A DNA stretch of 64,000 bases from Lacipirellulaceae bacterium (GTDB taxonomy: Bacteria > Planctomycetota > Planctomycetia > Pirellulales > Lacipirellulaceae). Positions 1 through 64,000 of this stretch are shown here, piece after piece. Both the position numbers and the translations under genes were made by a program. Positions within the stretch are counted from its first letter, which is position 1, and each line of letters begins with the position of its first letter. The stretch covers positions 1,054,001 to 1,118,000 of the forward strand of contig JAVJRG010000012.1 in the NCBI GenBank assembly GCA_040218535.1. The letters are read 5' to 3'. Below the pieces are notes generated by a model, which saw only the letters and a list, made by a program, of their open reading frames with translations, was not told where the DNA came from and ran no database searches.

Positions 1-376
1 GTTGGACCCTTGGGCTGGAATAAGTTGCTTCTGGGCTGGCTCTTGTTTCGCGTTTTCGACATTGCCAAGCCCCCGCCTTGTCAGAGGGCTGAGCAACTGT
101 CTGGCGGGATCGGTATTGTTGCAGATGACGTTGTCGCTGCCGTGTACGCCTGCCTAAGTTTGCACGCCATAATTTGGCTCGATTCGACGCTTTCACTTGA
201 GTACCTACAGTAAAGGCTTCGCGCAGAGACACGGAGCCGCAGAGGCACGTAAGGCTAGGCGATAACATGTTGCAAACGTAGTTCTTGGCCGCTATCTCAA
301 CAATCTAGAACCCTAAAACTGTTCCCCTCCGCGTCTTTGCGACTCTGCGCGAGACTACAAATATCGCCTAAAAGCC
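1..376. other. Intergenic region upstream of folD, no supported gene
   Basis: I see no convincing coding sequence here. The only plus-strand open frame (10-213) has no family features and no ribosome-binding site. The right half holds an inverted repeat pair, described separately. Nothing resembling a tRNA or small RNA was recognised. Confidence 0.5.
210..358. repeat. Inverted repeat pair of the GCGCAGAG type with GTAA/GTAG heads
   Basis: The left arm (210-246) starts with GTAA and then reads CTTCGCGCAGAG and CGGAG. The right arm (325-358), read on the minus strand, starts with GTAG and then TCTCGCGCAGAG and GACGCGGAG. The arms are imperfect copies in opposite orientation, about 80 bases apart. 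The head tetranucleotides match those of the other REP-like elements in the window. The pair lies directly upstream of folD and could contribute to its leader, but no function is shown. Confidence 0.6.
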
Positions 377-1240
377 ATGCCCGCCAAACTCCTCGACGGT
401 AAAGCCCTTGCCAAGACCATTCGCGAAGAACTCGCCGTGGAAGTGGTCGAGTTCATTCAACAGACGGAAGTCGTCCCCTCTCTGGCCGCTGTGCTCGTTG
501 GCGACGATCCGGCGAGTGAAGTCTATGTGCGAATGAAACGTAAAGATTGCGAACAGGTGGGCATCCATAGCGTGATGCATCGGCTGCCGGAAGCAACCAG
601 CGAGACGGAGTTATTGACGCTCGTCGACGAGTTGAATGCCGATTCGTCAATCCACGGCATCCTCGTTCAGCTTCCCTTGCCGAAGCAGATCAACGAGCAG
701 GCGATTCTCGATGCGATCTCACCCGATAAGGATGTCGACGCGTTTCACCCCTCGAACGTCGGTCTGATGGTCCAGGGCCGACCGCGTTTTCTACCGTGTA
801 CCCCCAGCGGCGTGCAGCAGTTGCTCATTCGTGAAGGGATTGAAACCGCCGGCAAGCACGTTGTGGTGGTAGGGCGTAGTGAGATTGTTGGTAAGCCACT
901 CTCGGTGATGATGGCCCTGCGTGGTCCCGGAGGCGATGCGACCGTGACGATTTGCCACAGTCGGACTAAAGACCTAGCGGCGGTCACAAAGGAGGCAGAC
1001 ATTCTGATCGTCGCGATTGGAAAGCCCGAATTCGTCACGGGCGACATGGTGAAACCGGGCGCGGTGGTGATCGACGTTGGTGTGAATCGCACCGAGGCAG
1101 GACTTGTCGGCGATGTCGATTTCAAGGCTGTTGGTGAAGTTGCTAGTTGCCTGACACCCGTTCCTGGCGGTGTGGGGCCCCTGACGCGGGTGATGCTCCT
1201 GGTGAACACACTCACGGCGGCTCGGCAAGCAAGCAGCTAG
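377..1240 (+). CDS. folD: Bifunctional methylenetetrahydrofolate dehydrogenase / methenyltetrahydrofolate cyclohydrolase
   Basis: FolD interconverts 5,10-methylene-, 5,10-methenyl- and 10-formyl-tetrahydrofolate in the cytosol with NADP(H), supplying one-carbon units for purines and formyl-Met-tRNA. The 287-residue protein has the normal family length. Visible signatures are YVRMKRKDC with the catalytic Lys near residue 55, VQLPLPKQI near 97, PCTPSGVQQLL near 140, the nucleotide-binding GRSEIVGKP near 166 and the C-terminal PVPGGVGPLTRVML. The ATG at 377 gives the usual N-terminus (MPAKLLDGKALA). No strong Shine-Dalgarno is visible, as for many genes in this window. It appears to be a single transcription unit preceded by an inverted repeat. 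Assignment is secure. Confidence 0.96.
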   Translation: MPAKLLDGKALAKTIREELAVEVVEFIQQTEVVPSLAAVLVGDDPASEVYVRMKRKDCEQVGIHSVMHRLPEATSETELLTLVDELNADSSIHGILVQLPLPKQINEQAILDAISPDKDVDAFHPSNVGLMVQGRPRFLPCTPSGVQQLLIREGIETAGKHVVVVGRSEIVGKPLSVMMALRGPGGDATVTICHSRTKDLAAVTKEADILIVAIGKPEFVTGDMVKPGAVVIDVGVNRTEAGLVGDVDFKAVGEVASCLTPVPGGVGPLTRVMLLVNTLTAARQASS

Positions 1241-1416
1241 TTGCTCTCTAGGGCTTTTTCGCGGTTTGAAAAAACTTCGGCAAACAACTTGTGTTCAACT
1301 ACAAATGTAGCTATAAATTCGATTGTGGGCCAAGAGGTTTCTGCTGGTAAGCGTTTTCTGGGACCGCCCTTCCACGACTTGCCAGCTTTCCTTTCAGGTC
1401 AGGAGAAGTGCTCGCC

Positions 1417-2133
1417 ATGAAATTATCAATTCGCACAACGATCGCAGGCATGGTAGCAGCAGCTTGTGTCTCGGCTTGGACTCCTGCCGCACAAGCTCAG
1501 GACCTGCCCGAAGAGCTTGTAGCTCTTTTCGAGCAGTTGGGGATTCCTTACGGCGATGCAGCAACTCCAGCTGCTGACGTCCCAGAGACACCGAGTTCGC
1601 AGCCAACGCCCACGGACCAACCTGTAAACGAGCCAATCGATATTTTTGAAATCTTGGGATTGGACCCTGCAGACTATCCTCCCACGAGCAACCCGGTCGA
1701 GCCCGATCCGCAGCCCAAGGTCGACCCTGAAGTCGTCGAGCCTGTGGGACTTTCGGAAGATGAGATCGAGTTCTTCCGAATGATAGGAATCGAAATTACG
1801 GCATCTGGAGAAGTCATCCCACCGCAGAATCCCGGCCCTGCTGAGCCTGTGGAGATTATCGATACAGAAGAGGAATTGCAGGACTTCTTTACGAGCGTAG
1901 GAATCACGATTGATGAAAACGGCTCGCCGGTAACTTCTACGCCAACCGAGTTGCCACCTGCAACCCCCTCCGACATTAACGAGCTACTCAGTTCATTGGG
2001 GATTCCTTACGGCAGTCCCGCATTCGCCCAGGCAGTTGCGGCCAATTCCAGCTTGGCAGTTCCCGAACCCAGCTCGCTGCTCCTTGCAGGGATGTTGGCC
2101 AATTTTGCACTGCTACGAAGAAAGCGGACCTAA
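1417..2133 (+). CDS. PEP-CTERM protein with five short internal repeats
   Basis: This is a secreted protein of unknown function. A signal peptide covers about the first 28 residues (hydrophobic core AGMVAAACVSAW, ending AQA). The C-terminus is a PEP-CTERM sorting signal: VPEPSS, a hydrophobic stretch, then RRKR. PEP-CTERM proteins are processed by an exosortase; none is in this window. The mature region is acidic and Pro-rich and contains five copies of a short unit of the form [F/L]xx[L/I/V]G[I/L]xxxxxG, separated by Pro/Thr linkers. The first and last copies both read LGIPYG. The ATG at 1417 is preferred over the GTG at 1408 because AGGAG (1401-1405) is correctly spaced for 1417. I recognise no enzymatic domain. 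Confidence 0.8.
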   Translation: MKLSIRTTIAGMVAAACVSAWTPAAQAQDLPEELVALFEQLGIPYGDAATPAADVPETPSSQPTPTDQPVNEPIDIFEILGLDPADYPPTSNPVEPDPQPKVDPEVVEPVGLSEDEIEFFRMIGIEITASGEVIPPQNPGPAEPVEIIDTEEELQDFFTSVGITIDENGSPVTSTPTELPPATPSDINELLSSLGIPYGSPAFAQAVAANSSLAVPEPSSLLLAGMLANFALLRRKRT

Positions 2134-2146
2134 CGCCATGGGAGTT

Positions 2147-2173
2147 ATCTTGGGCAATGCTGTTGCTCAAGAT
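2147..2173. terminator. Hairpin between convergent genes
   Basis: ATCTTGGGCAA (2147-2157) pairs with TTGCTCAAGAT (2163-2173) across a five-base loop, with one G-T pair. It sits between the stops of the PEP-CTERM gene and the TrmH gene and overlaps the last codons of the latter. There is no long T tract, so a role as a bidirectional terminator is an inference. Confidence 0.45.
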
Positions 2174-2973
2174 GAACGATCCCACTGCCTTCGAGCCTCA
2201 TAGAAGAGAACTGCTGCAGTAGCTGAAACGTTGAGACTATCGGCGATTCCATGCATTGGTAGACCAATCGCAGTGACGCCTGCCCCGTACCATGTGTCAG
2301 TGAGCCCCTCGGCCTCGCTGCCGAGAACGATGGCCGCACCGTGTTGGTAAATCACACTGTCGTAGCGATGATTCGCCTCAGGACGAGCGGCATAGGCGGG
2401 AAGTTCGTGTGAACGTAACCAGCTTATCGCTTCCTCGCTGGTAGCAGTGGCAATGTTGCCCCCGAATACCGTACCTAGACTTGCGCGGACGGTGTTCGGG
2501 TTGAAGAGATCGGTTCCCGGATTTGCCACAATCACGGCATCAAGTCCCGCGCCGTCAGCGCTACGCAACGCCGCACCAATGTTGCCCGGTTTTTCTAAGC
2601 CTTCGAGCACGGCAATTAGTGGCCGCTCGGGCAGCTCAATGTCTTCGAGTGTGTGTTTAGGCGTCGCGGCAACGGCTAGCACGCCGTCGGTCCGTTCGCC
2701 GAAGCAGAGCTTCTCAAACACATCCGGTGTGACCGTAAAGTATTCTTTGGCTTGCTTTTCTAGCCGCTTCGCCAGAGTTTGAGCTTCATCCGCGGTGCAA
2801 AGCGATTCGCAGACGAACGCCTCTACGATGGCGAGCCCCGCATTAAGTGCCCGGTCAATTTCACGAACGCCATCAATAAAGAATCGCCCTTGCCGCTCAC
2901 GCTGCCGTCGCTGCTTGAGCTTGACGGCGTCTTTGACTCTCGGGTTGTTGCGGCTGGTGAGGTGTTCGGGCAT
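2167..2973 (-). CDS. TrmH/SpoU-family RNA 2'-O-methyltransferase
   Basis: The protein probably methylates a ribose 2'-OH in rRNA or tRNA using S-adenosylmethionine, with the trefoil-knot SPOUT fold. The three family motifs are present: LEKPGNIGAALRSA (motif 1), IVLGSEAEGL (motif 2) and DSLNVSATAAVLFYEA (motif 3). The N-terminal region (LTSRNNPRVKDAVKL and RFFIDGVREI) is the substrate-binding SpoU_sub_bind type. The ATG at 2973 gives MPEHLTSRNNPRVK, the usual start of this group; an upstream GTG at 3033 would add 20 residues that look non-homologous. The nearest named relatives would be RlmB/TsnR-like enzymes, but the exact target base cannot be inferred. The gene is convergent with the PEP-CTERM gene. 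Confidence 0.88.
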   Translation of the reverse strand: MPEHLTSRNNPRVKDAVKLKQRRQRERQGRFFIDGVREIDRALNAGLAIVEAFVCESLCTADEAQTLAKRLEKQAKEYFTVTPDVFEKLCFGERTDGVLAVAATPKHTLEDIELPERPLIAVLEGLEKPGNIGAALRSADGAGLDAVIVANPGTDLFNPNTVRASLGTVFGGNIATATSEEAISWLRSHELPAYAARPEANHRYDSVIYQHGAAIVLGSEAEGLTDTWYGAGVTAIGLPMHGIADSLNVSATAAVLFYEARRQWDRSS

Positions 2974-3190
2974 CTTCTTCGATTCGTGATCAGCGTATTG
3001 GGTGTTTTCGGTCAGACTTTTTAATCGTAACACCTGCGATAAAGCTTACCTACGCTTATATCCGAACGTAACGTTTTGGAGTGAGCGATCCATTACTGGC
3101 GGTTCGAAAGAAAAGCCTTAGAATTAGGCTTCAGCAACAGCTTCTGAACGTGCTCATTTCAACATTCTTGTCTTGCATTGCGAGTTTGCC

Positions 3191-4354
3191 GTGTCTCTTG
3201 AAACCCTCAAGCACGAAACCATAAACGGTCGTGAAGTCAGCCTCCGCATCGGCGTCGATATGGGCGGCAGTGACATCAAGTTTGGTGCTACCGATCTCGA
3301 CGCGGGGATGATCTTGCTACCAGAGTTGGTGAAGCTTCCCAGCCTTTCCCAGCAAGGTCCTGAGAAGACCATCAGCCAGATCATCACCGGTATCAATGCC
3401 GTACTGGAGGAGTTGGGAGCTGCGTGGTCGCAGGTCGCGACCGTTGCTGTGACGGTGCCCTGCCCTTGCTCGCCCGACGGGGTGATTCTGGAAGTGACGA
3501 ATCTTGGCACGCCGGAGACGAAGCACCTCTGGGAAGTGCCCTTCGGAGATCTGCTCGCTGAAGCAGTCAAGGCAGAGGCGAGCTGCGCGATTCCCGTATT
3601 CGCCTGCAACGATGCCAACGCTGCTGGGCAGGACGACGACTTTGTACGCTACGGCTTGAGTGCAGACCCGCGTACAAGTTTGTTCATCACGACCGGTACC
3701 GGTATGGGCGGTTGCGTCATCGTAAACGGCAGCGTGCATTACGGCATCGGTCAGGCGGGTGAGCTGGGACACATGAAAATTGCCGTGCCGTACGCCTACG
3801 CGAATCGCTTCTCGGCGGAGCCGAACCCACCGTGTGGTTGCGGTGGAAGTCAATGTGTGGAAACCAGGGCATCGCTTACGGGGTTGATTCGCCGGGTGAC
3901 TTGGGCGCTCTCAGACGAGGGAGTCGCGTTGATCCGAGACGAACTCGAAACCGAGGGTCGAGAATTCAACCCGGACACGGTCGCGAAGCTGAAAGAACTT
4001 TATGAGGTTACGCCCAAGCGTGCCGCTTATGAGGTACGCACCTTCGCCGACGCCCATGAGGACGCCTTTTGCCGCTGGCTTCTTGAAGACTGGGCGATCA
4101 TGATCGGGGCGTTGTTCGCCAGTCTGGCACCCGCGTTTCACCCCGATCTGATGGTCATCGGCGGCGGGATGACGGAGATCTCCGACCAAGCGAAGGAGTG
4201 GTTCCTTCGTGTTGTGCATCAGTCTTACGACCAGACGAATGCCCAGCGGAGCTTTGATCGTGGCGAGGGGAATTGCGAAATCGTTTGGAGTGTCAGCACC
4301 GATCAAGGTTGGCGTGGGGCGATTCTCATGGGGATTCGCGCGGGGCAGGTTTAG
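3191..4354 (+). CDS. ROK-family sugar kinase
   Basis: This is an ATP-dependent kinase of the ROK family, probably acting on glucose or a related hexose. Visible motifs are the N-terminal phosphate-binding GVDMGGSDIKFG, the catalytic-region CNDANAAGQDD, TTGTGMGGCVI, and the zinc-binding block GELGHMKI followed by PPCGCGGSQCVET. The C-terminal VIGGGMTEI closes the adenosine site. It is longer than typical glucokinases, with an insertion at about residues 225-290 that is rich in charged residues. The start is uncertain: no ATG precedes the first motif, so GTG at 3191 is chosen, with TTG at 3173 as an alternative. It stands alone, with a nested palindrome after its stop. An autoregulatory (NagC-type) role is unlikely because no helix-turn-helix is present. 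Confidence 0.85.
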   Translation: MSLETLKHETINGREVSLRIGVDMGGSDIKFGATDLDAGMILLPELVKLPSLSQQGPEKTISQIITGINAVLEELGAAWSQVATVAVTVPCPCSPDGVILEVTNLGTPETKHLWEVPFGDLLAEAVKAEASCAIPVFACNDANAAGQDDDFVRYGLSADPRTSLFITTGTGMGGCVIVNGSVHYGIGQAGELGHMKIAVPYAYANRFSAEPNPPCGCGGSQCVETRASLTGLIRRVTWALSDEGVALIRDELETEGREFNPDTVAKLKELYEVTPKRAAYEVRTFADAHEDAFCRWLLEDWAIMIGALFASLAPAFHPDLMVIGGGMTEISDQAKEWFLRVVHQSYDQTNAQRSFDRGEGNCEIVWSVSTDQGWRGAILMGIRAGQV

Positions 4355-4367
4355 AGCCTTTCAATCA

Positions 4368-4452
4368 CAGCCGCAGTCTAACAGACTGCCGGAAAAATGC
4401 TCACGAGTTAACCGTTTCGATGATTCTCCGGCAGCCTGTTAGGCTGCGGCTG
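4368..4452. repeat. Nested palindrome pair, GCAG-N-CT-AAC type
   Basis: The left arm (4368-4392) contains GCAGTCT-AAC-AGACTGC and the right arm (4428-4452) contains GCAGCCT-GTT-AGGCTGC. Each arm is a perfect hairpin by itself, and the two arms are also inverted copies differing at two positions, which change together so that each hairpin remains paired. It lies between the convergent ROK and methyltransferase genes, so it may act as a transcription stop for both. Confidence 0.75.
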
Positions 4453-4477
4453 CCGTGTTCTTCGCACGCTTTGGTGT

Positions 4478-5368
4478 TTACCCCGGCCAGCGTGCGTAGA
4501 CTCCGCTCTCCAACTTCTTCCCCGTCGCTGCTTCAAGAAACAGCTTCCCCGTCTTTCCCCCTTGGCCACATTGCCCGAAGATGCCCTCGGCAAGCATCGC
4601 TTCTAATTCCGCGGGGCCGATACTCGGCGTGTGGCACGTGGTGAGAATGAAGGCCCGTCGTTTGCTCGTCAGTTGGCGGACGAGTTTTAACAATGGCAGC
4701 AGATCGCGACCGATGGACCATGACTCACCCTTTGGGCCGTGGCCATAGCTGGGCGGGTCAAGGATCACGGCGTCGTAGTGGTTCCCTCGCTTTACTTCGC
4801 GCTGGCAGAACTTGGTGGCGTCTTCGACGATCCAGCGCACGGGGTGCGCGGTTAAGCCACAAGCGGTGGCGTTTTGGCGGGCGCGGGTGACCATGCTTTT
4901 GGCGGCGTCAACGTGCGTGACTTCCGCACCGGCAACCGCGGCAGCGAGTGTGCTGCCGCCGGTGTAAGCGAAAAGGTTGAGAACTTTCAGAGGTTCATCG
5001 GTTTGTTGCTTGAGTGCCCGACAGATCTGATCGACGATCCATTGCCAGTTCGTAAATTGCTCAGGGAAGATCCCCACCTGACCAGACGGCAATGCGGTAA
5101 GCAACATTTTGAAGCTTGCCGACTTGTCCAACTCGACTTGCAATTCGACGTCGTGGTGTGCCCATTTCTGCGGCGAGGGCTTCCAAGTGCCGTCCGCCGC
5201 ACGGTTTCCCTCGAAGCGCGCAGTCGATTGCTTCCAAAGTTGCGGGTTCTGTCGTGGCTGGTCGGCAGCGGGACAGGGGCGGTCGAGCTTCCAGGGCCCG
5301 AATTGCTCTAGCTTTCGCCCCTCGCCGAAATCGAGCAATTCGTAGTCGTGAATGGAAAGTTCGAACAT
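4478..5368 (-). CDS. Class I SAM-dependent methyltransferase, RlmI/RlmK-like
   Basis: The protein probably methylates a base in 23S rRNA. It has a Rossmann-fold SAM site: VLNLFAYTGGSTLAA is motif I, VTHVDAAK holds the acidic residue that binds the ribose, and VILDPPSYGHG is the catalytic DPPSY loop typical of the RlmI/Methyltrans_SAM group. At 296 residues it lacks the N-terminal PUA domain of E. coli RlmI (about 396 residues), so its RNA recognition must differ. The ATG at 5368 gives MFELSIHDYELLDFG; an upstream in-frame ATG at 5386 adds only six residues. REP-like palindromes flank it on both sides. Confidence 0.82.
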   Translation of the reverse strand: MFELSIHDYELLDFGEGRKLEQFGPWKLDRPCPAADQPRQNPQLWKQSTARFEGNRAADGTWKPSPQKWAHHDVELQVELDKSASFKMLLTALPSGQVGIFPEQFTNWQWIVDQICRALKQQTDEPLKVLNLFAYTGGSTLAAAVAGAEVTHVDAAKSMVTRARQNATACGLTAHPVRWIVEDATKFCQREVKRGNHYDAVILDPPSYGHGPKGESWSIGRDLLPLLKLVRQLTSKRRAFILTTCHTPSIGPAELEAMLAEGIFGQCGQGGKTGKLFLEAATGKKLESGVYARWPG

Positions 5369-5408
5369 GTGTGTTTGTAGTATCACAATCTCGGCTTGTT
5401 TAAGGCGG

Positions 5409-5494
5409 GTAGCCGCGACCTAACAGGTCGCCGGAGAGTCTTCGAAAAGGGATCATTTTCGAGAGGTTCCCGGCAGGCTGTTAGCCTGCGGCTG
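5409..5494. repeat. Nested palindrome pair with GTAG head
   Basis: The left arm (5409-5434) begins GTAG and contains GCGACCT-AAC-AGGTCGC. The right arm (5470-5494) contains GCAGGCT-GTT-AGCCTGC. It is a second copy of the element at 4368-4452. Stem bases differ between copies but remain complementary within each hairpin. It lies upstream of both the methyltransferase gene and the divergent uvrA gene. Confidence 0.75.
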
Positions 5495-5604
5495 CGTCAC
5501 TTAATGCACGTATTTCTTCGGTTGGTCTCTCGCCCTGAAGGACTATAATGGGTGGTTCGCTTCATCGCACGACCAACCCCGCTTAGAGCCCCCGCACGGA
5601 CGCA

Positions 5605-8600
5605 ATGCCCGCCTCAGACATCATTATCAAACGAGCGCGTGAGCACAACTTACGCGATGTCGATCTTGTTCTGCCGCGCAATAAGCTCATCTGCCTCACC
5701 GGGGTTTCCGGCAGTGGCAAGAGCTCGCTCGCGTTCGACACACTCTACGCGGAAGGCCAACGAAGGTATGTCGAGAGTCTTTCGACGTTCGCTCGGCAAT
5801 TCCTAGGGCAAATGCCCAAGCCGGATGTCGACCACATTAGTGGTCTGAGTCCGTCGATCTCGATTTCCCAGAAGTCTTCGGGGAACAATCCGCGCTCGAC
5901 GGTGGGGACGATTACCGAGATCTACGATTTCCTTCGCGTGCTCTACGCGAGAGTTGGCCAGGGACATTGCCCCAAGTGCCAGCAGCCAATCACGGCTCAA
6001 TCGCGCGAGCAGATCATCGCGCGGATTCTCGATCAGCCAGCCAAGACGAAGTTTATGCTCCTTGCGCCCGTGGTGCGACGGCAGAAGGGCGAGTTCCGCG
6101 ATCTCTTCGAAGACTTGCTAAAGAAAGGCTTCGTCCGTGCCCGTGTCGATGGCGAAGTGGTCATGCTCACCGATGCTCCGTCGCTCGATCGGCAGATGCG
6201 GCACGACATCGAAGTGGTGATCGACCGACTCGCAATTAACGCTAATGTGCGCAGTCGCCTAGCTGAAGCGGTCGAGTTGGGCTTGAAGCTGGGCGAAGGG
6301 AATCTCATTGTTGCACCGGAAGTTTCTGCTAAGGACGCCCCTGTCGAGGGGGAAGTTGACGGAGAAGTAAATCGATCAAGCAAAAAGAAAAAATCGACCG
6401 ATCTGTTTCTCTCCGCGGACTACGCATGCAACTCTTGCGGGTTGAGTTTCCAATCGCCCACGCCCCAACTGTTCAGCTTTAACAGCCCCCAAGGGATGTG
6501 CTACGAGTGCGACGGTTTGGGCGACATGTTCTCGTTCGACCCGGACAAACTGGTACCGGATGAATCGCTCTCCTTTGCCAAAGGTGCGATTGAGCTGATC
6601 GGCACCTGGAAAGACCTCGGGCGTTGGAAACGGCACATCTACGCCGGTGTTGCCGAAACAATGGAGCGTAAGCTCGGACTGGAAGAAGGCTACCTGCTGG
6701 AAACTCCCTGGGGCGAGTTGAGCAAAGAGCAGCAATCCCTCTGGCTGTGGGGCACCGGGAACGAACACATCACGTTTACTTGGCGTGCCGGCAAGAGCGG
6801 ACAGAAGTACGGTGGCGAGTTCGACGGTGTCATTCCCGAGCTGCTCGACAAGTATCGCGGCGCGAAACGCAAGTCGCTGATCGCGAGGCTCGAGACCTTC
6901 ATGAACGTCATCCGTTGCCCTGATTGCGAGGGTGAGCGGCTGAACCCGCAGGCCCGCGCGGTACGCCTGACAACATCCGATCCGGCTTTTGAAGGCCGGG
7001 CGAGCCTAACACTTCCCGAGGTAAATCGCTTGCCGCTAAGCGAAGCGGCGGACTTTTTCTCAGGGTTGGTACTCGACAAGACACAGCAGACCATTGCGGT
7101 GGAAGTGCTGAAAGAAATCCGCGGACGGCTCGGTTTTCTCACAAATGTCGGCTTGGAGTATCTCTCACTGGGACGAACCGCCCCGACGCTTTCGGGCGGC
7201 GAAACGCAACGGATTCGGCTGGCTGGCCAGATCGGCTGTGGATTGGTCGGCGTTCTCTACATTCTGGACGAGCCATCGATTGGATTACACCCACGTGATA
7301 ACGATCGACTGATTTCGACGCTTGAACGACTGCGCGATCAAGGCAACACCGTGGTCGTCGTCGAACATGACGAAGACACCATGCGTGCCGCTGACCACGT
7401 CATCGACTTCGGCCCAGGACCGGGCGTACGCGGTGGCGAAGTGGTTGGTGAAGGGACCGCCGATCAAGTCGCCAAGAAAAAGAAAAGCGTCACCGGGGCG
7501 TACCTGTCCGGCCGACGCAAGATCGAGGTGCCGAAGAAGAGACGAATCGATGTCCGCTCAAACGGTTCTAGTGAGCAAACCGAACTCGTCATCCGCGGTG
7601 CCCGACACAACAACCTCAAGAACATCGATGTTCATATCCCCTTGGGAGCCTTCGTCTGCGTGACGGGTGTTTCAGGGAGCGGGAAGAGTTCACTCGTCAA
7701 CGACATTCTCGTTGAGGCGTTGCGACGCGATTTGAACAACGGCAAGGGAACGCCCGGCGAACATGATTCGATTGAGGGGCTGGAGCACCTCGACAAGCTG
7801 ATCGCGATCGACCAATCACCCATCGGTCGCACACCGCGTTCCAACCCAGCCACTTACATCAAGGTGTTCGACGAGATTCGCAAGCTCTACACGCAACTGC
7901 CTGAGTCGAAACGTCGCGGCTATCCGCCGGGGCGTTTTAGCTTCAATGTGGTCGGCGGACGCTGCGAGGCCTGCAGCGGCAACGGCTCGAACAAGCTGGA
8001 GATGGACTTCCTGGCCGATGTTTGGATCGAGTGCAACGTCTGCAACGGGCACCGCTTCAATCACGAAACGCTGCTGGTGAAGTATCGCGACAAGTCAATC
8101 GCCGACGTGTTGGAGATGGACATCCAAGAAGCGATCAAACACTTCGAGAACATCCCCAAGATTTATGAGAAGCTGGAAACGCTCCACGCGGTTGGTCTCG
8201 ACTACATGAAGCTCGGACAGCCTTCGCCGACGCTCTCGGGTGGCGAAGCACAGCGGATCAAGCTCGCTCGTGAGTTAGTAAAAAAATCGACCGGCAAAAC
8301 GCTCTACTTGCTCGACGAACCAACCACCGGCCTGCACTTTGCCGACATCGAGCTGCTCTTAAAGGTGCTGCACGATTTCGTTGATGCCGGAAATACAGTT
8401 TTGGTTGTTGAGCATAACTTGGACGTGATCAAGACGGCCGACTGGATCATCGATATCGGCCCCGAAGGAGGGAAGAACGGCGGACGGGTCGTCACGGCTG
8501 GCACGCCAGAAGAGGTAGTGGCTTTTGCGAAGCAGCCAAAGGCGGAAGGCGGAAGGGGAAAGGCGGAAGCTCTGGACCAAACCTCCAACCAGGATTCCCC

Positions 8601-11600
8601 CCTCCCCCTTCCGCCTTCCCCCTTGGTCTCCCACACTGGACACTCCCTGGCACCCTACCTCAACAGTACCGTTGCACAGAACGGCGCGGCAAAGGCGACA
8701 CGCCGGAAACAGATCGAGCAGGCGACGCACATTACCGTGCAAGGTGCCCAGCAGCACAACTTACGCAATGTCGATGTGAAAATTCCACGCGAGGAGTTCA
8801 CCGTTTTTTGTGGGCCAAGTGGTTCGGGCAAGACGTCTCTGGCGATGGATACGATTTATGCCGAGGGCCAACGGCGGTATGTCGAAAGCCTGAGCTCCTA
8901 CGCACGGCAGTTCGTTGGACAGATGCAGAAGCCGGCCCTGGAACACATCGAAGGGCTTTCCCCGGCGATCGCCATCGAACAACGCAGCGCTGGCCACACG
9001 CCTCGCTCCACTGTGGGGACCGTCACGGAAATTTACGACTACTTCCGTATTTTGCTCTCGCGCCTGGGCCAAATGCACTGTCCCGATTGCGATTGCGAAG
9101 TCGGCACGCAATCCTCGGACGAAGTCATCGACGCAGTCCTCTCCGAGCCGGAAGGAACCAAGGCGTACCTGATGGCACCCGTGTCACTTGCTCAAGGCGA
9201 CAAGTACGAAGACCTCTGGGAGAAACTGCGAGCCGATGGTTACCAGCGGGTTCGTGTTGATCGTGAGACACATCAACTGGACGCGATGCCCTCGATTGAT
9301 CGTCGTAAGAAGCATGAAGTCGAGGTGATTGTTGATCGCGTGACGATCAAGAAAGCCAGTCGCGGGCGTTTAGCCGACAGTATCGAGAATACCTTGGCAC
9401 TGGGGAAAGGAATTCTCCACTTGGCAATCGTTCAAGAAGACACGCCTGAGAAACGCTGGCCGGTACGCATTCACAGCCAGCATCTCGTTTGTGGCGAGTG
9501 CGGACGCAGTTTCGAGCCCCTCTCGCCCCATCATTTTTCATTCAACAGTACGCTCGGCTGGTGTCACGCCTGTGAGGGGTTGGGTACGGATTTGGGTGCG
9601 AACCCGGCGGTGCTATTCCGCAGTATGAGCATGACACTTGCCGAAGGAGCGGTACTGGTCTGGCCGAAGATGGAGCAACCGCTGTTTCGGGCTATGCTGG
9701 AAGCCCTCTCGGAACAGACCGGCGTACCGCTGGATGTGCCCTTTGATCAACTCCCGCCCAAGCATCGTCGTACTGTGATGTACGGAACCGGGGACGATTG
9801 GATCGAAGTGAAGGTAGCTGGCAAGCAAACATCGAAGAAGACGAAAGCGGCGAAGGCATCGGCTTCGGTCACTTTTCATTTCCAATACAAGGGGCTGTAT
9901 CCCGCACTTGAAGAAGCCTCACGCATGTCGCCGCGTTTGCGAGGTCGGTTGGAACATCTCACCGGCGAGATCGAATGTAGTGAATGCGGCGGCAGCCGGT
10001 TGCGTGAGGATGCTTCCGCGGTGAAATTCCAAGGCCGCACGATTGCCGAGTATTGTCGCACACCGCTCGCTCAACTGCTGTCGGTTGTGAAGAAATGGAA
10101 GCTGCCGGCGAACCAGAAAAAGATCGCGGGCGAACTCGTTCGCGAAATCAACAATCGGCTGACATTCTTAGTGGATGTGGGACTCGATTATTTGACGATT
10201 GGCCGCTCCGCTCCGACGCTTTCCGGTGGTGAGTCGCAACGAATTCGCCTAGCGAGCCAGGTCGGCAGTGGCTTAGTTGGAGTGCTGTACGTGCTCGATG
10301 AGCCAACGATTGGCCTGCACCCGCGCGATAACGCCCGACTGGTCGCGGCGCTGCACAAGCTTCGTGATTTGGGCAACACGTTGCTTGTCGTCGAACACGA
10401 CCGTGAGGTGATCGATGGGGCGGACAACTTGCTCGACTTCGGCCCTGCGGCCGGACGTCTCGGTGGCGAGATCGTCGCACGAGGTACGCCCGACGAAGTC
10501 GCCAAGCGGCGGAAAAGCGTCACCGGGCCCTACTTGAGCGGCAAGAAGGGAATCGCCGTTCCAACGAATCGCCGAGATGCGGACCTGATGGACGGGAAGC
10601 TCACGGTCAAAGGGGCGAGGCATCACAACCTGAAGAACATCGATGTTGATTTCCCGCTTGGCACGCTCACAGCCGTGACGGGCGTTTCGGGGAGCGGGAA
10701 GAGTTCCCTGGTCGAGGACGTGCTACACGCTCAACTTGCGAGAACCTTGCATCGTGCCAAGACGATCCCTGGGGCTCATGATCGGCTGGTGGGAATTGAA
10801 AGAATCGACAAAGTGATCCGCGTCGATCAGCGTCCGTTGGGGAACACGCCTTCGTCCAATCCGGCAACCTATACCGGATTGTTCGATCACATCCGGGAAC
10901 TCTTTTCTCAACTTCCCGATGCGAAGCTGCGAGGGTACTCAGCAAGGCGATTCAGCTTCAACGTGCCGGGGGGGCGCTGTGATGCGTGCGACGGAGCCGG
11001 GCAGAATTGCATCGAGATGCATTTTCTTCCCGACGTGTGGGTGCCTTGCGATACTTGCAATGGAAAACGCTACAACCCGGAGACGTTGGAAGTTGAATAT
11101 CGAGGTCGTTCGATTTCCGACGTGCTGGAGATGTCCTGCGGCGAGGCGGTCGAGCTGTTCGAGAACATTCCCAAGATTCGCAAGATTCTACAAACGCTGG
11201 TTGACGTGGGGCTCGACTACGTTGCCCTCGGCCAGAGTGCGGCAACCTTGTCGGGTGGTGAAGCGCAGCGGGTAAAACTGGCTGCCGAGCTTTCCCGGCC
11301 CGATACGGGGCGGACGCTTTACTTGCTCGACGAACCAACCACCGGTTTGCACTTCGACGACATCCGTAAGCTGCTCGACGTGCTGCATCGTCTGGTCGAT
11401 CTGGGCAACACGGTTGTCGTGATCGAGCATAACCTGGATGTGATCAAGCAATGCGACTGGATCATTGACATCGGCCCCGAGGCCGGTGCTGAAGGGGGCC
11501 AAGTCGTTGCTTACGGCACACCAGAAGATATTGCGAAGCTCGCGAAACCACCCAAGGGCAAGAAGTCGAAAGCAGTATCTCACACCGCTCGCGTCTTAGC

Positions 11601-12690
11601 CCCGACTCTCAATGAAGGCCCCCACGAGAAACGCGAAATCTTCGACTTCGAAGCCGCCATGGCACCCAAGCAGGGCGATATGGACATCGCCGAGCTCGGC
11701 GCGGAGATCGACATGCCTTGGGAGGTCGATGGCCGTCGTTGGCACACCAAAGACCGCATTACCCGCGCCGGCGAGCTTTGCCACTGGGACGGCAAGATCC
11801 TCGACACGCTTGAAGAGCGGATCCAAGAGCTTGGAGAGTTTAGCGCCACCGACTGGAGCAAACGGACCGTCGTAGAAATCGCGGCAGAGAAAAAGTCCGA
11901 CGGTTGGTTCTTCCATGCCATTACCGGCGAGCCCTGGCTGCTGAAGCTGAAGTTCCGCACCGCCAAAAAGACTTTCCAGCGAGACGAGCTCGTGGTCGAT
12001 CTCGGCCTGAAGCCGCTCAACGACATTCCCGAAATCGAGGCCTACGGACGCGACCCACGCGTGAAGTGCAAGAACCTCCGTGGTCCCTTCCAGGAAGTAC
12101 AAATCGCCGCTCACAGTTGGGAGGAGATCGACACGCCCGCGTTCTGGGCATTTGTGGAGAAGGCGGTTGAGGGGTTCAAGAAGTTCACGGACCGCGTTGA
12201 GCAAAAGCCCGAGGATGTGATGCCGTGGAAGAAGCTCGGCAAGAAGTGGCACCTCGCCCGGAAAGGATTCCCGCCGGGGAAGAAGATCGAGTGGCCGACC
12301 GAGCTGCTTGAAGAACTGCTGGAACTGCTCTCAGAAACTGCCACTGAGGCAGCCGACGAAACGACCGACGAAACGATAGGTACCGGCGAGCCGCAATTCC
12401 TCTGGAACAACCAGCAAGTGATCCACCTGATGGTCCCTGGCAACAGCGAACCGTGGGCGAGTGTCTACACGAAGCGGCTCGCCGGCGTCGACCTCGCGCT
12501 GAACGGCCCCAACGGTGCCTTCGCGACAGGGCGGATCGCCGAGATCGGCTCCCAGCGAATCATCAAAACGGAAGCCGACGACCGTGACCAAGTGAAGTTC
12601 CGCTTCACTTCAATCGAAGATCTACAACAAGGAGACTTACCGGAGTTCCTGGCTGAGCATCTCGACGCGGTGCGTGGCGCGATGGCATAA
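5605..12690 (+). CDS. uvrA: Tandem-fused UvrA excinuclease subunit A with extra C-terminal region
   Basis: UvrA is the damage-recognition ATPase of nucleotide excision repair and normally works as a dimer of chains of about 940 residues. This 2361-residue chain holds two complete UvrA copies. Copy 1 (about 1-975) has P-loops near residues 33 (GVSGSGKSS) and 687, and LSGGE signatures near 529 and 877. Copy 2 (about 1036-1990) has P-loops near 1070 (GPSGSGKTS) and 1693, with LSGGE near 1539 and 1882. Both copies keep the CxxC zinc modules, including CEACSGNGSN and CDACDGAGQN. A 60-residue linker joins them and is partly encoded by an inverted repeat. Residues from about 2003 to 2361 are a charged C-terminal region I do not recognise, ending in a compact alpha/beta-looking stretch. 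The chain may be a covalent pseudo-dimer (inference). The ATG at 5605 precedes the usual UvrA N-terminus. Confidence 0.95.
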   Translation: MPASDIIIKRAREHNLRDVDLVLPRNKLICLTGVSGSGKSSLAFDTLYAEGQRRYVESLSTFARQFLGQMPKPDVDHISGLSPSISISQKSSGNNPRSTVGTITEIYDFLRVLYARVGQGHCPKCQQPITAQSREQIIARILDQPAKTKFMLLAPVVRRQKGEFRDLFEDLLKKGFVRARVDGEVVMLTDAPSLDRQMRHDIEVVIDRLAINANVRSRLAEAVELGLKLGEGNLIVAPEVSAKDAPVEGEVDGEVNRSSKKKKSTDLFLSADYACNSCGLSFQSPTPQLFSFNSPQGMCYECDGLGDMFSFDPDKLVPDESLSFAKGAIELIGTWKDLGRWKRHIYAGVAETMERKLGLEEGYLLETPWGELSKEQQSLWLWGTGNEHITFTWRAGKSGQKYGGEFDGVIPELLDKYRGAKRKSLIARLETFMNVIRCPDCEGERLNPQARAVRLTTSDPAFEGRASLTLPEVNRLPLSEAADFFSGLVLDKTQQTIAVEVLKEIRGRLGFLTNVGLEYLSLGRTAPTLSGGETQRIRLAGQIGCGLVGVLYILDEPSIGLHPRDNDRLISTLERLRDQGNTVVVVEHDEDTMRAADHVIDFGPGPGVRGGEVVGEGTADQVAKKKKSVTGAYLSGRRKIEVPKKRRIDVRSNGSSEQTELVIRGARHNNLKNIDVHIPLGAFVCVTGVSGSGKSSLVNDILVEALRRDLNNGKGTPGEHDSIEGLEHLDKLIAIDQSPIGRTPRSNPATYIKVFDEIRKLYTQLPESKRRGYPPGRFSFNVVGGRCEACSGNGSNKLEMDFLADVWIECNVCNGHRFNHETLLVKYRDKSIADVLEMDIQEAIKHFENIPKIYEKLETLHAVGLDYMKLGQPSPTLSGGEAQRIKLARELVKKSTGKTLYLLDEPTTGLHFADIELLLKVLHDFVDAGNTVLVVEHNLDVIKTADWIIDIGPEGGKNGGRVVTAGTPEEVVAFAKQPKAEGGRGKAEALDQTSNQDSPLPLPPSPLVSHTGHSLAPYLNSTVAQNGAAKATRRKQIEQATHITVQGAQQHNLRNVDVKIPREEFTVFCGPSGSGKTSLAMDTIYAEGQRRYVESLSSYARQFVGQMQKPALEHIEGLSPAIAIEQRSAGHTPRSTVGTVTEIYDYFRILLSRLGQMHCPDCDCEVGTQSSDEVIDAVLSEPEGTKAYLMAPVSLAQGDKYEDLWEKLRADGYQRVRVDRETHQLDAMPSIDRRKKHEVEVIVDRVTIKKASRGRLADSIENTLALGKGILHLAIVQEDTPEKRWPVRIHSQHLVCGECGRSFEPLSPHHFSFNSTLGWCHACEGLGTDLGANPAVLFRSMSMTLAEGAVLVWPKMEQPLFRAMLEALSEQTGVPLDVPFDQLPPKHRRTVMYGTGDDWIEVKVAGKQTSKKTKAAKASASVTFHFQYKGLYPALEEASRMSPRLRGRLEHLTGEIECSECGGSRLREDASAVKFQGRTIAEYCRTPLAQLLSVVKKWKLPANQKKIAGELVREINNRLTFLVDVGLDYLTIGRSAPTLSGGESQRIRLASQVGSGLVGVLYVLDEPTIGLHPRDNARLVAALHKLRDLGNTLLVVEHDREVIDGADNLLDFGPAAGRLGGEIVARGTPDEVAKRRKSVTGPYLSGKKGIAVPTNRRDADLMDGKLTVKGARHHNLKNIDVDFPLGTLTAVTGVSGSGKSSLVEDVLHAQLARTLHRAKTIPGAHDRLVGIERIDKVIRVDQRPLGNTPSSNPATYTGLFDHIRELFSQLPDAKLRGYSARRFSFNVPGGRCDACDGAGQNCIEMHFLPDVWVPCDTCNGKRYNPETLEVEYRGRSISDVLEMSCGEAVELFENIPKIRKILQTLVDVGLDYVALGQSAATLSGGEAQRVKLAAELSRPDTGRTLYLLDEPTTGLHFDDIRKLLDVLHRLVDLGNTVVVIEHNLDVIKQCDWIIDIGPEAGAEGGQVVAYGTPEDIAKLAKPPKGKKSKAVSHTARVLAPTLNEGPHEKREIFDFEAAMAPKQGDMDIAELGAEIDMPWEVDGRRWHTKDRITRAGELCHWDGKILDTLEERIQELGEFSATDWSKRTVVEIAAEKKSDGWFFHAITGEPWLLKLKFRTAKKTFQRDELVVDLGLKPLNDIPEIEAYGRDPRVKCKNLRGPFQEVQIAAHSWEEIDTPAFWAFVEKAVEGFKKFTDRVEQKPEDVMPWKKLGKKWHLARKGFPPGKKIEWPTELLEELLELLSETATEAADETTDETIGTGEPQFLWNNQQVIHLMVPGNSEPWASVYTKRLAGVDLALNGPNGAFATGRIAEIGSQRIIKTEADDRDQVKFRFTSIEDLQQGDLPEFLAEHLDAVRGAMA
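8537..8624. repeat. Purine-rich inverted repeat inside the uvrA linker
   Basis: The left arm (about 8537-8568) is built from AAGGCGGAAGG units. The right arm (about 8595-8624) holds the complement, CCTTCCGCCTTCC units. The arms are about 85% complementary by eye and separated by about 25 bases. The element lies in frame and encodes the low-complexity linker (PKAEGGRGKAEA and SPLPLPPSPL) between the two UvrA copies. Confidence 0.7.
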
Positions 12691-12691
12691 A

Positions 12692-12807
12692 GTAACACCA
12701 CGCTCCGCGTGGTGAGCGCATCGAATTCGTGATGTCTTCTGTGAACGCAGTGTTCCTGGGTTGGTATTCGTTTAATCAGTTACTAACCACACGGAGTGTG
12801 GTTTTAC
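12692..12807. repeat. REP-like inverted pair with GTAA heads
   Basis: The left element (12692-12713) reads GTAA then CACCACGCTCCGCGTGGT. The right element (12786-12807), on the minus strand, reads GTAA then AACCACACTCCGTGTGGT. The stem change G-C to A-T is compensated on both sides of the hairpin. The right-hand GTAA contains the stop codon (TAA, 12804-12806) of the MerR gene. The left one starts two bases after the uvrA stop. Confidence 0.8.
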
Positions 12808-13613
12808 TGTTTCAGCATCAACTGAATTTCCGTGAGATACTTCTGCGGGTTTCCTTTGAAGATCATTCCCGGGCCTTTCAAGTAGACCTCGCGAGTGGGG
12901 CTACTGAATTCAAGCCCTTGGTCTTTCGCGTGCTGAATAATCTTTTCGTAAGAACGACCAAGTTGGTCGTAGGGTCCCTTATGCAGCAGTGTCAGCGCTT
13001 GTCCGCCTGGTAGTTCGCGTACGACGATCTCTTCCTTGCTCTCCCCCTTGTGAACAGGCATGCACGGTTCAAAGTCGGCGTCTTCGGCCTTGTACTCGCT
13101 GTCGTAGCAGAGCAACATTGGTTTGCCGTTGATGTGACGGCCATATTTGCGTCCAATCTTTGCAAAGCCTTGGCCGCAATCACTATATTTGCCCTTCATG
13201 CGGACTCCAGCAACAAGCATGGGTTGAATCTGCTTCTTTTCAATTTCAAAGGCTGAAGACTGCATGGCGGTGATCGCCTCCGTTTCTTTGTTGACGATGG
13301 TGGTCAAGGATTGCACGATGCGTCGGTCGCTCCGCATACGCTCTTGGATGACTTCCTTTTGCTGATTCAGGTATTCGAGGATTTCTGATTCGTCTTCGCA
13401 GGAAGAAAGAATTTCGGAGATGTCGCTGAGTGGGAAGTCAAATTCCCTCAGTGCGGAGATGACGCGGGCCAGTTCGACCCTCTCAGCGTTGTAGTAGCGG
13501 TAGTTGGTCTGGGGATCGACGTGTGAGGGCGTAAGCAGCCCCGCTTCGTGATAAAAACGAAGCGTCTTCACCGAAAGGCCGGTAATCTTCGAAAACTCGC
13601 CGATGCTGAACAT
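12804..13613 (-). CDS. MerR-family transcriptional regulator with GyrI-like effector domain
   Basis: The protein is a cytosolic DNA-binding regulator. Residues 1-70 form the MerR winged helix (MFSIGEFSKITGLSVKTLRFYHEAGLL and TNYRYYNAERVE). A dimerisation coiled coil follows at about 85-115. The C-terminal half resembles the GyrI-like/AraC effector-binding fold that senses small lipophilic molecules, as in BltR and BmrR. The ATG at 13613 is chosen because it begins exactly at the MerR domain; an upstream in-frame start at 13697 would add 28 non-homologous residues. Its target genes are unknown; the adjacent divergent region contains no transporter. It is convergent with uvrA, separated by a REP-like pair that supplies its stop codon. 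Confidence 0.88.
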   Translation of the reverse strand: MFSIGEFSKITGLSVKTLRFYHEAGLLTPSHVDPQTNYRYYNAERVELARVISALREFDFPLSDISEILSSCEDESEILEYLNQQKEVIQERMRSDRRIVQSLTTIVNKETEAITAMQSSAFEIEKKQIQPMLVAGVRMKGKYSDCGQGFAKIGRKYGRHINGKPMLLCYDSEYKAEDADFEPCMPVHKGESKEEIVVRELPGGQALTLLHKGPYDQLGRSYEKIIQHAKDQGLEFSSPTREVYLKGPGMIFKGNPQKYLTEIQLMLKQ

Positions 13614-13733
13614 GCTGGACCGGACTGTCTGAGGAGCTATCTTGTGTGACAAGCACCAGTCTACAGCCTCCAGCAACGGGAGGGTCAAGCGACTCAATCA
13701 GATAATTCGCGAAGACCCGTCTCCAGGCGTTCG

Positions 13734-14864
13734 CTACGCTGGAGCAGCGATCTCGGTCGGCGGTACGCCTCGCCCACTATTGCGAGCCCGCTTCCAGAGC
13801 AGCCAAAGTGCCCCGGTCAAGGTCCGCGCTTCGCAGCGTCGATAAGGTGAATCTGCAGGCAGTTCCGCCATCAGACGCTTGTGAGCCGTGGCGAGGGCGT
13901 GATAGGGCATCGTCGGAAAGATGTGATGCAACGCATGAAACCTCAATCCCACGGGAGCCCACAACGCACCGAGGATGGGGTTGTACGGATAGTTCACCGA
14001 GTCGAGCATCTGATCGACGAAGTTCATCTCTTCGCCGTTGTTCGTCCAACGATGTGCGCCCAATGTTCTTAATGCATTGAGTGTGAGGATGAATATCGCC
14101 GTGAGATAAATCTGAACGAGCAACATCTTGGGGAGCGGCTCGGTCGCCAGCAAACCGAAGCTGGTGAAGAACCTGATTCCTATGAACCAAATGAACAGAA
14201 AGCAACCGACTTCTTGTATGCGGATGATACGCAGGACGCGCTTCGTTGGTAGCGGGCGGATGTACATCGGGTCCATAATCATCGACGAAGCGCGCCGATG
14301 GACCAAATCACGAATCGGCCTACTGATCCAAGTCAGGGGCGTGAGCAGCCCAAACCGAATCACGGCTAGAATCGGTACGAGGGGGATCTGGGCCAGGTAA
14401 ACGAACAACTGCCAGATGGGCAATCGCGCTAGCGGAATGTATTCCCCGTCTTCGCTCGTTCCGTAGTGCTTCCGGCGATGATGATCGAGATGCGTGTAGT
14501 AGAGAAACGTCGGAACAAGAAAAGGAATTCCACAGAGCAGATTCCAAACGATCCGAAAGGCTGTGAACTCTCCCGCACGGATATGGACCAACTCGTGAAT
14601 GAACAACACACTCCGGTAATAGAGCAACCCGGAAACGGTAAAAAAGAGAATCGAAAGCGGCCAGTGGAGTGCTACGTTGTCGGTGACTTTCTCGGGTTGA
14701 AGCACCAGACCAAAACAGATCAGACCGACTGTCCAACTAATCAGAAAATCGGGCCAGAAGATCCACGGATTCGGTTTGAAAAATTCGCCGACGATGCTTC
14801 TCGCTTGCGACAGCGAGAACTCACCATTGGGGCTTGTCTCAAGGGTTTGGGAAGTCTCACTCAC
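13734..14864 (-). CDS. Membrane fatty acid desaturase
   Basis: This is an integral membrane di-iron enzyme that would introduce a double bond into an acyl chain, or hydroxylate a lipid. The three histidine boxes are visible: HELVH near residue 90, HLDHH near 125 and HALHH near 312. Hydrophobic segments lie at about residues 36-58, 68-90, 150-180 and 225-265, as expected for the fatty acid desaturase superfamily. Length (376) is normal. It lies divergently from a ketosynthase-like gene about 230 bp away, so the two may share a lipid-related role, but this is only inferred from position. Substrate and regiospecificity cannot be read from the sequence. Confidence 0.88.
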   Translation of the reverse strand: MSETSQTLETSPNGEFSLSQARSIVGEFFKPNPWIFWPDFLISWTVGLICFGLVLQPEKVTDNVALHWPLSILFFTVSGLLYYRSVLFIHELVHIRAGEFTAFRIVWNLLCGIPFLVPTFLYYTHLDHHRRKHYGTSEDGEYIPLARLPIWQLFVYLAQIPLVPILAVIRFGLLTPLTWISRPIRDLVHRRASSMIMDPMYIRPLPTKRVLRIIRIQEVGCFLFIWFIGIRFFTSFGLLATEPLPKMLLVQIYLTAIFILTLNALRTLGAHRWTNNGEEMNFVDQMLDSVNYPYNPILGALWAPVGLRFHALHHIFPTMPYHALATAHKRLMAELPADSPYRRCEARTLTGALWLLWKRARNSGRGVPPTEIAAPA

Positions 14865-15095
14865 AGTCTCTTCATACCTTCAATCGTGGGTCATCCAGGG
14901 CTCGTGCCCTGAGTGTCAAAGCGTACAACCAGTCTCAGCGTTACTACACGCAAGTCTATCCTGCCCGTAACCGGCTGGCCAGCGAGCGCAGGGCCTGGTC
15001 TGGTTGTGAGCCGCCCCAGGCGTGGATAAACTGACCTGCTCTGCTGATGTTGCTAATTACGCTTTTTGCTGGGAATTCTCGAGCCTTTCGATCAA

Positions 15096-16349
15096 GTGAA
15101 CGAAGTCGTCATCACCGCCGTGGGAATCGTCTCGCCAATCGGCGTGGGCAACGACGAGGTTTGGTCCTCGATCGAGAATCGTACCAGCGGCGTCCGTCAT
15201 GTTCCTGAATTGGTCGAGGCGGAGTTGCCAGTCCCCATCTGCGGCACGGTGGTCGATTTTGAGGCAAAACGCTTCGTCAAGCCGCGGAAGAGCCTCAAAG
15301 TGATGTCGCGCGAAACGCAGCTTGGGTTTGCTGCCGCCGAGATCGCCTGGCATGAATCGGGGCTCGACGACGCCAGCATCGACCCAGAACGCTTTGGCGC
15401 GATCAACGGCGCTAATATGTTTGCCCCAGAAACCTTAGAGCTAGCCGCGGCAATCCATGCTTGCGACACCGGCGGCAAGTTCGACTTTTCTCGCTGGGGC
15501 CCCGAGGGCATGCCAGAGATTCAGCCGCTTTGGCTGCTGAAGTTCCTGCCCAATATGACCCCCTGCCACATCGGGATTTTCCACGATGCTCGCGGCCCGA
15601 CAAATTCAATCGTCGCGGGCGAGGTCTCTGGGCTTTCGGCAATCATCGAGGCCACGAACGTCATCGAGCGTGGCCATGCAGACCTCATGATTGCTGGCGG
15701 GAACAGTTCACGCCTGAATTGGATGGACCTCATGTGGCACGGCTCGTTGGGGCTGACAGAACGGCTTGAAGATCCAGGCTCAATCGTTCGTCCCTTTGAT
15801 GCCGATCGCGATGGTACGGTGAGCGGTGAAGGTGCGGCGATGTTCATCTTGGAGAGTCGCCAACATGCCGAAGCACGCGGCGCGAAGATTCTTGGCAAAG
15901 TCAGCGGCTACGGTCGTCGCAGCGAAGCGACCGCGTTCTCTCAAAAGCCAAGCGGCAAGGCGATACATCAGGCAATCGAAACAGCGATCGAGCGCTCAGG
16001 CCTCGCCAAAGTGGATATCGGTCACGTCAACGCGCATGGTTTAAGTACCCAATACGATGACCAGATCGAAGCGCAAGCGATTCGCGAAACTCTTGGAGAT
16101 GTTCCAGTGACAGCGCCGAAGAGCTATTTCGGCCACCTCGGTGCAGGCAGCGGTGCGATTGAACTGGCGATTAGCCTTCTAGCGATGCAACGCGGCAAGA
16201 TTCCGCCCACACTGAACTACGACACACCCGATGCGACCTGCCCAGTAAACGTCGTGAGTGAGATGCCGGCGAGTGAAAAGAATACAGTAATCGCACTCAA
16301 CCATCGCTCAACGGGGCAGGCGGTGGCGTTGGTGATTGAGGCTTCGTAA
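15096..16349 (+). CDS. Beta-ketoacyl-ACP synthase-like protein with catalytic Cys replaced by Glu
   Basis: The protein has the thiolase-fold KS architecture of FabF: an N-terminal EVVITAVGIVSPIG, PFDADRDGTVSGEGAA, VNAHGLST with the first active-site His (residue 314 here), and KSYFGHLGAGSG with the conserved Lys and second His. At the nucleophile loop, where FabF reads GPSISIATACTSG, this protein reads GPTNSIVAGEVSG, so Glu176 replaces Cys. The final glycine-rich loop is also altered (NHRSTGQAV). A condensing role is therefore doubtful; decarboxylase or chain-length-factor behaviour, as in Cys-less KS partners, is possible. GTG at 15096 is chosen as the start because it lies just before the first strand; TTG at 15066 is the alternative. 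No ACP or partner KS is adjacent. Confidence 0.82.
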   Translation: MNEVVITAVGIVSPIGVGNDEVWSSIENRTSGVRHVPELVEAELPVPICGTVVDFEAKRFVKPRKSLKVMSRETQLGFAAAEIAWHESGLDDASIDPERFGAINGANMFAPETLELAAAIHACDTGGKFDFSRWGPEGMPEIQPLWLLKFLPNMTPCHIGIFHDARGPTNSIVAGEVSGLSAIIEATNVIERGHADLMIAGGNSSRLNWMDLMWHGSLGLTERLEDPGSIVRPFDADRDGTVSGEGAAMFILESRQHAEARGAKILGKVSGYGRRSEATAFSQKPSGKAIHQAIETAIERSGLAKVDIGHVNAHGLSTQYDDQIEAQAIRETLGDVPVTAPKSYFGHLGAGSGAIELAISLLAMQRGKIPPTLNYDTPDATCPVNVVSEMPASEKNTVIALNHRSTGQAVALVIEAS

Positions 16350-16381
16350 TTGAAACAGGCACGAAGAGCCAATGACGACGC

Positions 16382-16936
16382 TCACCGCCCCCGCATCGCC
16401 CGATCAATATCCCGCTGCATGTCCTTCTTCTTGAGCGACTCCCGCTTGTCGAACGTCTTCTTCCCGCGGCAGATTCCCAGCAAGACTTTCACGCGGCCAC
16501 GTTTGAAGTAGAGCTTCAGGGGCACCAGAGTCAGATTCTTCTCGTAGGCACTACTGGCGAACTTGGCGATCTCGTGGCGGTGCATCAGTAATTTGCGTTG
16601 GCGGCGGGGCTGGTGGTTCTGAGTATTGCTGTATTTGTACTCGGCAATGTCGCACTGGATGAGGTAGACCTCGCCTTTGATGACTCGCGCGTAGGCCTCC
16701 TCAATGGAAACCTCCCCTGCGCGCAGGCTTTTCACTTCGCTGCCGACTAGCTTGATCCCGCACTCGAGCGTGTCGAGCACTTCGTAGTTGTGCCTAGCCT
16801 TGCGATTGTTGGCGATGGCCTTCTCATTCTTATTTTCTTCCTTGGCCGCCTTCTTTTTATTCTTCTTGCCCGTTGGACTGTCCTCGACTTGATGGTGCTT
16901 GGAATGAATACAATAACTTACCAGAGCGGAGCTCAT
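16382..16936 (-). CDS. smpB: SsrA-binding protein SmpB
   Basis: SmpB binds tmRNA and delivers it to stalled ribosomes for trans-translation. The core is clear: NRKARHNYEVLDTLECGI, VGSEVKSLRAGEVSIEEAYARV, the Gly-rich beta barrel, LTLVPLKLYFKRGRVKV, and the C-terminal basic tail GKKTFDKRESLKKKDMQRDIDRAM. The N-terminus is extended: from ATG 16936 there are about 34 residues, many Lys, before the core, while other species begin within 10-15 residues. A still longer frame to 17095 is unlikely because it crosses the upstream terminator. The tmRNA gene was looked for nearby and not found. It is convergent with the ketosynthase-like gene. Confidence 0.9.
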   Translation of the reverse strand: MSSALVSYCIHSKHHQVEDSPTGKKNKKKAAKEENKNEKAIANNRKARHNYEVLDTLECGIKLVGSEVKSLRAGEVSIEEAYARVIKGEVYLIQCDIAEYKYSNTQNHQPRRQRKLLMHRHEIAKFASSAYEKNLTLVPLKLYFKRGRVKVLLGICRGKKTFDKRESLKKKDMQRDIDRAMRGR

Positions 16937-16973
16937 TAACACAGCGTAGCGGTAAACACAGCCACAGCGCATG

Positions 16974-17019
16974 AAAAAACACAGCAGCCGCACGTTCAGT
17001 GAACGACGGCTGCTGTGTT
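16974..17019 (-). terminator. Rho-independent terminator
   Basis: On the minus strand a 13-bp GC-rich stem (AACACAGCAGCCG at 16978-16990 pairing with CGGCTGCTGTGTT at 17007-17019) is followed by six T residues. The loop contains a further short palindrome (CGTTC...GAACG). It lies just after the stop of the FecR-like gene and before smpB, so it separates these two same-strand genes. Confidence 0.85.
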
Positions 17020-17045
17020 GCTGCCCCAAATGGTCACCGACGATG

Positions 17046-17384
17046 CTAGTCGGTAACCGGTGGGTTGATCCCGGGTGTTGGCATGTGCTCAGCAATCAGT
17101 TTGCTGATAATCCCACTGCCATCCGGCTCAGGCACATTTGTTGAGGATGTCGGGGCAAAATGCTCTTTCAGATCGACATGCAACTGTGTGCACTCGATGT
17201 AACGTTGCCGGACAGCTTCGTTATCCGCAAGCATTGTCTCCAGCTTCTTGACATCCTGCTCAGCGATTTCATCATCGAGCAAGGCCCAAATCATTTGTTC
17301 AGCTTCGTCCAGGAGGGCGCTGCTGTTGGCTTCAAGGCCATCAGTTGGTGGCGATGGCTCTGAGGCCGGTTTCTTTTCACTCAT
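17046..17384 (-). CDS. Small FecR-like anti-sigma-type N-terminal domain protein
   Basis: This 112-residue soluble protein resembles the short acidic helical domain found at the N-terminus of planctomycete FecR/LamG anti-sigma-like proteins: a segment EAEQMIWALLDDEIAEQDVKKLETMLADNEAVRQRYIECTQ carries the typical pattern (shown here only to locate residues about 27-67). It lacks the transmembrane helix and FecR domain that normally follow. The ATG at 17384 has GGAG eight bases upstream; the GTG at 17393 falls inside that site. A terminator follows. There is no sigma factor beside it. Function as a stand-alone sigma or anti-sigma partner is an inference only. Confidence 0.6.
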   Translation of the reverse strand: MSEKKPASEPSPPTDGLEANSSALLDEAEQMIWALLDDEIAEQDVKKLETMLADNEAVRQRYIECTQLHVDLKEHFAPTSSTNVPEPDGSGIISKLIAEHMPTPGINPPVTD

Positions 17385-17838
17385 CTTTCTCACTCCAAAG
17401 AAGGCGAAGTCGGTAGGTTGTACGACCTCGCACGTTAGGCGGGTGCCTAAAGGCGGGCTGGTCAGAACCTGGATCGGTTCCTCCCAGTGTTGGGGAAGGA
17501 CGCCATATTTGACGCACTGCCAAAGTAGATCGAAACAACCAACTTTTGATGAAGCTCATGTGAGAGTTCTTTGAAGGAACTCCACAACAGTCTCATCGGC
17601 TAGCCTGCTGCCTCGCCTCTCGGCAAATCCTTTAGGACAGAAGCAGCAAGTTGTATGCCGATCTACGATAATGAGCGGTTTGACGCAACATGAGTTCGCT
17701 CCCGTGCCAGCACTTCACCAGCGCCGGAAAGCGGTGTCTTTGGTCAAACTGCCTAATAATAGATGTTTTCCTCGCCAGAACGTGAGCCTATGGATTCCGA
17801 GAAATCCGAAGTTTTTGCGAGGATTCGAAGCGGCTGCT
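17385..17838. other. Intergenic region, nothing recognised
   Basis: About 450 bases between the start of the FecR-like gene and the stop of the phosphoesterase gene. The short open frames here show no family features. I looked for a tmRNA because smpB is near, and found no matching ends or tag reading frame. Confidence 0.4.
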
Positions 17839-18321
17839 TCACAGAGCGACAATCTGTGCCTGCAATTCCGGCAGGTCGACAATCGCCAACGAGTGCGGAT
17901 TCGCCCGATAGAGAGCCCCGGGGTTTAGGGCGACGGTTGGCCCATGCTGGTCAATCGAGGCGACGTGGGAGTGTCCGTAGCAGACGAGGTCCCACTGCCC
18001 GCTTTCCAGCGTCTCACGAAAGCGGACCCGATCGTGGCTATGAAGAAGCGCGATCCGCTTGCCTTCGATTTCCAACTCTCCGAAGAGCTGATGGCAGGTC
18101 AGTCCGGCAGCAGCAATCGCCTGGGTGAGCTCTCCCTGATTGCTGTCGCAATTTCCAAAGACAAAGTCCGTGGGCCAAGGCTTGAACAGTTCGACAACTT
18201 CCGGCGAGCCGATGTCGCCGCAGTGCAACACACGATCAACTTCCAGAGACTCGAGCATGCGGATCGCCGGAATGACGAATTCCGTGTGACCGTGGGAGTC
18301 GCTGACGATGCCTAGTCGCAT
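17839..18321 (-). CDS. YfcE/MJ0936-type metallophosphoesterase
   Basis: A small cytosolic calcineurin-like phosphoesterase of 160 residues. All five metal-site motifs are visible: GIVSDSHGH (Asp and His of motif 1), HCGDIGS (motif 2), GNCD (motif 3), LLHSHD (motif 4) and YGHSHV (motif 5). Members of this family cleave phosphodiesters such as 2',3'-cAMP or NADPH 2'-phosphate in vitro; the natural substrate is not deducible. The ATG at 18321 is chosen because it gives MRLGIVSDSHGH; the frame extends to 18354 without homology. It is 33 bp downstream of the ATP-grasp gene on the same strand, so probably the last gene of a three-gene operon. Confidence 0.88.
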   Translation of the reverse strand: MRLGIVSDSHGHTEFVIPAIRMLESLEVDRVLHCGDIGSPEVVELFKPWPTDFVFGNCDSNQGELTQAIAAAGLTCHQLFGELEIEGKRIALLHSHDRVRFRETLESGQWDLVCYGHSHVASIDQHGPTVALNPGALYRANPHSLAIVDLPELQAQIVAL

Positions 18322-18354
18322 AGTGTTAGATCCAATTGCAGAGAAACCGAGCAA

Positions 18355-19500
18355 TTAAGCGTGTGTTGGATCGCTCAGCTTGTCTAGGACAGCATTCGTC
18401 TTTTCCCGTAATTGATTCACGACGGTCTCGCGATCTACGCCTGAGGCAAATACCGTGCAGACAGGATTTCCCTGCTCAAGACTTGTTCCGAAGTTGGGAA
18501 TGTCAGCAAGCTCTGGGGAATCGAGGGAGCCACGCTGTGCGAGGCAATCTGAAGTGAACTTCTTACTTGCCGTTGCGGGCTGACTGGCGAAAACGATGGC
18601 TTTGCCAAGTATTCTGCCGAAACTCTCGATGGCTGGCGGCTTTGGTAGCTTTCCCTCCAGACAGGCTGCTAAGTGATATTCAATCGCATTGAAGCGGTAA
18701 GTCTGTTCAATCAGTTCCACAGAGGCCGTCCAGCGTGGATTGACCTCAAGAACCCAAACCTGCGTGTCATCGATCATGAAGTCGATGCCGAAGAGTCCCT
18801 GTAGCTGAAATCGTGCGGTCAGCTTTTGACCGATTTGCTTGATCGCACGCCTCACTGCCTCTGGCAAGTTGATGCCTGCAATCGAGCCGCAATAGTCAAA
18901 GGGCGAGGCCCCTGTCCACGCCTCGCCCACAAGCTGTTCAGAGATTCCTAGCAAGACGGTCTGCTCGCCGTCGCCGACGAATACCGCAGACGCTGGCAGG
19001 CCCTCCACTCGGCGCTGATAGTACCGCTTGGGGCTCTTGGCAGTGCTGTCGAGCTCACTCTCGGTTAAAGAGCGCACTCCTGAACCGCCCGCACCACGGT
19101 AACTTTTCACCAGCCAGCTTCCATCGGTGGGTAGGCCTTTTGGAGTGGTCTGAGTTTCTGGAAAGTGGTCGCCCAGCCAGCGCGAAAGTTTCAACGGCGA
19201 ACGGACTTCCCGCAGGATCTTGCCCGACATTCCCAAAAGATCGCACTGAGATGCCATTCTCTCTACAAGCGTGGGATAGTTCTCGAGCCCTCCGGTGTAG
19301 AGCCACCCCTGAAACCGCTCGCGGCTAAGCCACCCCAAGAACCCCTCGGGATAGCTTTCCACCTGATGAGCTTCCACGCCGCAAGCCCGTAAATCCGCAT
19401 CTGCAAACAGATCACAAGTGACGACTTCGTAGCCCGCACGCATGGCTGAGAAAGCTGCGGCTCTCGCACTCGCCCCAAGGATGGCCAGGCGACGCATCAC
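18355..19500 (-). CDS. ATP-grasp carboligase-like protein
   Basis: This 381-residue protein has ATP-grasp features: a preATP-grasp Rossmann start (LAILGASARAAAFSAMRAGYEV), the ATP-binding loop WLVKSYRGAGGSGVR at about 131-145, GIDFMI near 254 and the metal-binding VLEVNPRWTASVEL near 265. ATP-grasp enzymes ligate a carboxylate to an amine or thiol through an acylphosphate. The overall sequence resembles the predicted carboligases related to biotin carboxylase that occur in bacteria with tetrahydromethanopterin-linked C1 genes; that match is from memory and tentative. The start overlaps the stop of the upstream MazG gene by four bases, so the two are probably translationally coupled. Confidence 0.75.
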   Translation of the reverse strand: MMRRLAILGASARAAAFSAMRAGYEVVTCDLFADADLRACGVEAHQVESYPEGFLGWLSRERFQGWLYTGGLENYPTLVERMASQCDLLGMSGKILREVRSPLKLSRWLGDHFPETQTTPKGLPTDGSWLVKSYRGAGGSGVRSLTESELDSTAKSPKRYYQRRVEGLPASAVFVGDGEQTVLLGISEQLVGEAWTGASPFDYCGSIAGINLPEAVRRAIKQIGQKLTARFQLQGLFGIDFMIDDTQVWVLEVNPRWTASVELIEQTYRFNAIEYHLAACLEGKLPKPPAIESFGRILGKAIVFASQPATASKKFTSDCLAQRGSLDSPELADIPNFGTSLEQGNPVCTVFASGVDRETVVNQLREKTNAVLDKLSDPTHA

Positions 19501-19871
19501 TTTTCACGACCGTGATCGTGGGCCGGCAACGTATCGCGGAATTCCTCAACCGGGTACTTCTCGACATTCTTCGCCATTTTCGCCCGGAGGGTATTGGAGA
19601 GGTCGATTTCCAGCTCGTTGGCAAGTGCTAATGCGTAGGCGATCACGTCCGCCAGTTCCTCGCCAACCTCAGCGAGCTTTTCCTTATCGGCGGGGACATC
19701 GCGGGAGTCGTTGACGCCAATCCACTGGAAGTGCTCCATCAGTTCAGCCGCCTCAATTGCCAGCGCCATCGAGAGATTCTTCGGCGCGTGAAATTGTCGC
19801 CAATCACGTTCTTCAATGAAGTTACCAACAAGTTGGCGTAGTTCCTGGACGGTGGTAGAGGAATCGCTCAT
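19497..19871 (-). CDS. MazG-like nucleotide pyrophosphohydrolase
   Basis: A 124-residue all-alpha NTP pyrophosphatase of the RS21-C6/dCTPase type, expected to hydrolyse a non-canonical or excess dNTP to the monophosphate and pyrophosphate. The metal-binding pattern is visible: EAAELMEHFQW supplies the first ExxE pair and EELADVIAYALAL supplies the ExxD pair, with the preceding KNLSMALAIE helix typical of the family. It is the first gene of the minus-strand operon with the ATP-grasp and phosphoesterase genes, with ATGA overlap to the second. A housecleaning role is likely. Confidence 0.88.
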   Translation of the reverse strand: MSDSSTTVQELRQLVGNFIEERDWRQFHAPKNLSMALAIEAAELMEHFQWIGVNDSRDVPADKEKLAEVGEELADVIAYALALANELEIDLSNTLRAKMAKNVEKYPVEEFRDTLPAHDHGREK

Positions 19872-19999
19872 CAGAGAGGCGAGGGGTTTGGGGCCAGATG
19901 ATAGTGGTGAAGCATCATAGCGCTATAGCAGGCGTTCTCCTAGCCCCCGGCGCAAGCCGCGGGCATTACGCAGCTACGTCCTGGCAGGTAGATTAGTTC

Positions 20000-20072
20000 G
20001 TAGTTCCGCCTTTATGCGGCTAAACAAAATTGCGAAATGTTTGATTGTGAAACCGCATAAAGGCGGAACTAC
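20000..20072. repeat. REP-like inverted pair, perfect 20-bp arms with GTAG heads
   Basis: The left arm (20000-20019) is GTAG followed by TTCCGCCTTTATGCGG. The right arm (20053-20072) is its exact reverse complement, ending CTAC. Within each arm CCGC and GCGG can pair. The pair lies between the divergently transcribed MazG and larC genes, about 40 bases upstream of larC. Confidence 0.85.
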
Positions 20073-20113
20073 GAACCGCACGAACCTTGAATCAACTCGC
20101 GAAGAATAGATAG

Positions 20114-21283
20114 ATGAGAATTGCCTACTTGGATTGCGCCAGCGGAGTCAGCGGCGATATGATGCTTGGTGCCCTGGTCGATGCCGGTGTGAAGCTCGCC
20201 ACGGTGCAAACGGGGATCGACTCTCTCGGACTGCCCAGTTGTTCGCTCAAAACCGAAGAAGTAAAGAAGCAAGCCTTTCGCGCGTTGCAACTCACGGTCG
20301 AACACGAGCCCGAGCACGCCCATCGGCATTTGCACCATATCGAAGCGATGATCGAAGGGAGCGGGCTCTCGCCCCGGCAGCGCGAGTTAGCGCTTAAGAT
20401 TTTCCACAAGCTCGCCCAAGCGGAAGCCAAGGTCCACGGTTCGACGATCGAGAAAGTGCATTTCCACGAAGTCGGTGCGGTCGATTCAATCGCGGACATT
20501 GTGGGCTCCGCGATCGCTTGGGATCTGCTGGGCGTCGATCGAATTGTCTGTGCCCCAGTTCCCACAGGGACGGGTTTCGTGGAGATTGCTCACGGCAGGT
20601 GCTCGATTCCAGCGCCGGCAACGGCTGAACTACTCCAACGAGTGCCTCTAGCAGCAAGCAACATTGAAGGTGAGCTGACCACGCCAACCGGGGCTGCGAT
20701 CGTGGCAGCGATGGTCGACGAGTTCGGCCCCATACCGGCAATGAAGATCGAAACGATCGGATACGGCGCCGGTCAGAAGGATTTCTCCCATCCGAATTTG
20801 CTGCGGCTCCTGGTTGGCGAAGCCGCGGCTGAAGAACCAGCCGCTTCTCCAGATACCGATTCCGTTGTCCTCTTGGAGACCAATCTCGATGATCTGACGG
20901 GAGAGTCGCTCAGCTATTGTGTCGAGCAACTTTGGCAGGCTGGAGCGCTCGACGTGGCGCTTTCGCCGTTGCAGATGAAAAAGGGCCGTCCTGGGACACT
21001 GCTAGCAGTTCAGTGCCGCGGCGAGATTGCTGAGAAACTGGCGGAGATCATTTTCCGCGAAACGAGTACGCTAGGGCTGAGAAGAACGATCGTCGAACGA
21101 CTTGTTCTGCCGCGACGGGCGGTGACGGTCGATACTAGGTATGGGCCACTTCGTGGAATGGTGGCTCAGTTGCCCGATGGAAGCGAAAAGTTCTCCCCCG
21201 AGCATGATGATGCGGCGGCGGCGGCTGAATCACACAAAGTGCCACTCGCCAAAGTTCAACAGGAAGCGCGAGAAGCGTACTAG
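20114..21283 (+). CDS. larC: LarC, nickel-pincer cofactor nickel insertion protein
   Basis: LarC inserts nickel, in a CTP-dependent reaction, into pyridinium-3,5-bisthiocarboxylate mononucleotide, forming the cofactor of lactate racemase and related enzymes. The 389-residue length and the start MRIAYLDCASGVSGDMMLGAL match the family. Further signs are the histidine-rich HAHRHLHHIEAMI near residue 58, VHFHEVGAVDSIADIVG, PVPTGTGFV, ELTTPTGAAI and the C-terminal LETNLDDLTGESLSY. LarB, LarE and a LarA-like racemase are not in this window, so the pathway would have to be encoded elsewhere. An inverted repeat follows the stop. Confidence 0.92.
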   Translation: MRIAYLDCASGVSGDMMLGALVDAGVKLATVQTGIDSLGLPSCSLKTEEVKKQAFRALQLTVEHEPEHAHRHLHHIEAMIEGSGLSPRQRELALKIFHKLAQAEAKVHGSTIEKVHFHEVGAVDSIADIVGSAIAWDLLGVDRIVCAPVPTGTGFVEIAHGRCSIPAPATAELLQRVPLAASNIEGELTTPTGAAIVAAMVDEFGPIPAMKIETIGYGAGQKDFSHPNLLRLLVGEAAAEEPAASPDTDSVVLLETNLDDLTGESLSYCVEQLWQAGALDVALSPLQMKKGRPGTLLAVQCRGEIAEKLAEIIFRETSTLGLRRTIVERLVLPRRAVTVDTRYGPLRGMVAQLPDGSEKFSPEHDDAAAAAESHKVPLAKVQQEAREAY

Positions 21284-21295
21284 AAATAAACCTCC

Positions 21296-21368
21296 TGAGC
21301 CGAGCAGCGTAAGCTCTCGGGTTGTACTTGGGAGAGCTCCGACCCGAGAGCTAACGCTTCACGGCTCA
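21296..21368. repeat. Inverted repeat pair, AGCTCTCGGGT type
   Basis: The left arm (21296-21322) contains GAGCCGAG, GCGTAAGC and TCTCGGGT; the right arm (21342-21368) is the complement with a few differences (ACCCGAGAGC, TAACGC, CGGCTCA). The loop is about 19 bases. It lies between larC and the next plus-strand gene and may weaken read-through. Confidence 0.7.
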
Positions 21369-21401
21369 GAGAAGATGAAGACAACACCGTCGGTTTGAAT
21401 C

Positions 21402-21809
21402 ATGGATGTTCCCCTGCCAGTCGCCTTACTCGACAACCTCAGCCCCGAGCTTCGTGGTTCGTTGATGTTTCTCGCCGGGGTGGCGTTGATCACCATTATG
21501 TTGGTTCGCAAGACTTACCGGCGCATAGGCCGCGGTCGAGCAAAACTCACCGGGGGCCGTGGCCCCGCCATCGAATCACAACCCCGCCCCGCCGACGCCT
21601 GGGATGGCGCGTATCGAGACGCTAGCGCCCACATTCAGCGTGAGAAAGTTGAACTGCACGAAATGGCCCGCGACGCCAACGGTCAACTCACGTCAAAGAT
21701 CGTCATGCTCGAACAACTGATCGAGACGAGCAGCGGGCAAATCGAGCGGATGGAGCAACTCTTGGCGGAGTTGCGCGAGGCCCAAGAGGAAAGCAAGCGA
21801 TTCGCTTAG
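21402..21809 (+). CDS. Small membrane protein with cytoplasmic coiled coil
   Basis: No family recognised. The 135-residue protein has one hydrophobic helix at about residues 20-37 (LMFLAGVALITIMLV) followed by a basic patch (RKTYRRIGRGRAK), so the C-terminal part should face the cytoplasm by the positive-inside rule. Residues 75-130 are predicted by eye to form a coiled coil: hydrophobic heptads in QLTSKIVMLEQLIETSS and IERMEQLLAELREA. The ATG at 21402 begins a normal-looking N-terminus. It ends six bases before the stop of the convergent YyaL-like gene. It may be a scaffold for a membrane complex, but that is guesswork. Confidence 0.65.
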   Translation: MDVPLPVALLDNLSPELRGSLMFLAGVALITIMLVRKTYRRIGRGRAKLTGGRGPAIESQPRPADAWDGAYRDASAHIQREKVELHEMARDANGQLTSKIVMLEQLIETSSGQIERMEQLLAELREAQEESKRFA

Positions 21810-21815
21810 CAAAAC

Positions 21816-23918
21816 CTACTGAAGAATCGTATCGGTTCGCCCTAACTTCTCAAGCGCATCTCGAATTCCCTGAAGGCCCTTTACGGGTGCGCGGCACATG
21901 AAATCCTCGCAGACATAAAGCGTCGGATCTTGCCCCTCCTCAGGTTCTTTTCCAGCCAGCAAACTCTCAAGTGGCCGGGGTGCTTCAGCACCCACGGCAC
22001 CAGCCAGAACAACGTGAGGCAAGAACCGCTCTCGAATTTCTCCGAGCGATTCGCTCGTTCTTTGGTCCTCAGGCAAACCTGAGAGAACCAACTCAAACGT
22101 AGGCCCCATGTGCAGATCCAAGGCGATCAGCATTTGCCCCGCAGCACTGGGATACTTTTCCATGATCCCTGCTGCGGCGCGGAGCGTCGATTCCGCGGCG
22201 TCGCTGAATTTGCTATCCCCGGTGAGCTTTGCCAGCCGCACCAGCAGCGTGGCTGCTAGCGAGTTGCCACACGGCGTGGCGTTGTCCATGAAGTCTTTGT
22301 TGCGAGTAATCAGCTGCTCGTGATCATCCGCTGTGTAGAAGTAACCACCGGCATCGGGATCGGAGAAGTGCTCTTCCATCATGCCGGTTAGTTCAACCGC
22401 CGACTCCAGGTACTTTCCCTCGAACGTGGTCTCGTAAAGCGTGACCAAAGAATTGGCTAGCGCAGAATAATCGTCGAGGTAAGCATCAAGCTTCGCCTTG
22501 CCATGCCGCCAAGTGTGAAGCAGGCGACCATCTTCGCGCCGGAGATTTTCTAATAGGAAGTCTGCACACTTTCTCGCGGCATCGACGTACCGCGGTTCAT
22601 CAAGAGCCACCCCCGCACGGGCCATCGCGTCAATCATTAGGCCATTCCAGGCGACGATCACTTTGTCATCCTTGCCAGGGTGGACACGTTTTTCGCGAGC
22701 GGCAAACAGCTTGGCACGACTGGTATCGAGTTCTTTTCTCAGTTCCGTTTCATCGCGTCCCAACACGTTGGCTGCTTGGGTGATGGTCTTGGGTAGGTTG
22801 AGAATACTCGTCTTTTCAGCGTCTGCTGGCTTGGGATGATGCGGATCTTCAAAGTTGCCCTGCTCAGTAACGTCATAGACGCGGGCGAAAGTTTCGGCCG
22901 CTTCAGCTCCAAGGACTTCCTCAAGCTGCGAAAGCGTCCAAATGTAAAACTTTCCTTCCTCTCCCTCGCTATCAGCATCTTCGGTGCTGTAAAAGGCACC
23001 CGCCTCATCGGTCATGTCGCGGAGGATGTAGTCAAGCGTTTCTTGAATAACTAGCTTGTAATTAACATCGCCAGTGACCAAAAACGCATCAAGATAGATC
23101 AATGTCAGCAGGGCGTTGTCGTAGAGCATCTTCTCAAAGTGCGGCACGAGCCAACGTGCGTCGACTGAGTAGCGCGCGAAACCACCCCCCAAATGATCAT
23201 AGATACCACCAGCGGCCATACGGTCGAGCGTCGTCTGGACCGCGGCGAGCGAAGCATTGTCTCCGGTGCGGAACCAATGACGCAGCAGCAATTGCAGATC
23301 CATCGTGTGAGGGAACTTCGGTGCCTGGCCAAAGCCGCCCCAGGTTGGGTCGTGAGAATGCTGTAGGCTCTTCGCGGCTTCGTGAATCAAATCTCGGGAC
23401 AATTCGCCCGAAGCGGTATCTTGCGATTGCAACTGCTCCGTGATCTTGTCGGCTCCCTCAACGACTTGCTCTTGCCGGTTGGTCCAAGCGTCGTTGACGG
23501 CACGGAGGACCTCGTCGAAGCCAGCGTGCTGGCCTCTTCGTTTGGGAGGGAAATAGGTGCCCGCGAAAAACGGCTTGAGATCGGGAGTGAGAAATACGGT
23601 CATCGGCCAGCCGCCGCGACCAGTCATCATCTGCACGGCATTCATGTAGATCTGGTCGATGTCCGGCCGTTCTTCGCGATCAACCTTTACGGCGATGAAA
23701 TGCTCGTTGACGTACTTGGCAATCTCCTCGTCCTCAAACGATTCGTGCTCCATTACGTGGCACCAGTGGCACGCTGAGTACCCGATCGAGAGAAAGATCG
23801 GCTTGTTTTCCTCTTTCGATTTGGCCAACGCCTCCTCACCCCACGGATACCAATCCACAGGGTTGTTCTTGTGTTGGAGAAGATAGGGAGAGGATTCGTC
23901 GGCGAGGTGGTTGGGCAT
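21816..23918 (-). CDS. Thioredoxin-domain protein of the YyaL/SSP411 (DUF255) family
   Basis: A 700-residue cytosolic protein with an N-terminal thioredoxin-like DUF255 domain and a C-terminal (alpha/alpha)6 glycosidase-like barrel. The signature [21 protein letters not shown] opens the protein, and [16 protein letters not shown] carries the CxxC redox pair near residue 51. [14 protein letters not shown] and [12 protein letters not shown] follow, and the barrel begins near residue 190. Members are widely conserved but their reaction is not established; links to spermatogenesis-associated SSP411 are only by homology. The ATG at 23918 matches the family's N-terminus, so the longer frame to 23981 is not used. 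Confidence 0.92.
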
Positions 23919-23997
23919 AACTAGCTTGAGGCAAAGGGGGCTCCCTGCTTTCGCAGGGCATCGGACAGTTTGACCGACCATCCTAGCAGAAGGAGCC

Positions 23998-26031
23998 TTA
24001 CTTCGCCTGAGCTACTTGCTTCGCCCTTCCAGCGAGCGCCCGTGGAAAACCAGGTTGCGCCTGAGCGGTTGCTCCCACAGGGGTTCCGTCATGGGTCAGC
24101 AGTCCTTGGCTCCCAATAAACAGCGTGTGGAAATCTGCGACGACGATGTTGTAGGCGTCCATAGCGTAGGTTTCTTCGGAAGACTGAAAAGTCACTGCCT
24201 TTGTGAGCCCGTGCAATTCGGAATCGCTCGTGAGGTCGCTCATGCGTCGCCAGCCTTGTCCGGCTCGGAAGAAAACCTGCCCTTCACCGCTCACGATTTC
24301 TTGTGGAATGGCGTCGTCGGCTTTCTGGTTGGTTCGTAACTGCACGCGTTGCATCTCCATTTCGGGATAGGCGTTCATAGCGAGGATCGGCTTGTAGGCA
24401 AGCTCCCCGGTGCGCACGTCTTGAGAAAGCACAAAGTCGCCAATCCGTAGTTTCTCTACTGGTCGTTGTCCTTGAAGGGTCCAGACCGCGACGCCACGCG
24501 CTAAGGCCCGCGGCTGTTGTTCCAGGATGGCCTGCTCAAGCCGATGCTGTCCGCCACCGAGAGCCATTTCTGGGTGCGCTTCGACATGATCGCGCCACCA
24601 ATTCCACCAGGAGCGTGGATAAGCCTTCAGCGTTTGGCCGGTGACTTCATGAAGCAGCCCGGTGAGATGCTCGTTGTGCTCATGGATGCGAGCATTCACG
24701 TGGTCAACTTGTCTCGCCACTTGGTCGGCCTGAACATTCGCGCGCTGTTTGGCGTTTTGCCGTTGCTGATTGAAGCCGGGAAGCTCACCACCAACAAGAT
24801 ATCGACTGCCAATGTATTCATACTGTGCAGGTACCACTTCTGGGGGCACGTCGACATCGACGTAGGTGGTTTCGTAGATACGACTCTGCGCACTACTGCA
24901 GTAAAGGACATTGAGTGGCAGTTGGACGTTTCCTCGGAGCTTTCTCTGTGCAACACGTTTCGTATAGCCTGGTCGGGTGTAGCTGTCGGCTGTTTTCCGT
25001 CCATAGTTGACTGTTGCATGGCTATACTTCTGCGCTGCGATACGCTGGGATGTGCGATAGTTTTTCTCGAGCGTCTTGCCACCGGGTGCTTCCTGCTCCA
25101 GACGGTAGTTGCTCACAAGGTAGTTCCCTTGCTCGGTCAGGCTCATTGAGCCAGTCACTGGCAACTGCATGTGTGAGAGAATCTCTGGCACATACTGCTC
25201 CAGCGGTCGATCTTTCAAAGCCGTGGTCGCCGCGTAGCGGATCGAGTCCCAGGGGGAGTGAAGCGCTATCTGCACCAACTCATAGCTTGCCCGGGGGTCG
25301 TCAACTTTGGCCATCACGTCGACTAATGCCTCCTGGCGACGTCGAGTTTGCTGTTCGTTGTCTCCTGGTTCGGCCAACTCCTTTACCATCACAGCAGCGG
25401 CGGCCGGGTCATTCAGATTTCGAAGCTCACGCGCCGCTTCGCGACGTTGTTTGAGATCGGGGCCGTCAAGCTCGCGACGCAGCCGTTTGATTTTAGGTCG
25501 GAACGTTTCCGCTCGCTCTCGCTCAATCTCTTCTTGAATCTGAAAGCGAGCCTGCTCATCTCGGTCCATCAGAATTCCGCGGTGCCAGACAAGATCTAAC
25601 GCTTCAAGTGCGTGTTTATGCTTTGCGTCGAAGCGCAGCACGTGTAACCAATGGACTTTGGCATGTTCCGCGAGTTCTGAGCGTTCGCACCAGCGGGCGA
25701 TACGCTGATGACTACGACCATCGTCTACCATCGCCCCGCGTAGTTCGCGGTACTCCCTAAGTCGTTCGTCACTTGCGGCAGTAGCCTCTGCCTTAGTGGG
25801 TTTAACCCATTTCCCTTGAAAGTTGAGTTCGCCGGTATACCACTTCAAGAGTTCGTCCTTGCCCTCTTCTTTCGCATAGTCGAGCGCCGCTTCGCGAAGA
25901 TGGCTTTCACGGGAAGCAGCCAACACTTGCGGGGGATTGGCCGCTTTCCCCTGAAGTGCAGCAAGATTGTATACAACAAGAACTAGCGACAGATCGCGGA
26001 GACCTATTTTCCACGCAGATGTCTGATGCAT
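23998..26031 (-). CDS. Secreted HEAT-repeat protein with C-terminal degenerate Hint domain
   Basis: A 677-residue exported protein of a planctomycete-specific type. The N-terminus has a hydrophobic stretch ([15 protein letters not shown]) that looks like a signal peptide. Residues about 185-290 carry HEAT-like helical repeats ([36 protein letters not shown]). Residues 430-500 include a helical region and the family-typical [12 protein letters not shown]. From about 505 to 655 it resembles a Hint (hedgehog/intein) module: [22 protein letters not shown] and [23 protein letters not shown]. The starting Cys expected before the GTxV element is missing (ALARGVAVW) and no TxxH block is seen, so self-cleavage is unlikely. 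It is a single-gene unit ending 17 bases after the start region of the YyaL gene. Confidence 0.75.
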
Positions 26032-26302
26032 TGCGAGACTCCCTGTTCCGAAAAAGTGAGGCTCTTGTCCTAAAAAAGACGACTTTCATCGCTCCGTACT
26101 GTTATATGCGAATAGTGGAAAGTAGTGCAAACTTTAGTGAGAAGGAACGTGGCCTGGAGGGTTTGACGGACTGTGGGAAGCTGTTTGCTTAAAATGTGGA
26201 CAGGGTGACTCGACGACCAGGTTTTTTACGACTCTTGGTTCCCATGACTTCAACCCGTACCTATACTAAAATGATTGATTCGCCCTTAGAAAGCCGCAGC
26301 CT

Positions 26303-26911
26303 ATGAGCAACAAGCCGTTAGCTAGGACACTCCGTGAGCAGATTGCGGACCGGATTCGTTCGGATGTGCTTTCGGGGCGGCTCGAAAAGGGCTCCAACTT
26401 GCGCGAACAATCGTTGGCCAAGCAGTACGGCGTGAGCCGTGCCCCCATTCGCGACGCACTTTTGCAACTCACGCAAGAGGGGCTTCTGGAAGCGAAGCCG
26501 AACTGCGGCGTGCGCGTTGGTTCAGCAGCCGCTGAAGAATTGCAGCCGCTGATCGTGGGCCTACGGCGCGAGACAGAGATTTTCGCTCTCGAGTTGGTCT
26601 TCGACCGGCTTACCGACGAAGACTGCGACAAGCTGGATGCAACGGTCGAAGGCCTACGAAAAGCGTGCGAAACTCAAGACCTCTCGCAAGTCGTGCATTA
26701 CGACATGGCCCTGCATCGCTACATTCTTGAGACTGCCGGCAGTAGCGATTTGATTGCAATCTGGCTGCCCATCGTCAGCCGCATGATGCTCCACTACAGT
26801 CGCCACGTTGACATGATGGAGTCGTATCGCGAGCACGAAGAGATCGTCAAAGCGATCCGTGCTAAAGATCGCGAAGCTGCCATTGCTGCATTGACGGCAA
26901 ATATCCAATAA
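26303..26911 (+). CDS. GntR-family transcriptional regulator, FCD type
   Basis: A 202-residue DNA-binding regulator. Residues 1-70 form the GntR winged helix (LREQIADRIRSDVLSGRLEKGSNLREQSLAKQYGVSRAPIRDALLQL is the recognition region, at about 10-56). The C-terminal half is an all-helical FCD ligand domain with the expected Asp and His candidates for metal binding (HYDMALHRYILE near 133 and SYREHEEIVKAI near 174). FCD regulators sense carboxylic acids such as lactate, glucuronate or fatty acids. No catabolic gene is adjacent, so its target is unknown. The C-terminus is slightly short compared with other FadR/GntR proteins. Confidence 0.88.
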   Translation: MSNKPLARTLREQIADRIRSDVLSGRLEKGSNLREQSLAKQYGVSRAPIRDALLQLTQEGLLEAKPNCGVRVGSAAAEELQPLIVGLRRETEIFALELVFDRLTDEDCDKLDATVEGLRKACETQDLSQVVHYDMALHRYILETAGSSDLIAIWLPIVSRMMLHYSRHVDMMESYREHEEIVKAIRAKDREAAIAALTANIQ

Positions 26912-27493
26912 GTGCGGCTCGAGTTATTGGTCTCGAAGCGGGGCTGCTCGCTTCAACTTTCATGCAAATCCGCCTGTAAGAGCCACGTGGCTGTTCGTTA
27001 GTCCGAATAGCCCTATAGGACTTTCATGGAGATCCGCGAATCCGGCGTCGACCTGGACCGCTACTAACTTGGCTGAATCCACCCGAGAGGAACGCCTTGG
27101 CACCCGCTTGATCTCTTGAGAGCCTCAACCCACCTGCCGGGTAGGCGTCGCTGGCCCCTATCTTCTAGCCGCGGTAGGAACGCCAAAAAGCCGCCTTGCA
27201 CTCATATTCTCAATGTCTGTGGGCTTGTGGAGATGGGTTCAATCGACGCTTTCCCACGCTTTTCGAGAGGGTTGGAGTATCTGCGCTCCCTCGCCTCAAA
27301 AAAAACCAGGATATTGTAGACAATTATGTTTCGGCAAGTTAGGATAACTTTCCGATGCGGAGCTAATTGGGGCCAGCGCCCTCTTTTCACTTTTGAACGA
27401 ACTTTTCGATGAGGCCAGTCAGGGAGTTGTCTCGACTGCTTGGCTGCAACAACCCTTTTGCGTTTCTAGTTTTCTTTCTTGGGAGGAGATCTA
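26912..27493. other. Long intergenic region with an imperfect direct repeat
   Basis: About 580 bases without a supported gene. It contains two similar 18-base segments (ACTTTCATG-N-A-N-ATCCGC) at 26956-26973 and 27020-27037, 64 bases apart, with a perfect 12-base palindrome AGCCACGTGGCT (26981-26992) between them. The right end forms the leader of the PEP-CTERM gene and carries GGGAGGAG just before its ATG. The function of the repeats is unknown. Confidence 0.45.
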
Positions 27494-28165
27494 ATGAGTA
27501 CGAGATTAGTATCGCTTCAGCGACGTGCACTTGCCGTTGTCGCTGTTGCGGCCGCTTTCGCGGTAACTTCAACTGCTGCACAAGCAGCCACCGTTTTTCT
27601 TGACGAGAATCCGCCAGCGGGCGGGAGCTTGGCAAACAGCCTAACACTTACCAACGTTGCCGATCCCGTTTTGCCGGGTACGGCTGGTGAGGTTACCGAT
27701 CTTGCAGCCAAGTTCAGCAGCGTTGCCACGCCGACTGTCCCCGTTCCTGCTGTTGCGATTGGCAAGCCTTTCTCCATCACTGTTGATTATCTGATTCCTT
27801 CAAACACTGAGTTAAACCAAGGCGACCTTCTGTATCTTCAGGTCAACCTTAACGGAGGGAATCGAGGATCCGTTGGTTTCATCGATCCAAGCGGTGCCCC
27901 AAAAGATGTTTGGAGTACCTTTACTCTCACGAATCTGAACTTCCCCGGTGGTGACCCAACGAATGGCCCACTCATTCCCGCTGGAACTAATGACATCTCA
28001 GCATTCCTGATCCTTGCTGACAATGGATTTGGTCCGGGTAACGATTTCCCTGGCGGCCTTGCCTACTATGTGGACAATTTCCGCATCGACCTGGTACCAG
28101 AGCCCACCTCGCTAGCCCTGTTTGGCCTTGGTGCTTTGGGACTAGTAGCACGTCGCCGACGCTAG
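27494..28165 (+). CDS. PEP-CTERM protein
   Basis: A 223-residue secreted protein. It has a signal peptide (about residues 1-31, core AVVAVAAAFAVTST, ending AQAA) and a C-terminal sorting signal LVPEPTSLALFGLGALGLVARRRR. The mature part is beta-rich and contains FSITVDYLIPSNTELNQGDLLYLQVNLNGGNRGSVGF, which parallels the next gene (residues about 92-128). Strong GGAGG at 27483-27487 with ideal spacing fixes the ATG at 27494 over the TTG at 27479. It is probably a component of the outer layer or matrix after exosortase processing. Function unknown. Confidence 0.8.
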   Translation: MSTRLVSLQRRALAVVAVAAAFAVTSTAAQAATVFLDENPPAGGSLANSLTLTNVADPVLPGTAGEVTDLAAKFSSVATPTVPVPAVAIGKPFSITVDYLIPSNTELNQGDLLYLQVNLNGGNRGSVGFIDPSGAPKDVWSTFTLTNLNFPGGDPTNGPLIPAGTNDISAFLILADNGFGPGNDFPGGLAYYVDNFRIDLVPEPTSLALFGLGALGLVARRRR

Positions 28166-28474
28166 TCAAAGAGACCCTCACTGCGCACCGCCAGCCGACA
28201 TCAAACGGTGTTCGGCTGGCGGAGGCAGTTGTTCGCGAAGTGCCTAGAGAATTGATTGGCAGAGAGTACAGCAGCTTGAACTACGGTTTTCTCGGGGCAG
28301 AGACAACCACAGCACATTCAGAATCGACAACGAAAGTAGCCCGCCCTAATTTTTCCGAACAGATTGACTGCCATCTGGTGGGCGAGTTTAGCAGGCAGCC
28401 AAAAATAGTTTTTTACCACAATTTCGCAATCGGAAACTGGTAAGCACCAGTTTCAAAGCTGAGGAGCTTATTCA
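28166..28474. other. Intergenic region between two PEP-CTERM genes
   Basis: About 310 bases. It starts with a hairpin (described separately) and is otherwise without recognised features. The last 30 bases hold a possible ribosome-binding site (GAGGAG at 28460-28465) for the next gene. Confidence 0.5.
28188..28222 (+). terminator. Hairpin after PEP-CTERM gene
   Basis: CCGCCAGCCGA (28188-28198) pairs perfectly with TCGGCTGGCGG (28212-28222). Only a weak T run follows (GTTGTT), so termination is likely but not certain. Confidence 0.6.
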
Positions 28475-29395
28475 ATGAAGTATTCAACCCTTATCAATCG
28501 CATCTGCTTTGCTGTCGCCTTTATGGCCGCTGCTACGCTGGCGAGTACAGGCTTCGCTCAAACTGTCATCTGGCAAGATGATGACCCCGGTTACATGGAC
28601 GACGGCATGGGTACCCGTACGAACGGCGAATTCACCGTCCCTTCGGATGTTTCGCTGCCTGACTTTGGTCTGACGATTACTGAATTCGACGGGAATACTG
28701 TGACAGGAGATGCCTCGCGTGCCATCGTCGGTGGGGTAACGATGCCCGACAACACTGGCGCAACTGCCCAGTTGTTCCAAAACTTCAACTCGACAACCCT
28801 GCCGCTCGATCCTTCTCTGCAAGGTTCTAACTTCACGTATTCGATAGACTATTTCGTTCCCAACGATACCACTTTGGATAATCCTACCGGCGAAAGCGCT
28901 GACCTGTTCTATATCCAAATCAATTTCGACGGTGTGAACTCAGGTTCAGCTGGTTTTGTCGGAGAAGGGGCTGCCGGAACAGGTTGGCAGACTGCCACGG
29001 TTTCAGGCACAATCCCCGCAACTGCTACTGAGTTTTTAGCTTTCGGATTGATTGTCGATGGTGGCTTTGGAGGCAGTCCCGCTAATGCCGACGGCACAGG
29101 GGTCGCGCTCTACGTCGATAACATCCTCATCACAGCGGGCGAGGAGAGCATCGGCGACTTTAACTCCGATGAAAATGTCGACGGCACCGACTTCATTCTG
29201 TGGCAACAGCGCTTCATGAACCCACCACCATTCAATCCGATTCTCGAGACCGACGCTCAGGACTTGGTTGATTGGAATGACAACTACGGCACCATGGCGC
29301 CTGCGATTTCAGCAGTTCCCGAGCCAACCTCTTTGGTGCTCTGCCTATTGGGCGGAGTCGCCGCATTGGCAAGCTCACGCCGTCGTTCCTGCTAA
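28475..29395 (+). CDS. PEP-CTERM protein with dockerin-like calcium-binding segment
   Basis: A 306-residue secreted paralogue of the preceding gene. The signal peptide spans about residues 1-28 (core CFAVAFMAAATLAS, ending GFA). The beta domain contains FTYSIDYFVPNDTTLDNPTGESADLFYIQINFDGVNSGSAGFVG (about residues 123-166), matching the neighbour's core. Residues about 224-275 form a dockerin-like pair of loops: GDFNSDENVDGTDFILWQQ and TDAQDLVDWNDNYG. The C-terminus is a PEP-CTERM signal (VPEPTSLVLCLLGG then SSRRRS). GAGGAG sits nine bases before the ATG. Dockerin-type segments are frequent in planctomycete surface proteins; a cohesin partner is not visible here. Confidence 0.82.
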   Translation: MKYSTLINRICFAVAFMAAATLASTGFAQTVIWQDDDPGYMDDGMGTRTNGEFTVPSDVSLPDFGLTITEFDGNTVTGDASRAIVGGVTMPDNTGATAQLFQNFNSTTLPLDPSLQGSNFTYSIDYFVPNDTTLDNPTGESADLFYIQINFDGVNSGSAGFVGEGAAGTGWQTATVSGTIPATATEFLAFGLIVDGGFGGSPANADGTGVALYVDNILITAGEESIGDFNSDENVDGTDFILWQQRFMNPPPFNPILETDAQDLVDWNDNYGTMAPAISAVPEPTSLVLCLLGGVAALASSRRRSC

Positions 29396-29422
29396 GGGTT
29401 TCAATCGCGAGTTCATCGACGA

Positions 29423-29462
29423 CACCCGCCGGTTCGTGGGGCAGCGACCGGTGGGTGTTTTT
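29423..29462 (+). terminator. Rho-independent terminator
   Basis: CACCCGCCGGT (29423-29433) pairs with ACCGGTGGGTG (29447-29457) with one mismatch, directly followed by TTTTT (29458-29462). It ends transcription of the PEP-CTERM gene before the convergent Fae-like gene. Confidence 0.8.
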
Positions 29463-29488
29463 CATGCGCGGTTACTCCGCGAGCAGTT

Positions 29489-30037
29489 TTACAGCTCCCC
29501 ATCCAGACCGCGCTGATAGTATTTATGGGTGATCTCTTCCTGGTGCTCTAGCAGCCAGTCGATCGAGGGCTCGTTGTGCATGGCTTTGTGGATCGCTCCG
29601 GCCATGGCTTTGCGATGAATTTCGAATAGCGCTTTGTGGTCGAGGTTCTCATCGGTAGCCGCACCAGGGTTGAGCCACACGGAGCAGATGATCCCGAGGT
29701 CGTTGGCTTTTTCTTTAGGGAGGTCCCCTGCCCTGACCGCATCCAGCACGCCGTTGGCAATCGCCGCTTGAACGGTGCCCATCAGGATGTTCGTGTAGGC
29801 GTTGCTCTTCACCGTGACTTTGCTGACCATCAGCGTGACCGGTCTGACCTGAACGTCAGTGTTGAGGATGGCAAACACCTTGGAGTGTCCAGCCGATTGA
29901 TCCCCCGTGAGCGTGGCAATCGCGGTTCCCACCGGACCGTCTAGCTCGCCAATCACAACTTCCGGCTCAGCCGCGGTAAAAGGAGGTCCACCGCCCACTA
30001 AGCATTCGCCGGTCCGCATGATGATTCGTTCACTCAT
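29489..30037 (-). CDS. Formaldehyde-activating enzyme (Fae) paralogue without the catalytic His
   Basis: Fae condenses formaldehyde with tetrahydromethanopterin in C1-metabolising bacteria and archaea. This 182-residue protein matches the family: GECLVGGG at residue 10, VVIGELDGPVGTAIA, GHSKVFAILNTDVQVRPVTLMVSKVTVK (about residues 49-76) and GTVQAAIANGVLDAV. The proposed general acid/base His (AHIDLIIG in the methylotroph enzyme) is replaced by Glu in AEPEVVIG, and two residues are inserted just before it. It may therefore be a Fae-like protein of altered activity rather than the main enzyme. The ATG at 30037 gives the family N-terminus; the frame to 30208 extends it without homology. No other H4MPT enzymes are adjacent. 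Confidence 0.82.
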   Translation of the reverse strand: MSERIIMRTGECLVGGGPPFTAAEPEVVIGELDGPVGTAIATLTGDQSAGHSKVFAILNTDVQVRPVTLMVSKVTVKSNAYTNILMGTVQAAIANGVLDAVRAGDLPKEKANDLGIICSVWLNPGAATDENLDHKALFEIHRKAMAGAIHKAMHNEPSIDWLLEHQEEITHKYYQRGLDGEL

Positions 30038-30239
30038 AATTCTTGGTCCTATTCTGTGGCTCGTCAGGGTAGCAGATGATTTGCTTTCTAGTTGTGGTGG
30101 AGGAGCAGGTATTTTGCAATGCACAAAACCCTCGCCAAGCGAGAGTTTTTGTCTGGATCGGGCAAACCAGGTAAAATACTGTCGATAGAGACTAGCCATG
30201 ATCTTCACGTAGCGAATTCCCTTCTTGAAGGATGGTCAA

Positions 30240-31091
30240 ATGGTGCGATCTTCAGTCCTTGGAATATCTGTCTTGGGGCTTCTCACAGTGAGCCCGGCGT
30301 TTGGCATTCCCCCCGATCAAGTGAGGAGTTCACCGATTCCTTCACTGGAAAAACCCAGACAGATCAATACGGGACGTACTCAGCAGGCGACGCGTCCTAG
30401 CCGGGGCATAGGTAACGACGCTGCATTGCCTCCCTGGCCAGAAGAAGCAAGCATGCCTGTCGAGGAAGGGTCGGTTGAAACAAGGGAAGCCAAGCGAGTT
30501 GAGCTTTGGAATAGCGACCGCATGAAAGCAGCTCGGCAAGCCGTGATGCAGTTTTGCCGGTTCTCAGCCAAGACCAGCCCGAAAGAAGGCGAGCAGTTCC
30601 TAAATCGCTTATCGAAGTTACCTCTCATCGAGATGAAAGATTGGCTCGAGCGGTACGAGGCGGGGCAGCAGGCCCGCCAGCGCGGGCGAGAGGTTTCGGC
30701 AGGAGCTCGTCAGCAGGCGATTGATCGCTCGCTGGTTCGTATTGTCGGACAACAGCAGCCGGGTCTCACGGCAGCAACTTTGAAAGCGAATCACGCCCTG
30801 CAAGCTCGCTTCGAAGCGGAGGAGCGCGCGCGTCAAGACGCATCAGCCTGCCGGGATTGCCCAACGTCCGATCAGCTTCTTTACTGGGACCTTACGCGAC
30901 GGCGTTATGACCCCTTTGAGGTAGTGATCGACCCTTCGACGCCCCGGGGCTATGCTCGCCGTGTTGGGGCGGCGTTGAGTCTGCCGGGCGACCTGTCGCG
31001 GAGCGATCCTCGGAATTTCATCCGCGGGGAAAGGGGACAGACGTTTCTCGATCCGGCGGATGCACCACCGGGTGAGCGTTTGGGACGGTAG
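30240..31091 (+). CDS. Exported protein of unknown function
   Basis: I do not recognise a family. The ATG at 30240 has AAGGA at suitable spacing and gives a signal peptide (MVRSSVLGISVLGLLTVSPAFG). The mature 260 residues are basic, with a Pro-rich start, a helical middle rich in Arg and Gln (about residues 135-205, possibly coiled coil), then a conserved-looking segment ACRDCPTSDQLLYWDLTRRRYDPFEV with a CxxC pair. The C-terminus is Arg/Pro-rich. It is divergent from the Fae-like gene, sharing a 200-bp upstream region. Confidence 0.6.
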   Translation: MVRSSVLGISVLGLLTVSPAFGIPPDQVRSSPIPSLEKPRQINTGRTQQATRPSRGIGNDAALPPWPEEASMPVEEGSVETREAKRVELWNSDRMKAARQAVMQFCRFSAKTSPKEGEQFLNRLSKLPLIEMKDWLERYEAGQQARQRGREVSAGARQQAIDRSLVRIVGQQQPGLTAATLKANHALQARFEAEERARQDASACRDCPTSDQLLYWDLTRRRYDPFEVVIDPSTPRGYARRVGAALSLPGDLSRSDPRNFIRGERGQTFLDPADAPPGERLGR

Positions 31092-31181
31092 GATCGACGA
31101 CGCTGTCGATCGCGGGCTGTCGATAGTGGCCAATCGATAGTAACTTAGCGTTGTGCAAGCACCGCGGAGAAGCCACGAGGT

Positions 31182-31574
31182 TCAACCAGCCCACGTCTTC
31201 CCCAGCCACCAGCCGGCAAATACGGCTGCCAAGCCTAACACGACATTAAGTGCGACATTTGTGAGCGCTAAGTGATGCTCGGCGTCGCGCATATGACTGG
31301 CTGTCTCGAACCCAAAGGTGCTGAAGGTTGTCAGTGCTCCTAGGAAGCCGATAGTTAGTGCGGAGTGCATCGTTGAGCTCCAACGCTGGGCTCCTTCAGC
31401 AGTCGTCGCTGTACCTAACGTTATGAACAACCCTAGGAGAAAACAGCCGAGGACGTTGACGATCAGCGTCCCGTAAGCGAAGCCCGCACCGAGCCACAAT
31501 CGGCAGAGGACGTTCACCCCGTGGCGACAAACAGCACCGAGAGCGCCTCCGAGGGCGATGGCGATAAGGTTCAT
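31182..31574 (-). CDS. crcB: Fluoride ion channel CrcB/Fluc
   Basis: Fluc channels export fluoride across the inner membrane as a dual-topology dimer. The 130-residue length, four hydrophobic helices (residues about 3-20, 34-56, 66-90 and 100-124) and signatures GGALGAVCRHGV, TLIVNVLGCFLLG and GFLGALTTFSTFGFE match. It is a single gene. I looked for a fluoride riboswitch in the upstream 200 bases and did not see the conserved pseudoknot motif; instead a dispersed repeat pair lies there. Confidence 0.94.
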   Translation of the reverse strand: MNLIAIALGGALGAVCRHGVNVLCRLWLGAGFAYGTLIVNVLGCFLLGLFITLGTATTAEGAQRWSSTMHSALTIGFLGALTTFSTFGFETASHMRDAEHHLALTNVALNVVLGLAAVFAGWWLGKTWAG

Positions 31575-31599
31575 GACTTGGCTCAGGGGCGACGCGAAA

Positions 31600-31713
31600 T
31601 TTAGGCCACGGATCGCACGGATGGCACAGACTTATGTTAAGGATTTTAGTGGCTAGAGCTTGGCTGGAAAGCATGAATTTCCGATCCGTATCTCTCTGTG
31701 ATCTGTGGCTAGT
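31600..31713. repeat. Inverted repeat pair, CCACGGATC type
   Basis: The left arm (31600-31631) reads TAGGCCACGGATCGCACGGA; the right arm (31680-31713) on the minus strand reads ACTAGCCACAGATCACAGAG and ends ATACGGATCGG. Partial 10-11-base periodicity is visible (CACGGAT). It lies between the divergent crcB and trpG/pabA genes. Confidence 0.6.
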
Positions 31714-31777
31714 ATATTTCGACCGCAGTGCTCGTTAAACTATTGCCTTACAGATAAGCTTTTGACCAGCGAATAGC

Positions 31778-32377
31778 ATGATTCAAATCATCGACAACTA
31801 CGATTCCTTCACCTACAACCTTGTCCAGCGACTGGGGGAGATTGATGGCTCGTTGGAAATCCGAGTCGATCGCAACGATGAGATCACCGTTGAAGAGATT
31901 CTCGCTCGTCGGCCAGAGAGACTAATTATTTCTCCAGGACCTTGCACACCCAATGAAGCGGGGATTTCGGTACCGTGCGTGACTCAGCTTGCTGGCAAGC
32001 TGCCGCTATTGGGGGTTTGCCTCGGACACCAGTCCATCGGCCAAGCCTTTGGTGGAACGATTGTGAGAGCAGACCGTCTGATGCACGGCAAAACGGATCG
32101 GATACATCACACAGGTGATGGCCTGTTTGCCGGGCTGGAGAATCCCATGCAGGCGACGCGCTACCACTCGCTGGTGATTCAGCCTGAGACCCTCTCGGAC
32201 GAATTCGAAGTCACCGCTTGGAGTGACAACCCCGAAACCGGCAGTCGTGAGATCATGGCCATCGCGCACAAAGAACTGCCTGTTTACGGATTGCAATTTC
32301 ACCCCGAAAGTTTCCTGACGTACGACGGGACCGACTTGTTGCGAAACTTCCTGGCGGTGGAAACCGTGGGGGTTTGA
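31778..32377 (+). CDS. Glutamine amidotransferase subunit of anthranilate or aminodeoxychorismate synthase
   Basis: The 199-residue class I amidotransferase hydrolyses glutamine and passes ammonia to the TrpE or PabB subunit. Motifs: [17 protein letters not shown] at the start, [14 protein letters not shown], the nucleophile loop [15 protein letters not shown] (Cys near residue 80) and FHPESF with catalytic His and Glu. TrpG and PabA cannot be separated by sequence, and many bacteria use one protein for both. It is followed one base later by moeA, an unusual but tight arrangement. Confidence 0.92.
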
Positions 32378-32378
32378 G

Positions 32379-33593
32379 ATGATTTCGGTTGACGAGGCGC
32401 ATCAATTACTGGCTCAGGAAGTCGCGTCGCTCGCACCACGGACTATAGAACTTGGTAATCTGCTGAATCTTCGCTTGGCCGAATCCATAGTGAGCGATGT
32501 TGATTCGCCACCCTTCGCGAAGTCGTTGTTCGACGGCTACGCGATCAATGTGAGCGATGCGACGACCCAAAGACGCGTCGTCGAGGAAGTTACCGCTGGC
32601 AACGTGCCGAAGTCTACGATCGGCACTGGCGAAGTCATCCGTGTTATGACCGGGACACAATTGCCGGTCGGTGCCAACGCGGTTGTCAAGCGAGAAGAAT
32701 GCAAGAACGACGGAGCTGCGGTCGGCGAATCGGTCGTTCTGCCCGATCAACTCCCCGAAGCTGGCAGTGGCGTCATGCAGCGGGGCGCTTCATTTGCGCG
32801 TGATGAGGAAGTTCTTGCAGCGGGCAAAGTGCTTGGCCCGCTCGATATTGCCCTGTTAGCGGAAATCGGGCGCACCTCAGCGAGCGCTGTTCCCACGCCA
32901 AAGGTCACGGTGTTACCAACAGGTAATGAGCTGGTTGAACCAGGCGAGCCGCTCGATGCCGGACAGATCCGCAATAGCAATGGCCCGATGCTGTTGGCTT
33001 CGCTCGAGCGGGCCGGTTTTGCGGGCGATCAACTCAGCATCGGACGCGACGATCCGGCTGACCTGGAAGCGAAGTTCACCGCAGGAATGCAGGCCGACGT
33101 ACTGCTGGTGACTGGGGGTGTGTCCGCTGGTGTGCTTGACCTCGCTCCTGGGTTATTGAAGGGCATGGGCGTTCGCGAAGTCTTCCACAAAGTGCGAATG
33201 AAGCCCGGCAAGCCGGTGTGGTTCGGCGTTACCGAAGGCGGCGAGAGCAGGACTTACGTTTTTGGACTCCCGGGAAACCCTGTGAGCGCACTGGTGGCGT
33301 TTCATCTATTTGCTCTGCCCTTGCTGCGGACTTTGAGCGGCGAGCCCTTTGCTCCACCACAGCAACATCGGGGCGCTCTGACTGATGCTTTTACACACAA
33401 AGGAAAAAGGCAGACGTATTTTCCGTCACGGGTTGAAGCAAAGGGTGAAAGAGAGTTGCCATTGGTGACGCCGCTTGATTGGCGCGGCTCAGCCGATCTT
33501 GCGACGCTTACGCGAGCCCAGGGACTGGCTGTTTTCGAGCCAGGGGATTACGTCACAGAAGCTGGCGCTGAAGTTGAGTTATTAACTTTGTAG
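32379..33593 (+). CDS. moeA: Molybdopterin molybdenumtransferase MoeA
   Basis: MoeA inserts molybdate into adenylylated molybdopterin to finish the molybdenum cofactor. The 404-residue protein has the standard four-domain layout: FAKSLFDGYAINV near residue 46, IRVMTGTQLPVGANAVVKREE near 87, TVLPTGNELVEPGEPLDAGQIRNSN near 176 and PGKPVWFGV and VFGLPGNPVSALVAF near 302. One base separates it from the preceding amidotransferase gene, suggesting co-transcription and probably translational coupling. No other moa or mob genes are in the window. Confidence 0.94.
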   Translation: MISVDEAHQLLAQEVASLAPRTIELGNLLNLRLAESIVSDVDSPPFAKSLFDGYAINVSDATTQRRVVEEVTAGNVPKSTIGTGEVIRVMTGTQLPVGANAVVKREECKNDGAAVGESVVLPDQLPEAGSGVMQRGASFARDEEVLAAGKVLGPLDIALLAEIGRTSASAVPTPKVTVLPTGNELVEPGEPLDAGQIRNSNGPMLLASLERAGFAGDQLSIGRDDPADLEAKFTAGMQADVLLVTGGVSAGVLDLAPGLLKGMGVREVFHKVRMKPGKPVWFGVTEGGESRTYVFGLPGNPVSALVAFHLFALPLLRTLSGEPFAPPQQHRGALTDAFTHKGKRQTYFPSRVEAKGERELPLVTPLDWRGSADLATLTRAQGLAVFEPGDYVTEAGAEVELLTL

Positions 33594-33616
33594 AAGTTGT
33601 CAGCTTTATTTAGACA

Positions 33617-33692
33617 GGTAGCGGGATTGTCAGGATCAACAGGATGAATCTTTTGTTATCCTGTCGATCTCGCCGATCCAGTTATCCGGTCT
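33617..33692. repeat. Inverted repeat pair, AGGATCAACAGGAT type
   Basis: The left arm begins with GTAG (33618-33621) and reads CAGGATCAACAGGAT. The right arm (about 33655-33692) on the minus strand reads CCGGATAACTGGATC and GATCGACAGGATAAC. It shares units with the pair at 61536-61685. It fills the space between the moeA and rseP stop codons. Confidence 0.65.
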
Positions 33693-33702
33693 TATGTTCG
33701 CC

Positions 33703-35934
33703 TTACAAACCACGCTCGATCAGCCCAAAGTCGAGCGACAAAACATAAGCCATCAGCGAGATAATCGCGACGAAGCCAGCGGTATGCATGGCAACGACGA
33801 ACTTCTCACCCGCCGGGCGACCACGCAAGCCTTCGTAGCCGAGAAACACCATGTGCCCGCCATCCAACAACGGAATCGGTAGGAAGTTGATTACGGCCAG
33901 GTTCGCGCTAAGCATCGTCAGGAACACTAGCAGTTTTCCGATACCATCGGCGGCCGAGTAACCGGCTGCCTTGGCAATCGTGACGGGGCCGCCGAGGGCT
34001 CCCATCGGGACTTGCCCACTGATGAGCTTGTTGAGAAAACGGTAGACCATGCCCAACGCGCCAATGGTTTCATCCCAGCCACGACGGACTTGTTCGCCGA
34101 AGGTTTCTGCTTTGCGAATGCGTTGGACGGTCTCAAAGATGATGCCCCGTGACGGATTGAAATGAGTCTCCGAAGGCACCGGTTCGAGAGTCTTGGTGAG
34201 CTCCTGGTCCCCACGTTTGAAAGTCAGCTTGACCTTGGTCCCCTCAGGTTGCAATTGCAGAGTGTTGAGGAGGGCGGGCCAGTTGTGCCCATCTTTGTCA
34301 TTGAACTTCAGCGGATCGAGTTCGGGTCGCTCCTCTTTCGGAAGCGATTCAGGGTAGACGAACTCAGCGGCTAGGATGGTGTCGCCCTCTTGAAGTTCAG
34401 CGGCTTCCGCGGGACTGCCTGGGCGAACCACGGCGACCCGATTGAGCACCCGGTAAGCGATTCCTAAGGAAGGAACGGCGACAGGATCGTTCGCGCTATT
34501 GGCTTCTTCTAGCCAAGAGGCAGATCGCAGTGAGACGATCTTCGACTCGGTCGGTTGACGGCCTTCGCTCTCGGCGGCATCGCGGCGGATTTTCAGCCCG
34601 ACTTCGACCTGACCTGCCGCTGCTAACTGTCGCAAAGTTTCTGGCAGCGTGACCGGGTCCCACTCACCAGTGTTCGCTTCTGACACCGTGGAAAGAGCAT
34701 TCCCCGAGGCGTCGGTGACATCGGCCAGAAAATCACCCGGCTCGATCCCTTTCTTAGCGGCAGGCGAGTCTTGCTGCACGGCGACGATGCGGCCCATTTC
34801 CATGACGAGCCCCAGCTCGCGCATGGGATTGGCGTCTATTTCGATTTTGACTTCTTCACCGCCGGTGAGGTCACCCTTGGGATCGTCCTCGGGAGGCTTG
34901 CCGCCTCGCATGACAGTTACCGTGATGGTTTTCTCGGGTCGTTCCGACAGCAGGGAAACGTACTGGGAATAAGAGTCGACCGATTCGCCGTCGACGGCAA
35001 TGACTTTATCGCCTGCTTCAAAGGCAGGCTCGGCGTTGGCAGCGGGGAATCCACTTCTCGCGACGGGAATCCCCGAGACATCGTTCACCCTAACGGAAAA
35101 CGGAGGTCCCACGCCGATCTTTGCCAATTTGCCATCGATCTGGCGTGGCTTGAGATTTAATGAGCGGACTTCGCCATCTCGGCGGATTTGCATGTCGATC
35201 CCCTGCTCAAGATCAGCAAGCGTGACCGCGCTGCGGAGCTCATCGAACGAAGGATTCTTGACCTCACCGATCTGCATAATCTCATCGCCTGGGCGAATAC
35301 CGGCTTCCCAAGCGGGCGAGCCCGGGGCGGTGAACGAGACGATGCTCGGTTCGTAAGGCACTCCCAAGCCGAAAGCAATCACCGCGAAGATGAACGCAAA
35401 GATGACATTCATGATGACGCCGGCGGAAATAATGGCCATCCGCTGAGGCACGCTCTTCGCCAGATAGCTGCGACTATCGACTTCGTACTTTTCGCCGTCT
35501 GGCCCCGTGATCGTTGTCGTGGGAACCTGCTCCGCGCTTGCGGATTCTTGCGACTCTTTTACTTGCTCGGCAATGTTTGCAGGGTTGTCGTCTTGACCGA
35601 GCATCTTGACGTACCCACCTAGCGGAAGAATGCCGATGCCGTAGGTGGTTTCGCCCCACTGTTTGCTAAGTTTGTAGCCACCGATGTCGAAGCCGACCAT
35701 AAACTTCTCACACTTCACGCCACAGGCCTTCGCCACGGCAAAGTGGCCGAGCTCGTGCACGAAGATGACAAAGCCGAGGCCGAGTGCCACATAAACGGCA
35801 GCGAGAAGCCAGTCGCTCCACTGGTTGAGGTCGAGTCGAGCCAGCAGCATCAGGCCTGCGTCGAGGTGTCCCAGGAGTGAGGAACCCGACAGCGAGATTT
35901 CAGGCCAAGAACTTGTTAAAAAACTCTCAATCAT
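33703..35934 (-). CDS. rseP: Site-2 intramembrane zinc protease RseP-like, with four PDZ domains
   Basis: RseP cleaves transmembrane anti-sigma factors or signal-peptide remnants inside the inner membrane. The zinc motif VHELGHF lies in the first helix (about residues 59-65) and the second catalytic motif LDGGH near the C-terminus. At 743 residues it is much longer than E. coli RseP (450). By eye the insert holds four PDZ-like segments, each with an AGI/GI-x-PGD or EGD loop: near GSPAWEAGIRPGDEIMQIG, AFEAGDKVIAVDG, KKGIEPGDFLADV and GSPAEAAELQEGDTILAAE. An ATG at 35934 overlaps the dxr stop by four bases (ATGA); two in-frame starts lie just upstream. The coupling to dxr suggests shared expression. 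Confidence 0.9.
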   Translation of the reverse strand: MIESFLTSSWPEISLSGSSLLGHLDAGLMLLARLDLNQWSDWLLAAVYVALGLGFVIFVHELGHFAVAKACGVKCEKFMVGFDIGGYKLSKQWGETTYGIGILPLGGYVKMLGQDDNPANIAEQVKESQESASAEQVPTTTITGPDGEKYEVDSRSYLAKSVPQRMAIISAGVIMNVIFAFIFAVIAFGLGVPYEPSIVSFTAPGSPAWEAGIRPGDEIMQIGEVKNPSFDELRSAVTLADLEQGIDMQIRRDGEVRSLNLKPRQIDGKLAKIGVGPPFSVRVNDVSGIPVARSGFPAANAEPAFEAGDKVIAVDGESVDSYSQYVSLLSERPEKTITVTVMRGGKPPEDDPKGDLTGGEEVKIEIDANPMRELGLVMEMGRIVAVQQDSPAAKKGIEPGDFLADVTDASGNALSTVSEANTGEWDPVTLPETLRQLAAAGQVEVGLKIRRDAAESEGRQPTESKIVSLRSASWLEEANSANDPVAVPSLGIAYRVLNRVAVVRPGSPAEAAELQEGDTILAAEFVYPESLPKEERPELDPLKFNDKDGHNWPALLNTLQLQPEGTKVKLTFKRGDQELTKTLEPVPSETHFNPSRGIIFETVQRIRKAETFGEQVRRGWDETIGALGMVYRFLNKLISGQVPMGALGGPVTIAKAAGYSAADGIGKLLVFLTMLSANLAVINFLPIPLLDGGHMVFLGYEGLRGRPAGEKFVVAMHTAGFVAIISLMAYVLSLDFGLIERGL

Positions 35935-37091
35935 GCACATACCCAACGGCTAACTTCTTCGCGGGCCCAACGGTCGAGTTCGACGAGGCGTTCCAACGAA
36001 GGATTTGGTTCAAAATGGTGGGCCCCCAGGATGCTTCGGCAGGCGGGGACGATTTCCGTAAAGTGTAGCTCACCGTCAAGGAAGCCCCCAACAGCAGCTT
36101 CGTTGGCTGCACTCAGCACCGCTCCGCTGGTTCCGCCCCTTTTAGCACACTCGGCCCCCAGCAAAAGTGCCGGGAATCGCTCAGGGTTGGGGGGCTCGAA
36201 CTCCAGGTGAAACGCCTGCGTCCAATCCAAGCGTTCAGCCACAGCGGGCTGTCGATCCGGGTAGTTCAGAGCGTACTGGATAGGCATCTTCATGTCGGGG
36301 GGGCTCATCTGAGCCAGGATCGATCCGTCAATGAACTCGACCAGCGAATGCACAATCGACTGCGGATGAATCGCTACCGAAATTTTCTCCGCCGGAATAT
36401 CGAACAACCAGCGTGCTTCAATGATCTCTAGCGCCTTGTTCATCAACGTCGCTGAATCAATCGTATTCTTGGGACCCATGTTCCAGGTGGGATGATCGAG
36501 CGCCTCGGCAACGGTCACTTGTTGAAGTTCGACAGGGGTCGCATGCCGAAACGGACCGCCACTGCCGGTGATGATCAGCTTGTCGACTTCGCTGGTCTTT
36601 CCCGCCTGCAATGCCTGGAACAGGGCGCTGTGCTCGCTGTCGACCGGAACAAGCTGGCCGTCGTTCTCGCGAGCGAGCTCCATCATCAGGCGGCCGGCCA
36701 TGACGAGCGTCTCTTTGTTGGCGAGGGCGACGGTTTTGCCATTTTCCAACGCCGTCCAGGTGCTTTGTAAGCCCGCGCTGCCCACAATGGCCGCCAGCAC
36801 GACATCAACGTCGGGTTCGGACGCGATTCGATTGAGTGATTCGGGGCCAATCAGCAGCTCGCAATCGACGGGCAGATACTTCCAGTCGAACTGCCGGGCT
36901 GCTTCGCTGTCGGTGACGATCACCCACCGCGGGCGAAGCTGCTGGGCTTGTTCGAGCAGTAACTCGCACTTCGAGTGAGCCGATAACGCTACCGCAGACA
37001 ACTGTCCGCCACTGCTAGCAATCACTTCGAGAGCGTTTTTGCCAATGCTGCCTGTCGAGCCGAAAACGGCGATGGATTTGGCGACAGGCAT
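35931..37091 (-). CDS. dxr: 1-deoxy-D-xylulose 5-phosphate reductoisomerase
   Basis: DXR (IspC) converts DXP to 2-C-methyl-D-erythritol 4-phosphate with NADPH, the committed step of the MEP isoprenoid pathway. The 386 residues show the NADPH site GSTGSIGKNALEVI, ALANKETLVMAG, the metal site VPVDSEHSALFQAL, the GSGGPFR and HPTWNMGPKNTIDSATLMNK loops and the C-terminal NEAAVGGFLDGELHFTEI. Its stop overlaps the rseP start, a pairing seen in many bacteria. The upstream 480 bases form the space to ftsH. Confidence 0.96.
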   Translation of the reverse strand: MPVAKSIAVFGSTGSIGKNALEVIASSGGQLSAVALSAHSKCELLLEQAQQLRPRWVIVTDSEAARQFDWKYLPVDCELLIGPESLNRIASEPDVDVVLAAIVGSAGLQSTWTALENGKTVALANKETLVMAGRLMMELARENDGQLVPVDSEHSALFQALQAGKTSEVDKLIITGSGGPFRHATPVELQQVTVAEALDHPTWNMGPKNTIDSATLMNKALEIIEARWLFDIPAEKISVAIHPQSIVHSLVEFIDGSILAQMSPPDMKMPIQYALNYPDRQPAVAERLDWTQAFHLEFEPPNPERFPALLLGAECAKRGGTSGAVLSAANEAAVGGFLDGELHFTEIVPACRSILGAHHFEPNPSLERLVELDRWAREEVSRWVCA

Positions 37092-37571
37092 GGCAGATCA
37101 ACGGGCCTAAAGAGGCGACTCTTGAACAAGATGTGGGAAAACTCGGATGAATTGGCCAACCGAACCTGCGGCCAGAACTTGCCAAGACTGTTTAAGCGTC
37201 GCACCAGGATGCGGTGAGCTTCGTAGTGATGGTATTCGACAACCGAGGACGAATATCGCCTAAACGACGCTACTCGATTCCTCATGAGGCGTTAGAATTA
37301 CCCACACGGAAGAATTGGGCAGCGTTACAACCGGTATTCTAGGTTTCGTCGGAATCATCGACAACCGCTACCCGAGTTGTGCGGGGTGACGCACCAAGAA
37401 GCGTTGAGGCCCCAAGAGTGCTAATCTACCCTAGATAGGTAGCATGTTTTGCCGGAAGTTTAGCCGCCGAGCTTGCTCGGCGCTCGCTTGAGTTTTGAGT
37501 GCGGGCCGAGGCCCGCAGCGAAACTTCAGTGACAGTGATAGAGATCATTCGAGAAGAGAATCGAGCCATTT
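37092..37571. other. Intergenic region between dxr and ftsH
   Basis: About 480 bases with divergent genes on both sides, so it should carry both promoters. The last part holds REP-like hairpins. No small gene was supported; the minus-strand open frame running into dxr shows no family features. Confidence 0.45.
37458..37516. repeat. REP-like hairpins upstream of ftsH
   Basis: GTTTAGCCGCCGAGCTTGCT (from 37458, continuing to 37482) folds as GCCGAGC/GCTCGGC. A second hairpin GCGGGCC-GA-GGCCCGC lies at 37501-37516. The first resembles the GTTAGCCGCCGAC element at 57684. They lie about 55-110 bases upstream of the ftsH start. Confidence 0.6.
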
Positions 37572-39683
37572 ATGGAACCCTCCAGCGACGAGAAAAAGCA
37601 ATCGGCTGACAAGCGTGGCGAGAAGAAGCCAGCCCCCCAGGGAGGCAACCTCGTTTGGTACTTCCTCGGCATTTTCATCATCCTGCTGCTGCTGGGTACG
37701 ATCTTCAACAGCAACAATGCGCTCACGCTCAAGATGAGTGAGCTGGAGCAGTTGCTTGTCGCCAGCAACCCCGAGAATACCGATTCGCCTCAATTCATCC
37801 TGATCGATCGAAAAGATCTTAAGAAACCAGTCCAACTCAAGCTAAGCGATCCTCAGGATATTGTCGTTGGAGCGACCTCGGTGACGGGGCGGGTTCGCCA
37901 GTTCACACGCGAACTAGCTGGTGGTGAGACAGAGTCAGTCTTAGGCGACCCAGGCAAGGCGAACAGCGCGTTCAACGAAGACAAAGACCCCGTCAAGTTC
38001 CGCGTCGATCGCTTGCCGACCGAAACCCGCATCGTCGATATCCTGGCTGAGAACAACATTGAGGGATGGAAATACGAACAGACGCCTAGCCAGTGGTTGG
38101 GCCTGCTGCCGGTCCTGATGCTGACCGGCATGTTCGTCCTGTTGATGATCATCATGCTGCGACGGATGGGCGGTGCCGGTTCGCCCATGGCATTTGGCCG
38201 CAGCAAAGGGAAGTTGATGGCGCAGGACGATCTCGACGTTTCGTTCGACGATGTGGCTGGCATTGAAGAGGCCGTCGATGAGCTTCGCGAAGTGGTTGAC
38301 TTCTTAAAGAACCCCGAGCGTTACCATCGTCTTGGTGGCCGCATTCCCAAGGGTGTCCTACTCGTTGGACCTCCAGGTACCGGAAAGACACTACTGGCTA
38401 AGGCTGTCGCAGGCGAAGCGGAAGTGCCGTTTTACAGTCTCTCAGGTAGCGACTTCGTCGAAATGTTTGTCGGCGTCGGTGCGGCCCGGGTTCGCGACAT
38501 GTTCGGCCAAGCGGAACAGCGCTCTCCTTGCATTATCTTTATTGATGAGCTTGATGCCCTCGGCAAAACCCGTGGCAGTGGTCAAATGGGTGGGCACGAT
38601 GAGCGTGAGCAAACACTCAATGCTTTGTTGGTAGAAATGGACGGCTTCGGAACCAACAGCGGTGTGATCGTCATGGGCGCCACCAACCGCCCCGAAACGC
38701 TCGACCCCGCCCTGCTCCGCCCCGGTCGTTTCGATCGCCATGTGTTGGTCGATCGTCCCGACGTTGCCGGGCGCGAAGAGATCCTCGAAGTGCATCTTCA
38801 AAACATCAAGGTCGATGAAAAAGTTGACGTGAAGCGGATCGCCGCGATCACAAGCGGATTCGTCGGTGCGGATCTCGCGAATCTTGTCAACGAAGCGGCT
38901 CTGCTGGCTGCCCGCAATGGCAAGAAAGCGGTCGGCATGGATGAGCTTAACGAGGCGGTCGAACGCTCCGCTGCTGGCTTGGAAAAGAAAAGCCGCATCA
39001 TGCAGGAGGACGAGAAGCAACGTCTCGCTTACCACGAAGCGGGGCACGCACTTGTCGCTTACGCCTTGCCGAATACGGATCCCGTGCACAAGGTTTCGAT
39101 CATTCCTCGAGGATTTGGTGCCTTGGGCTACATGATGCAGCGTCCCGAGCACGACCGGTTCATGATGACGCGAGACCAGCTCAAGAGTCAGATCCAAGTC
39201 TGTCTCGGCGGTACCGTCGCTGAAGAGATCGTCTACGACGGCGACATCGGCAATGGTGCCACCAGCGACTTGGAGCGTGCCACCAACATTGCCCGTAGTA
39301 TGGTGATGGATTTTGGTATGAGTCCGCTGGGTCGCGTGAAATTCCGCGAGAACCAACGGAACCAATTCCTCGGCGGAGGAGAGTTTGGCGGCTCGCAAGG
39401 CCACAGTGAACAGACCGCCCGTGAGATCGACGAGGAAGTCAATAAGTACATTGAGGAAGGCCTCGAGAAAGTACGACGCATTCTCGAGGAACGCCGAGGC
39501 ACGCTCGACGCAATCACCAACATCCTGATCGAGCAGGAAACGATCGAAGGGGACGAGTTCCGCGAGATCATGGAAGAACACGGCGGCGGACCCAGGGTGG
39601 TCCCTGGAACCGATGCCGAGCCGAAACGCGCCAAGGCTGACGAAGAGCAAAGTGCCGGCGAGAGCGAAGCGTCAGGCTCGTAG
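37572..39683 (+). CDS. ftsH: ATP-dependent zinc metalloprotease FtsH
   Basis: FtsH is a membrane-anchored hexameric AAA+ protease that degrades misfolded membrane proteins and selected regulators. The 703 residues contain a hydrophilic N-terminal tail, a transmembrane helix at about 29-48, a periplasmic domain, a second helix at about 175-198, the Walker A GPPGTGKT near residue 266, Walker B FIDELDA, the second region of homology RPGRFDRHV, and the zinc motif HEAGH at 488-492. All key residues are intact. The C-terminal tail is Glu-rich. The stop codon TAG (39681-39683) lies inside the GTAG head of a REP element. Confidence 0.97.
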
Positions 39684-39702
39684 CCCACGGCTCTGCCGTG
39701 GG
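39680..39702 (+). repeat. REP element, GTAG-CCCACGGC-TCT-GCCGTGGG
   Basis: The hairpin CCCACGGC/GCCGTGGG with loop TCT directly follows GTAG. The ftsH stop codon is part of that GTAG. The same sequence recurs at 40309-40335 and, inverted with stem variation, at 39800-39822. Confidence 0.88.
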
Positions 39703-39799
39703 ATGGTTTTCCGCTGGTGGTCGTGTTCCGTCGTTTTAGGGTCGGCCCTGAGCCAAGTCGTTGCGCGTATTGTCACGGGGAACCAGTCCGCCGACCCAT

Positions 39800-39822
39800 C
39801 CCACGCCAGAGGCGTGGGCTAC
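39800..39822 (-). repeat. REP element at the end of the RAYT gene
   Basis: Read on the minus strand it is GTAG followed by CCCACGCC-TCT-GGCGTGGG. Compared with the copies on either side, a stem pair has changed on both arms (G-C to C-G), keeping the hairpin. The GTAG contains the stop codon (39819-39821) of the RAYT gene. Confidence 0.88.
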
Positions 39823-40292
39823 GTGATTGGTTTTCGTGGGATTAGCTGGACGTTGATCATGCGGACTCCGTTGTGGCGACCGATATAATTGCGTGCTGCG
39901 TAGAGTTCCGCATCGTCGTCGAGCGTGCGGAAGTGGAAGCCCTTCGTCCAGATTCTTCCTCGACCTATCGCTTGTCTCATCCGATTCTTGAGCCTTCCGA
40001 CCATTGCCCTCACGCCATCGTTGTGAGTGACAATCCAGTGCAAGTGCCATGATTCAACACTCACATCGGTGAGGTCGTAGTTGAATTCCTGAGCGGCCTG
40101 ACACAGCGATTCAAATAACTGACATTGCTCTTCGGTGTTGAAGGTTATTGGTGGGGAACTCAATCGTTCCGAGAGAAACTTTTCCAACTTGGGTGCGGGA
40201 GGTAGGAGTTGCCCTTTTTGCACATAGCCACGTGCATCGCCAGGGAGCCATGTTCCAAAGCTGGTTGTCGTAATGAACGAGCATTGCTTCAT
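39819..40292 (-). CDS. REP-associated tyrosine transposase (RAYT), IS200-like fold
   Basis: RAYTs are Y1 single-strand transposases of the HUH superfamily that bind and cleave REP palindromes next to a GTAG-type tetranucleotide. The 157-residue protein has the HUH metal motif as WHLHWIV (His83, His85) and a candidate catalytic Tyr in NYIGRHNGV (Tyr136, with Tyr131 nearby), in the position of the NYIHFNPV-type helix of this family. WTKGFHFRTLDDDAE precedes it. Length and lack of a second catalytic domain fit a stand-alone RAYT. The gene is bounded by REPs at 39680, 39800 and 40309, the last with GTAG at both ends, as expected for a RAYT with its own substrates. The frame is intact, so it may be active. 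ATG at 40292. Confidence 0.85.
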   Translation of the reverse strand: MKQCSFITTTSFGTWLPGDARGYVQKGQLLPPAPKLEKFLSERLSSPPITFNTEEQCQLFESLCQAAQEFNYDLTDVSVESWHLHWIVTHNDGVRAMVGRLKNRMRQAIGRGRIWTKGFHFRTLDDDAELYAARNYIGRHNGVRMINVQLIPRKPIT

Positions 40293-40308
40293 ACAACCAT
40301 CATAACCC

Positions 40309-40335
40309 GTAGCCCACGGCTCTGCCGTGGGCTAC
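40309..40335. repeat. REP element upstream of RAYT, symmetric
   Basis: GTAGCCCACGGC-TCT-GCCGTGGGCTAC: a perfect 12-bp stem with GTAG on both strands. It lies 17 bases upstream of the RAYT start codon, so it could also affect RAYT expression. Confidence 0.88.
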
Positions 40336-40377
40336 GTGGCACGTTGAAAACATGGTAGCTCCAATCATACTGGAGCG

Positions 40378-40755
40378 ATGGCCAATGCTCAGAAAACAAA
40401 AGCTCCTGTTGCCTCGACCGAAGACTTCCTTCCACGCGCCGCCCCCAAGTTGATGCTTCTCGGCGTGAGCATCGTGATGATTGCTTTCGCGCTCAAGGGA
40501 GTGCCCATCGCAGCGGCGATTGCATTGATCGCGCTTGGCGGTGTCGTTGTCGTGAAGCGGGTGCCGAGCCTGGTTCTGGCTCTCGTCCTCTACACGCCGT
40601 TGGGCGTCCTCGCTGTGGCAGCGCAAATGCAGATTTCACTGCGGACGGCCTCGCTACCTTGGCGGTTGGCTCTGACCGCGGATGCGGCACTAGCGATTTT
40701 GCTAATGCTGGTGATGCTCCGCCATGCGGGCGAGCGGTTGGTGCGAGATGCGTAG
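40378..40755 (+). CDS. Small integral membrane protein of unknown function
   Basis: A 125-residue protein with four hydrophobic segments (about residues 23-40, 43-58, 63-82 and 96-112), short polar ends and no recognised family motif. The ATG at 40378 is preceded by GGAG with very tight spacing. The neighbouring ftsH is separated from it by the RAYT/REP module. The stop TAG (40753-40755) is inside the GTAG of a REP element. Confidence 0.6.
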   Translation: MANAQKTKAPVASTEDFLPRAAPKLMLLGVSIVMIAFALKGVPIAAAIALIALGGVVVVKRVPSLVLALVLYTPLGVLAVAAQMQISLRTASLPWRLALTADAALAILLMLVMLRHAGERLVRDA

Positions 40756-40815
40756 CCACGCTCGCCAGAGCGTGGATGCGCCCCGTTTCGTCCACCGTCT
40801 GGCGACGGTGGCTAC
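40752..40815. repeat. Pair of inverted REP elements with GTAG heads
   Basis: The left element (40752-40775) is GTAG-CCACGCTC-GCCA-GAGCGTGG. The right element (40792-40815), on the minus strand, is GTAG-CCACCGTC-GCCA-GACGGTGG. The stems differ at positions that covary. This head-to-head arrangement of two REPs is like a BIME. Confidence 0.87.
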
Positions 40816-40834
40816 GATCGCTAGAAACCCATCT

Positions 40835-43732
40835 CTACCGCACGATGCGACCCTCTGGCTGAATCTGATCGGCAACCCGCGTGCTACGAACTTCACGAGT
40901 TCGCCACGCCACCCGTTGCGGATGAAAGGGCCCCATCGCAAGGGCGATCCAGCCATCCTCGATCACCAACTGCGTGACCATCAACCCCTCGAAGCGCGAG
41001 TCCGTCTCAAGCCGCTCTGCCAGCAGTGGCACTTCCTGGGCGTTTTGTAGCAAACGACCGAAAACGCTGTGCAGAATCACCCGTGGGCCGGTGCGCAGAC
41101 GAGGTCCTGAGAATTGCAAGGTCCCATCGCGGACGAGTTTCACTTGCAAGCCTTCGAGCTTTGGTTTGAAGAAGGTATGAACCTCGAAGTTGCGAATCCG
41201 GTCGCGACCACGTGCTAGTTCCGCCAAGGCGAGGCAAACCTCTAGGCGATCTCCCTCGCAGCGGACTCGTACCGCGTCACTCTTTGCAAACTCGATCTTT
41301 GCGCGAGCGGGTAAATCCTCAGGCAGTTCGCCAACCGAGCCGGTCAGTTTTAAGGAAAGCAACGCGTGGAGTTCCCCTGCGGTCATTCGTCGCCCATCAA
41401 GTCCTAGCCCACGGACGGCATTGTTGAGTGCCGACTCGTGGAGCTGCAGGCTCGCCAAACTATCCGAGGGTGCCGAAGGCCGCGGGGTGTAAGCACCAAG
41501 CTGTGTTTCATTAGCCATGCGTAGACGCATTACGGCCCGTTTCTCCGTGGTGTAAAGATCAACCGGCTCAGCCGCCAGGGCCAGCGTCTCGATGGGGCCC
41601 AGCACGTACTTTTCAAAACCTTGCTCGATTTCCTTCATTCGCGAGTCCGCGACGCGATCGATCCGCGTTTCGGCCTCGCGAACGACTTTTCGTTTCACGC
41701 GCGACATGGCCGAGCGACTTGAGCGGCTATGCTTCTGTCGGGCGATCCCTTCAACCAGCGGACCTAACAGCGGCACGGGTTCAAAGCTGCTGTCGACACC
41801 CACCAGACGATTTCTGCCACTGGCAGTGGCTTCGGTGGGAGCCGTCTTCAGTCCTTCGCGAGTGATGACGATTTCCTTCTCGGCCTCGAATTTCATATTT
41901 CCGGAATTGCGAACCCGGGCCGGCCAAGTGTCAGAGTAGGTGTTGGAGCGAACCTTACCGTCAGCTTCGAGAGCGATCCGCCAAGCGTTAGGGTCAGGCA
42001 TCAGCCGAACGCTAACGTTGGTGGTCGTTTTCGCACGCCCGCGAATATCAGCTCCCGCTACCCGATCGCGCACGGGAGAGACAACCGGCTCCGTCTGGGG
42101 CGTCAATCGATTCAACAAGTCGCCGGTGACAGCCATCCGCAAGTTCGGACTACGGTAAACTTGATCAAGATGCTTTGCTAGTTTGCGAAGTTCAGGCGCT
42201 CGCGACCATCGCATGCGTTGGCGGAATTCGGCGATCGCCCGGGCGTAGCGCATCGTTGGCTCGGTTTCGTAGCTCTCAATCACATCAGCCAGCCTCGATA
42301 GCCGAACCGGTCCAGCGGTCCACTTCTCCAGTTCGTTCTGTATTGCGACGAATGGTTCTTGGCTGAGAAAGCTCTTCTGCTGCGATGAAAGCCGTGTGTC
42401 CGTCATGCGGGCAAGTACGTTCTGAGCGAGTTCTCTCTGCGAGGCACGAATCGTTGGCGACTGATACCCTTCCGCATCCTGCGAGGTGGCCAGTTGCGCA
42501 ACGTCGTCCATTCGCAAATACTCACGCCACTGAGCCCCAGCCTCGTTACCTGCGAGCAGCGCAGCAATCTCGTGTAGGACGGGGGTAATTTGGCCACGAT
42601 CAATGGGATAGCTCTCGCGTTCAGCTTCGGCTGCTAGTGCTTCGTCGAGCATCGCCTGCCAAATAGGTAACCTACGTTGGAGACTGGCAGTCGTACGCAG
42701 CAGCGCGGTCCGAGCATCAAGTTCGGTCGTTTCTAGGCCTTGCTGGCGACCCTTCACGGCCAATTCGGAGAGTTCGCCTAGTCTTTCTTGAACGTCTGAC
42801 CCCGCGGGTAGCGAAGTTAGAGGCTCAAGCCGCATGAGCGTCTGCTCTGCCCAGTCATGAGTCAGCGGAAGTTTTGAGAGCTCAGTTAGGTCTTTGATAA
42901 GCGTATTGGGTCGCGAATAGAGAGCCGGCTGAGCAGGCGTTACTTTCGTGGGAACCTCTTCGATCTCTTCTTGCGGTTCGACGTGTTCTGACTCGACCTG
43001 GTTTGGGACAAGAGCCAATCGCGGCTCCGTAATCGCTGGGCTCATCAACGGTAGGTTGTCGACAGGTCGAGGGCTAACAAGGATCGAACGCTCAGGTGGA
43101 AGCATCGCCAAACGGTCGTTCGCGCTTTCAACACGCACGAGTGGTTGCGACGGTTTCCGAGCTTCCGCTTCGACCCGCTCGCGTCGTTGTTGGGCCGTCT
43201 CCAGAAGCGACTCGTAGGCACCTTGCATTTGCAGCAAAGTATTGAGACTAAACTCCTGAAGGTGCACAGGGGCGGCAACCACTCCTTCGGAAAGGGCCGT
43301 AGTAATCGGCCTCAGGCTGAGCGGTGCTGAGCGAGTTTCGGAGAGTTCGTCGACAACCGTGTAGTCCTCGAACGATTCATCACCGTAGTCGTCATAGTCG
43401 CCATTGCTGAGAATCGGGTTCACCACCGGGGCCACGAGCGACGCGTCGGGCTGGTTATGACGGGCTCCCTGCCTAACAACCGGAGGTAGTGGCGGAGGAA
43501 GCGTTGACGCGGGTTCTTCGATGGCGTCAGTCGAGGTGACGGACTCCTCAGGCTTACTTTCGGCGCGATTTTCGGTTGCAAGTTCGGATTCTGAAGAAGC
43601 TTGCGTAAGCGCGTTTTGGCGTAGCTGTTCTCGATAGTTACGCCAAATGCGAGGTGCAGCCAGTGTAATAATCAGCAAACAGACCAACGCGATAATCGGT
43701 GGCCAGATGGTTCTTCTGCGTTTCCATTGCAT
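40835..43732 (-). CDS. Large membrane-anchored protein of unknown function
   Basis: No family recognised. From ATG 43732 the protein has 965 residues: a basic start (MQWKRRRTIW), one transmembrane helix (PPIIALVCLLIITLAAPRIW), a Glu/Pro-rich spacer to about residue 100, long helical regions in the middle, and a beta-rich C-terminal third (NVSVRLMPDPNAWRIALEADGKV and RVGLQ-type strands). The C-terminus is likely outside the cytoplasmic membrane. The frame continues upstream to an ATG at 43882, but GGAGAG just before 43732 and the missing homology favour the shorter form. It resembles large conserved planctomycete hypothetical proteins by composition. It ends 20 bases from the REP pair. Confidence 0.65.
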   Translation of the reverse strand: MQWKRRRTIWPPIIALVCLLIITLAAPRIWRNYREQLRQNALTQASSESELATENRAESKPEESVTSTDAIEEPASTLPPPLPPVVRQGARHNQPDASLVAPVVNPILSNGDYDDYGDESFEDYTVVDELSETRSAPLSLRPITTALSEGVVAAPVHLQEFSLNTLLQMQGAYESLLETAQQRRERVEAEARKPSQPLVRVESANDRLAMLPPERSILVSPRPVDNLPLMSPAITEPRLALVPNQVESEHVEPQEEIEEVPTKVTPAQPALYSRPNTLIKDLTELSKLPLTHDWAEQTLMRLEPLTSLPAGSDVQERLGELSELAVKGRQQGLETTELDARTALLRTTASLQRRLPIWQAMLDEALAAEAERESYPIDRGQITPVLHEIAALLAGNEAGAQWREYLRMDDVAQLATSQDAEGYQSPTIRASQRELAQNVLARMTDTRLSSQQKSFLSQEPFVAIQNELEKWTAGPVRLSRLADVIESYETEPTMRYARAIAEFRQRMRWSRAPELRKLAKHLDQVYRSPNLRMAVTGDLLNRLTPQTEPVVSPVRDRVAGADIRGRAKTTTNVSVRLMPDPNAWRIALEADGKVRSNTYSDTWPARVRNSGNMKFEAEKEIVITREGLKTAPTEATASGRNRLVGVDSSFEPVPLLGPLVEGIARQKHSRSSRSAMSRVKRKVVREAETRIDRVADSRMKEIEQGFEKYVLGPIETLALAAEPVDLYTTEKRAVMRLRMANETQLGAYTPRPSAPSDSLASLQLHESALNNAVRGLGLDGRRMTAGELHALLSLKLTGSVGELPEDLPARAKIEFAKSDAVRVRCEGDRLEVCLALAELARGRDRIRNFEVHTFFKPKLEGLQVKLVRDGTLQFSGPRLRTGPRVILHSVFGRLLQNAQEVPLLAERLETDSRFEGLMVTQLVIEDGWIALAMGPFHPQRVAWRTREVRSTRVADQIQPEGRIVR

Positions 43733-44089
43733 CGCTGAAAACTCTCCAAAATCCTCGGGACGATATCCACGGGAACAACGCTTCGGTGACGGACTGGTGC
43801 CTGGGGCGAAGCGACCAGAGGAATCAGGCTGCCGGTACAATCGCTGCACGGCATAAGCGCACTTATCGATATGATCGGCCATTCGAGAGCGATAGCTTGC
43901 GTACTGGTTGCCGCAATCGGGATAGTCTGTGCGAAAACTCCTTCGAGACAGCAGATCGAGCCATAGACGAGCAGAATTGCTAGCACTTTCCTGCGGGATG
44001 ACCCGTTGACGACTGATTGCAAGGCTGTGCTGCGAGAGTTAGGCTGCTAGCATCACCACTCCCATACCATTTCTGTATGTCTGTTCGCT
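43733..44089. other. Intergenic region between divergent genes
   Basis: About 360 bases that should carry promoters for the membrane-anchored protein and the M20 peptidase. Part of it can be read as an N-terminal extension of the first gene (43733-43882). No repeats or RNA features were recognised. Confidence 0.4.
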
Positions 44090-45310
44090 ATGTCCAAAGG
44101 TTCTCTGCCAACCAAAGAGTTCTCGTCCGTTTCGACGAAGGATAAATCGCTAGAGCGGCGAGCTTCGAACCTCTTGATGCGACTGCTCGCGTTGAAGGGG
44201 CCCAGTGGTGATGAACGCGCCGTTGTGAAGTTCATTAGCAAAGAGTTACAGAAGGCGGGAGTGCCTGCTGCCGCGCTGACGCTTGACGATGCGCATCATC
44301 GTTCGGCGATGGGGGGCCATACGGGAAACCTCGTGTTGAAGTTGCCAGGCACGATACGCGGACCTCGCAGGATGCTCACAGCTCACATGGATACGGTGCC
44401 GATTTGCCAAGGTGCTCGACCCGTACGCGAAGGTCGCCGGATTGACTCCGCAGATGAGCATACCGGTTTGGGTGGAGACGACCGTACTGGTTGTGGCGTC
44501 CTTCTGACAACGGCTTTGGAAATCTTCCGCCGAGGTCTGCCGCATCCTCCGCTGACTTTTCTTTGGACTGTTCAAGAGGAAGTCGGTTTGCATGGTGCAC
44601 GCAATGCGAAACTCTCGTTGTTAGGACGCCCCAAGCTAGCTTTCAATTTCGATGGAAGTCACGTGAACCGCCTAATCGTCGGAGCGACTGGCGGGTATCG
44701 GATGAAGATCATTATCAAGGGCGTCGCCAGCCACGCGGGGGGACATCCTGAGCGGGGCGTGAGCGCTATCTCGATCGCTTCATTGGCGATTTCTGACCTT
44801 GTCGAGAAAGGTTGGCACGGGCTGATAGCGAAGGGCCGTAACCAAGGCACCAGTAACGTTGGCGTCATCAGCGGCGGGCAAGCCACCAACGTGGTGACCG
44901 ACCATGTCGAACTCCGCGCCGAAGCTCGCAGCCACGATCCGAAATTCCGTTTGAAGATCGTTAACGAAATCGAGAAAGCCTTTCACCGAGCAGCAAAGAA
45001 AGTGAAGAACATCGATAAGCAAGCAGGCAGCGTGATGATCGACGGGCAACTCGATTACGAATCGTTTCGCTTGCAGGAGACAGAGCCCTGTGTGCAAGCC
45101 GCCCGCGAGGCGGTGGGGGCGGAGTCCTTAGAAGCTGACTTCGCAATTGCCAACGGCGGGCTTGACGCGAATTGGCTGTCAGCCCGTGGTATCCCCACTG
45201 TTTCCCTTGGCTGTGGTCAGAATGAGATCCACACCGTCGACGAGTGGGTCAACCTTGACGAATATATGCACGCGGTGCGAGTCGCCTTGCGTTTAGCGAC
45301 CGCGACGTAG
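44090..45310 (+). CDS. M20-family metallopeptidase (PepT/tripeptidase-like)
   Basis: A cytosolic di-zinc aminopeptidase or related hydrolase. The co-catalytic zinc ligands are visible: LTAHMDTVPI (His), LGGDDRTGCGV (bridging Asp), WTVQEEVGLHGA (Glu-Glu), FNFDGSHV (Asp) and NEIHTVDEWV (His). A dimerisation domain with YRMKIIIKGVASHAGGHPERG lies in the middle. The 406-residue length fits PepT-type enzymes. The N-terminal 20 residues are Ser/Lys-rich and outside the domain. Substrate (tripeptide, acyl-amino acid) cannot be read. The BFD-like gene follows 36 bp later on the same strand. Confidence 0.88.
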   Translation: MSKGSLPTKEFSSVSTKDKSLERRASNLLMRLLALKGPSGDERAVVKFISKELQKAGVPAAALTLDDAHHRSAMGGHTGNLVLKLPGTIRGPRRMLTAHMDTVPICQGARPVREGRRIDSADEHTGLGGDDRTGCGVLLTTALEIFRRGLPHPPLTFLWTVQEEVGLHGARNAKLSLLGRPKLAFNFDGSHVNRLIVGATGGYRMKIIIKGVASHAGGHPERGVSAISIASLAISDLVEKGWHGLIAKGRNQGTSNVGVISGGQATNVVTDHVELRAEARSHDPKFRLKIVNEIEKAFHRAAKKVKNIDKQAGSVMIDGQLDYESFRLQETEPCVQAAREAVGAESLEADFAIANGGLDANWLSARGIPTVSLGCGQNEIHTVDEWVNLDEYMHAVRVALRLATAT

Positions 45311-45346
45311 CCCCAGAATTCCGCTGTACGAGCTGGAGGGTCTATC

Positions 45347-45628
45347 ATGCAACCCAGCGACGAACTCTGCCTCTGCTTTCACGTCACGCGACGGAAAGTC
45401 GAGAATTACATTCGTCTCGAGAAGCCGCGACGCGTGGGCCAACTGGCCGATTGCTACGGAGCCGGCACCGGCTGCGGTTGGTGCCGTCCGTTTTTGGAGC
45501 GACTTTTCGAGGCGGCTCAAGCAGGGAATGCTCAGGAAGTGGAACTTCCCTCGCCTGAGCAATATGCATCGGAACGAAGCGATTACGTGAGCGACGGACG
45601 CGGCACGCCTCCACCGGTAGCGGGTTAG
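45347..45628 (+). CDS. BFD-like [2Fe-2S] protein
   Basis: A 93-residue small iron-sulfur protein. Four cysteines fit the bacterioferritin-associated ferredoxin pattern: CLC at residues 8 and 10, and CGWC at 43 and 46, after the helix VTRRKVENYI. A fifth Cys at 36 (DCYGAGTGC) is present. BFD domains pass electrons for iron release from bacterioferritin or occur in assembly proteins. Bacterioferritin is not in the window. The last 30 residues are disordered-looking. The stop TAG is inside the GTTAG of a REP-like element. Confidence 0.85.
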   Translation: MQPSDELCLCFHVTRRKVENYIRLEKPRRVGQLADCYGAGTGCGWCRPFLERLFEAAQAGNAQEVELPSPEQYASERSDYVSDGRGTPPPVAG

Positions 45629-45689
45629 TCTCGATTCGCTCCGCGAATCGTGCCTGCCATTTCGCTACCTCGATTCACGGAGTAAATCT
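45624..45689. repeat. REP-like inverted pair with GTTAG head
   Basis: GTTAG-TCT followed by CGATTCGC-TCC-GCGAATCG at 45624-45650. A degenerate inverted partner lies at 45670-45689 (CGATTCAC-GGA-GTAAATC). The GTTAG includes the stop codon of the BFD-like gene (45626-45628). Confidence 0.75.
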
Positions 45690-45705
45690 GTTGGGTATTA
45701 CGCGT

Positions 45706-48700
45706 TTACCAAGTCGAGTTGACGAGATAGTCCTGCTTGGAACCGTTGCCGTTGGCAAGCTCTCCAAAGTTATAATCAAAGCCATCCGCTCCAGCGACCA
45801 GTTGGATGCCGCCAAAGCCGCTGCTGATGACGTCGCCGTCGCTATCAAATTGATCCAAGGCGGCAAGTCCCTGTGGTGCGGATCCCGAGGGGTCGCCATT
45901 ATTGCCGACCGTTTCTTGGCCATCTCTATATCGAGTCGGTTGTTGCTCGGTAATGTTGTATTGGCCCGGCTGCAAGTCAGTGAACATATACATGCCGCCG
46001 GCATCGGTGACGGTTTCGCGTCGGACTGGATTTCCTTGGAAATCGTTACCCGTGAGAATCACGGTCACTCCCGCGATGGGACGCTCGTTCGATTCGAAGA
46101 TGCCGTTATCGTTGCGATCGACGTACACCTTACCACTGATGCTGGCCGGTTCGGCCACGACGACGGTCTCTTCCGTATCGACATTATTTGCGTAGGTGGT
46201 TTCCTCTTCATTGCCACTGACTTCCGCTCGGTTGAGCAAAGTGCCGACGAATGCTTGGTCCACGACCACTTGCACTTCTACGGTGCGCGATTCGCCGCTC
46301 GCTAAGTCACCGATCTGGAAGGTGACGTCGCGACCATCGCGAGAGTTTGCCACTGAGGCACCCTGGAACTCAATGCCGGTCTCAGGGAGCGTATCAACGA
46401 TCGTCACGCCGGTGGCTTCAGAAGGGCCGTTGTTGCGGATTTCTAGGGTGTAGGTAAAGCCTTCCCCGGGGCTGACCGGATCTTCACTGTCGGTCTTGAC
46501 GATTTGCAGATCGATGACCGGATCGACGACCGTTGGCTCGTCATCTTCGTTATTGTTGTAGTTGGATTCCTCTTCGTTGCCACTGACTTCTGCGACGTTT
46601 AGAAGCGTTCCGACGAAGCCTTCGTCAACACGGACCGTGATGTTGATCGTGCGCGAAGCTCCTGCCGCTAGGTTGCCGACGTTAAATCGGACCACACCGC
46701 CGGAGTTGCTCACCGGCGTCTGGGAAGCGGAGACGAATTGCACTTCATCAGGCAATGTGTCAACCACTTGCACGCCGGTGGCATCCGAAGGTCCGTTGTT
46801 GGTGGCCCGGAGAATGTAATCGAACTCTTGTCCAGGCTTGACCGGGTCGTCACTGTCGGTCTTCTCGATCGTGAGATCGATGATCGGATCGACCGAGTTG
46901 GTCACCTTGTCGGAGTTGTTGCTCAGGTCGATTTCGTTGGGTGCGATCACCGTAGCGGTGTTTATAATCATCCCGGTGGCATCCGAGTCGATGTCGACGG
47001 TGACCGTGATCGTCACGGTTTCACCGGGAGCAATGTCTCCCAGGTTCGAAGTCAACTCACCATTGGAATGATTGACTTGAGCTCCGTTGGAACTGCTGGC
47101 TGAAACAAACTGCGTATTCGCGGCGAGTGTATCTTCGAGACGAGCATCAAAGGCAGTTGAGGGTCCGTTGTTGAAGATGTCGATCGTGTAGACCAAACGA
47201 TCCTCGGGGTTCACACGATTGCCGTCACCGGCGTCAATGTCCTTGTCGAGCTCGAGATCGAACCCGTAGAAGCCAAAGTCGACAGTAAGGTTGGTGTTCG
47301 GATCGTTGTCCCCATCGTTGGTTGGCTCTGCTTCGCCGGTGAGCATGATCGCCTTACTCACGACGCCGGCACCAACGACACGCGTACCGTTGTCGTCCTC
47401 GTTGATATTGTCGTCGGGATCGGAAGCGGGGTCGTTACCAGTGCTGCTGACAAGCCCAGCCAGCGGCAAACCTTCATTGAAGTTGTCTTCATCGACCTGA
47501 ACAACGTACTTGCCCGGGAAGAGGTCGGCGAACTTGTACCGTCCCGTCACATCGGTCACATCACTGCCCAGGAAGGCATCAACGCCCGCGGTGTACTCGT
47601 TGTTGCCGTCGGTGTCCTCATAGAGGTTTACTTGAACGCCAGCGATGCCCTGCTCGCCGGGGTCGAACTGGCCGTTGTTGTTCTCATCTGCCCAAACGTG
47701 ATCGCCGAGGCAAAGTTCCGGCTCGACAACGAAGTCAAGCTGCTTGGTGGTCCTTCCTACGAGACCAATCAGCGAGACTTGACCATCCACGGCCGAAACA
47801 CCTTCGAAGGTGACTTCGATCGCCCCGACGTTGGTGAAGTCTGCCCCGTTTCCTGCGCGGCTGTCTGGCGTATCCTCAAAGCCGAAAACCAAGTACTGCG
47901 TTGCTCTCCCGCCCTGTGTCTCGGGGACAACCGTTGTGAACTCACTCCAGTTGTTAGCGTCGGTGTAGATCTTCATCTTCACGACCGAGTTCGGATGGTC
48001 TGCACCGACGGTCAGCGCGATGCCCGTCATGCGACTGCCGTCGCCTTCGGTCAAATCGACGCCACCAAGACCTGTGGCATTGACGCCCGAGGCACTGTTG
48101 TCGAATCCGTCCCACACAATTTTTGCGTCGCCAGTGACGGTCGTGTCACTAGCGAGTCGGATGAGCCCATCGCCGGAAGTCAGTGACACGGCAGAGAAAC
48201 GATCCGTCCCCTCAGTGAGTGTCACATAGAGATCGCGTTCACCGCCAAGGACGGTGCTATCCGCCATGCGCGAGGGGTCGCTCGAAGGCAACGGCGGCGA
48301 GGCCGAGACGCGCTGTTCGGATTCGAACGAGTCGATCGCTGGTCCTTCGGCAAACTCCGCTTCCTGGTCCGTGATCACGACTTCGCGGACGTCCTCACCC
48401 TCTTGAAAGTGCATCCCTTCAGGTGGAGTGATTTTGACGAAATAACGACCGGGGCCGAGACTTTCAAAGCGGTACTGGCCGTTGCTGTCGGTCGTGATGG
48501 TGGAGCCAATGCGCGTGTCGTCGCCGCTGCCGGCACCATCGAACTGTCCGTTGCCGCCATCCCGATAGAGGGCCGCGGAAGCGCCAGAAACCACCAAGTC
48601 GTTTGTAGGGTCGTTGTCGCCCGCCAGGTTTGCGTAGAGCGTCCCGACGATGTCTGCCATATCGGCGGCTAGCAGCTCACGCGATTCTAGGGTTTCGAAT

Positions 48701-48789
48701 CCTAGTTTCGTTGTGGCTGAAGGATCCGACTTGCGATTGCGGAAGAAGCTGGGAAAGGAAACGCTCGACTTCGATGCTTTGGGCGCCAT
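45706..48789 (-). CDS. Cell-surface protein with SdrD-type B repeats and DUF11 domains
   Basis: A 1027-residue surface protein. The N-terminus carries the planctomycete extracellular motif: a basic/Ser-rich leader and LGFETLESRELLAAD near residues 29-43. Then come an SdrD-like B domain (residues about 55-130, GSTITTDSNGQYRFESLGPGRYFVKI-type), a carbohydrate-binding-like beta region (185-370), a second SdrD B repeat (LCLGDHVWADENNNGQFDPGEQGIAGV, near 380), three DUF11 repeats (near 525, 655 and 775; each with LEL/LTI-EKTDS, GPSxATGV, NNGP and ATVxAxNE motifs), and a last SdrD B domain (ISGKVYVDRNDNGIFESNERPIAGVTV near 895). Asp-rich loops suggest calcium binding. Such proteins are wall-exposed structural or adhesive proteins. 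The following gene is separated by a REP pair. Confidence 0.88.
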   Translation of the reverse strand: MAPKASKSSVSFPSFFRNRKSDPSATTKLGFETLESRELLAADMADIVGTLYANLAGDNDPTNDLVVSGASAALYRDGGNGQFDGAGSGDDTRIGSTITTDSNGQYRFESLGPGRYFVKITPPEGMHFQEGEDVREVVITDQEAEFAEGPAIDSFESEQRVSASPPLPSSDPSRMADSTVLGGERDLYVTLTEGTDRFSAVSLTSGDGLIRLASDTTVTGDAKIVWDGFDNSASGVNATGLGGVDLTEGDGSRMTGIALTVGADHPNSVVKMKIYTDANNWSEFTTVVPETQGGRATQYLVFGFEDTPDSRAGNGADFTNVGAIEVTFEGVSAVDGQVSLIGLVGRTTKQLDFVVEPELCLGDHVWADENNNGQFDPGEQGIAGVQVNLYEDTDGNNEYTAGVDAFLGSDVTDVTGRYKFADLFPGKYVVQVDEDNFNEGLPLAGLVSSTGNDPASDPDDNINEDDNGTRVVGAGVVSKAIMLTGEAEPTNDGDNDPNTNLTVDFGFYGFDLELDKDIDAGDGNRVNPEDRLVYTIDIFNNGPSTAFDARLEDTLAANTQFVSASSSNGAQVNHSNGELTSNLGDIAPGETVTITVTVDIDSDATGMIINTATVIAPNEIDLSNNSDKVTNSVDPIIDLTIEKTDSDDPVKPGQEFDYILRATNNGPSDATGVQVVDTLPDEVQFVSASQTPVSNSGGVVRFNVGNLAAGASRTINITVRVDEGFVGTLLNVAEVSGNEEESNYNNNEDDEPTVVDPVIDLQIVKTDSEDPVSPGEGFTYTLEIRNNGPSEATGVTIVDTLPETGIEFQGASVANSRDGRDVTFQIGDLASGESRTVEVQVVVDQAFVGTLLNRAEVSGNEEETTYANNVDTEETVVVAEPASISGKVYVDRNDNGIFESNERPIAGVTVILTGNDFQGNPVRRETVTDAGGMYMFTDLQPGQYNITEQQPTRYRDGQETVGNNGDPSGSAPQGLAALDQFDSDGDVISSGFGGIQLVAGADGFDYNFGELANGNGSKQDYLVNSTW

Positions 48790-49084
48790 TTACGCACCTC
48801 GCAGACAGGGAAAAGACCATGGTGATAGAACACGCCGTAGCCCTGATATCGGTTGCGAGGCCGAATGGAGTTCGGTCTGAATCGTCAGGCCGAAAGGTTT
48901 TGCCCAAATAGAAGAAGTGCTAGCACCACCGTACCACCACGCTCCGCGTGGTTTGGAACTTAGGTTTCGCTTCTTTAGCTAGCAAGGCTTGGGCTAATGA
49001 GAAGAATTGTCATAAGTTTTTACTCACTCAAGCGAGTGATAGAACGTTGGTTTGCTTTTCCAAGCGGAGCGTGGAGGTACGATG
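48790..49084. other. Intergenic region with two REP-like elements
   Basis: About 295 bases between the surface-protein start and the BBP7 stop. It contains the REP pair described separately and no supported gene. Confidence 0.5.
48931..49080. repeat. REP-like inverted pair with GTAC heads
   Basis: The left element (48931-48952) reads GTACCACCACGCTCCGCGTG with a GTGGT end. The right element (49060-49080), on the minus strand, reads GTACCTCCACGCTCCGCTTG. They belong to the same CCACGCTCCG class as the pair at 12692-12807. The spacer is about 107 bases. Confidence 0.75.
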
Positions 49085-51010
49085 CTACCAGCGGTATTCC
49101 GCACCAAAGTCAAGTCCTTGAGCCCACATTCCTGTCTCAATCATGCGGAATTCCGGTGCGATGCCTGTTTCGTTACCGTCGAAGCGTGGGACCTTGTTGG
49201 GGTCGATCTGTAGCGTAATTTGGTCGCCCGGTCGAACAACGTTGCTCCAGTACAGGAAGGTATAGCCCGCGGAAAGGCGTAGCCGATCGGTAAACATGTA
49301 GCCCAGCTTAATCCCGAGTTCAGGCATGACGCTGAATTGATCCCGTTCGTACACGCCGATGTTACCGGGAACGTTTGGTGTCGTACTTCCAGCTGGAAGA
49401 GCAAGTAGTCCGCCGGGAACGGTCTCGGGGGCTCCGCCGTCAGGAGTGCGCGTTGTACTGCCGTTGATTCGGACAGTTTGCTCGGTGTTGCCGAGCGCAA
49501 TTTTCGAGAGGAGATCAAGCGACCAACGTTGCCGTTCCCACTGCCAGCGAAAGCCGACCTCAGCGCCTGTGAACTGGTTGGTGGTGTCGAACATGTCGTT
49601 GACAATGAAAGCGTCAGGAGCAGTACCTCGCTCGATCAGATCTTCTCGAATCCAAAGTTGCTCATCAAGATCGGCCCAGCGTATGCCCCAGAGGAAATCG
49701 GTGCGGCGCACCCCTGGCAACCAACCCGCCCCGCCGCCGACGCCGCTGCCACAGCCCGTGCAACTATCGCACCCCCCCACGCAATCGCCACAGCCAATGT
49801 CGCAGGATTCTCGGCAGCAGAGTCCGTGCATAAAACGAATTCCGGCAGTCGAAAAATCACTACGGGATCGGACCGTGACGTTACCATCAAGGTCTTCTGT
49901 ATCCACTTCTTGGACGGCTCGACCGATATTCAGATCTTCAGGATCAATCACCCCATCCCCATCTCGATCCAAGATGGCAACTGCGATAAAGGGACGCCCA
50001 ATCACCGTATCGGGAACGACACCGTCAAGTTGACCCGCGGAGAATTGTTCCGAGATTTGCTCTAGGTCAAGATAGTCGCCTTCGATGCCCCAGTTGCCGT
50101 AGTCGTCGAACCAATATCCAAGCGTGATACGGTATCCATCGCGACCTTCTTCAAGAATTCGATTGCCGCCGTAGATAAAATCAGTTCCCGGGTCCTGAAA
50201 TTCCACGTCGTCCCCAACGCCAGGATTAACGATGGGCATCGTATCTTGAATCACCAGTGGTGGCGTATTCATACCTTCAAGCCACCACTGCAGGTATTCA
50301 CCGCGAGCGTAGAAGATCGGTCGCGAGCCAAACCCGCAACCAGGCTTCGAGCAGACGGGGTCGCCACAGCCCACGCAACCGCCCATCGGTAAGCCAAAGT
50401 CGAGGCCGTCCGAGGGACCATCTAAGTACAGTGCGTCCGACTGTGGTACCATTGCTTGTTCGTACTGAGCAAGTTGCAATGCGTTGTCGATCTCATCGGC
50501 ACCGCTGCCGCTTTGGGGCAAAATGAGTTGACTGGCGAGCAAGGTTGTCCCTGTATCACGGCGCACGGTGACGGTTTCACCGAGATAGGGGTCAAGATCA
50601 ACACTCTCGCTTGACTCCACGTAGCGTTTCACCTTGCCGTAGCGATCAAGCAATGCGTAGGGCGGGCTTCCGTCGCTTGTGTCTGGATTGTTCACAAGCT
50701 TGCCACGCCAAGGAGCGGTTCGCGCTGCGATACTCTGTTTTCCATTGAGTGTGGCCGAAGTGCGTTTTCTCTTCGAGGAAAGCGGATCGCTGGGGGCTTT
50801 ATCGGCGAAGATCGAATCGATGAATTTCCCTGCGGCTTGGTCCGTTTCGCCGCTGCGAAGTGCCTCGCCACGGAGCCGACGACGGTCAGCCCGTCTTTGC
50901 ATCGCATTGCGGTCGGAAGATGAGGTCTGGGCACTGACTTCAGTGACTTCAACGGCAAGGAGCAAAACTGCGAAGGCAGTTAAAAACCGACGACAAGAGA
51001 GCTTACTCAT
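49085..51010 (-). CDS. BBP7-family outer membrane beta-barrel protein
   Basis: A 641-residue exported protein. It has a signal peptide (core FLTAFAVLLLAVEVTEVSAQ), a basic linker of about 120 residues, and from about 195 to the C-terminus a beta-barrel of the planctomycete BBP7 type (FYARGEYLQWWLEGMNTPPLV, YRITLGYWFDDYGNWGIEGDYL). The final strand ends in Trp (FGAEYRW), as usual for outer membrane barrels. Two Cys-rich segments stand out: MGGCVGCGDPVCSKPGCGFG and CCRESCDIGCGDCVGGCDSC. A potential EF-hand-like loop occurs in DRDGDGVIDPEDLN. ATG at 51010 is chosen, with 51019 as an alternative. Confidence 0.85.
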   Translation of the reverse strand: MSKLSCRRFLTAFAVLLLAVEVTEVSAQTSSSDRNAMQRRADRRRLRGEALRSGETDQAAGKFIDSIFADKAPSDPLSSKRKRTSATLNGKQSIAARTAPWRGKLVNNPDTSDGSPPYALLDRYGKVKRYVESSESVDLDPYLGETVTVRRDTGTTLLASQLILPQSGSGADEIDNALQLAQYEQAMVPQSDALYLDGPSDGLDFGLPMGGCVGCGDPVCSKPGCGFGSRPIFYARGEYLQWWLEGMNTPPLVIQDTMPIVNPGVGDDVEFQDPGTDFIYGGNRILEEGRDGYRITLGYWFDDYGNWGIEGDYLDLEQISEQFSAGQLDGVVPDTVIGRPFIAVAILDRDGDGVIDPEDLNIGRAVQEVDTEDLDGNVTVRSRSDFSTAGIRFMHGLCCRESCDIGCGDCVGGCDSCTGCGSGVGGGAGWLPGVRRTDFLWGIRWADLDEQLWIREDLIERGTAPDAFIVNDMFDTTNQFTGAEVGFRWQWERQRWSLDLLSKIALGNTEQTVRINGSTTRTPDGGAPETVPGGLLALPAGSTTPNVPGNIGVYERDQFSVMPELGIKLGYMFTDRLRLSAGYTFLYWSNVVRPGDQITLQIDPNKVPRFDGNETGIAPEFRMIETGMWAQGLDFGAEYRW

Positions 51011-51325
51011 AGTGTTCATCCAATGTTTTCCGGGAAGACGCTTTGGACCCCAATCCCGCGTAAGGTCTTAGCGCTCATGGACTCATCTCATGTGCATATC
51101 GCGATCCGGTTTTTGGTGCTTTCGCGGTATGCGGCGGGACAATTAGCAAATGACGCGATGTTTGGGCAAGGTCATTTTTTCCGGATACCCGACGGAAGCA
51201 CGCGGTTGGAACATTGCTATCAGACAAGAGTCAGTGGATAATGCACGCTGTTATGCTTCTCACGGCAGCATAGGGGCACGTCCAGAAAAGTAGGCAGACA
51301 ATGCCGCCAAGCGACAACAAGAGCC
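51011..51325. other. Divergent promoter region between BBP7 gene and ECF sigma factor
   Basis: About 310 bases with transcription leaving in both directions. No repeats, no small gene and no RNA structure were recognised. Confidence 0.4.
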
Positions 51326-51994
51326 ATGTGGCCAGAATCTGACAAGACGGAAAAGCTACTGAGCAACGCCCGTGGTGGCGACGCAGTAGCTGTGAATCAA
51401 TTGCTGGAGCGCCACCGCAATGCGGTGCGCAGAATGATCGACCTGCGGATGGATCAGGTCCTCAAGCGACGTGTCGATGCTAGCGATATCGTGCAAGAGG
51501 TCATGATCGACGCGAATCGTCGGCTGCAAGACTACCTTGCCAATCCGGTGATGCCCTTTCATTTATGGCTCCGCCAGATGGCGAAAGACCGACTGATCGA
51601 CGCCCATCGCCGTCATCGCCAGACCGCCCGACGCAGTATGGATCGCGAGCAACCGCTTGTCTCAGCGGCAGGGAACGAATCCTCGGTCGATCTCATCGGG
51701 CAGCTCAGCGATCAGGAACTCACTCCCGCGGCTGCTGCAACTTGGCATGAGCTGCAAGCGCGTTTCGAAGATGCGTGTCGCCGACTGGATGACATGGATC
51801 AAGAGATTGTCTTCATGCGGCACTTCGAGCACATGTCCAACAGCGACGCCGCCGAAGCGCTAAAGCTTACGCCCCAGGCTACTAGCATGCGTTACTTACG
51901 TGCCATGCGACGGTTGAGAAAACTCATGGAGGGAGACGATCCAGATCGAACCGATACCAACCTTGCCGGGGACGAGGAGTCTCAAGAGTCGTAG
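51326..51994 (+). CDS. ECF-type RNA polymerase sigma factor
   Basis: A 222-residue sigma-70 family factor with regions 2 and 4. Region 2 includes LLERHRNAVRRMIDLRMDQVLKRRVDASDIVQEVMIDANRRL (residues about 27-68) and the -10-recognition stretch PFHLWLRQMAKDRLID. Region 4 includes the helix-turn-helix MSNSDAAEALKLTPQATSMRYLRAMRRLRKL. The alternation matches planctomycete ECF groups that work with cytoplasmic Ser/Thr kinases rather than anti-sigma factors. The kinase gene follows 15 bases later, strengthening the link. The C-terminal tail is acidic. Confidence 0.92.
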   Translation: MWPESDKTEKLLSNARGGDAVAVNQLLERHRNAVRRMIDLRMDQVLKRRVDASDIVQEVMIDANRRLQDYLANPVMPFHLWLRQMAKDRLIDAHRRHRQTARRSMDREQPLVSAAGNESSVDLIGQLSDQELTPAAAATWHELQARFEDACRRLDDMDQEIVFMRHFEHMSNSDAAEALKLTPQATSMRYLRAMRRLRKLMEGDDPDRTDTNLAGDEESQES

Positions 51995-52009
51995 GCGGCG
52001 TCATCTCCC

Positions 52010-53695
52010 ATGCAAGAAACCACTGAACGCGACGAGCGCCTGGCGGCGATTCTGCAAGAAGTAACCGACGCCAATTCCGCAGATCGTCCGCATCTCGATG
52101 ATCTTATTCGCGAGCACCCCGACTTAGCGGAAGACCTACGCGAGTTGTGGGGGGCCGTGATGGTGGTGGATGCGGTGGCAGCCAATAGCAGCCAAGTCGG
52201 GAAGCCGGACTTACCGGAGACCGTCAACTTGGCTTCCCTGGGTGAAGACTCAGCCAGCGGTGGCGCCCATCCCCCCAAGCGGTTAGGAGATTTCGAACTG
52301 CTCGAGGAAATCGGTCGCGGTGGCATGGGCGTGGTCTACAGGGCTCAGCAGGTGAGCCTGGACCGTGAGGTTGCGGTGAAAGTCATGTTGGGTGGAGCTT
52401 CTGCTTCAGCCGACGATCAGGCAAGATTTCGGTCTGAAGCCGAAGCTGTCGCTCGCCTTGATCATCCACGGATTGTCCCGATCTACGAAACGGGTACCGA
52501 ATCGGGCTGGCGCTACTTCGGCATGAAGCTGATTACCGGAGATACGTTAGCGCAACGAATCGCGGCCGGACCGATGCCGCAACGCGAGGCAGCGCGACTG
52601 GTGATGCAGGTGGCACGTGCGATCCACTACGCCCACACGCGCGGTGTCGTGCATCGCGACCTCAAACCGGCCAACATCTTGATAAACACTGAGGGGACGC
52701 CAAATGTCTCTGACTTCGGGCTCGCCAAACGAAGTCAAACCGACCATACCTTGACAACGACCGGAGCCATCCTGGGCACACCCTCTTACATGGCTCCCGA
52801 ACAAGCCGCCGGCGGTCGAGGTACGGTAGGCCCCGCCTGTGACATTTACAGTCTTGGTACCATTCTCTATGCGTTGCTGACAGGTCGCCCTCCTTTTCAG
52901 GGGTCAACACCCGTCGATACGGTCCTGATGGTTCTGGAGCAAGATCCCTTACCGCCGCGGCTTCTCAATAAGAAAGTCGATCGCGATCTGGAGATGATCG
53001 TGTTGCACTGCCTTCAGAAGCCACCCGAGTTGCGTTACGCAACGGCGCACGAGATGGCCGAGGACTTAAACGCCTACCTGGCTGGAGAACCGATCGCAGC
53101 ACGAAGTGGGCAACTGACGCAGGTCGTCGCTCGACTTTTCGGCGAGACACACCATGCCACGGTGTTGGAAAATTGGGGGCTTCTGTGGATGTGGCATGCC
53201 GCGGTTTTGGTGGTGCTGTGCGCGGTGACCAACTGGCTCCACCTAAAGCGATTCGACTGGCCTCAGATGCAAACCACTTGGCCTTACGTGGCATTGTGGG
53301 GCGGAGGGTTGGCTATCTGGGCTCCGATCTTCTGGGCAGTCCGAAGTCGAGCTGGACCAGTGACTGCCGTTGAACGTCAAATCGCCCATGTCTGGGGTGG
53401 CAGTATTATTGCTGTGATTCTGTTGTTCGTGATCGAGTCGCTGCTAGAAATGCCAGTGTTGACGCTTTCACCCATCTTGGGATTGATCAGCGGCATGGTG
53501 TTTGTCATCAAGGCAGGAATTCTGGCCGGCAGCTTCTATGTCAACGGAGCAGCTTTATTTCTCTGCGCGCTAACGATGGCATGGATGCAACGAGTTGGCT
53601 GGCCCTACGGAACAACCGTCTTCGGCTTGGTGGTGGCGGCTTGCTTCCTAGTTCCCGGTTGGAAATATTTCCGCCAGAGTCGCCGGGCAACCTAA
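52010..53695 (+). CDS. Hanks-type Ser/Thr protein kinase with C-terminal membrane domain
   Basis: A 561-residue protein. Residues about 95-365 form a PknB-like kinase with all catalytic elements: EIGRGGMGVVYRA (Gly loop), REVAVKVML (Lys), VVHRDLKPANILI (Asp near 216), VSDFGLAK (DFG) and GTPSYMAPEQA. Residues 1-60 are an acidic helical domain (EHPDLAEDLRELWG), similar to the sensor-like part seen in other planctomycete kinases. The C-terminal 160 residues hold about five hydrophobic helices. It is 15 bp after the ECF sigma gene and most likely controls it by phosphorylation, which is an inference from gene order and known kinase-sigma pairs. Confidence 0.93.
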   Translation: MQETTERDERLAAILQEVTDANSADRPHLDDLIREHPDLAEDLRELWGAVMVVDAVAANSSQVGKPDLPETVNLASLGEDSASGGAHPPKRLGDFELLEEIGRGGMGVVYRAQQVSLDREVAVKVMLGGASASADDQARFRSEAEAVARLDHPRIVPIYETGTESGWRYFGMKLITGDTLAQRIAAGPMPQREAARLVMQVARAIHYAHTRGVVHRDLKPANILINTEGTPNVSDFGLAKRSQTDHTLTTTGAILGTPSYMAPEQAAGGRGTVGPACDIYSLGTILYALLTGRPPFQGSTPVDTVLMVLEQDPLPPRLLNKKVDRDLEMIVLHCLQKPPELRYATAHEMAEDLNAYLAGEPIAARSGQLTQVVARLFGETHHATVLENWGLLWMWHAAVLVVLCAVTNWLHLKRFDWPQMQTTWPYVALWGGGLAIWAPIFWAVRSRAGPVTAVERQIAHVWGGSIIAVILLFVIESLLEMPVLTLSPILGLISGMVFVIKAGILAGSFYVNGAALFLCALTMAWMQRVGWPYGTTVFGLVVAACFLVPGWKYFRQSRRAT

Positions 53696-53717
53696 ACCAT
53701 AGCAAGCTAAGAGAGCT

Positions 53718-54269
53718 TTATCGCAGGCGGTAGTAGCCACCGTAGTTCATGAATCTACCGGAGAGATTCTGATAGGTCGCTGCGTGACCAGTCGGCATGA
53801 TGTCCGAAGCACCACGCAGTTCGTAGGGTGCCCTCGCAGCCGTCGCTTGGACTTGCTGATTCCGTTGAGCAGTACGTCTCTGCTGTGCCTGTTGCTGTTG
53901 CTGCTCGAGCTGTGGCCTGACCTGCGTGTGGTAATTCGGAACGGCTCCTGTTGGTAGGCCGCCGATATTCAGGTAAGGCGAGAGATTTGAACTCTGAGTC
54001 ACATTCGAAAACGGCTTCGAACGTTGACTGCCTAAGGGAGAGGTAGCGAAAATATCTCGACTCGAGTTACGTAGATTTACGGGAAGGGCATTATTGAAGA
54101 TATTTTGGGTTTGGCGTCTTGTCGTGAAGCGATTCACTGAGGCCGTGTTTTTATAGAAGTCCGACGTTGGAGAACTAAAGAGATTTCTCTGGGCAGAAGC
54201 CTCAGTCTGCATAGCCCCAAGAATAAGAGCCATAGCGAGAATGGCGATTGATGTGCGTTTGATGCTCAT
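53718..54269 (-). CDS. Exported Gln/Asn/Arg-rich protein of unknown function
   Basis: No family recognised. ATG at 54269 is preceded by GAGGAA at good spacing and begins a clear signal peptide (MSIKRTSIAILAMALILGAMQTEASAQ). The mature 156 residues are low-complexity, with Asn/Ser/Thr-rich first half and a Gln-rich stretch (LEQQQQQAQQRRTAQRNQQ), ending in LSGRFMNYGGYYRLR. It is convergent with the kinase gene, 22 bp away. Confidence 0.65.
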   Translation of the reverse strand: MSIKRTSIAILAMALILGAMQTEASAQRNLFSSPTSDFYKNTASVNRFTTRRQTQNIFNNALPVNLRNSSRDIFATSPLGSQRSKPFSNVTQSSNLSPYLNIGGLPTGAVPNYHTQVRPQLEQQQQQAQQRRTAQRNQQVQATAARAPYELRGASDIMPTGHAATYQNLSGRFMNYGGYYRLR

Positions 54270-54428
54270 GATCCGTGTTCCTCGTGGGAAAACCCTATGC
54301 GATCTCAATAGTTGCCATGAAAGTTACAACAACAAAGGTCAGTCTCCATTTTATCAACCCCGACCAAAAGGGCCAAAGATTTCGGTGGGCAGGCGAGGAT
54401 TCCCCGCTTCGATTAACCCTCACAGCCC

Positions 54429-55496
54429 TCATGATCGGGTCGTAGAGGCCTTTTGTAGCGATTCCCTGGCCGTAGCGATCCACTGGGGATTATCCCCGTA
54501 CCACTCGACAGTTCTTGCAATCCCCTCATCGAATGATGTCCTCGGTTCCCATTGCAACTCCTCTGCCGGTGCACCGACGGCATACCGCTGGTCATGACCG
54601 GGGCGATCTTCGATGTGCTGAATCAGGTCACGAGTTGAAGAACCCGTTGAGCGGGCTTGGTCAGTCACTTCGCAAATGGTGTTCACGACTTCGAGATTTG
54701 TTCGGCTCCGCCCGCTCCCTAGGAGATAACGTCTCCCCACGATTCCATTTCGAACGACCGCACGAATTCCTCGGCAGCAATCTTCCACGTGAAGCCAGTC
54801 GCGCTCGTGGAGACCGTTGCCATAAACCGTGAGCGGTATGCTTCGGAACGCAGAGAGAATCATCTTTGGGATGAGTTTCTCAGGTAGCTGACGAGGGCCG
54901 TAGTTGTTCGTCGAGTTAATGATATTAATTGGCAGTCCGTAGGTGCGGGCAAACGATTGGGCTAGATGTTCAGCAGCGGCCTTCGAAGCGGAGTACGGTG
55001 AACTGGGCCGGAGCGGACTTTCCGCGGTGAAATACTCTGCAGGTTGTGCGGAGCCGAATACTTCATCAGTGGAAATGAGCACAAAACGAAAATCACGACG
55101 GCGATCATTCGGAAGCGTTTGCCAGTAATTCTTGGCGGCATCCAACATCACGCATGTTCCCAACACGTTGGTCTGCGCGAACAACGGTGGCTCTACAATA
55201 GAGCGGTCAACGTGAGATTCCGCCGCGAGATGAATGATTGTGCGTGGCAGCTGCTCGTGGAGCGTTGCTGCCACCTGCTGCGGATCTGCCACATCGCCCT
55301 GAACAAACGTGTAACGAGGATCCTCCTCGAGCCCTTCCACGGAGGCTTCTAGTCCCGCATAAGTCAGCTTGTCGTAATTGACGACAAGGTCAGACTCTTC
55401 GTTTAGCCACTGACGAACAAGCTCACTGCCGATGAACCCTGCTCCACCGGTGATGAGTACGCAATCTGAGTCGTTAGTCGCAGCAATTTCTGGCAT
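54429..55496 (-). CDS. rfbB: dTDP-glucose 4,6-dehydratase
   Basis: RfbB converts dTDP-glucose to dTDP-4-keto-6-deoxyglucose, the first committed step for dTDP-L-rhamnose and other deoxy sugars. The 355 residues are normal in length and show the NAD site ITGGAGFIGSELVRQ, HLAAESHVDRSI, ISTDEVFG with Thr-Asp-Glu of the active site, and the catalytic YSASKAAAEHL pair. NNYGPRQLPEKLIPKMI and NGLHERDWLHVEDCCRGI follow. RfbA, C and D are not in the window. A separate UDP-sugar gene lies 1.2 kb away on the same strand. Confidence 0.95.
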   Translation of the reverse strand: MPEIAATNDSDCVLITGGAGFIGSELVRQWLNEESDLVVNYDKLTYAGLEASVEGLEEDPRYTFVQGDVADPQQVAATLHEQLPRTIIHLAAESHVDRSIVEPPLFAQTNVLGTCVMLDAAKNYWQTLPNDRRRDFRFVLISTDEVFGSAQPAEYFTAESPLRPSSPYSASKAAAEHLAQSFARTYGLPINIINSTNNYGPRQLPEKLIPKMILSAFRSIPLTVYGNGLHERDWLHVEDCCRGIRAVVRNGIVGRRYLLGSGRSRTNLEVVNTICEVTDQARSTGSSTRDLIQHIEDRPGHDQRYAVGAPAEELQWEPRTSFDEGIARTVEWYGDNPQWIATARESLQKASTTRS

Positions 55497-55547
55497 CCTT
55501 GCATGATAGTCACTGCAAGACGTTCGCGTAAGAAACTGACAGGCTCT

Positions 55548-56036
55548 TCAGTTCTTGCGGCGTTGACGAAAAAAACTGCTGAGGATCTCACCGCAGGGTT
55601 CCGCCATCACGCCTGAGATGATTTCAGTCTGGTGATTCAGTCGCGAATCGGAGAGTACCTCGTAGAGGCTCTCGACGGCACCCGCCTTGGGGTCGAGTGC
55701 TCCGAAGACGAGCTTCGGAATGCGTGCTTGCACGATCGCTCCAGCACACATCGGGCACGGCTCCAGCGTAACGTAGAGGGTACAGTCGGTAAGCCGCCAA
55801 CTTCCCAAGGACTCAGACGCTTGGGTGATGGCGATCATCTCAGCGTGGGCCGTCGGATCGCGCAACGTTTCACGTTGGTTGTGGGCTGCTGCGATAACCT
55901 TTCCAGCGGAAACAATCACCGCCCCGACAGGCACCTCCTCATGGTTGAGGGCTTCTTCAGCCATACCATAAGCCTGCTGCATATACCGCAGGTGCTCTAG
56001 CTCGTCGGACGGCGTTTCAGTTGGGGGAGGATTCAT
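55548..56036 (-). CDS. tadA: tRNA-specific adenosine deaminase TadA
   Basis: TadA deaminates adenosine 34 to inosine in tRNA-Arg(ACG). Zinc-site motifs are present: [10 protein letters not shown] (His and catalytic Glu) and [17 protein letters not shown] (two Cys). NQRETLRDP and [11 protein letters not shown] are conserved as well. From ATG 56036 the protein has 162 residues, near the family's usual length; a TTG at 56090 would add 18 residues. It is 50 bp upstream of rfbB on the same strand. Confidence 0.94.
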
Positions 56037-56176
56037 ACATTCCAAGGAAGAGTCGAGTGAACCATGAGCCTGCTGGGATCGTAGGGACAATGCTTACTCA
56101 GCCAATCTCATCATATTTACACAGCACGTGTCTTGTGCGCGGGTAGAATTGAAGACTATCGGAAGATGAACTGCCC

Positions 56177-56668
56177 ATGCAACCACCCTCCCCCCTCACC
56201 GGCTCCTCCGCAACTACGGTTATGTCACCGTTGGATCGTTTACCTTCAGAGCGTCTTAAGCGATTGGCGCTTCGTGCGCGGACGTTGGCGGTGGTCTATT
56301 TGGTGGCGATTTTCACAGCGACGCACATCCCGTTGGATGTTAACTTGCCCTCCAACTCTCTTGGCCTGATGGACCATGCGGACAAGTTCGTCCACTTGGG
56401 GCTCTATGCGCTGCTAACGTTGGTTGTGCTTGTTGGGTGGGAACTCACTATCCGAACACCACTGCAGGCGAAGCACTATTTTGCGGTCTGGCTCGTCGGT
56501 ACCGTTTATGGAATGGTCGACGAAGCGACCCAAATCCCCGTCGGTCGCACGGGGGATATGCACGACTGGCTAGCCGATGTTGTGGGGATCATTCTCGGGC
56601 TCGTTGCCTTTCGGATGTGCCGCGGGCTGATGTACCAATGGCTAAGCCGCGAGCGGCAGCGAGCCTAG
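56177..56668 (+). CDS. VanZ-like membrane protein
   Basis: A 163-residue inner membrane protein with four hydrophobic segments (about 33-50, 72-90, 100-118 and 128-147). Family signs are HADKFVHLGLYALLTLVVLVG and VYGMVDEATQIPVGRTGDMHDWLADVVGIILG, with the conserved Asp-His and Glu residues. VanZ in enterococci gives low-level teicoplanin tolerance; the normal role of the many VanZ-like proteins is unknown. It is convergent with the UXS gene, and a 14-base direct repeat spans both stop codons. Confidence 0.85.
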   Translation: MQPPSPLTGSSATTVMSPLDRLPSERLKRLALRARTLAVVYLVAIFTATHIPLDVNLPSNSLGLMDHADKFVHLGLYALLTLVVLVGWELTIRTPLQAKHYFAVWLVGTVYGMVDEATQIPVGRTGDMHDWLADVVGIILGLVAFRMCRGLMYQWLSRERQRA

Positions 56669-56692
56669 ATGATGTAGCCGGCAGCGAGCCTA
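56654..56692. repeat. 14-base direct repeat covering two stop codons
   Basis: CGGCAGCGAGCCTA occurs at 56654-56667 and 56679-56692. The first copy holds most of the VanZ-like stop codon (TAG, 56666-56668); the second holds, on the other strand, the stop of the UXS gene (56690-56692). A GTAG precedes the second copy. Confidence 0.7.
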
Positions 56693-57667
56693 AATAAAGT
56701 TCGGTGTTGGTGGGCGATAATCCGAAAGGTCAATCGACCGGAACCATTCGATCGTCTTCGCCAGCCCGTCTTTGAGTGCAACCTGGGGTTCCCAGTCGAG
56801 CTTTTTTTTCGCCAGCGTAATGTCGGGTCGCCGGCGTGTCGGGTCGTCCGAAGGGAGCGGCATTTCGACCAACTTTGACTTGGAGCCGGTCAACTCGATC
56901 GTAAGCTCTGCCAAGTCGCGAATCGTGAACTCGCCCGGGTTGCCAATGTTTACCGGCCCGATGAAATCGTCCGGCCCGTTCATCATGCGGACGATCCCTT
57001 CGATTAGATCGTCGCGGTAGCAGAACGAGCGCGTCTGGCTGCCATCGCCAAAAATCGTGATATCCTCGTTATTCAGAGCCTGACGAATGAAGTTTGAAAC
57101 AACGCGCCCATCGTAGGGGTGCATTCGCGGTCCATACGTGTTGAAGATCCGCACGATCCGCACGTTGACGCCGTTGTGGCGATGGTAATCGCAATAAAGA
57201 GTCTCCGCCGCTCGCTTTCCTTCGTCGTAACAAGCACGTGTGCCAACGGGGTTCACGCACCCCCGGTAGCTCTCGACTTGCGGATGAACTTCGGGGTCGC
57301 CATAGACTTCGCTCGTCGAAGCTTGCAGCACCTTCGCGTTGCAACGCTTGGCGAGGCCGAGCGTGTGAATCGCGCCGAGGACCGACGTCTTCATCGTCTT
57401 AATCGGATTGTACTGATAATGCCCGGGAGCCGCTGGACAGGCGAAGTTGTAGATCTCGTCCACTTCCAAGAAAATCGGCTGCGTGATGTCGTGCCGGATC
57501 AGCTCGAAATTATGGCTATCCAGCAGATGGTCGACGTTCGACTTCTGACTCGTGAAGAAATTGTCGAGACACAACACGTCGTGCCCTTCGGCAACGAGCC
57601 GCTCGCAAAGATGCGAGCCCAAAAACCCGGCGCCGCCGGTGACAAGAATGCGTTTAATCAGTGACAT
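56690..57667 (-). CDS. UDP-glucuronate decarboxylase (UDP-xylose synthase)
   Basis: This short-chain dehydrogenase converts UDP-glucuronate to UDP-xylose with bound NAD. The 325 residues carry [30 protein letters not shown] (typical of UXS rather than epimerases), [15 protein letters not shown], the catalytic [11 protein letters not shown], and the [21 protein letters not shown] loop. ATG at 57667 gives [14 protein letters not shown]; the upstream extension to 57739 crosses a REP pair and is rejected. The product would serve in exopolysaccharide or LPS. It could be co-expressed with dnaE only by chance, since a REP pair separates them. Confidence 0.93.
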
Positions 57668-57683
57668 AGAATTTTCAAAGAAA

Positions 57684-57753
57684 GTTAGCCGCCGACATTG
57701 GTCGGCGCGTGTTTTGTGTGTCAGCCGAGCGTCGACCAAGGTCGGCGACTAAC
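57684..57753. repeat. REP-like inverted pair with GTTAG heads
   Basis: The left element (57684-57707) reads GTTAGCCGCCGACATTGGTC then GGCG. The right element (57731-57753), on the minus strand, reads GTTAGTCGCCGACCTTGGTC. The pair lies between the UXS start (17 bases away) and the dnaE stop. Confidence 0.78.
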
Positions 57754-57791
57754 AGCGGTAAAGGTTCTCCATCATAGTTGGAAGAACCTCA

Positions 57792-60700
57792 TCAGCCACG
57801 CCCATTTTGCCGATTCTTTCGGCCACCATTGCGTTGGCTCATCTGGGGCCGGGAAGTCTGCAGGTGCAGGTTGCCCTCGCCCAGCAGATTATCAACCCGG
57901 CTGCGGCATTCGGCGGTCAGATCAACGCCGCCCCACTGGCTATCGAGCCAAACTTGGCCGCCGCCGGCCAAGTCGAGTCGCAGTTTGAGTTTCTTCCGTC
58001 CGGGATACCCGCGGAGGATCTCACGGAGCTGTTTGAGTGAATCCTGGCCGTGCTTAGCCTCTTCGACGCGAATCACCACCCCGCTGCTGTATCGCTCAGG
58101 TAACTCGGCAATCGGGATCAACTCGTCGACGATCAGGTTCACCTCTTCTGCCCCCGGGCGTCGATCGACCTTACCTTTGATCGCCAGGATCGCGTCGCCC
58201 GCGACATGCTCGCCGTATTCGGCAAATTGCTCTGGCCACATGATGCAGCGGGTAATGCCATCGAGGTCTTCGAGATCCCACATGGCGTACTTCGTGTGAA
58301 CCTGACCAGGGCGGGGATTCTTCGTGTGCGACATTTTGATCGCCGCGAGCATGCCTCCCATCAAGACCTCATCCCGGTGTTGCAGCGACACAAGCGACTT
58401 GCTGGTGTGCGTGCAGAAAGCTCGAAGAGTCTGCTCGTATTCCGCCAGCGGATGACTGCTGAGATAGAACCCCAGCACTTCTTTCTCCAGCACTAACTGT
58501 TCCTTCTCTGGCCAAGCGGTGATGGCTGGAAGGTCCAGCGCGGCGTCGGAGGTGGTTTCCTCCTCTTCCACTTCGTCGAAAAGCCCCTTCTGCCCACTCT
58601 TGCGATTAGCAGCGGCTGCTTGACCGGCTTGCATCGCTCGATCAAGAGCGGCTAGGTACTGTGCCCGGTGGCCGCCCAGCTCGTCGAACGCGCCGCTTTT
58701 GACTAGCGCTTCAATCGCCGCTCGATTGCAATCGGTCGCGTCAAGTCGTTCGCAGAAATCGAAAATGCTCTTGTAGGGTCCGTTCGCCTCACGCTCCGCC
58801 TGAATCGATTCTGCCGCCGAGCCTCCACATGCTTTTACGGCACTGAGCCCGAAGTGGATCTTCTCGCCTTCGACTTTGAACTCGGGCTCTCCGTGATTGA
58901 CGTTCGGCGCGACAACATCGATCTCCATCCGGCGGCAGTCTTCCAGATGCTCAACAAGTGAGTCCTTACTCTTGAAGTTCCGCCCGGGGATGTCGCAGGA
59001 AAGCAGCGCGGCCATGAACTCGACCGGAAAGTGTGCCTTCAAGTAGGCCGTTTGGTAGGCGATCAGTGCGTAGGCGGTCGAATGGCTCTTGTTGAAGCCG
59101 TAACCGGCGAACTTTTCGATCATCTCGAACAGCTCAACGGCTTTTTTCTTGTCGAGCCCCTGATCGCTTGCCCCTTGAATGAACTCCTCTCGGTACTTGG
59201 CGATCATCGGCAGCTTTTTCTTGCTGATCGCTTTGATGCACGTGTACGCGTTGGAAAGTTGGATGCCGCCCAGACGGTTGAGAATCCGCATGACCTGCTC
59301 TTGATAGACCATCACGCCGTGGGTCTCAGTGAGGACTTCCTCCATCACCGGATGAGGATACTCGGCCTCCTTACGGCCATGCTTCACTTCGATGTACTGA
59401 TCGACCATGCCGCCTTCAAGCGGCCCCGGCCGGTAGAGGGCGGCGGTGGCGATGATGTCGCGGAAGTGGTCAGGCTTCATCCGTTGCAGCAAATCGCGAA
59501 TACCGCCCGATTCGAGCTGGAAGATGCCTTTCGTCTCCCCACGGCAAAGGACCGCGAAGCTTTCCTTGTCGTCCAAAGGGAACTCATGCGGATCGATTCG
59601 CTTACCTTGCGACTGCTCAATCAAATCGACCGTGCGGGCGAGGATCGTCAGGTTGCGGAGGCCCAGAAAATCCATTTTCAACAGGCCCGCGTCCTCAACA
59701 TCTTTCATCGCCCATTGGGTGATGATTTCTGTCTTGCCTTTAACGCGTTGGAGTGGGACGTACTCATCGACGGGCTTCTCGGAGATCACCACTGCCGCGG
59801 CGTGCGTGCCAACGTTGCGCGCGAGACCTTCAATCTTGCGAGCGAGGTCCAGTAGTTCGCGAATCTCCGGATCGGCTTCGTACGTCTTCTTCAGCTCGTC
59901 GGAGGTTTCGAGCGCCTCGTCGAGCGAGATTCCCAGTTTATCGGGCACCATGCCGACGATTTGATCGACACGGTAGATGGGGATGCTCATCGTCCGGCCC
60001 ACGTCACGGATGGCCGCCCGCGCGGCAAGCGTTCCGAATGTGCCGATTTGAGCGACGTTGGCCTCGCCGTACTTGTCCTTCACGTACTGAATGACTTCGC
60101 CGCGACGTTCCTTACAGAAGTCGATATCGATATCGGGCGCTTCGAGGCGATTCTCGTCGAGGAACCGTTCGAACAGCAGGTCGTACTCCAGCGGGCAGAC
60201 GTGGCTCATCTTGAGGGCGTAGCAGACGAGCGAACCCACACCGGAGCCACGGGCCGTACAGGGAATGTCTTCTTCGACGGCAAAACGCACAAAGTCCCAG
60301 ACGATCAAGAAGTAGTCCGGGAAGCCGAGCTTGTTGATGACGCCCAGTTCGCGATCAAGCCGGTCGTGAACCTCCTGGGATAGCTGCTCAGTGCCCGGAT
60401 CGTCATTCGTCCAACGATGTGGCACCTTGGCGTAGCGTTCTTTCAGACCTTCGAGACAAAGCTCATAGAGATACTCTTTCGAGCTTTTCTCGGTGTTGTC
60501 AGGATTGGGGGGCGGTTGGAACGTCGGGAAATGCCGTTTGCCTAGCTCTAGGTCGATGTCCACCGAATTGGCAATTTCTTGCGAGCGACCGAGGGCTTCC
60601 TCCATGTCGGGCAGCGCTTCGAACATCTGTTCCGCACTGCGAAGGAAAAACTGATCCCCCTCCATCTTCATGCGGTTCGTGTCGGTGCGGAATTTACCAG

Positions 60701-61409
60701 TATTGATGCAGAGCAGCACGTCCTGAGCTTCGGCATCCTCCTGATTCACGTAATGCGCATCACTGGTCGCGACCAACGGCAGGCCCATCCGATTGGCGAC
60801 GATCACTGCGGCCTCTTTGGCAAGGCGTTGGATCTCGACGCCGTTGTCCTGCACTTCGATAAAGTAGCGGTCGCCGAAGACTTCATGGAACCAAGTAGCG
60901 ATCTCGGTCGCATTGACGATCTGTTCTTCCAACGGCGGCTCGCTGCCATTGAGCAGCGCCCGCGAGAATTCACCGGAGACGCACCCTGAGAGGCAGATAA
61001 TCCCTTCGTTGTATTGCTCCAGCAGCTCGCGATCGATCCGCGGCTTGTGATAGAACCCTTCCAGATAGGCGCTGCTGGCCATTTTCACGAGGTTGCGAAA
61101 GCCTGTGGCGTTCTTGGCGAGCAACGTGAGGTGGTAACTGGCCGCCTTGCTCGAAGCCGCACCACTGTGGTCCAGCCGGCTGCCGGGAGCAACGTAGGCC
61201 TCGTACCCGAGGACCGGATTGATCCCCGCGTCCTTGGCGGCCTGGTAAAACTGCAGCGAGCCGTAGAGATTCCCGTGGTCGGTGAGCGCCAGCGCATTCA
61301 TCCCCAGCTCTTTGGCCCGGCCGACAAGCCCCTTAATCGGGCTAGCCCCATCAAGCAGGCTATAGTGGCTGTGACAGTGAAGATGAACGAATGAAGGAGC
61401 AGACGGCAT
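57792..61409 (-). CDS. dnaE: DNA polymerase III alpha subunit
   Basis: DnaE is the replicative polymerase subunit. The 1205 residues hold an N-terminal PHP domain (HLHCHSHYSLLDGASPIKGL, ALTDHGNLYGSL), the palm with the catalytic acids in APDIDIDFCKERRGEVI near residue 422, the thumb and fingers with TRAGQ-like and FNKSHSTAYALIAYQTAYLKAHFP near 758, a helix-hairpin-helix region, and a C-terminal OB-fold domain (MSHTKNPRPGQVHTKYAMWDLEDLDGITRCIMWPEQF near 1040-1076). All key residues look intact. The ATG at 61409 has no Shine-Dalgarno: a tandem repeat begins two bases upstream. Confidence 0.97.
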   Translation of the reverse strand: MPSAPSFVHLHCHSHYSLLDGASPIKGLVGRAKELGMNALALTDHGNLYGSLQFYQAAKDAGINPVLGYEAYVAPGSRLDHSGAASSKAASYHLTLLAKNATGFRNLVKMASSAYLEGFYHKPRIDRELLEQYNEGIICLSGCVSGEFSRALLNGSEPPLEEQIVNATEIATWFHEVFGDRYFIEVQDNGVEIQRLAKEAAVIVANRMGLPLVATSDAHYVNQEDAEAQDVLLCINTGKFRTDTNRMKMEGDQFFLRSAEQMFEALPDMEEALGRSQEIANSVDIDLELGKRHFPTFQPPPNPDNTEKSSKEYLYELCLEGLKERYAKVPHRWTNDDPGTEQLSQEVHDRLDRELGVINKLGFPDYFLIVWDFVRFAVEEDIPCTARGSGVGSLVCYALKMSHVCPLEYDLLFERFLDENRLEAPDIDIDFCKERRGEVIQYVKDKYGEANVAQIGTFGTLAARAAIRDVGRTMSIPIYRVDQIVGMVPDKLGISLDEALETSDELKKTYEADPEIRELLDLARKIEGLARNVGTHAAAVVISEKPVDEYVPLQRVKGKTEIITQWAMKDVEDAGLLKMDFLGLRNLTILARTVDLIEQSQGKRIDPHEFPLDDKESFAVLCRGETKGIFQLESGGIRDLLQRMKPDHFRDIIATAALYRPGPLEGGMVDQYIEVKHGRKEAEYPHPVMEEVLTETHGVMVYQEQVMRILNRLGGIQLSNAYTCIKAISKKKLPMIAKYREEFIQGASDQGLDKKKAVELFEMIEKFAGYGFNKSHSTAYALIAYQTAYLKAHFPVEFMAALLSCDIPGRNFKSKDSLVEHLEDCRRMEIDVVAPNVNHGEPEFKVEGEKIHFGLSAVKACGGSAAESIQAEREANGPYKSIFDFCERLDATDCNRAAIEALVKSGAFDELGGHRAQYLAALDRAMQAGQAAAANRKSGQKGLFDEVEEEETTSDAALDLPAITAWPEKEQLVLEKEVLGFYLSSHPLAEYEQTLRAFCTHTSKSLVSLQHRDEVLMGGMLAAIKMSHTKNPRPGQVHTKYAMWDLEDLDGITRCIMWPEQFAEYGEHVAGDAILAIKGKVDRRPGAEEVNLIVDELIPIAELPERYSSGVVIRVEEAKHGQDSLKQLREILRGYPGRKKLKLRLDLAGGGQVWLDSQWGGVDLTAECRSRVDNLLGEGNLHLQTSRPQMSQRNGGRKNRQNGRG

Positions 61410-61411
61410 AG

Positions 61412-61440
61412 TGGGCAGTAGGCAGTGGGCAGTGGGCAGT
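61412..61440. repeat. Tandem short repeat directly before dnaE
   Basis: Three to four copies of a GGGCAGT unit (with one AGGCAGT variant) lie 2-31 bases upstream of the dnaE start codon. On the dnaE strand it reads as repeated ACTGCCC, so the leader is pyrimidine-rich and leaves no ribosome-binding site. Confidence 0.8.
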
Positions 61441-61500
61441 CACTTGTGCTGACCGTGATTGTACCGACTGCTCTGCGAGACTGTTACCGGCCTACTACAT

Positions 61501-61685
61501 TTTGAACCGCCAAGGACGCCAAGAGCGCTAAGGAATGACCGGATAACGGGATGGGCGAGATCGACGGGATGAAGAAAACGATTTGCGATGCAAACGCGAG
61601 GATTTCAATCGAGTTTGCAGTAAGACAGAAGAAAACTTCTAAGCTTATCTCGTTGATCCTGAAAATCCTGTTATCCTGTCCAAAC
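61501..61685. repeat. Cluster of dispersed repeats between dnaE and the FHA gene
   Basis: A direct-periodic segment (61501-61533) reads CCGCCAAGGACGCCAAGAGC with about 10-base spacing. Next is an inverted pair: CCGGATAACGGGATG and GAGATCGACGGGATG (61538-61572) against, on the minus strand, GGACAGGATAACAGGATT and CAGGATCAACGAGAT (61645-61682). The pair is of the same class as that at 33617-33692. The FHA gene's stop codon lies a few bases beyond the right end. Confidence 0.65.
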
Positions 61686-62369
61686 TTAAGCACCGCCCGG
61701 CTCGCCAATCGACCGCAGGTACTCGGCCAACTGTGATTGCATTTCCAGCAAGTCCTGCCAGTAGACCAGCGGAATTTCGACGCGGCTGGATTCCTCTTCC
61801 ACAACGGCATTTTGCAAGAGCTGCCGGGCGCGGAGGTGCAGATACTCCAGCAACTCAGAAACTTGAGCTGCTTGCCCCGGGCTGAGGTTCTCCGGCAGAT
61901 CGGGTGGGCCGGGGATGTGGAGCGTGCTTTGCAGGTCTTCCGAAGCGCCAAGCTTAAACTCGAAGCTGAGCGACTGCGAATCGTTCGCACGCTTAGCAAT
62001 TTCGTCCGCGGCCAGCTCGTTGGTGTCGCCCAGGCCTTCACGCAGTTCCTCTAAGCGAGCGGCGATCTGTTCGCGGGTGCCGAACAGGACGACCGAACGC
62101 CCCAAGGTGATGACATCGCCATAGCGAAGGATCCTGAGATGCGTATCCTCGCCATTAACGCGGGTGCCGTTGGTGCTTTCCAGATCGGTGAGGACCAGCT
62201 TGTCGCGGTCCTCCTGAATCTTCAGATGGAAGCGGCTGATCCGCTCGTCGTGCAACTGGACGGTGTTCCCTTCTTCACGACCGATCGTGATAGGGGTTTC
62301 CAGGTCCGAGTAAACGTCGCCTCGATCCGCCCCATCGAGAACACGTAACGTGATTCCGCCGTCAGCCAC
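61686..62369 (-). CDS. FHA-domain protein
   Basis: A 227-residue cytosolic protein. Residues 7-100 form a forkhead-associated domain that binds phosphothreonine: TPITIGREEGNTVQLHDERISRFHLKIQ with the Arg, Ser and His binding residues, and ESTNGTRVNG with the Asn that contacts the peptide. The C-terminal 120 residues are helical (a charged EEL-rich helix, then YWQDLLEMQSQLAEYLRSI). Such proteins act in Ser/Thr kinase signalling; the kinase of this window is 8 kb away and there is no evidence of a direct link. Confidence 0.9.
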   Translation of the reverse strand: MADGGITLRVLDGADRGDVYSDLETPITIGREEGNTVQLHDERISRFHLKIQEDRDKLVLTDLESTNGTRVNGEDTHLRILRYGDVITLGRSVVLFGTREQIAARLEELREGLGDTNELAADEIAKRANDSQSLSFEFKLGASEDLQSTLHIPGPPDLPENLSPGQAAQVSELLEYLHLRARQLLQNAVVEEESSRVEIPLVYWQDLLEMQSQLAEYLRSIGEPGGA

Positions 62370-63127
62370 TTTGTTTCGGTCGCCTCTCGCTCGCAGGAAG
62401 TCTTGCCTAACTGTCCCGAATTTGCCCTCGCCCTACAGCGCTTATAACACGCCCTGGGGCTGGGAGCAAGTAAAGTTGCGGCTTCGCGAATCCTCAGACT
62501 TCCCTTATCAACCACTGATGAGCATGGTTAGACACAGATCCCGATTTCCAGGGTCCGATCTTCCGAGGTTGATCCAAAAACCGTTACTCAGATGGCACTG
62601 TAGAAAACATTCTTCGATTGTTCCTTTTCATATCAGGCGCCCAAAAACGACGTGGAACAACCACATCGGCGTTGCACCTGTGACTCAATCGAAAGCCACG
62701 AGTTGCCAATAGACAACACAAACAATGACGGACATTGATATTCATGCCTATTTCGAGTTTCTTCGCTTGTTTTGCGACTCGTTAAGTTTTCGTGAACTAT
62801 GTTTTTACTAGGAGCGAAGTCAGCGATAGGCAGGCCCGCTTCACCACTTTTCTTATGCAGCATTGCCCCTAGCTGCAACCATATAGGCGTCGATGGGCAG
62901 CCCGGCTGTCCCCCAAACTCATCTTCCAAGTTTCGTAAGAAGTAGAGCGAGTGTTCCCTGAGCGGTTCGTGCGTTCTCACAAATGAAGGCTTTCAACAAG
63001 AAAGCTGCTTCCCCAGGTCGAGCTTTGGCTCGGCTGGCGTCGGAGTGAAGGCTGCTGCGCATCGGCGAAGTGATACGTCACAACAGCCACTACTTTTCAA
63101 AGCAAACTCTTTTCTGGAGCCTCAAAA
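62370..63127. other. Long intergenic region, nothing recognised
   Basis: About 760 bases without a supported gene, lying between divergent genes. The longest open frame (62633-62980, minus) has no family features. The region is less GC-rich in places (62730-62830). Just before the next gene TCTGGAGCC may act as ribosome-binding site. Confidence 0.4.
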
Positions 63128-63778
63128 ATGATACTTCAAAAATTCAAAACAATTGCCGTCGCCTGGTCAGTTGCTGTCGTAGTCTTTATTGGATTAACGG
63201 CACAGACCCAAGCCCTTGAAGTGGTCGCTATTGAAGAACACTGGGAACTCAAAGTCGGCCAGCCTGATGGCGGCGTCAGTGGTCCACAAGTGACGATGAT
63301 TATGTCGCCTACGAATGACATCGATCACGACTTTTTCGTCTATACGCTGAACTATCGCAGCGACCCCGACTTTACTGCGGGTGGCATGCAGGTGCAGCGT
63401 TGGTACGGAGAAGACTTTGAGGATAGCCGCAATGGCTCTCCCAACGGAATGCTTCACTATACCGATGAGACGGTCACTTGGGTTCAGCGATTGGAACTCG
63501 ATACCGCCAACAATAGCCTGACGTTTGATGTTAATAACGGAACTTCGGAATCCTGGGGTGCGTTCGGCAACCAAGGCTACATGCGATTCACGATCAATTC
63601 GACGCTCGCGAACCTCAACAACTATCGTCCCGCAGTTTCCATTACCGGCTCAGGTGTCAACTTCGGGGGCAATCGCGTCAAGTCACTCATCCTCACCAAA
63701 ATTCGATGGTGGGATGCCGAGGGGAACATGTACGAGATGGAAGCTCCGATCGACGTCGATGCAGACATTGATCCTTAA
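63128..63778 (+). CDS. Exported protein of unknown function, adjacent to a TadG-like gene
   Basis: A 216-residue protein with a signal peptide (core VAWSVAVVVFIGLTAQTQA). The mature part is beta-rich and acidic, with WELKVGQPDGGVSGPQVTMIMSP near its start, several aromatic positions, and a C-terminal Asp-rich DVDADIDP. No family recognised. The TadG-like gene starts 55 bases downstream on the same strand, so the pair may belong to a Flp/Tad-type pilus or secreted-protein cluster that continues beyond the window. Confidence 0.7.
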   Translation: MILQKFKTIAVAWSVAVVVFIGLTAQTQALEVVAIEEHWELKVGQPDGGVSGPQVTMIMSPTNDIDHDFFVYTLNYRSDPDFTAGGMQVQRWYGEDFEDSRNGSPNGMLHYTDETVTWVQRLELDTANNSLTFDVNNGTSESWGAFGNQGYMRFTINSTLANLNNYRPAVSITGSGVNFGGNRVKSLILTKIRWWDAEGNMYEMEAPIDVDADIDP

Positions 63779-63833
63779 GCCTGAGGAGTGTTTCACTTTC
63801 CATTAAGCAAACCTTCCATCAGTGAGTTTTCAA

Positions 63834-64000
63834 ATGAACACTGGCAAGCCAAGCTTTCTTCGAACTAGCAGGGGGCAACGCAAGGGCGCGATTACCGTCC
63901 TCGCAGCGCTAATGACCGTTTGCATGTTGGCAATGGTCGCCTTCACGGTTGACGTGGGCTATATCCTTTCTAGCGAACAGGAATTACAACGCACCGCAGA
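63834..64000 (+). CDS. TadG-like pilus assembly protein, N-terminal part (cut by the window edge)
   Basis: The first 55 residues are visible from ATG 63834. After a basic leader (SRGQRKGAITV) a long hydrophobic helix follows (LAALMTVCMLAMVAFTVDVGYIL) and then SSEQELQRTA, the pattern of the TadE/TadG N-terminal domain: a type-IV-pilin-like start with VDVGY. These proteins act in Flp/Tad pilus assembly in the cell envelope. The rest, possibly with a von Willebrand A domain, lies outside the window. Confidence 0.78.
   Translation, partial: MNTGKPSFLRTSRGQRKGAITVLAALMTVCMLAMVAFTVDVGYILSSEQELQRTA

Follow-up and report, generated by a model that had tools for sequence, protein, structure and literature searches.

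The gene on the minus strand at positions 29,489 to 30,037 of the window, that is, of the whole 64,000-nucleotide stretch of Lacipirellulaceae DNA analysed here, is probably the planctomycete orthologue of Fae3. Its product belongs to the formaldehyde-activating enzyme (Fae) family, but it has Glu where the family has its proposed catalytic His, and the His is absent throughout the group of proteins to which it belongs. Translation of the open reading frame gave 182 unbroken codons followed by a stop. The protein matches the Pfam Fae domain PF08714 with 196.2 bits (cut-off 27) and barely passes the NCBIfam equivalog-domain model TIGR03126 (120.5 bits; cut-off 118.05), and the Fae of M. extorquens, of solved structure (1y5y), matches it directly in HMMER with an E value of 3e-14. 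The AF2 model of the protein has a pLDDT of 90.5; Foldseek matched it to 1y60 (E 2.9e-15), and the best structural match was Fae 1y5y, with a Z of 24.8 and an rmsd of 1.4 Å over 161 residues (VIA-align) and 26% identity in the structure alignment. The second PDB match, 8ub7 'Avd', contains the same matched Fae stretch within a longer chain and looks like an engineered fusion. The features of the gene are given below, the conservation percentages referring to four groups (AEPE, AMPE, AHID and AHIN) that were defined by the motif itself.

29489-30037, minus strand: Fae3-type, His-less Fae-family gene; 182 amino acids, ATG at 30037, stop at 29489-29491
30045-30050, minus strand: AGGACC, plausible ribosome-binding site 5' of the ATG, from sequence inspection only
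29975-29980, minus strand: two extra residues, approximate place (F20-T21 by HMMER; the MAFFT gap lies a few residues earlier)
29960-29968, minus strand: codons of E24-P25-E26, at the place of M. extorquens His22-Ile23-Asp24 in the HMMER alignment
29819-29821, minus strand: codon of K73 (M. extorquens Lys71); Lys in 100% of all four motif groups
29768-29770, minus strand: codon of Q90 (M. extorquens Gln88); Gln in 100% of AEPE, AMPE and AHIN and in 96% of AHID
29612-29614, minus strand: codon of R142 (M. extorquens Tyr135); Arg in 100% of AEPE, Tyr in 98-100% elsewhere

In the HMMER alignment with 1y5y, the M. extorquens segment GNE--VAHIDLIIG lies opposite GPPFTAAEPEVVIG in the window protein, with two extra residues followed by the change of His-Ile-Asp to Glu-Pro-Glu. 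The column that pairs Glu with His is identical in the HMMER and MAFFT alignments, which disagree only on where the two-residue gap falls. The structure paper of Acharya et al. from 2005 is said to discuss the roles of His22, Asp24, Leu53, Lys71, Thr73 and Gln88 in Fae, and His22 is reportedly the proposed general acid of the enzyme. Lys71 and Gln88, which we take to be the pterin contacts of M. extorquens Fae, are found in almost every sequence of each group, and Gly85 is constant, like Lys71, across the motif groups. Besides the motif, 16 more columns switch between groups. Those specific to AEPE include Asn59 to Asp, Phe84 to Met and Tyr135 to Arg; Gln79 is changed to Tyr in the AEPE group, and Tyr is common there in the Met group too. 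The arginine of the window protein, Arg142, is possibly the partner of the new Glu24. Hence, the first-pass annotation, which had described a Fae paralogue without the catalytic His, with AHID turned into AEPE behind two inserted residues and with the other family motifs kept, was right on all these points.

The switch is a property of the group and not of one protein. When the 196 distinct sequences collected were ranked by their identity with the window protein, leaving the motif columns aside, a clean gap appeared between 56% and 45%. Glu-Pro-Glu is present in 113 of the 113 distinct sequences that are at least 50% identical outside the motif, the window protein included, and these come from Planctomycetota and Proteobacteria. 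Below the gap, where M. extorquens Fae falls, there are 21 sequences with Met-Pro-Glu and 63 with His (57 HID, one HVD and five HIN). In the alignment A1, whose members were picked regardless of the motif, all 29 sequences carry Glu-Pro-Glu and 57 columns are invariant. Because the motif recurs in 113/113 relatives and in 29/29 members of A1, it is not a sequencing error. No column was seen with a His common to every AEPE sequence but lacking in the other groups. Two histidines considered as stand-ins were rejected: H171 (His164) is present in 100% of AEPE, AMPE and AHID, with Asn in AHIN, and at H51 a His is already found in the planctomycete His-type Fae. A further Fae-like group, with AHIN for AHID (His kept, Asp changed to Asn), was observed at the Pseudomonadota loci L245-L248 and L260.

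The assignment to Fae3 goes through a methanotroph genome of our collection, G461, which belongs to the genus of M. buryatense. It contains three Fae genes, two of His type and one with Glu-Pro-Glu, at about 0.93, 1.65 and 2.78 Mb, and its sole His-less Fae (L220) is 83.5% identical to the window protein. The fae locus tags of M. alcaliphilum 20Z are RS04100 (fae1-2), MEALZ_RS07105 (fae3) and RS11875 (fae1) in the available text of PMC11748545. From gene count, order and spacing we infer that G461 is M. alcaliphilum 20Z and that its Fae3 falls within the AEPE clade; since its fae genes match the 20Z tags in order and spacing, the group of the window protein would be Fae3. On this identification of G461, the methylotroph Fae3 and the window protein are alike in lacking the His and in sharing a clade, and differ in that the host of the latter is a planctomycete with one His-type Fae, in which the window gene stands alone. 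The fae3 of Methyloversatilis is likened to the window gene by its name, the motif state being no part of that comparison. The fae2 of M. aquaticum 22A is Maq22A_1p31155 (PMC7356819, in the text available), a tag that we read as plasmid 1p; the Met-Pro-Glu group would thus be Fae2, because the sole match on pMaq22A_1p has Met-Pro-Glu. Fae2 is a sister group, similar in the absence of His and in the conservation of Lys71 and Gln88, but it has Met at the His position (AMPE, against AEPE in the window protein), keeps Tyr135, forms a separate clade and is 39% identical to the window protein. The canonical Fae (5,6,7,8-tetrahydromethanopterin hydro-lyase; 1y5y/1y60, TIGR03126) shares the fold, the length and Lys71, Gly85 and Gln88, and differs in having His22-Ile23-Asp24 at the place of Glu-Pro-Glu. 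The 'aldehyde-activating protein' AWI91988.1 from plasmid pLVM1 of Methylobacterium sp. DM1 also has EPE and is 74% identical to the window protein, but its gene stands immediately behind dmm-, mgs- and gmaS-like genes that serve the use of dimethylamine/methylamine. Among the plasmid-borne members, H2, H9 and H12, for example, carry the formaldehyde-activating-enzyme annotation.

The phylogeny agrees with this grouping. In a tree of 121 rows, which includes only part of the His-type and planctomycete rows, was made by a quick method with SH-aLRT supports only, and was rooted by choice on proteobacterial His-type Fae, the clade of AEPE plus AMPE has a support of 99 and the AEPE clade, of 67 rows, one of 96; the proteobacterial AEPE members nest inside the planctomycete diversity. 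The tree of the 196 sequences without the motif columns separates AEPE from the Met and His types in the same way, and on it residue 22 changes state (E, M or H) twice, the minimum for three states. This pattern fits a single loss of the His followed by transfer between phyla, with many inner forks open and some long branches.

Proteins of the window's type occur patchily and in the company of a second Fae. Among 59 relatives, own genome included, Fae was found in 52 and a second Fae of the window's type in 15, and the sequences of these 15 second copies all carry EPE; within these relatives alone the dependence on a His-type Fae was not significant (15/52 vs 0/7, p 0.17). The window's type is present in 23 of 392 Planctomycetota genomes; 27 others have only weaker matches and 342 have none, and all 23 carriers have another match at 33-40% identity, interpreted as His type (Fisher p 1.2e-23). 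Eight of 398 Pseudomonadota carry the window's type (nine genes, 68-84% identity), and all eight also have a match at 27-30%, interpreted likewise. One Pseudomonadota genome, G607, has two near-identical Glu-Pro-Glu genes, one (L264) after dmm-mgs-gmaS and the other (L265) elsewhere. The best 80 loci listed by a scan of the genome collection belong to Planctomycetota and to Gammaproteobacteria, the latter at 82-86% identity, and many of the gammaproteobacterial carriers among them are methanotrophs, such as Methylotuvimicrobium buryatense 5G. A His-type match, judged by bit score with the sequence mostly unread, was found in 60 of the 64 genomes examined from these best 80 (47/50 and 13/14); the four without such a score are all MAGs. 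The paralogue status given in the first-pass annotation stands; its interpretation had not included the apparently known class (Fae3), the invariance of the Glu or the range from planctomycetes to methanotrophs and Methylobacterium.

A His-containing Fae, the presence of which in the same genome had been raised there as a point to check, does exist. The genome search returned two Fae genes. Besides the window gene there is C12:1435948-1436421, a His-type Fae gene with EIAHIDLMIGS in its product; its same-strand neighbour looks like a methylene-H4MPT dehydrogenase gene. The genome also has fhcD (397 bits), within a cluster (L271, C12:915500-935000) in which tblastn with proteins of the Bythopirellula locus L148 and an ORF listing located fhcD, fhcB-, fhcA-, mobA- and fhcC-like genes and ABC-transport genes, together with an aldehyde ferredoxin oxidoreductase-family gene. 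Because a His-type Fae, fhcD and an fhc cluster are encoded, the organism probably has an H4MPT/methylofuran pathway, and the gene in the window is an additional paralogue. As to the N-methylglutamate pathway, no GMAS over the cut-off was found in the genome (197.9 vs 469.6 bits).

Some observations concern the fhc clusters themselves. Both L271 and L148 combine fhc genes with ABC-transport, aldehyde ferredoxin oxidoreductase-family, mobA- and moeA-like genes; the transport genes can be read as of the tungstate type, and Pfam labels those of L148 only as BPD_transp_1 and PBP_like_2. The FhcB of L271 and L148 keeps the Cys-rich CTFCGCVCDD, which the Methylococcales FhcB (L171) does not have (FCGIGTDD), and this motif would fit a redox-active formylmethanofuran dehydrogenase better than a hydrolase. 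A second FhcB-like gene lies at L148:18763-20067 (TIGR03129, 429 bits), its product 44% identical to the first in that locus.

The window also holds folD and an ATP-grasp gene, separate from the Fae gene, as the first-pass annotation had stated:

377-1240: folD (PF00763/PF02882), 28 kb from the Fae3-type gene
18355-19500, minus strand: ATP-grasp protein (PF02655), 10 kb from the Fae3-type gene

The ATP-grasp protein could be the methylofuran enzyme MyfA/OrfY. It scores 29.6 bits against the model of the tyramine-glutamate ligase MfnD (cut-off 400) and slightly higher against carbamoyl-phosphate synthase models. Nearer to the Fae3-type gene, at 1.7 kb, a trpG/pabA-type amidotransferase gene is immediately followed by moeA (31778-33593, plus strand), and a moeA-like stretch (27% identity) is also found near the Fae3-type gene of the same-genus genome L039. 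The minus-strand gene at 23998-26031 encodes a 677-residue protein that ends in a pretoxin-HINT domain; its match to HEAT repeats is weak and under the cut-off.

Gene neighbourhoods in a few relatives fit a link with H4MPT or methylamine metabolism. In L148 the Fae3-type gene occupies the slot flanked by the aldehyde ferredoxin oxidoreductase-family gene on one side and fhcB-fhcA-fhcC on the other; in the window's own genome this slot is taken by fhcD. Four Methylococcales loci have fhcA-D in the fetched stretch, at about 0.8 kb (L171, L172) or about 4-5 kb (L170, L173), the fhc family assignments having been made for L171. On pLVM1 of DM1 and in G607 the gene follows genes for dimethylamine monooxygenase-like proteins (DmmA-like, HODM-like), mgs (glutamate-synthase-like) and gmaS (type III glutamine synthetase), and at L264 of the latter a GcvT-like folate-binding protein is linked with the Fae3-type gene; dmm/mgs/gmaS were recorded at two Pseudomonadota loci, the neighbourhoods of L261-L263 and L265-L268 having been only skimmed. 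Directly upstream of the Fae3-type gene, 10 of the 14 gammaproteobacterial loci (L163-L167, L169, L171-L173, L269) have a divergent radical-SAM gene, and three of these ten also have fhc. An example is L164:9060-9941, with a viperin-like score of 20.5 (cut-off 180), a Pfam Radical_SAM score of 29.0 (cut-off 29.5) and no specific family. In Azospirillum, a gene of the sister group adjoins a chemotaxis receptor gene.

The planctomycete gene mostly stands by itself. On the planctomycete side fhc was present in the fetched stretch of 1/101 loci (L148), some of the 101 being the same gene fetched twice and many being short. No clear conserved neighbour or operon in planctomycetes was found among 114 loci, in a survey that used the longest ORFs, which may be antisense ORFs in GC-rich DNA, with targeted tblastn as a second look. 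The widest neighbour family, interpreted as sulfatases, occurred in 18/114 loci, 12 times within 6 kb; sulfatases are a family common in planctomycetes. Among the 59 relatives, the paralogue was associated neither with the aldehyde oxidoreductase family (4/15 vs 7/44, p 0.45) nor with GMAS (1/15 vs 3/44, p 1.0), and fhcD over the cut-off was common with or without it (13/15 vs 40/44).

Studies on the function of Fae3 have been published for two methylotrophs, and they are cited here from the text available. The fae3 of M. alcaliphilum, introduced into AM1 delta-fae1, did not relieve the methanol sensitivity or restore growth, on plates or in liquid, and deletion of fae3 gave no growth defect (data not displayed in the paper); according to the same 2024 paper, what Fae groups 2-4 do is unknown (PMC11748545). 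Hence the proposal of the first-pass annotation that the protein may not activate formaldehyde gains weight, given that this Fae3, the probable 83.5%-identical orthologue, failed in Fae complementation (PMC11748545). In Methyloversatilis, fae3 is almost 10-fold up on methylamine, and the single mutant has no phenotype; the fae1 fae3 double mutant yielded zero revertants, and removal of fae3 from a fae1 revertant had no effect (PMC5023235). In the open-licence literature searched, as far as its text was available, no report of the loss of the His in Fae2- or Fae3-type proteins was found, nor anything relevant on Fae together with dimethylamine monooxygenase, and the words histidine, active site and residue are absent from the main text of PMC11748545.

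The reading that we favour, and for which the chances seem to us evenly balanced, is that the window protein would be an accessory C1-handling protein of the H4MPT pathway with Glu24 in the catalytic place. The active site would have been rebuilt on the Fae fold, with Glu-Pro-Glu here, Met-Pro-Glu in the Fae2 branch and His-Ile-Asp in Fae. The protein would work alongside the normal Fae, without replacing it, in cells with an H4MPT/methylofuran C1 pathway. A methanopterin-type carrier would most likely still be bound, and Glu24 may act as an acid/base in the handling of a C1 unit or a small aldehyde. A slow or reverse condensation, or the handling of formaldehyde from N-demethylation, would be examples of such a reaction, as opposed to the main entry step of formaldehyde.

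A non-catalytic carrier or sensor, which would bind (methylene-)H4MPT or formaldehyde and signal or buffer, is rather unlikely. The catalytic His is missing group-wide, single fae3 mutants have no growth phenotype (PMC11748545, PMC5023235), Fae homologues have been credited with possible sensing or regulatory roles in the text available (PMC3728764, PMC11748545), and the chemotaxis receptor gene beside the Azospirillum gene would suit such a role. However, a dead site would be harder to reconcile with an invariant Glu-Pro-Glu than a working acid/base, the neighbours in relatives are mostly enzymes, and no regulator emerged as a conserved neighbour.

It is improbable that the protein is a folate-linked Fae, which would condense formaldehyde with tetrahydrofolate or free it from methylene-H4F. 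Such an activity has been proposed for Fae homologues (PMC5023235) and for Fae1-2 (PMC11748545), and the linkage with N-methylglutamate-type operons points in this direction, as the end product of that pathway is methylene-H4F (PMC5023235, all in the text available). The GcvT-like folate-binding protein at L264 and the folD of the window, though so distant, can be added. Nevertheless, the gene is found almost only alongside a second, H4MPT-type Fae, whereas folate is near universal, and fhc genes lie nearby in several relatives. Slightly less probable still is a redundant isoform that carries out the usual Fae reaction, Glu24 serving as its acid; the TIGR03126 cut-off is passed, barely, and Lys71 and Gln88 are kept, but M. 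alcaliphilum Fae3 gave no rescue of AM1 delta-fae1 in the available text of PMC11748545.

Comparison of the window gene with the same-genus copy gave a dN of 0.036 and a dS of 1.62, against 0.055 and 1.71 for the His-type Fae in that genome pair. Purifying selection on the window paralogue is strong, and its constraint is no weaker than that of the normal Fae. A decaying duplicate without function, for which the patchy distribution (15/59 relatives, own genome included) could be taken, is hardly credible and is rejected by these values, which are strongly contrary to it, as are the 82-84% identity to methanotroph proteins and the 57 invariant columns in 29 sequences. Tight constraint and an invariant Glu-Pro-Glu suggest, therefore, that the protein is in use.

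More tentatively, and with doubt prevailing, Fae2 and Fae3 together may constitute an enzyme family of their own that uses the Fae fold and whose chemistry would have changed when a single ancestral event replaced His by Met- or Glu-Pro-Glu. If so, the family might, for example, transfer C1 units between carriers or capture formaldehyde from N-demethylation, and it would have been hidden by the automatic naming of its members as formaldehyde-activating enzymes.

The Fae3 class itself appears to be known, and the part that deserves the attention of specialists is that Fae2- and Fae3-type proteins lack the His as whole groups. This absence would give a simple structural reason for the failure of Fae3 to replace Fae, reducing the matter to a single-residue question within what is so far an unexplained part of methylotroph genomes. 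Moreover, a protein without the His passes the standard formaldehyde-activating-enzyme model, which calls for caution with claims of formaldehyde oxidation in planctomycetes that come from metagenomes.
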